DNA from: Globomyces pollinis-pini
Lineage: Eukaryota; Chytridiomycota; Chytridiomycetes; Rhizophydiales; Globomycetaceae
Assembly (NCBI GenBank): GCA_025399215.1
Contig: MU621556.1
Coordinates: 1 to 10,466, forward strand
Reading direction: 5' to 3'
Length of the DNA stretch: 10,466 nucleotides
Shown: positions 1 through 10,466 of the stretch, piece by piece
Position numbering within the stretch: position 1 is the first letter of the stretch
How the letters are laid out: every line of letters begins with the position of its first letter
Notes under the pieces: model-generated
What the model saw: only the letters and a program-made list of their open reading frames with translations
The model's database searches: none
Told to the model about the DNA's origin: nothing
Made by a program: the position numbers and the translations under genes

Positions 1-1005
1 ACCCCAGTGGAAGAGACCATCACTGTTGATGTACCAGTGGAAGAAACTGCAACTGTTGATGCACCAGTCGAAGAAACTGCCACTGTTGAAGTCCCTGTAG
101 AAGAAACTGCAACTGCTGAAACTCCAGTCGAAGAAACCATCACTGTTGATGCACCAGTGGAAGAAACTGCAACTGTTCAAACCCCAGTGGAAGAGACCAT
201 CACTGTTGATGTACCAGTGGAAGAAACTGCAACTGTTGATGCACCAGTCGAAGAAACCATCACTGTTGATGGACCAGTTGAAGAGACTGCAACTGTTGAA
301 ACCCCAGTCGAAGAAACGGCCACTGTTGAAACTCCAGTGGAAGAGACTGCCACTGCTGAAACTCCAGTCGAAGAAACTGCTACTGTTGAAACTCCAGTCG
401 AAGAGACTGTAACTGTTGAACCCCCAGTTGAAGAGACTGCCACTGTCGAAACTCCAGTAGAAGAAACTGCAACTGTTGAAATCCCAGTGGAAGAGACTAT
501 CACTGTTGATGCACCAGCCGAAGAAACTGCTACTGTTGAAGCTTCAGCTGAGGAAACTGCAACTGTGGAAACTCCTGTAGAAGAGGTAGAAGTAGAATCA
601 ACAGAATCAGTCACAACAACAGTCGAGGAAATTCAAGTAGATGAACCAACAGTTACATCCGAACTAACCAATATAACCTACGATCTGCCACCAACATTAA
701 CACCTGAACTTGAAGACACATCTGAAGATGTATCCGTGGAAGATATTACCCAAGATAATGAAGAATGGGAAGATGAAGAAGTGATTGATGAACCTTGGGT
801 AGATGAAGATACAGATGAACCTACAGATGAAGAAGAATATCCAACAGATGTTGATGAAGGGTATCCAATTGATATTGATGAAGGATATCCAATTGAAATC
901 CATGATCATCAAGATGGAGATAATACTTTGGTCATTGTTAACGTGAATATCAATAAAGGATCGAAAAATGACGAGGAGGTTACTGAACCTTCAGTATCTT
1001 ATTAA
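1..1005 (+). CDS. Acidic 10-residue-repeat protein, 5' end missing
   Basis: The frame is open from the window edge to a TAA at 1003-1005, so about 334 C-terminal residues are visible and the true start lies outside. No intron is needed, unlike the three genes that follow. The first 190 or so residues are about 19 copies of a decapeptide close to PVEETATVET, varying mainly at positions 6, 8, 9 and 10. A Thr/Glu/Val linker follows. Then comes a very acidic tail rich in Asp, Glu, Tyr and Pro, including three related YP-x-D/E-x-DEG/HDH copies around residues 280-300, and a C-terminus ending SVSY. No catalytic domain, membrane segment or cysteine motif is visible. Composition suggests an extended, disordered protein, such as a surface, wall or scaffold protein. 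I do not recognise a family. The coding call is secure because the repeat keeps frame and the acidic tail is non-repetitive but still open. Confidence 0.85.
   Translation, partial: TPVEETITVDVPVEETATVDAPVEETATVEVPVEETATAETPVEETITVDAPVEETATVQTPVEETITVDVPVEETATVDAPVEETITVDGPVEETATVETPVEETATVETPVEETATAETPVEETATVETPVEETVTVEPPVEETATVETPVEETATVEIPVEETITVDAPAEETATVEASAEETATVETPVEEVEVESTESVTTTVEEIQVDEPTVTSELTNITYDLPPTLTPELEDTSEDVSVEDITQDNEEWEDEEVIDEPWVDEDTDEPTDEEEYPTDVDEGYPIDIDEGYPIEIHDHQDGDNTLVIVNVNINKGSKNDEEVTEPSVSY
4..573 (+). repeat. Coding minisatellite, 30-nt period, about 19 copies
   Basis: Each 30-nt unit codes PVEETATVET or a close variant. Most differences between copies are synonymous or conservative (GTG/GTC/GTT/GTA for Val, GAT/GAA swaps), which indicates selection on the peptide as well as slippage. 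There is a higher-order layer: positions 1-77 are identical to 181-257, so a block of six units (180 nt) was duplicated recently. Copies 17-19 are more diverged (PAEE, SAEE), as expected at an array edge. Confidence 0.92.
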
Positions 1006-1159
1006 AAAAGATCTTTCAAACTCTTTTTTTTTTCTAGAATGGATTCAAATCTTAATTCTTTAGTAGTAAATAAAAAAAAATTAAACAAAATTGCAGTGGG
1101 TGATGAAAACAGTAAATGAGGATAATTTCATTTATAAATCAAATCATCAAACACTAAAA
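1006..1159. other. Convergent 3' spacer
   Basis: This 154-nt stretch separates the stop codons of two converging genes. It holds a T-tract near 1023-1033 and an AATAAA at 1069-1074, 64 nt after the upstream stop, which is a candidate polyadenylation signal for the plus-strand gene. No AATAAA is evident for the minus-strand gene, whose 3' UTR must run into this spacer. No coding potential is seen. Confidence 0.6.
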
Positions 1160-4100
1160 TCAAGGGATTTCATACAATAATAATCCATCATACATATTAG
1201 CATTCAATTCCTTTGCAATTTGTGGATTTTTAAATACACCCACTTTGACAGATTCAACATTAAATCGACAATGGAAATTTGTACTATGATATTAAAAATA
1301 AAAAAACTTACTGGATGGCACGACCCATACCTTCAACGATAACAAGATCAACTTGGTGACTGGCTGCACACACTTCCTCCGAGATACGTGAAAAGTCAAG
1401 ACAAGGTGATCCAGATCCAGTAGGTACAATAGCCAACATATCAGTTGTGATGGCAATTTCAAAAATGGAATCCAATTTTGATATTTCATTCACAATTTGT
1501 TTCAATTCAGATGCCTTAGAGTTTAAAAAAAAAGAAATCATTTACAGTCACATCATTGACAGATGGATGTGTATTGGCAGCAATAGTCACATGTGTACCT
1601 ACAATAAAAATAAAAGTTATAGATACCTAGAATAAAATGAAATTAATAAACCTCGTTTTAATAGGTAGCGAACAAATGGTAGAATCCCAAAAATTAAATC
1701 CGCACCACTATTGTCAACAAAGATGATTGTTTTTTTATATGCATGAGTTAATAATCGATTGCGGAATTTCTCTTTATCATTTAATTTGAAATTAAATCCG
1801 ATTTTGGCCTATATTTGTTATTTTGAATCGTTTACTTTGGCTGATAGGAAATCCAACTCGCCTTTTTCCAACATGACTTGAATTTCAGAAGATCTAGGGT
1901 TAATGGTGGTGTGATTACCCCCTAACATGTTATCACATAGATGCATTACCAATCATACATATTTCCTGGTGATGAGAATACAAAAAAGCTTACCTGCCAT
2001 GATATTGTCCAATAATGTATCAACAAGCTGAGCAGGTTCAAGTAAATCAAGTTTGGTAATAAGTGGTACGAATCCCTTGATAGCAGCTGCATTCTCAGCT
2101 TCCTTTACACCACGGAAAATATCGTTGAATCCCATTTCACGAAGACATTGTTCACGTAACAATAACAAACTAACGTTTAAAACTATGTGCATACCTTCGC
2201 ACTGTTAAAGGTCCATACGCATTGGGTTTAGACCGAAGGGCGGTGAGATGATGTCGATACATGGATTCAAACATACTAGCTCTAGTTTCTGCATCCGAAT
2301 TCTTTTGTACTGCAATATCAACCAAATATTTCAAATTCACATCCAATAAATCAATCCAATAACTTTGTAGTGCAGGATCAGATAAATCTAATTTGGTTAG
2401 CTAATTAAACAATTACTGGATGTATCAGGGTTATAAGACTCCAAATCTTTTAACAATGGGAATGGAACTAAATCAGATGGATATTCTTCCAAAGTCCCTA
2501 CCGTCGATAATCCATTAATGGATAATTTATCAATATGTGAAAAATTTTCACTAAAGGATCCTAAACGTGTGTTGGAAGGTGGATCACGTAAAAAGGCACC
2601 CACAGCTCCCAAATATCCTTCATGACGGAGAAATTGGGCTTTCATCTTGCCTTTGGACCAGAATGAGATGGCGTAACTGAGTTGAGTTTTGGATATGATA
2701 CCTGGTTTTAGTTATCAAAAATCATTACCTGAATAGTTTATAAAAATATGATGTACCTACCTGTGTTACATTAAATATACATAGAGTACCTAACATTACT
2801 TAATATGAAAATACAACAAACCTGAGTGTATTCATAGTACTAGGATGTCCAGAGATATAAAAGCCACTGAAATAGATGCTAACGGTAAGTAATACAAAAA
2901 AATTACCGTTGAATACCATGCGCTTGAGCGTGCAAGTAAGCAATTTGTCCAATGTTGTTGCTGAGGTGAATATAGTTGGGTTACCTAACCATATAAAGTA
3001 GTGAAATGGCAATGTCTTCTTGTTTGAATGCCGTTTTGCGATCCTCGGGGGCAACTTTGATGACCTAATGTTGGATTGAATATTATTTTACCTATGATTA
3101 GTTATATTAAGATCTAATTACCTATGTTCATATCAATACCATATGTTGTACCTATAGTTTAGTTAGTATAGAGTACCTGTGAATGAGTACAAAAGCAAAT
3201 ACCTATCGTTAGGGCAAAACCAAAACCTAAGGTTAAAGTCAAACGAAAACTTTTCCAAGTGAAGAAGCAATAGTAGTACTTTTCAAACCGATCTTGGAGT
3301 AATCACTAACATGAACGACATACTATTCTTACCCACCATAGATATCACCTTGATGTTAATGACAAGACTTACCCACTAACATATCTATGTTTTTGTTGTC
3401 TCCATTTTTGGATATTTCTAGCATTTCGTCGTAGTCTTTTGCATCTGTCAAGAGCCCTAACAATCCCCATAACGTACCACCACCGAGAGATGTACCTTTT
3501 TGTTAGTTATAGATATACCTTTGTGTCAGATTTAATTATAATATACCTTTGTGTCAGATTTAATTATAATATACCTATGTGTCAGGTTTAGTTGTGTATA
3601 TACCTTTGTGTCAGATTGAATTATAATACCTATATGTCAGGTTTATAGATATACCTATGCATGAGTTCAAGTAAGATATATACCTATATATGAGGTTTCG
3701 TGATCGAGATACCTAAATATGAGTCAATATTAAAGAAAAAACCTCCAATACGTTCATAAGTTTCATCCGAGGTAACTTTGAGAATCGAGACACCAGAACC
3801 AATGTTGACAACCATATAAGGAAAGAGTTCTTTTGAAGTGGATTCGAATTGAATTGGATCTGGACGTCGTTCATCGTAAGTGAATACTTCGTAAGCAATT
3901 TGGCGGACCAGGAAGTTTAAACCGGTGATGAGACTGATTGTGAGTGATGAAGGGAATATTTGCAAGTGTTTTTGTGAGGTTATATGTGAATATTTATAGA
4001 TGCTTTGGTGATATTATCACATGTTTTGGTGATATTACGTGCACACATTGATATTATATGTAAAGAGGATCCAGTAGAAAGTACTTACCATTCCATTTCA

Positions 4101-4562
4101 TCTTCTTTTTGGAGTGTTACAGCAAGTTTTCTGGTAAATAGACTATGTATTAGATATCAAAGAATTACTCGTAAAATTTGTGAGCACCACCACCAGTAGC
4201 TCTAATTCTAACTCTTGAATCTTGACGTTCAGTGAGTAAACCCTGTAAGAAACCGATGCATTGATCAATTTTTGAAGTTTCTTTTGTTTAATATAGATTA
4301 GAATACCGAATTTAGCAAAGTTTAACCTTCCAGCACCATCTGGTTGAATTGAGAACCATACTACTTTAGCTAAACTTCCACCCTTTTTTATTTAAATGTT
4401 TAATGAATTACAATATCGACAGCAATCTATTGATTAATTATTATGAAATACATGAGGGATATGTTCAGTTTGATTTGGTAATATGATATCTGAACGTTTA
4501 TTTGAAATAAAGTTTTGATTTGTATTTAAAGAAGTATTTGATAAAGTTCTATACATTTCCAT
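1160..4562 (-). CDS. PANK4: PANK4-like pantothenate kinase/DUF89 phosphatase fusion, 22 exons
   Basis: Spliced product is 728 residues, close to human PANK4 in length and domain order. Exons 5'->3': 4562-4452, 4426-4412, 4382-4307, 4280-4169, 4142-4089, 3933-3743, 3495-3373, 3348-3333, 3305-3251, 3064-2985, 2960-2907, 2878-2822, 2676-2417, 2387-2195, 2169-1994, 1965-1950, 1921-1919, 1893-1836, 1808-1652, 1598-1546, 1514-1312, 1283-1160 (TGA). Kinase half: DIGGS at 41-45, ATGGG at 95-99, NIGSGVS at 166-172, GGGTLWG at 191-197. Tyr104 stands where active PanKs carry the catalytic Glu (GGGA-x-KFE), so this half may be a pseudokinase, as reported for human PANK4; Arg184 at the second diagnostic site is kept. 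DUF89 half: metal-site DN at 582-583, D587, NDVT with D618, and EGMGR at 681-685, so it is probably an active phosphatase on 4'-phosphopantetheine-type metabolites. A second in-frame ATG lies two codons after the chosen start. Gene structure is inferred from protein conservation, not RNA. Confidence 0.93.
1599..1651 (-). other. Tandem intron array D, 2 units
   Basis: Two abutting GT...AG units, 1651-1627 (25 nt, donor GTTTAT) and 1626-1599 (28 nt, donor GTATCT, end TTGTAG), fill the gap between exons coding LLKRG and THVTIAAN of the DUF89 domain. A Gly codon is split G|GT, so the downstream exon itself begins with GT. The junction between the units reads CTAG|GTAT. Confidence 0.85.
2677..2821 (-). 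other. Tandem intron array C, 5 units
   Basis: The gap between exons coding STMNTL and SYAISFWSKG (kinase domain) is filled exactly by five units: 2821-2790 (32), 2789-2761 (29), 2760-2729 (32), 2728-2702 (27) and 2701-2677 (25). The first has a GTTTGT donor, the others GTA. The third starts GTAGGTAC, so it could instead be a 4-nt remnant plus a 28-nt unit. The downstream exon starts TTACG; the Ser codon is split AG|T. Confidence 0.85.
3065..3250 (-). other. Tandem intron array B, 7 units
   Basis: Seven units tile 186 nt between exons coding ASSLGK and VIKVAPEDR: 3250-3227 (24), 3226-3203 (24), 3202-3177 (26), 3176-3152 (25), 3151-3122 (30), 3121-3092 (30) and 3091-3065 (27). The first two have GTTTT donors, the rest GTA. 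Several carry CTAAC/CTAAT-like branch-point candidates a few bases before the AG, for example TACTAACTAAACTATAG ending unit 4. The downstream exon begins GTCATC, so every internal junction and the last one read AG|GT. Confidence 0.88.
3496..3742 (-). other. Tandem intron array A, 9 units
   Basis: The largest array lies inside one Gly codon (G|GT) between exons coding YERIG and TSLGGGTLWG, a highly conserved part of the pantothenate kinase fold, so both edges are certain. Units: 3742-3713 (30), 3712-3684 (29), 3683-3655 (29), 3654-3630 (25), 3629-3604 (26), 3603-3575 (29), 3574-3547 (28), 3546-3519 (28) and 3518-3496 (23); the sum is exactly 247 nt. Unit 1 has a GTTTTT donor; the other eight begin GTAT. 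Units 4-8 are related and end in CTGACAnnnAG-like sequence, where CTGAC is a good branch-point match. Confidence 0.92.
3519..3574 (-). repeat. Two identical 28-nt intron units
   Basis: Units 7 and 8 of array A (3574-3547 and 3546-3519) are identical over all 28 nt. Unit 5 (3629-3604) differs from them by a 2-nt deletion and one substitution. This is direct evidence that whole intron units have been duplicated in tandem recently. Confidence 0.95.
3934..4088 (-). other. Exceptionally long (155-nt) intron of the PANK4-like gene
   Basis: It separates exons coding KEDEMEC and LITGLNFLV. It starts GTAAGT and ends CAATCAG, but unlike the arrays has no internal AG|GT junctions. It contains a direct repeat of period 21 (plus-strand TTTGGTGATATTA at 4004-4016 and 4025-4037) and a partial third TGATATTA at 4049-4056. 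It may be an ordinary longer intron or an eroded array. Confidence 0.75.
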
Positions 4563-4754
4563 TTTCTTATTTAAAAAGTAGTACAAGGGAATTCTTTATT
4601 TTACTACCTACTAAGTTAGGGTTATTTAGGAGTGGTTAGGGTTACTTAGGAGTAGTAGCTAGGGTTACTTGTTGTTAGGGTTATTTGTATTAGGGTTATT
4701 TGTTGTTAGGGTTATTTGTATTAGGGTTACTTGTTGTTAGGGTTATTTACTTTA
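4563..4754. promoter_or_regulatory. Divergent promoter region with eight TTAGGG-type motifs
   Basis: The 192 nt between the divergent PANK4-like and CPAP-like start codons contain TTAGGG (or CTAGGG) followed by TTA/TTAC at 4616, 4636, 4659 (CTAGGG), 4675, 4690, 4706, 4721 and 4737. The last five are spaced 15-16 nt. The copies are separated by TTTGTA/TTGTTG spacers, so this is not telomeric DNA. Similar motifs (telo-boxes, Tbf1-type sites) act in promoters of plants and fungi; a role in bidirectional transcription here is inferred. The last motif ends only 12 nt before the CPAP start codon, implying a very short 5' UTR or a motif within the transcript. Confidence 0.6.
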
Positions 4755-7070
4755 ATGATCAGTTTTGAAGACAGTGTAATTCATCATCGGTATCCATTAT
4801 TTATTATTTTAATTAAAGAAATCATTGGAATTCTTTATCTTCAGTAAATTCTTTATTAATTAAAGAATTAAAAAATATTGAATTATTTGACAATTCTTTT
4901 ATCGATTTACCTTCAATAGATTCTATTATATCAACTATACCAATCACTAATAATATTATTAATGACAACAATAACAATAATAATGAAATGGAAAATCAAA
5001 ATAAATCACTACTATCTCAATTACATTCATTACAAATAGAAAAGGTATCCATATCAAATAAAACATTTTAGGCAGATTGGAATAATTGGCATCATAACCA
5101 AATAAATAACTTGAAAGCTACTTATGATCTAGAATTAAAAAAATTAACTAGAGAAAAGTTACTATTACATAAAAATCATTTAGCTAATTCTATTCTACCT
5201 TCAAAAAAGTATTAAAAAATAATCTAAATATTAGAGATCGAATCGAAATTGAAGCATTAAAATCAAAATTATCGGATATAACAAATTCTTTCAAATCAAA
5301 AGAAATTAAATTAAACTCTACTATCGATCGTTTAACCAGAAAAGTTGCTGATTTGGAACGGAAACTAAATGATGCAACTATGGAAATTAGAGTACTGGAA
5401 GATCATCGTGCTAAAGACTTGGAATCTAGACAAAAATTGGTATCACTAATATTATTCATATTATAGGTATCCATATCACTCATTAATATCAATAGGTTTC
5501 CGATTACGAACACAAGATTGAAAATTTACAAAAATTAATACATAAAAATTCATACACTTTAAATGAAATTGAAGGAAACTCTAGTTTGACATCACAATCC
5601 AATCGTTTTAAACTAACATCCATGCAAGATATCAAACGTGACTTATCAGTTTATGGTAAAATTTGTTTGATTTATTCTAGGTTCAGATGGTATCTATATA
5701 ATGTTAACTCTAGATGGATTTGGAAAGAAAAGAAGTGTTCAAAGTAATCTGTTAAATAATGGAAAAGTATCGACTTTGACCGGTCAAAAAAAGAATGGCG
5801 TCACTATAAAGGCAAATGGAATGGATTCAAAGACAACTGGAATTAACTCAAAGGGAATGACATCTAAACTGGAGTTGAGTATGAAATCACACATAAAAGA
5901 TGTCAAACGTCAGTCAAACGATGTTAAAGATATTACAAAAGATGTCGAAACAAGCATGTACAACTCCAAAGAAAGTAAAAGTGGTTCAAACAAACAAATT
6001 TATCAATTAAATGGAAAAGGAAATAATTGCGGTTATGAATCAAAAGATTTAGAACCTCTAGAACGATATCCCAATCATCAATCACCCAATCAACGTCAAA
6101 GTATATATGCTGAAGCATACAAACGATCTGATTCACCAAAAGAAACCAATCATCTGAATACCAAACCTGGATTGAAAATCGGACAATCCAATTCACCTCA
6201 TTTCGAAAAAAACCCATCGTTACTAAAGAAACCATCAAGAATTACTATTTCAAATGTTGAAACTGATCATTTAAAACAAACAATAGATGTACAAGATAGA
6301 GATGATTATCATTCATCCAAGGAAGACTTGGATCGATTGGAATCCCGATTAGAACTAGATACGTGTGTAGAGGTTGCTTATTTTACATTAATGGTTAGGA
6401 ATATGTTTATTCAAAAGATGGTAAACATGAACGAAAATACCAGAACGGAACAAAACTGAGTTGGTTACCGAACGGTACCATGAAAATGTACCACCCAGAC
6501 AATATAATAGTGATATACTATAGCAATGGAGACTCAAAGACGGTATGATGTGGTATGGTAATGATAGACGTTTCCGGATGAACGAGTCATGTATTGGTAT
6601 AATGCTACAAAGACACAACATACCAGTTTCAAAGATGGATACGAGTTATTTGAATTCGAAAATGGTCAAGTTGAAAAGTATTTCCCGGATGGGATTCATT
6701 TAGTTGAATTCCCGGATGGGATCACAAAAACCGTGTACCCAGATAAAACTGTATTGTGATTGTATTGACAAGATAGGAAGAGATCCGATTTGGTAATGGC
6801 AAGATCCATATCAATGAACCTAGTGGTCGTAAGGTTATACTGATGCCTGACCAAACCCGGGAAGTTTTTGAGGATGGGATTCGATCGAAATGGTATCCGA
6901 ATGGGATTGTGAAACATGTGTATCCAAATGGATATCAAGAAACACGCTGGCCTAATGGCCAAGTACGAATCAAGAATGAAATGGTAATATTTTGATTGAT
7001 TGAATAATTTAAGGGTGTTGTAGTTTCCATGGTACCTGCTACTGATACAGTGGTTGAACCTTTGGTATAA
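4755..7070 (+). CDS. CENPJ: CPAP/SAS-4 (CENPJ) centriole assembly protein, 11 exons
   Basis: Spliced product is 671 residues, about half of human CPAP. Exons: 4755-4789, 4819-5044, 5072-5208, 5235-5439, 5496-5655, 5681-5689, 5714-6366, 6399-6542, 6568-6750, 6777-6983, 7014-7070 (TAA). All junctions keep one frame. Residues about 75-255 are charged, Leu-rich and coiled-coil-like. Residues about 258-475 are a polar Ser/Asn/Lys linker. Residues 476 to about 650 form the TCP10/G-box beta domain, with repeated (P/K)DG or PNG turns (YSKDG, WLPNG, YFPDG, VEFPDG, VYPNG, RWPNG) and the family ending QVRIKN. This domain binds STIL/Ana2-type partners in centriole assembly, so its presence implies centrioles or basal bodies. 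The tubulin-binding PN2-3 region was not recognised. The intron before exon 8 could be 6367-6398 (32 nt) or 6373-6398 (26 nt, donor GTTGCT); both are in frame and differ by two residues. Confidence 0.92.
5440..5495 (+). other. Tandem intron array G, 2 units
   Basis: Two units, 5440-5466 (27 nt) and 5467-5495 (29 nt), both starting GTATC, lie between coiled-coil exons coding DLESRQKL and VSDYEHKIE. The downstream exon begins GTTTCC, so AG|GT occurs at both the internal and the final junction. Confidence 0.82.
5656..5713 (+). other. Two micro-introns flanking a 9-nt micro-exon
   Basis: GT...AG introns 5656-5680 (25 nt) and 5690-5713 (24 nt) flank GTTCAGATG at 5681-5689. Including the 9-nt exon reads SVYGSDDGFG; skipping it reads SVYDGFG. 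Both are in frame. The alternative, a two-unit array with a 33-nt second unit starting GTTCAG, cannot be excluded, but the lengths 25 and 24 fit the local norm better. Confidence 0.65.
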
Positions 7071-7184
7071 TTTTGATGTAAATAATAAAAATTCACTAAA
7101 AAAGTCACGTGAGTATAACCCTAAGTTCTAGGGTTATGATGTTTTGTTCTGGAATCTTCAATTTTGAATTCTTTGATTTTAACA
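7071..7184 (+). promoter_or_regulatory. CPAP 3' end and CDC37 promoter
   Basis: This 114-nt spacer combines a poly(A) signal candidate AATAAA at 7084-7089, 14 nt after the upstream stop, a CACGTG palindrome at 7106-7111, and an 8-bp inverted repeat TAACCCTA (7116-7123) / TAGGGTTA (7129-7136) with a 5-nt spacer. The inverted repeat is the same motif family as the repeats at 4616-4742 and ends 48 nt before the CDC37 start codon. Regulatory function is inferred from position and recurrence. Confidence 0.55.
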
Positions 7185-9047
7185 ATGCCAATTGGTATGA
7201 AAGAAATACTAACAATTAGGTAACTTAAAAACTAGATTATTAAGTTGAAATAGGTATATAATATCTGATCTATTGATACATAGGTAATACAAACAATCTA
7301 ATAATTAGGTAATCATGAAAACAAACTTTAATATCAAGATTATTCAAAATGGGATTCTATTGAATTAAGTGATGATGAAGATTTCGAATGTCATCCAAAT
7401 GTGGATAAAAAATCAATGATACGATGGAAACAATCTCAAATCCATAAAGTATTTTATTTTGATATATAATGTTAGCAACGTCAAGAAAGATTGGATCAAA
7501 AGGAATTATTGACTTTAGAATACAGTCAAACCGAAAAATATTTGAAATTTATTGAAACTGAAATCAATATTTTGACATCAAAAAATCGTGATGAAATTTT
7601 ATTGGCATTGACGGACTTGAGTGAACGTGTGGATTCACAATTTACAGATCCTTTACGTCAAATGTCAATGACAAAGATGAGTAAATGGCCAGGGAATTGG
7701 GAACCACCTGAATGGGGTCCTGTTATCCGAAGGTTTGATTATATTTGTATTGATAAATAGTCATGTACCATGGACTGAAGAAATCAAACAGATTCAGAAA
7801 TCAGTTGAAGATCGATTAAAAGATACTAATGTTGATTTAAAATTGGTATTGACTGAATTATTTGAAGAATCAAATACAAAGTTTAAACTTCGACAACCAG
7901 TTATTCAAAAACAAATTGATGAATTTGAAGATTTAAAGAAAAAAAAGATTACCATGGATAATTTATCAACTGGGTTTAATTCAACTGTATATTGATTGAT
8001 GATTGATCTTAGTATGTTTCTAAATCGGAACCAAAGAATGTAGCTCCAGCAGCTGATCAAACAACTTCATCAACCGGAAAACAAATTGAAACAATTCATA
8101 CACCAAATTCCAAACCAATTTATTTTTCAAAACAAGTAAATATATCATTAGTTTTTATAAGTTAGGAAGAGCATGAAGTTTATGTATCAATGGATTCAAC
8201 TGATGAAAAACTTGTTGAATTACATCCTCAATTGTTAACTTTATCACGTACTTCTGATTATGGAATCATGGTTAAAATTCTAAAACAATTTCCTGATATT
8301 CAAAAAGAAAAGAATGAAGAAACTTTATTGTTGAGAGTATTATGTTTACAAATTATTGGAAATGCAAAGGAAGCAAAGAATTGTGTTTTGGTAACTTTAA
8401 TTTTAAAGTATACTCGATCTTTGGGTACCGTTGGTGTCGATGCTTTCTTTTCAAAGTACTATTTCAATTAATTATTTACATTTAGATTATTGGGTATAAC
8501 TAACATAAAATGTTAATTACCTTTAGGTAAACTAATTTAATTAAACATATTTAGGTAATTGAATAATTTATATTTTTATACTAGGTACTGGTTCAAGCGC
8601 ACAAAAATTGTTTTTCGAAGATGTAGACAAAACATATGAACATATCACCAATCGTGGTGCAATTCTACGTAAAGAGAGATTAGATAAGAAACAGGCTCAA
8701 TTACAACAAGAAAAGGCAAGAAAGGAATTGATTGAATCATTTACACAACCTGATGGTACTTTTAAATTACCAGTTGGAGAATCACCATCAGAAATGGAAT
8801 TGAAACAAGCTGAGTGGTTTGATAATTTACCACATGATTATAAAGGTAAATTATAGTGAAGTTTTAATGATTAGTTGGTTTGTTATATGAAGATGTAGAT
8901 AAGATTAATGCTTATTTGGGGAGTTTACCTGAAGAAGAAGCTTCTTATCAAGCTCAATTGGCTGGTACTTCATTTTAACTTAACTATTTTTTAGTCAAAG
9001 CTGGGTTTATTCAATTTGAAGAGGAAGATGATGAGGAACTTGAATGA
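7185..9047 (+). CDS. CDC37: Hsp90 co-chaperone Cdc37, 10 exons
   Basis: Spliced product is 475 residues, similar to fungal Cdc37. Exons: 7185-7194, 7339-7448, 7476-7732, 7761-7986, 8013-8135, 8166-8455, 8486-8493, 8585-8845, 8875-8964, 8995-9047 (TGA). The start is fixed by the family N-terminus [18 protein letters not shown]: exon 1 supplies three codons and one base, and the Asp4 codon is completed by exon 2. Ser14 in the SDDED context is the conserved CK2 site needed for kinase-client chaperoning. [14 protein letters not shown] and, near residue 195, [13 protein letters not shown] closely resemble fungal Cdc37. The Hsp90-binding middle domain follows from about residue 243 and includes YTRSLG and [18 protein letters not shown]. 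The acidic end EEEDDEELE is typical. It acts in the cytosol, loading protein kinases onto Hsp90. Intron placement is from frame and homology only. Confidence 0.95.
7195..7338 (+). other. Tandem intron array E, 5 units
   Basis: The Asp4 codon of Cdc37 (G|AT) is split by exactly five abutting GTA...AG units: 7195-7219 (25), 7220-7253 (34), 7254-7283 (30), 7284-7308 (25) and 7309-7338 (30), total 144 nt. Both edges are fixed by the conserved N-terminus. Unit 1 contains TACTAAC, a strong branch-point match, shortly before its AG. Unlike most arrays here, the downstream exon does not start with GT. Confidence 0.92.
8494..8584 (+). other. Tandem intron array F, 3 units, next to an 8-nt exon
   Basis: Units 8494-8526 (33), 8527-8554 (28) and 8555-8584 (30), all starting GTA, fill 91 nt between the 8-nt exon 8486-8493 (ATTATTGG) and an exon starting GTACTGG. 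The spliced reading is [17 protein letters not shown], matching the Cdc37 middle domain, so the micro-exon and the array edges are well supported. A 30-nt single intron (8456-8485) precedes the micro-exon. Confidence 0.88.
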
Positions 9048-9070
9048 TTTAAGTCACTTGGATCGCGTAT

Positions 9071-9076
9071 AATAAA
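9071..9076 (+). terminator. Candidate CDC37 polyadenylation signal
   Basis: AATAAA, followed by a further ATAAA-like stretch, lies 24 nt after the CDC37 stop codon. The next 260 nt are very AT-rich and include a tandem 10-mer TACTTTGAAT at 9111-9120 and 9121-9130. Confidence 0.55.
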
Positions 9077-9376
9077 TAAATTGAAATGTTTACGTTCATG
9101 GCTTTTAATTTACTTTGAATTACTTTGAATTTTAAATATATATTTTAAGTTCATAAAAGAGAGAAACAATATAATTAGCTTAATGGAACCTCAAATTAAA
9201 TATTAGAATTTATTTTCAATTAAATACTTATTATTTATTTAATATTGCTTACTACTGTTAATGTTTAAAAAATTGTGTAAAATTTACACTCCATTACGCG
9301 ATAAGTTCGCAAAACACCAATAAAATACGAGTAAGGTGATGATGGAGAAAAAGATAGTTCAAGGTAGGATTATTTA

Positions 9377-9426
9377 AACTATAAGCTCCTCGATGAGGAG
9401 TAGCAATGGTTCTTTTTTTTATAGTT
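9377..9426 (+). repeat. Nested inverted repeat (hairpin inside a longer stem)
   Basis: CTCCTC (9386-9391) pairs perfectly with GAGGAG (9395-9400) across a GAT loop, and AACTATA (9377-9383) pairs with TATAGTT (9420-9426) outside it. A run of Ts at about 9412-9420 lies in the outer loop. It could be an RNA structure or an imperfect mobile-element remnant; nothing flanking it identifies it. Confidence 0.45.
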
Positions 9427-10186
9427 CTGGTGAACGAGGATTACAACAAAGCTAGAACAAAAATAACCAAACAGTAGTAATATCATTTTAACACACTACT
9501 TTTATGAAAACTACAGTAATATCGGCTGTCGTTTTTATATTGTAACAGCCAATGAAAAATACAGTGTGAAAAAAGCTGATGTTTATATCTGCGCAGAAAA
9601 CAAAGTGCGTCTGTGCGAAGAAGTCATGTAAGTTGGTTCTTACAGAAACATCGACATGGTCATAAATGAAATCTCTGGGATAGAATCATTTAGTTAAAGT
9701 AAGAAGATCAATTAGTCAACATAACTTCCAACGATATTGTTTAATTAGTAACATTCGTTAACGTCTATACCGCGAAATGTGAACAATTGCACTTTAAGTA
9801 AAACCACGCGAGGACAGGATCAATCTTATTCAAACTCACTAGCCAACGTAGAAAGCCTAAGTAAGTCACCATTGATGGGTCTTCAATTAGGAATGTTGGC
9901 GTGTCGTTTTTAATAACAAAGAGGAGAAGCGGGCGTTACACTAAGGCAATGAATGTCCCGTTGCGAATTGTATTTTATTTAAAGAAACTACTGTCTATTT
10001 ATCCTTTATATGAAACATTCCGGAATGACTATGTAATGTTAAATCAAGTTGGATCGAGATAAATTGCATCATAATTGCGCAATAGTTCGTCATTCAGTTA
10101 AGCTCAATTGCTTTGACATACAGCCTTTCCGATTATCCCATGCGTTGAAGTACTACTGTCTCTTTGGATTTTTAACTTAGTAGCAG

Positions 10187-10198
10187 CCCTAACCCTAA
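10187..10198 (+). promoter_or_regulatory. CCCTAACCCTAA promoter-like motif
   Basis: Two head-to-tail CCCTAA copies, the reverse complement of the TTAGGG motif found before the other genes, lie 104 nt upstream of the putative start codon at 10302. Recurrence at a third gene-start region supports a promoter role. Confidence 0.5.
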
Positions 10199-10301
10199 GT
10201 AAACTTTCAACGTGCATCAGTGAAGAAAAATTTAAAATTGAGGCTAAATGAAAATTGAACACTTCGTTTTGTAAATGCAAATCAAATTGAAAAGAATGAA
10301 A

Positions 10302-10466
10302 ATGCTTTATTCATTTAACAGCAGATTTAATCATTATTGGAAACCATGTCCAAAGACTGCTTCTTCTAACCGAAGGACAAATGGATCCATGGAAATCAAT
10401 CGCTCTTCGTTGAGCGAAAAAATGAAGCAATTTGGTATGTGAATGTATTGTAGATGTCATTACAGG
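10302..10466 (+). CDS. Probable first exon and intron of an unrecognised gene, 3' truncated
   Basis: An ATG at 10302 opens 44 codons plus one base to 10434, coding a Ser/Asn/Arg-rich N-terminus (MLYSFNSRFNHYWKPCPK..., ending SSLSEKMKQF). A likely intron follows at 10435-10465: it starts GTATGT, ends ATTACAG and is 31 nt long, within the local size norm, leaving one exon base in the window. Without splicing the frame stops at once (GGT ATG TGA). A shorter 19-nt intron ending at GTAG (10453) is also possible. No family is recognised from this fragment. The exon contains a TCGCTC/GAGCGA hairpin at 10400-10417 and the palindrome ATGGATCCAT at 10381-10390, probably incidental. Confidence 0.5.

Follow-up and report, generated by a model that had tools for sequence, protein, structure and literature searches.

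Genes and features of the locus

The window (the whole stretch of DNA analysed, C451:1-10466, 10,466 bases) comes from a 459-contig assembly that totals 18,547,825 bases. Its minus strand carries a pantothenate kinase gene (Fumble, PF03630), followed downstream by an ARMT1-like part that had a Pfam match under the curated cut-off and was treated as the same gene. Seven arrays of abutting GT..AG units, comprising 33 units, were found in the window: four in the kinase/ARMT1-like gene, two in a Cdc37 gene and one in a coiled-coil gene (Table 1). For array 2, an alternative first donor 6 nt further in would also keep the frame; the 24-nt first unit was adopted. One inner junction of array 3 is ambiguous by 4 nt, with two AGGT sites 4 nt apart. 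In the Cdc37 gene, an 8-nt exon (8486-8493), assigned by reading frame, separates a 30-nt intron from the three-unit array.

Positions 1-1005 of the plus strand form an open frame with 30-nt tandem repeats, encoding an extensin-like protein rich in Pro, Glu, Thr and Val (Pfam Extensin_1, under the cut-off). Interspersed TAGGGTTA-like (telomere-like) repeats with a 16/31-nt period were observed at 4612-4748, between two divergent genes. When the assembly was searched for another allele of the locus, or a paralogue, the window alone matched. A HEATR5-like reading frame in the same assembly had its best named match, with 66% identity, in Kappamyces sp. JEL0680, a member of a genus of the chytrid order Rhizophydiales. 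The host is thus probably a chytrid related to this group. A U2 snRNA carrying the branch-recognition sequence GUAGUA was found in the assembly. Rfam gave no U1 snRNA match in the assembly, and the control was without a match anywhere as well.

Table 1. Positions of arrays and single introns in the window.
Feature	Position	Strand	Gene and remarks
Array 1, nine abutting GT..AG units	3496-3742	−	Pantothenate kinase gene, within a Gly codon
Array 1, units 1-5	3713-3742, 3684-3712, 3655-3683, 3630-3654, 3604-3629	−	
Array 1, units 6-9	3575-3603, 3547-3574, 3519-3546, 3496-3518	−	
Array 2, seven units (24, 24, 26, 25, 30, 30, 27 nt), 186 nt	3065-3250	−	Pantothenate kinase; gap-free there against CAB1
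Array 3, five units, 145 nt	2677-2821	−	Pantothenate kinase; gap-free there against CAB1
Array 4, two units (25, 28 nt)	1599-1651	−	ARMT1-like part; tiling and frame read across
Array 5, five units (25, 34, 30, 25, 30 nt), 144 nt	7195-7338	+	Cdc37 gene, after ten coding bases
Array 6, three units (33, 28, 30 nt)	8494-8584	+	Cdc37
Array 7, two units (27, 29 nt)	5440-5495	+	Coiled-coil gene; frame read across
Long single intron, 155 nt	3934-4088	−	Kinase gene; donor GTAAGT, AGGT-free; frame restored as EMECLITGL
Isolated intron, 24 nt	3349-3372	−	Pantothenate kinase
Isolated intron, 27 nt	3306-3332	−	Pantothenate kinase
Isolated intron, 24 nt	2961-2984	−	Pantothenate kinase
Isolated intron, 28 nt	2879-2906	−	Pantothenate kinase

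Structure of array 1

Cutting the 247 nt of array 1 at its eight AGGT sites gave units of 30, 29, 29, 25, 26, 29, 28, 28 and 23 nt with zero leftover bases, and 9/9 units start with GT and end with AG. The array interrupts a single Gly codon in phase 1 (G/array/GT). It contains nine AG and nine GT dinucleotides in total, each of them a unit end or a unit start, whereas shuffling of the unit bodies predicts approximately 3.6 extra AG and 3.9 extra GT; no extras were observed. Exact tiling by units of 20-37 nt occurred in none of 40,000 dinucleotide shuffles. The initial annotation had reported nine GT...AG units of 23-30 nt tiling 247 nt without gaps, each of the size of a complete intron. The tiling was borne out by the cutting and the shuffles, and the units do match the ordinary intron size of the genome. 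Units 7 and 8 have the same sequence, and unit 5 is a near-copy of both, so that the array provides fewer than nine independent observations. When genes were parsed under a flat intron-length prior, without any model of units, 3496-3742 came out as an intron in one of three settings; the two stricter settings made no call there.

The branch motif CTNAY ends 6 nt upstream of the unit end in all nine units. At each of the eight junctions, the inner AG/GT would, by sequence, rebuild a donor after the first splice, as is characteristic of a zero-length exon. Exons 3' of arrays were often observed to start with GTA (window 3495 on the minus strand, window 8585, L030, L034), and in these cases the spliced mRNA would carry a donor-like site anew.

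Proteins restored by exact removal

The kinase reads through after removal of the nine-, seven- and five-unit arrays and the four isolated introns. The spliced product aligned with yeast CAB1 without gaps at all three array points, reading ...YERIG and GTSLGGGTLWG... across array 1, and a spliced piece had 73% identity over 99% to a Mortierella pantothenate kinase. Both comparisons agree with the initial reading of the flanking protein (YERIG / TSLGGGTLWG) as unambiguous. Exact removal of a 10-unit, 285-nt array from a PHYHD1-like gene (L027 485-769, C12) likewise gave a protein that is gap-free at that point. The same held for five-unit arrays in a Rab8-like gene (L007, 160 nt) and a SAMHD1-like gene (L034, 142 nt). 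Removal of array 5 also left Cdc37 gap-free; here three residues lie upstream and the alignment starts at residue 3.

Intron lengths

With a learned length model, the parse called 551 introns of 23-42 nt, none of 43-69 nt, 14 of 70-110 nt and 74 longer ones, many of which are surely errors. The empty band at 43-69 nt is weak evidence, since it depends on a model trained on short introns and a flat prior fills the range: 76 introns of 38-75 nt were then called, and 13 of them tile where chance would give about 2.5. A minor class of single 70-85-nt introns with GTAAG donors was observed at L007 3268-3337, L014 7286-7364, and L015 5713-5796 and 9588-9672. The 155-nt intron of the kinase gene, which is supported by the protein, ruled out an absolute ceiling on intron length.

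Splice signals in the units

A branch motif, pyrimidine-T-N-A-pyrimidine, was learned from 497 isolated introns, where most occurrences lie 4-10 nt from the 3' end; the motif also separated held-out introns from shuffles. The mean score was 4.19 in the 497 isolated introns, 4.06 in 246 array units and 1.84 in shuffled units. Units were close to isolated introns (p 0.12) and far from shuffles, although the p value of about 1e-63 for the latter is optimistic because a few coding-like repeats were left in the unit set and units within an array are related. A YTNAY match 4-10 nt from the end was present in 25 of the 33 units of the window, with 9.35 expected, and a strict match was absent in 8/33; 74% of isolated introns have such a match (26% are without) and 30% of shuffled ones. 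Internal AG was depleted to 0.74 of expectation in units and to 0.72 in isolated introns. Each unit has the features of a spliceosomal U2 intron, namely GT..AG ends, a branch motif at a set distance and a size typical of the genome. IES-like DNA elimination was dropped as an explanation: the GT and AG ends, the branch motif and the fungal affinity would all fit introns.

No depletion of units with a length divisible by three was found (88/245 units), which counts against removal unit by unit, although such units, if retained, would go unnoticed by decay. The first donor of hand-listed arrays in the window and L027-L034 was GTT in 8 of 16 cases, compared with 45 of 505 isolated introns, and that of array 1 is GTTTTT. 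GTAAG occurred in 1 of 17 hand-listed array first donors; it was the donor of 4 of the 14 called introns of 70-110 nt versus 49 of 508 short ones (p 0.04), a weak difference. The outermost donor, the sole site required by every removal route, is often weak.

Arrays across the assembly

AGGTA triplets at spacings of 21-35 numbered 294 genome-wide, against 109 for the mirrored pattern. TAGGTA pairs showed a comb-like distribution, with 377 at spacings of 19-35, 55 at 36-52 and 161 at 53-69, whereas mirrored control pairs were flat over the same bands (313, 284 and 276). This contrast is understated, since the mirrored word was commoner from the outset (in 210 kb, 731 isolated sites of mirrored ATGGA versus 383 of AGGTA). 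TAGGTA triplets were found 103 times, the mirrored control 10 times, and the 100 listed of the 103 fall into about 60 places by hand count. Junctions with other sequence escape a TAGGTA search, so these array counts are lower bounds. The array had at first been viewed as the oddity of a single gene; that view did not survive, as several of the window's genes have arrays and there are many more in the 18.5 Mb assembly.

Among the matches listed, runs of several units were observed at C102:3738-3995, C194:3382-3560 and C225:6566-6725. Near-identical 57-nt stretches bounded by TAGGTA occur on different contigs (C15:121640 and C359:7585), perhaps as a repeat or a duplicated region. The AGGT runs at L016 3462-3747 (plus strand) and L009 5821-5896 (minus strand) were judged by eye to be largely coding sequence and were kept out of the array counts.

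Gene parsing of a 260 kb sample without the targeted loci gave 591 single introns and chains of two (11), three (3), four (2) and nine (1), with known misses and some doubtful chains. Too few introns emerged under a strong intron penalty, and that parse was replaced. When abutting introns were priced as separate ones, array 1 was not resolved into units; a lower price resolved it but still missed arrays in L003, L007, L009 and L017. A doubtful long element was present in parsed chains of L004, L018, L028 and L031 and of the window (2702-3372 and 7015-7338). Because of the misses and doubtful chains, the parse was used for isolated introns and otherwise as a rough guide.

Junctions are kept while unit bodies diverge

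Among 100 listed TAGGTA pairs (of 161) at spacings of 53-69, 84 hold an AG/GT at unit spacing, versus 8.05% in shuffles; the remaining 16 were chance or coding sequence by eye. The bodies of adjacent units, with splice ends trimmed, had a median identity of 0.545 compared with 0.52 for random units, and 16/84 lay above the random 95th percentile. Broken junctions were sought with nine one-base variants of the triplet, covering three of the four junction bases (the G of AG and both bases of GT). With the middle junction altered in this way, TAHGTA was found 4 times (control 14), TAGGVA 0 times (control 10) and TAGHTA 4 times (control 11). In six of these eight matches an intact TAGGTA is present at unit spacing; the match in C84 has CAG/GTT at unit spacing, and that in C280 has no such junction. 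Hardly any array has one dead junction, despite the drifted bodies. Within this one genome, the inner junctions are conserved, as expected of recursive splicing.

Route of removal

The DNA itself displays exact tiling, branch motifs, junctions kept while bodies have diverged, and conserved proteins restored by exact removal. We propose that 3496-3742 very probably consists of nine complete spliceosomal introns with zero-length exons between them, removed singly or a few together. Each unit would bring a full set of signals (5' splice site, branch point, 3' splice site) and be recognised as an intron of 23-36 nt, and every AG/GT junction would act as the acceptor for one unit and the donor for the next. 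Any donor joined to any later acceptor would leave another AG/GT or the final exon junction. Since removal of any unit or run leaves AG/GT again, every order would yield the same mRNA. We infer from the sequence that units are removed one by one in the cell and that their order is free. The initial annotation had left open whether the array is removed as one long intron or stepwise, and had pointed to the logic of recursive splicing with zero-length exons. The DNA favours stepwise removal, since the junctions have outlasted the divergence of the bodies and the branch motifs of units resemble those of isolated introns; the recursive logic also appears sound, as an inner AG/GT would rebuild the donor on removal of any unit.

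The array might instead be one 247-nt intron, composed of the tandem remains of what was once a short intron, and spliced in a single step that uses the first GT and the last AG and leaves the inner junctions idle. Long single introns do exist in the genome, and that of 155 nt in this very gene means that size alone is no bar to removal of the array in one step. Units 5, 7 and 8 resemble a tandem repeat, and the most canonical branch site of array 1 (CTAAC) sits in its last unit. Relics, however, should decay like their surroundings, and the junctions do not; inner units also retain branch motifs and AG depletion as in isolated introns. The first donors of arrays, GTTTTT in array 1, differ from those of 70-110-nt introns in their share of GTAAG, but this difference is weak. 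Taken with the rest of the evidence, a single step appears improbable. Somewhat unlikely, but easier to entertain, is a mixed route in which removal usually takes a few large steps or one, the inner junctions serving as spare donors and acceptors under weak selection. Its redundancy would be built in, as any donor and any later acceptor give the same mRNA, and for this same reason DNA cannot separate such a route from strict unit-by-unit removal. Weak selection should nevertheless leave broken junctions, and only one of the eight matches to a broken pattern lacked AG/GT and was not array-like.

Origin of the arrays

The L027 array contains two identical and several close units, and L029 has five 27-nt near-copies (its flanks known from DNA alone). 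Among 166 units in 83 rows, pairs with at least 80% identity numbered 11 within arrays and 1 between arrays. Similarity that is high within arrays and scarce between them fits tandem duplication of whole units rather than mobile introners. Arrays would grow by tandem duplication of entire units, a harmless change, as each copy would be an intron in its own right; the copies would then diverge while selection maintains their splice signals. For arrays of unlike units, an origin by tandem duplication is presumed. Units could also be copies of a mobile, introner-like intron that inserted repeatedly at the AG/GT of existing introns, and most neighbouring units are indeed not recognisably alike, as expected of separate insertions. 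Introners, however, would be common to many loci, with near-identical copies at each, and the single between-array pair makes this origin very improbable.

Relation to known systems

Among open-licence PMC papers (for broad topics, the top matches only), no description of tandem arrays of complete spliceosomal introns was found, in line with the initial remark that no gene class built of such arrays had been described. One close parallel is recursive splicing, in which ratchet points act as zero-nucleotide exons (PMC8605326; Burnette 2005, as cited in PMC10809524): AG/GT are juxtaposed inside the intervening sequence, and stepwise removal regenerates the donor. Recursive splicing of this kind is described for long introns, whereas the segments here are 23-36 nt, up to ten in number and each of the size of an ordinary intron.

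Fungal stwintrons, as presented in PMC7138796, share with the arrays an intervening sequence of more than one U2 intron removed by consecutive reactions (predicted for the arrays); in Lipomyces starkeyi, one-step removal is also possible according to the same paper. A stwintron there comprises two nested introns, the inner lying within a splice element of the outer and excised in inside-out order. The array units, up to ten, are un-nested: they abut at AG/GT, and every one has a GT, a branch motif and an AG. The arrays share with dual-specific splice sites and the UBC array (PMC10809524) tandem AGGT sites able to act as donor or acceptor (here by sequence) and a link to tandem duplication. In sequence and conservation, the array AGGT junctions fit dual-specific sites. 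UBC units, as described there, are coding ubiquitin monomers kept in variable number; array units are non-coding and all absent from the conserved protein. Ciliate ultrashort introns have approximately 25 nt as a normal intron size, as do the introns here, but introns with a length divisible by three are depleted in ciliates, in contrast to the array units (PMC5014332). Three passages of that paper on such introns make no mention of abutting ones, with 0 occurrences of 'tandem'.

The logic is that of recursive splicing; the difference from known cases lies in the size of the units, their number and their spread over the genome. Multi-step splicing is probably an ordinary part of gene architecture in this genome, to judge from its DNA: an intron position may be occupied by one ultrashort intron or by an abutting run of complete ones, at least ten in the longest case; the units would be removed in any order, and their number would drift by tandem duplication. 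Recursive splicing is known mainly from long introns. This genome offers many short, fully defined substrates for asking whether abutting introns are removed in order by the spliceosome, whether a zero-length exon hampers the next round of splicing and what the lower size limit of a lariat is. Genes bearing arrays will be misread by predictors that do not allow exons of zero length. The arrays also suggest how new introns could arise simply, with no mobile element involved: by copying an intron beside itself.
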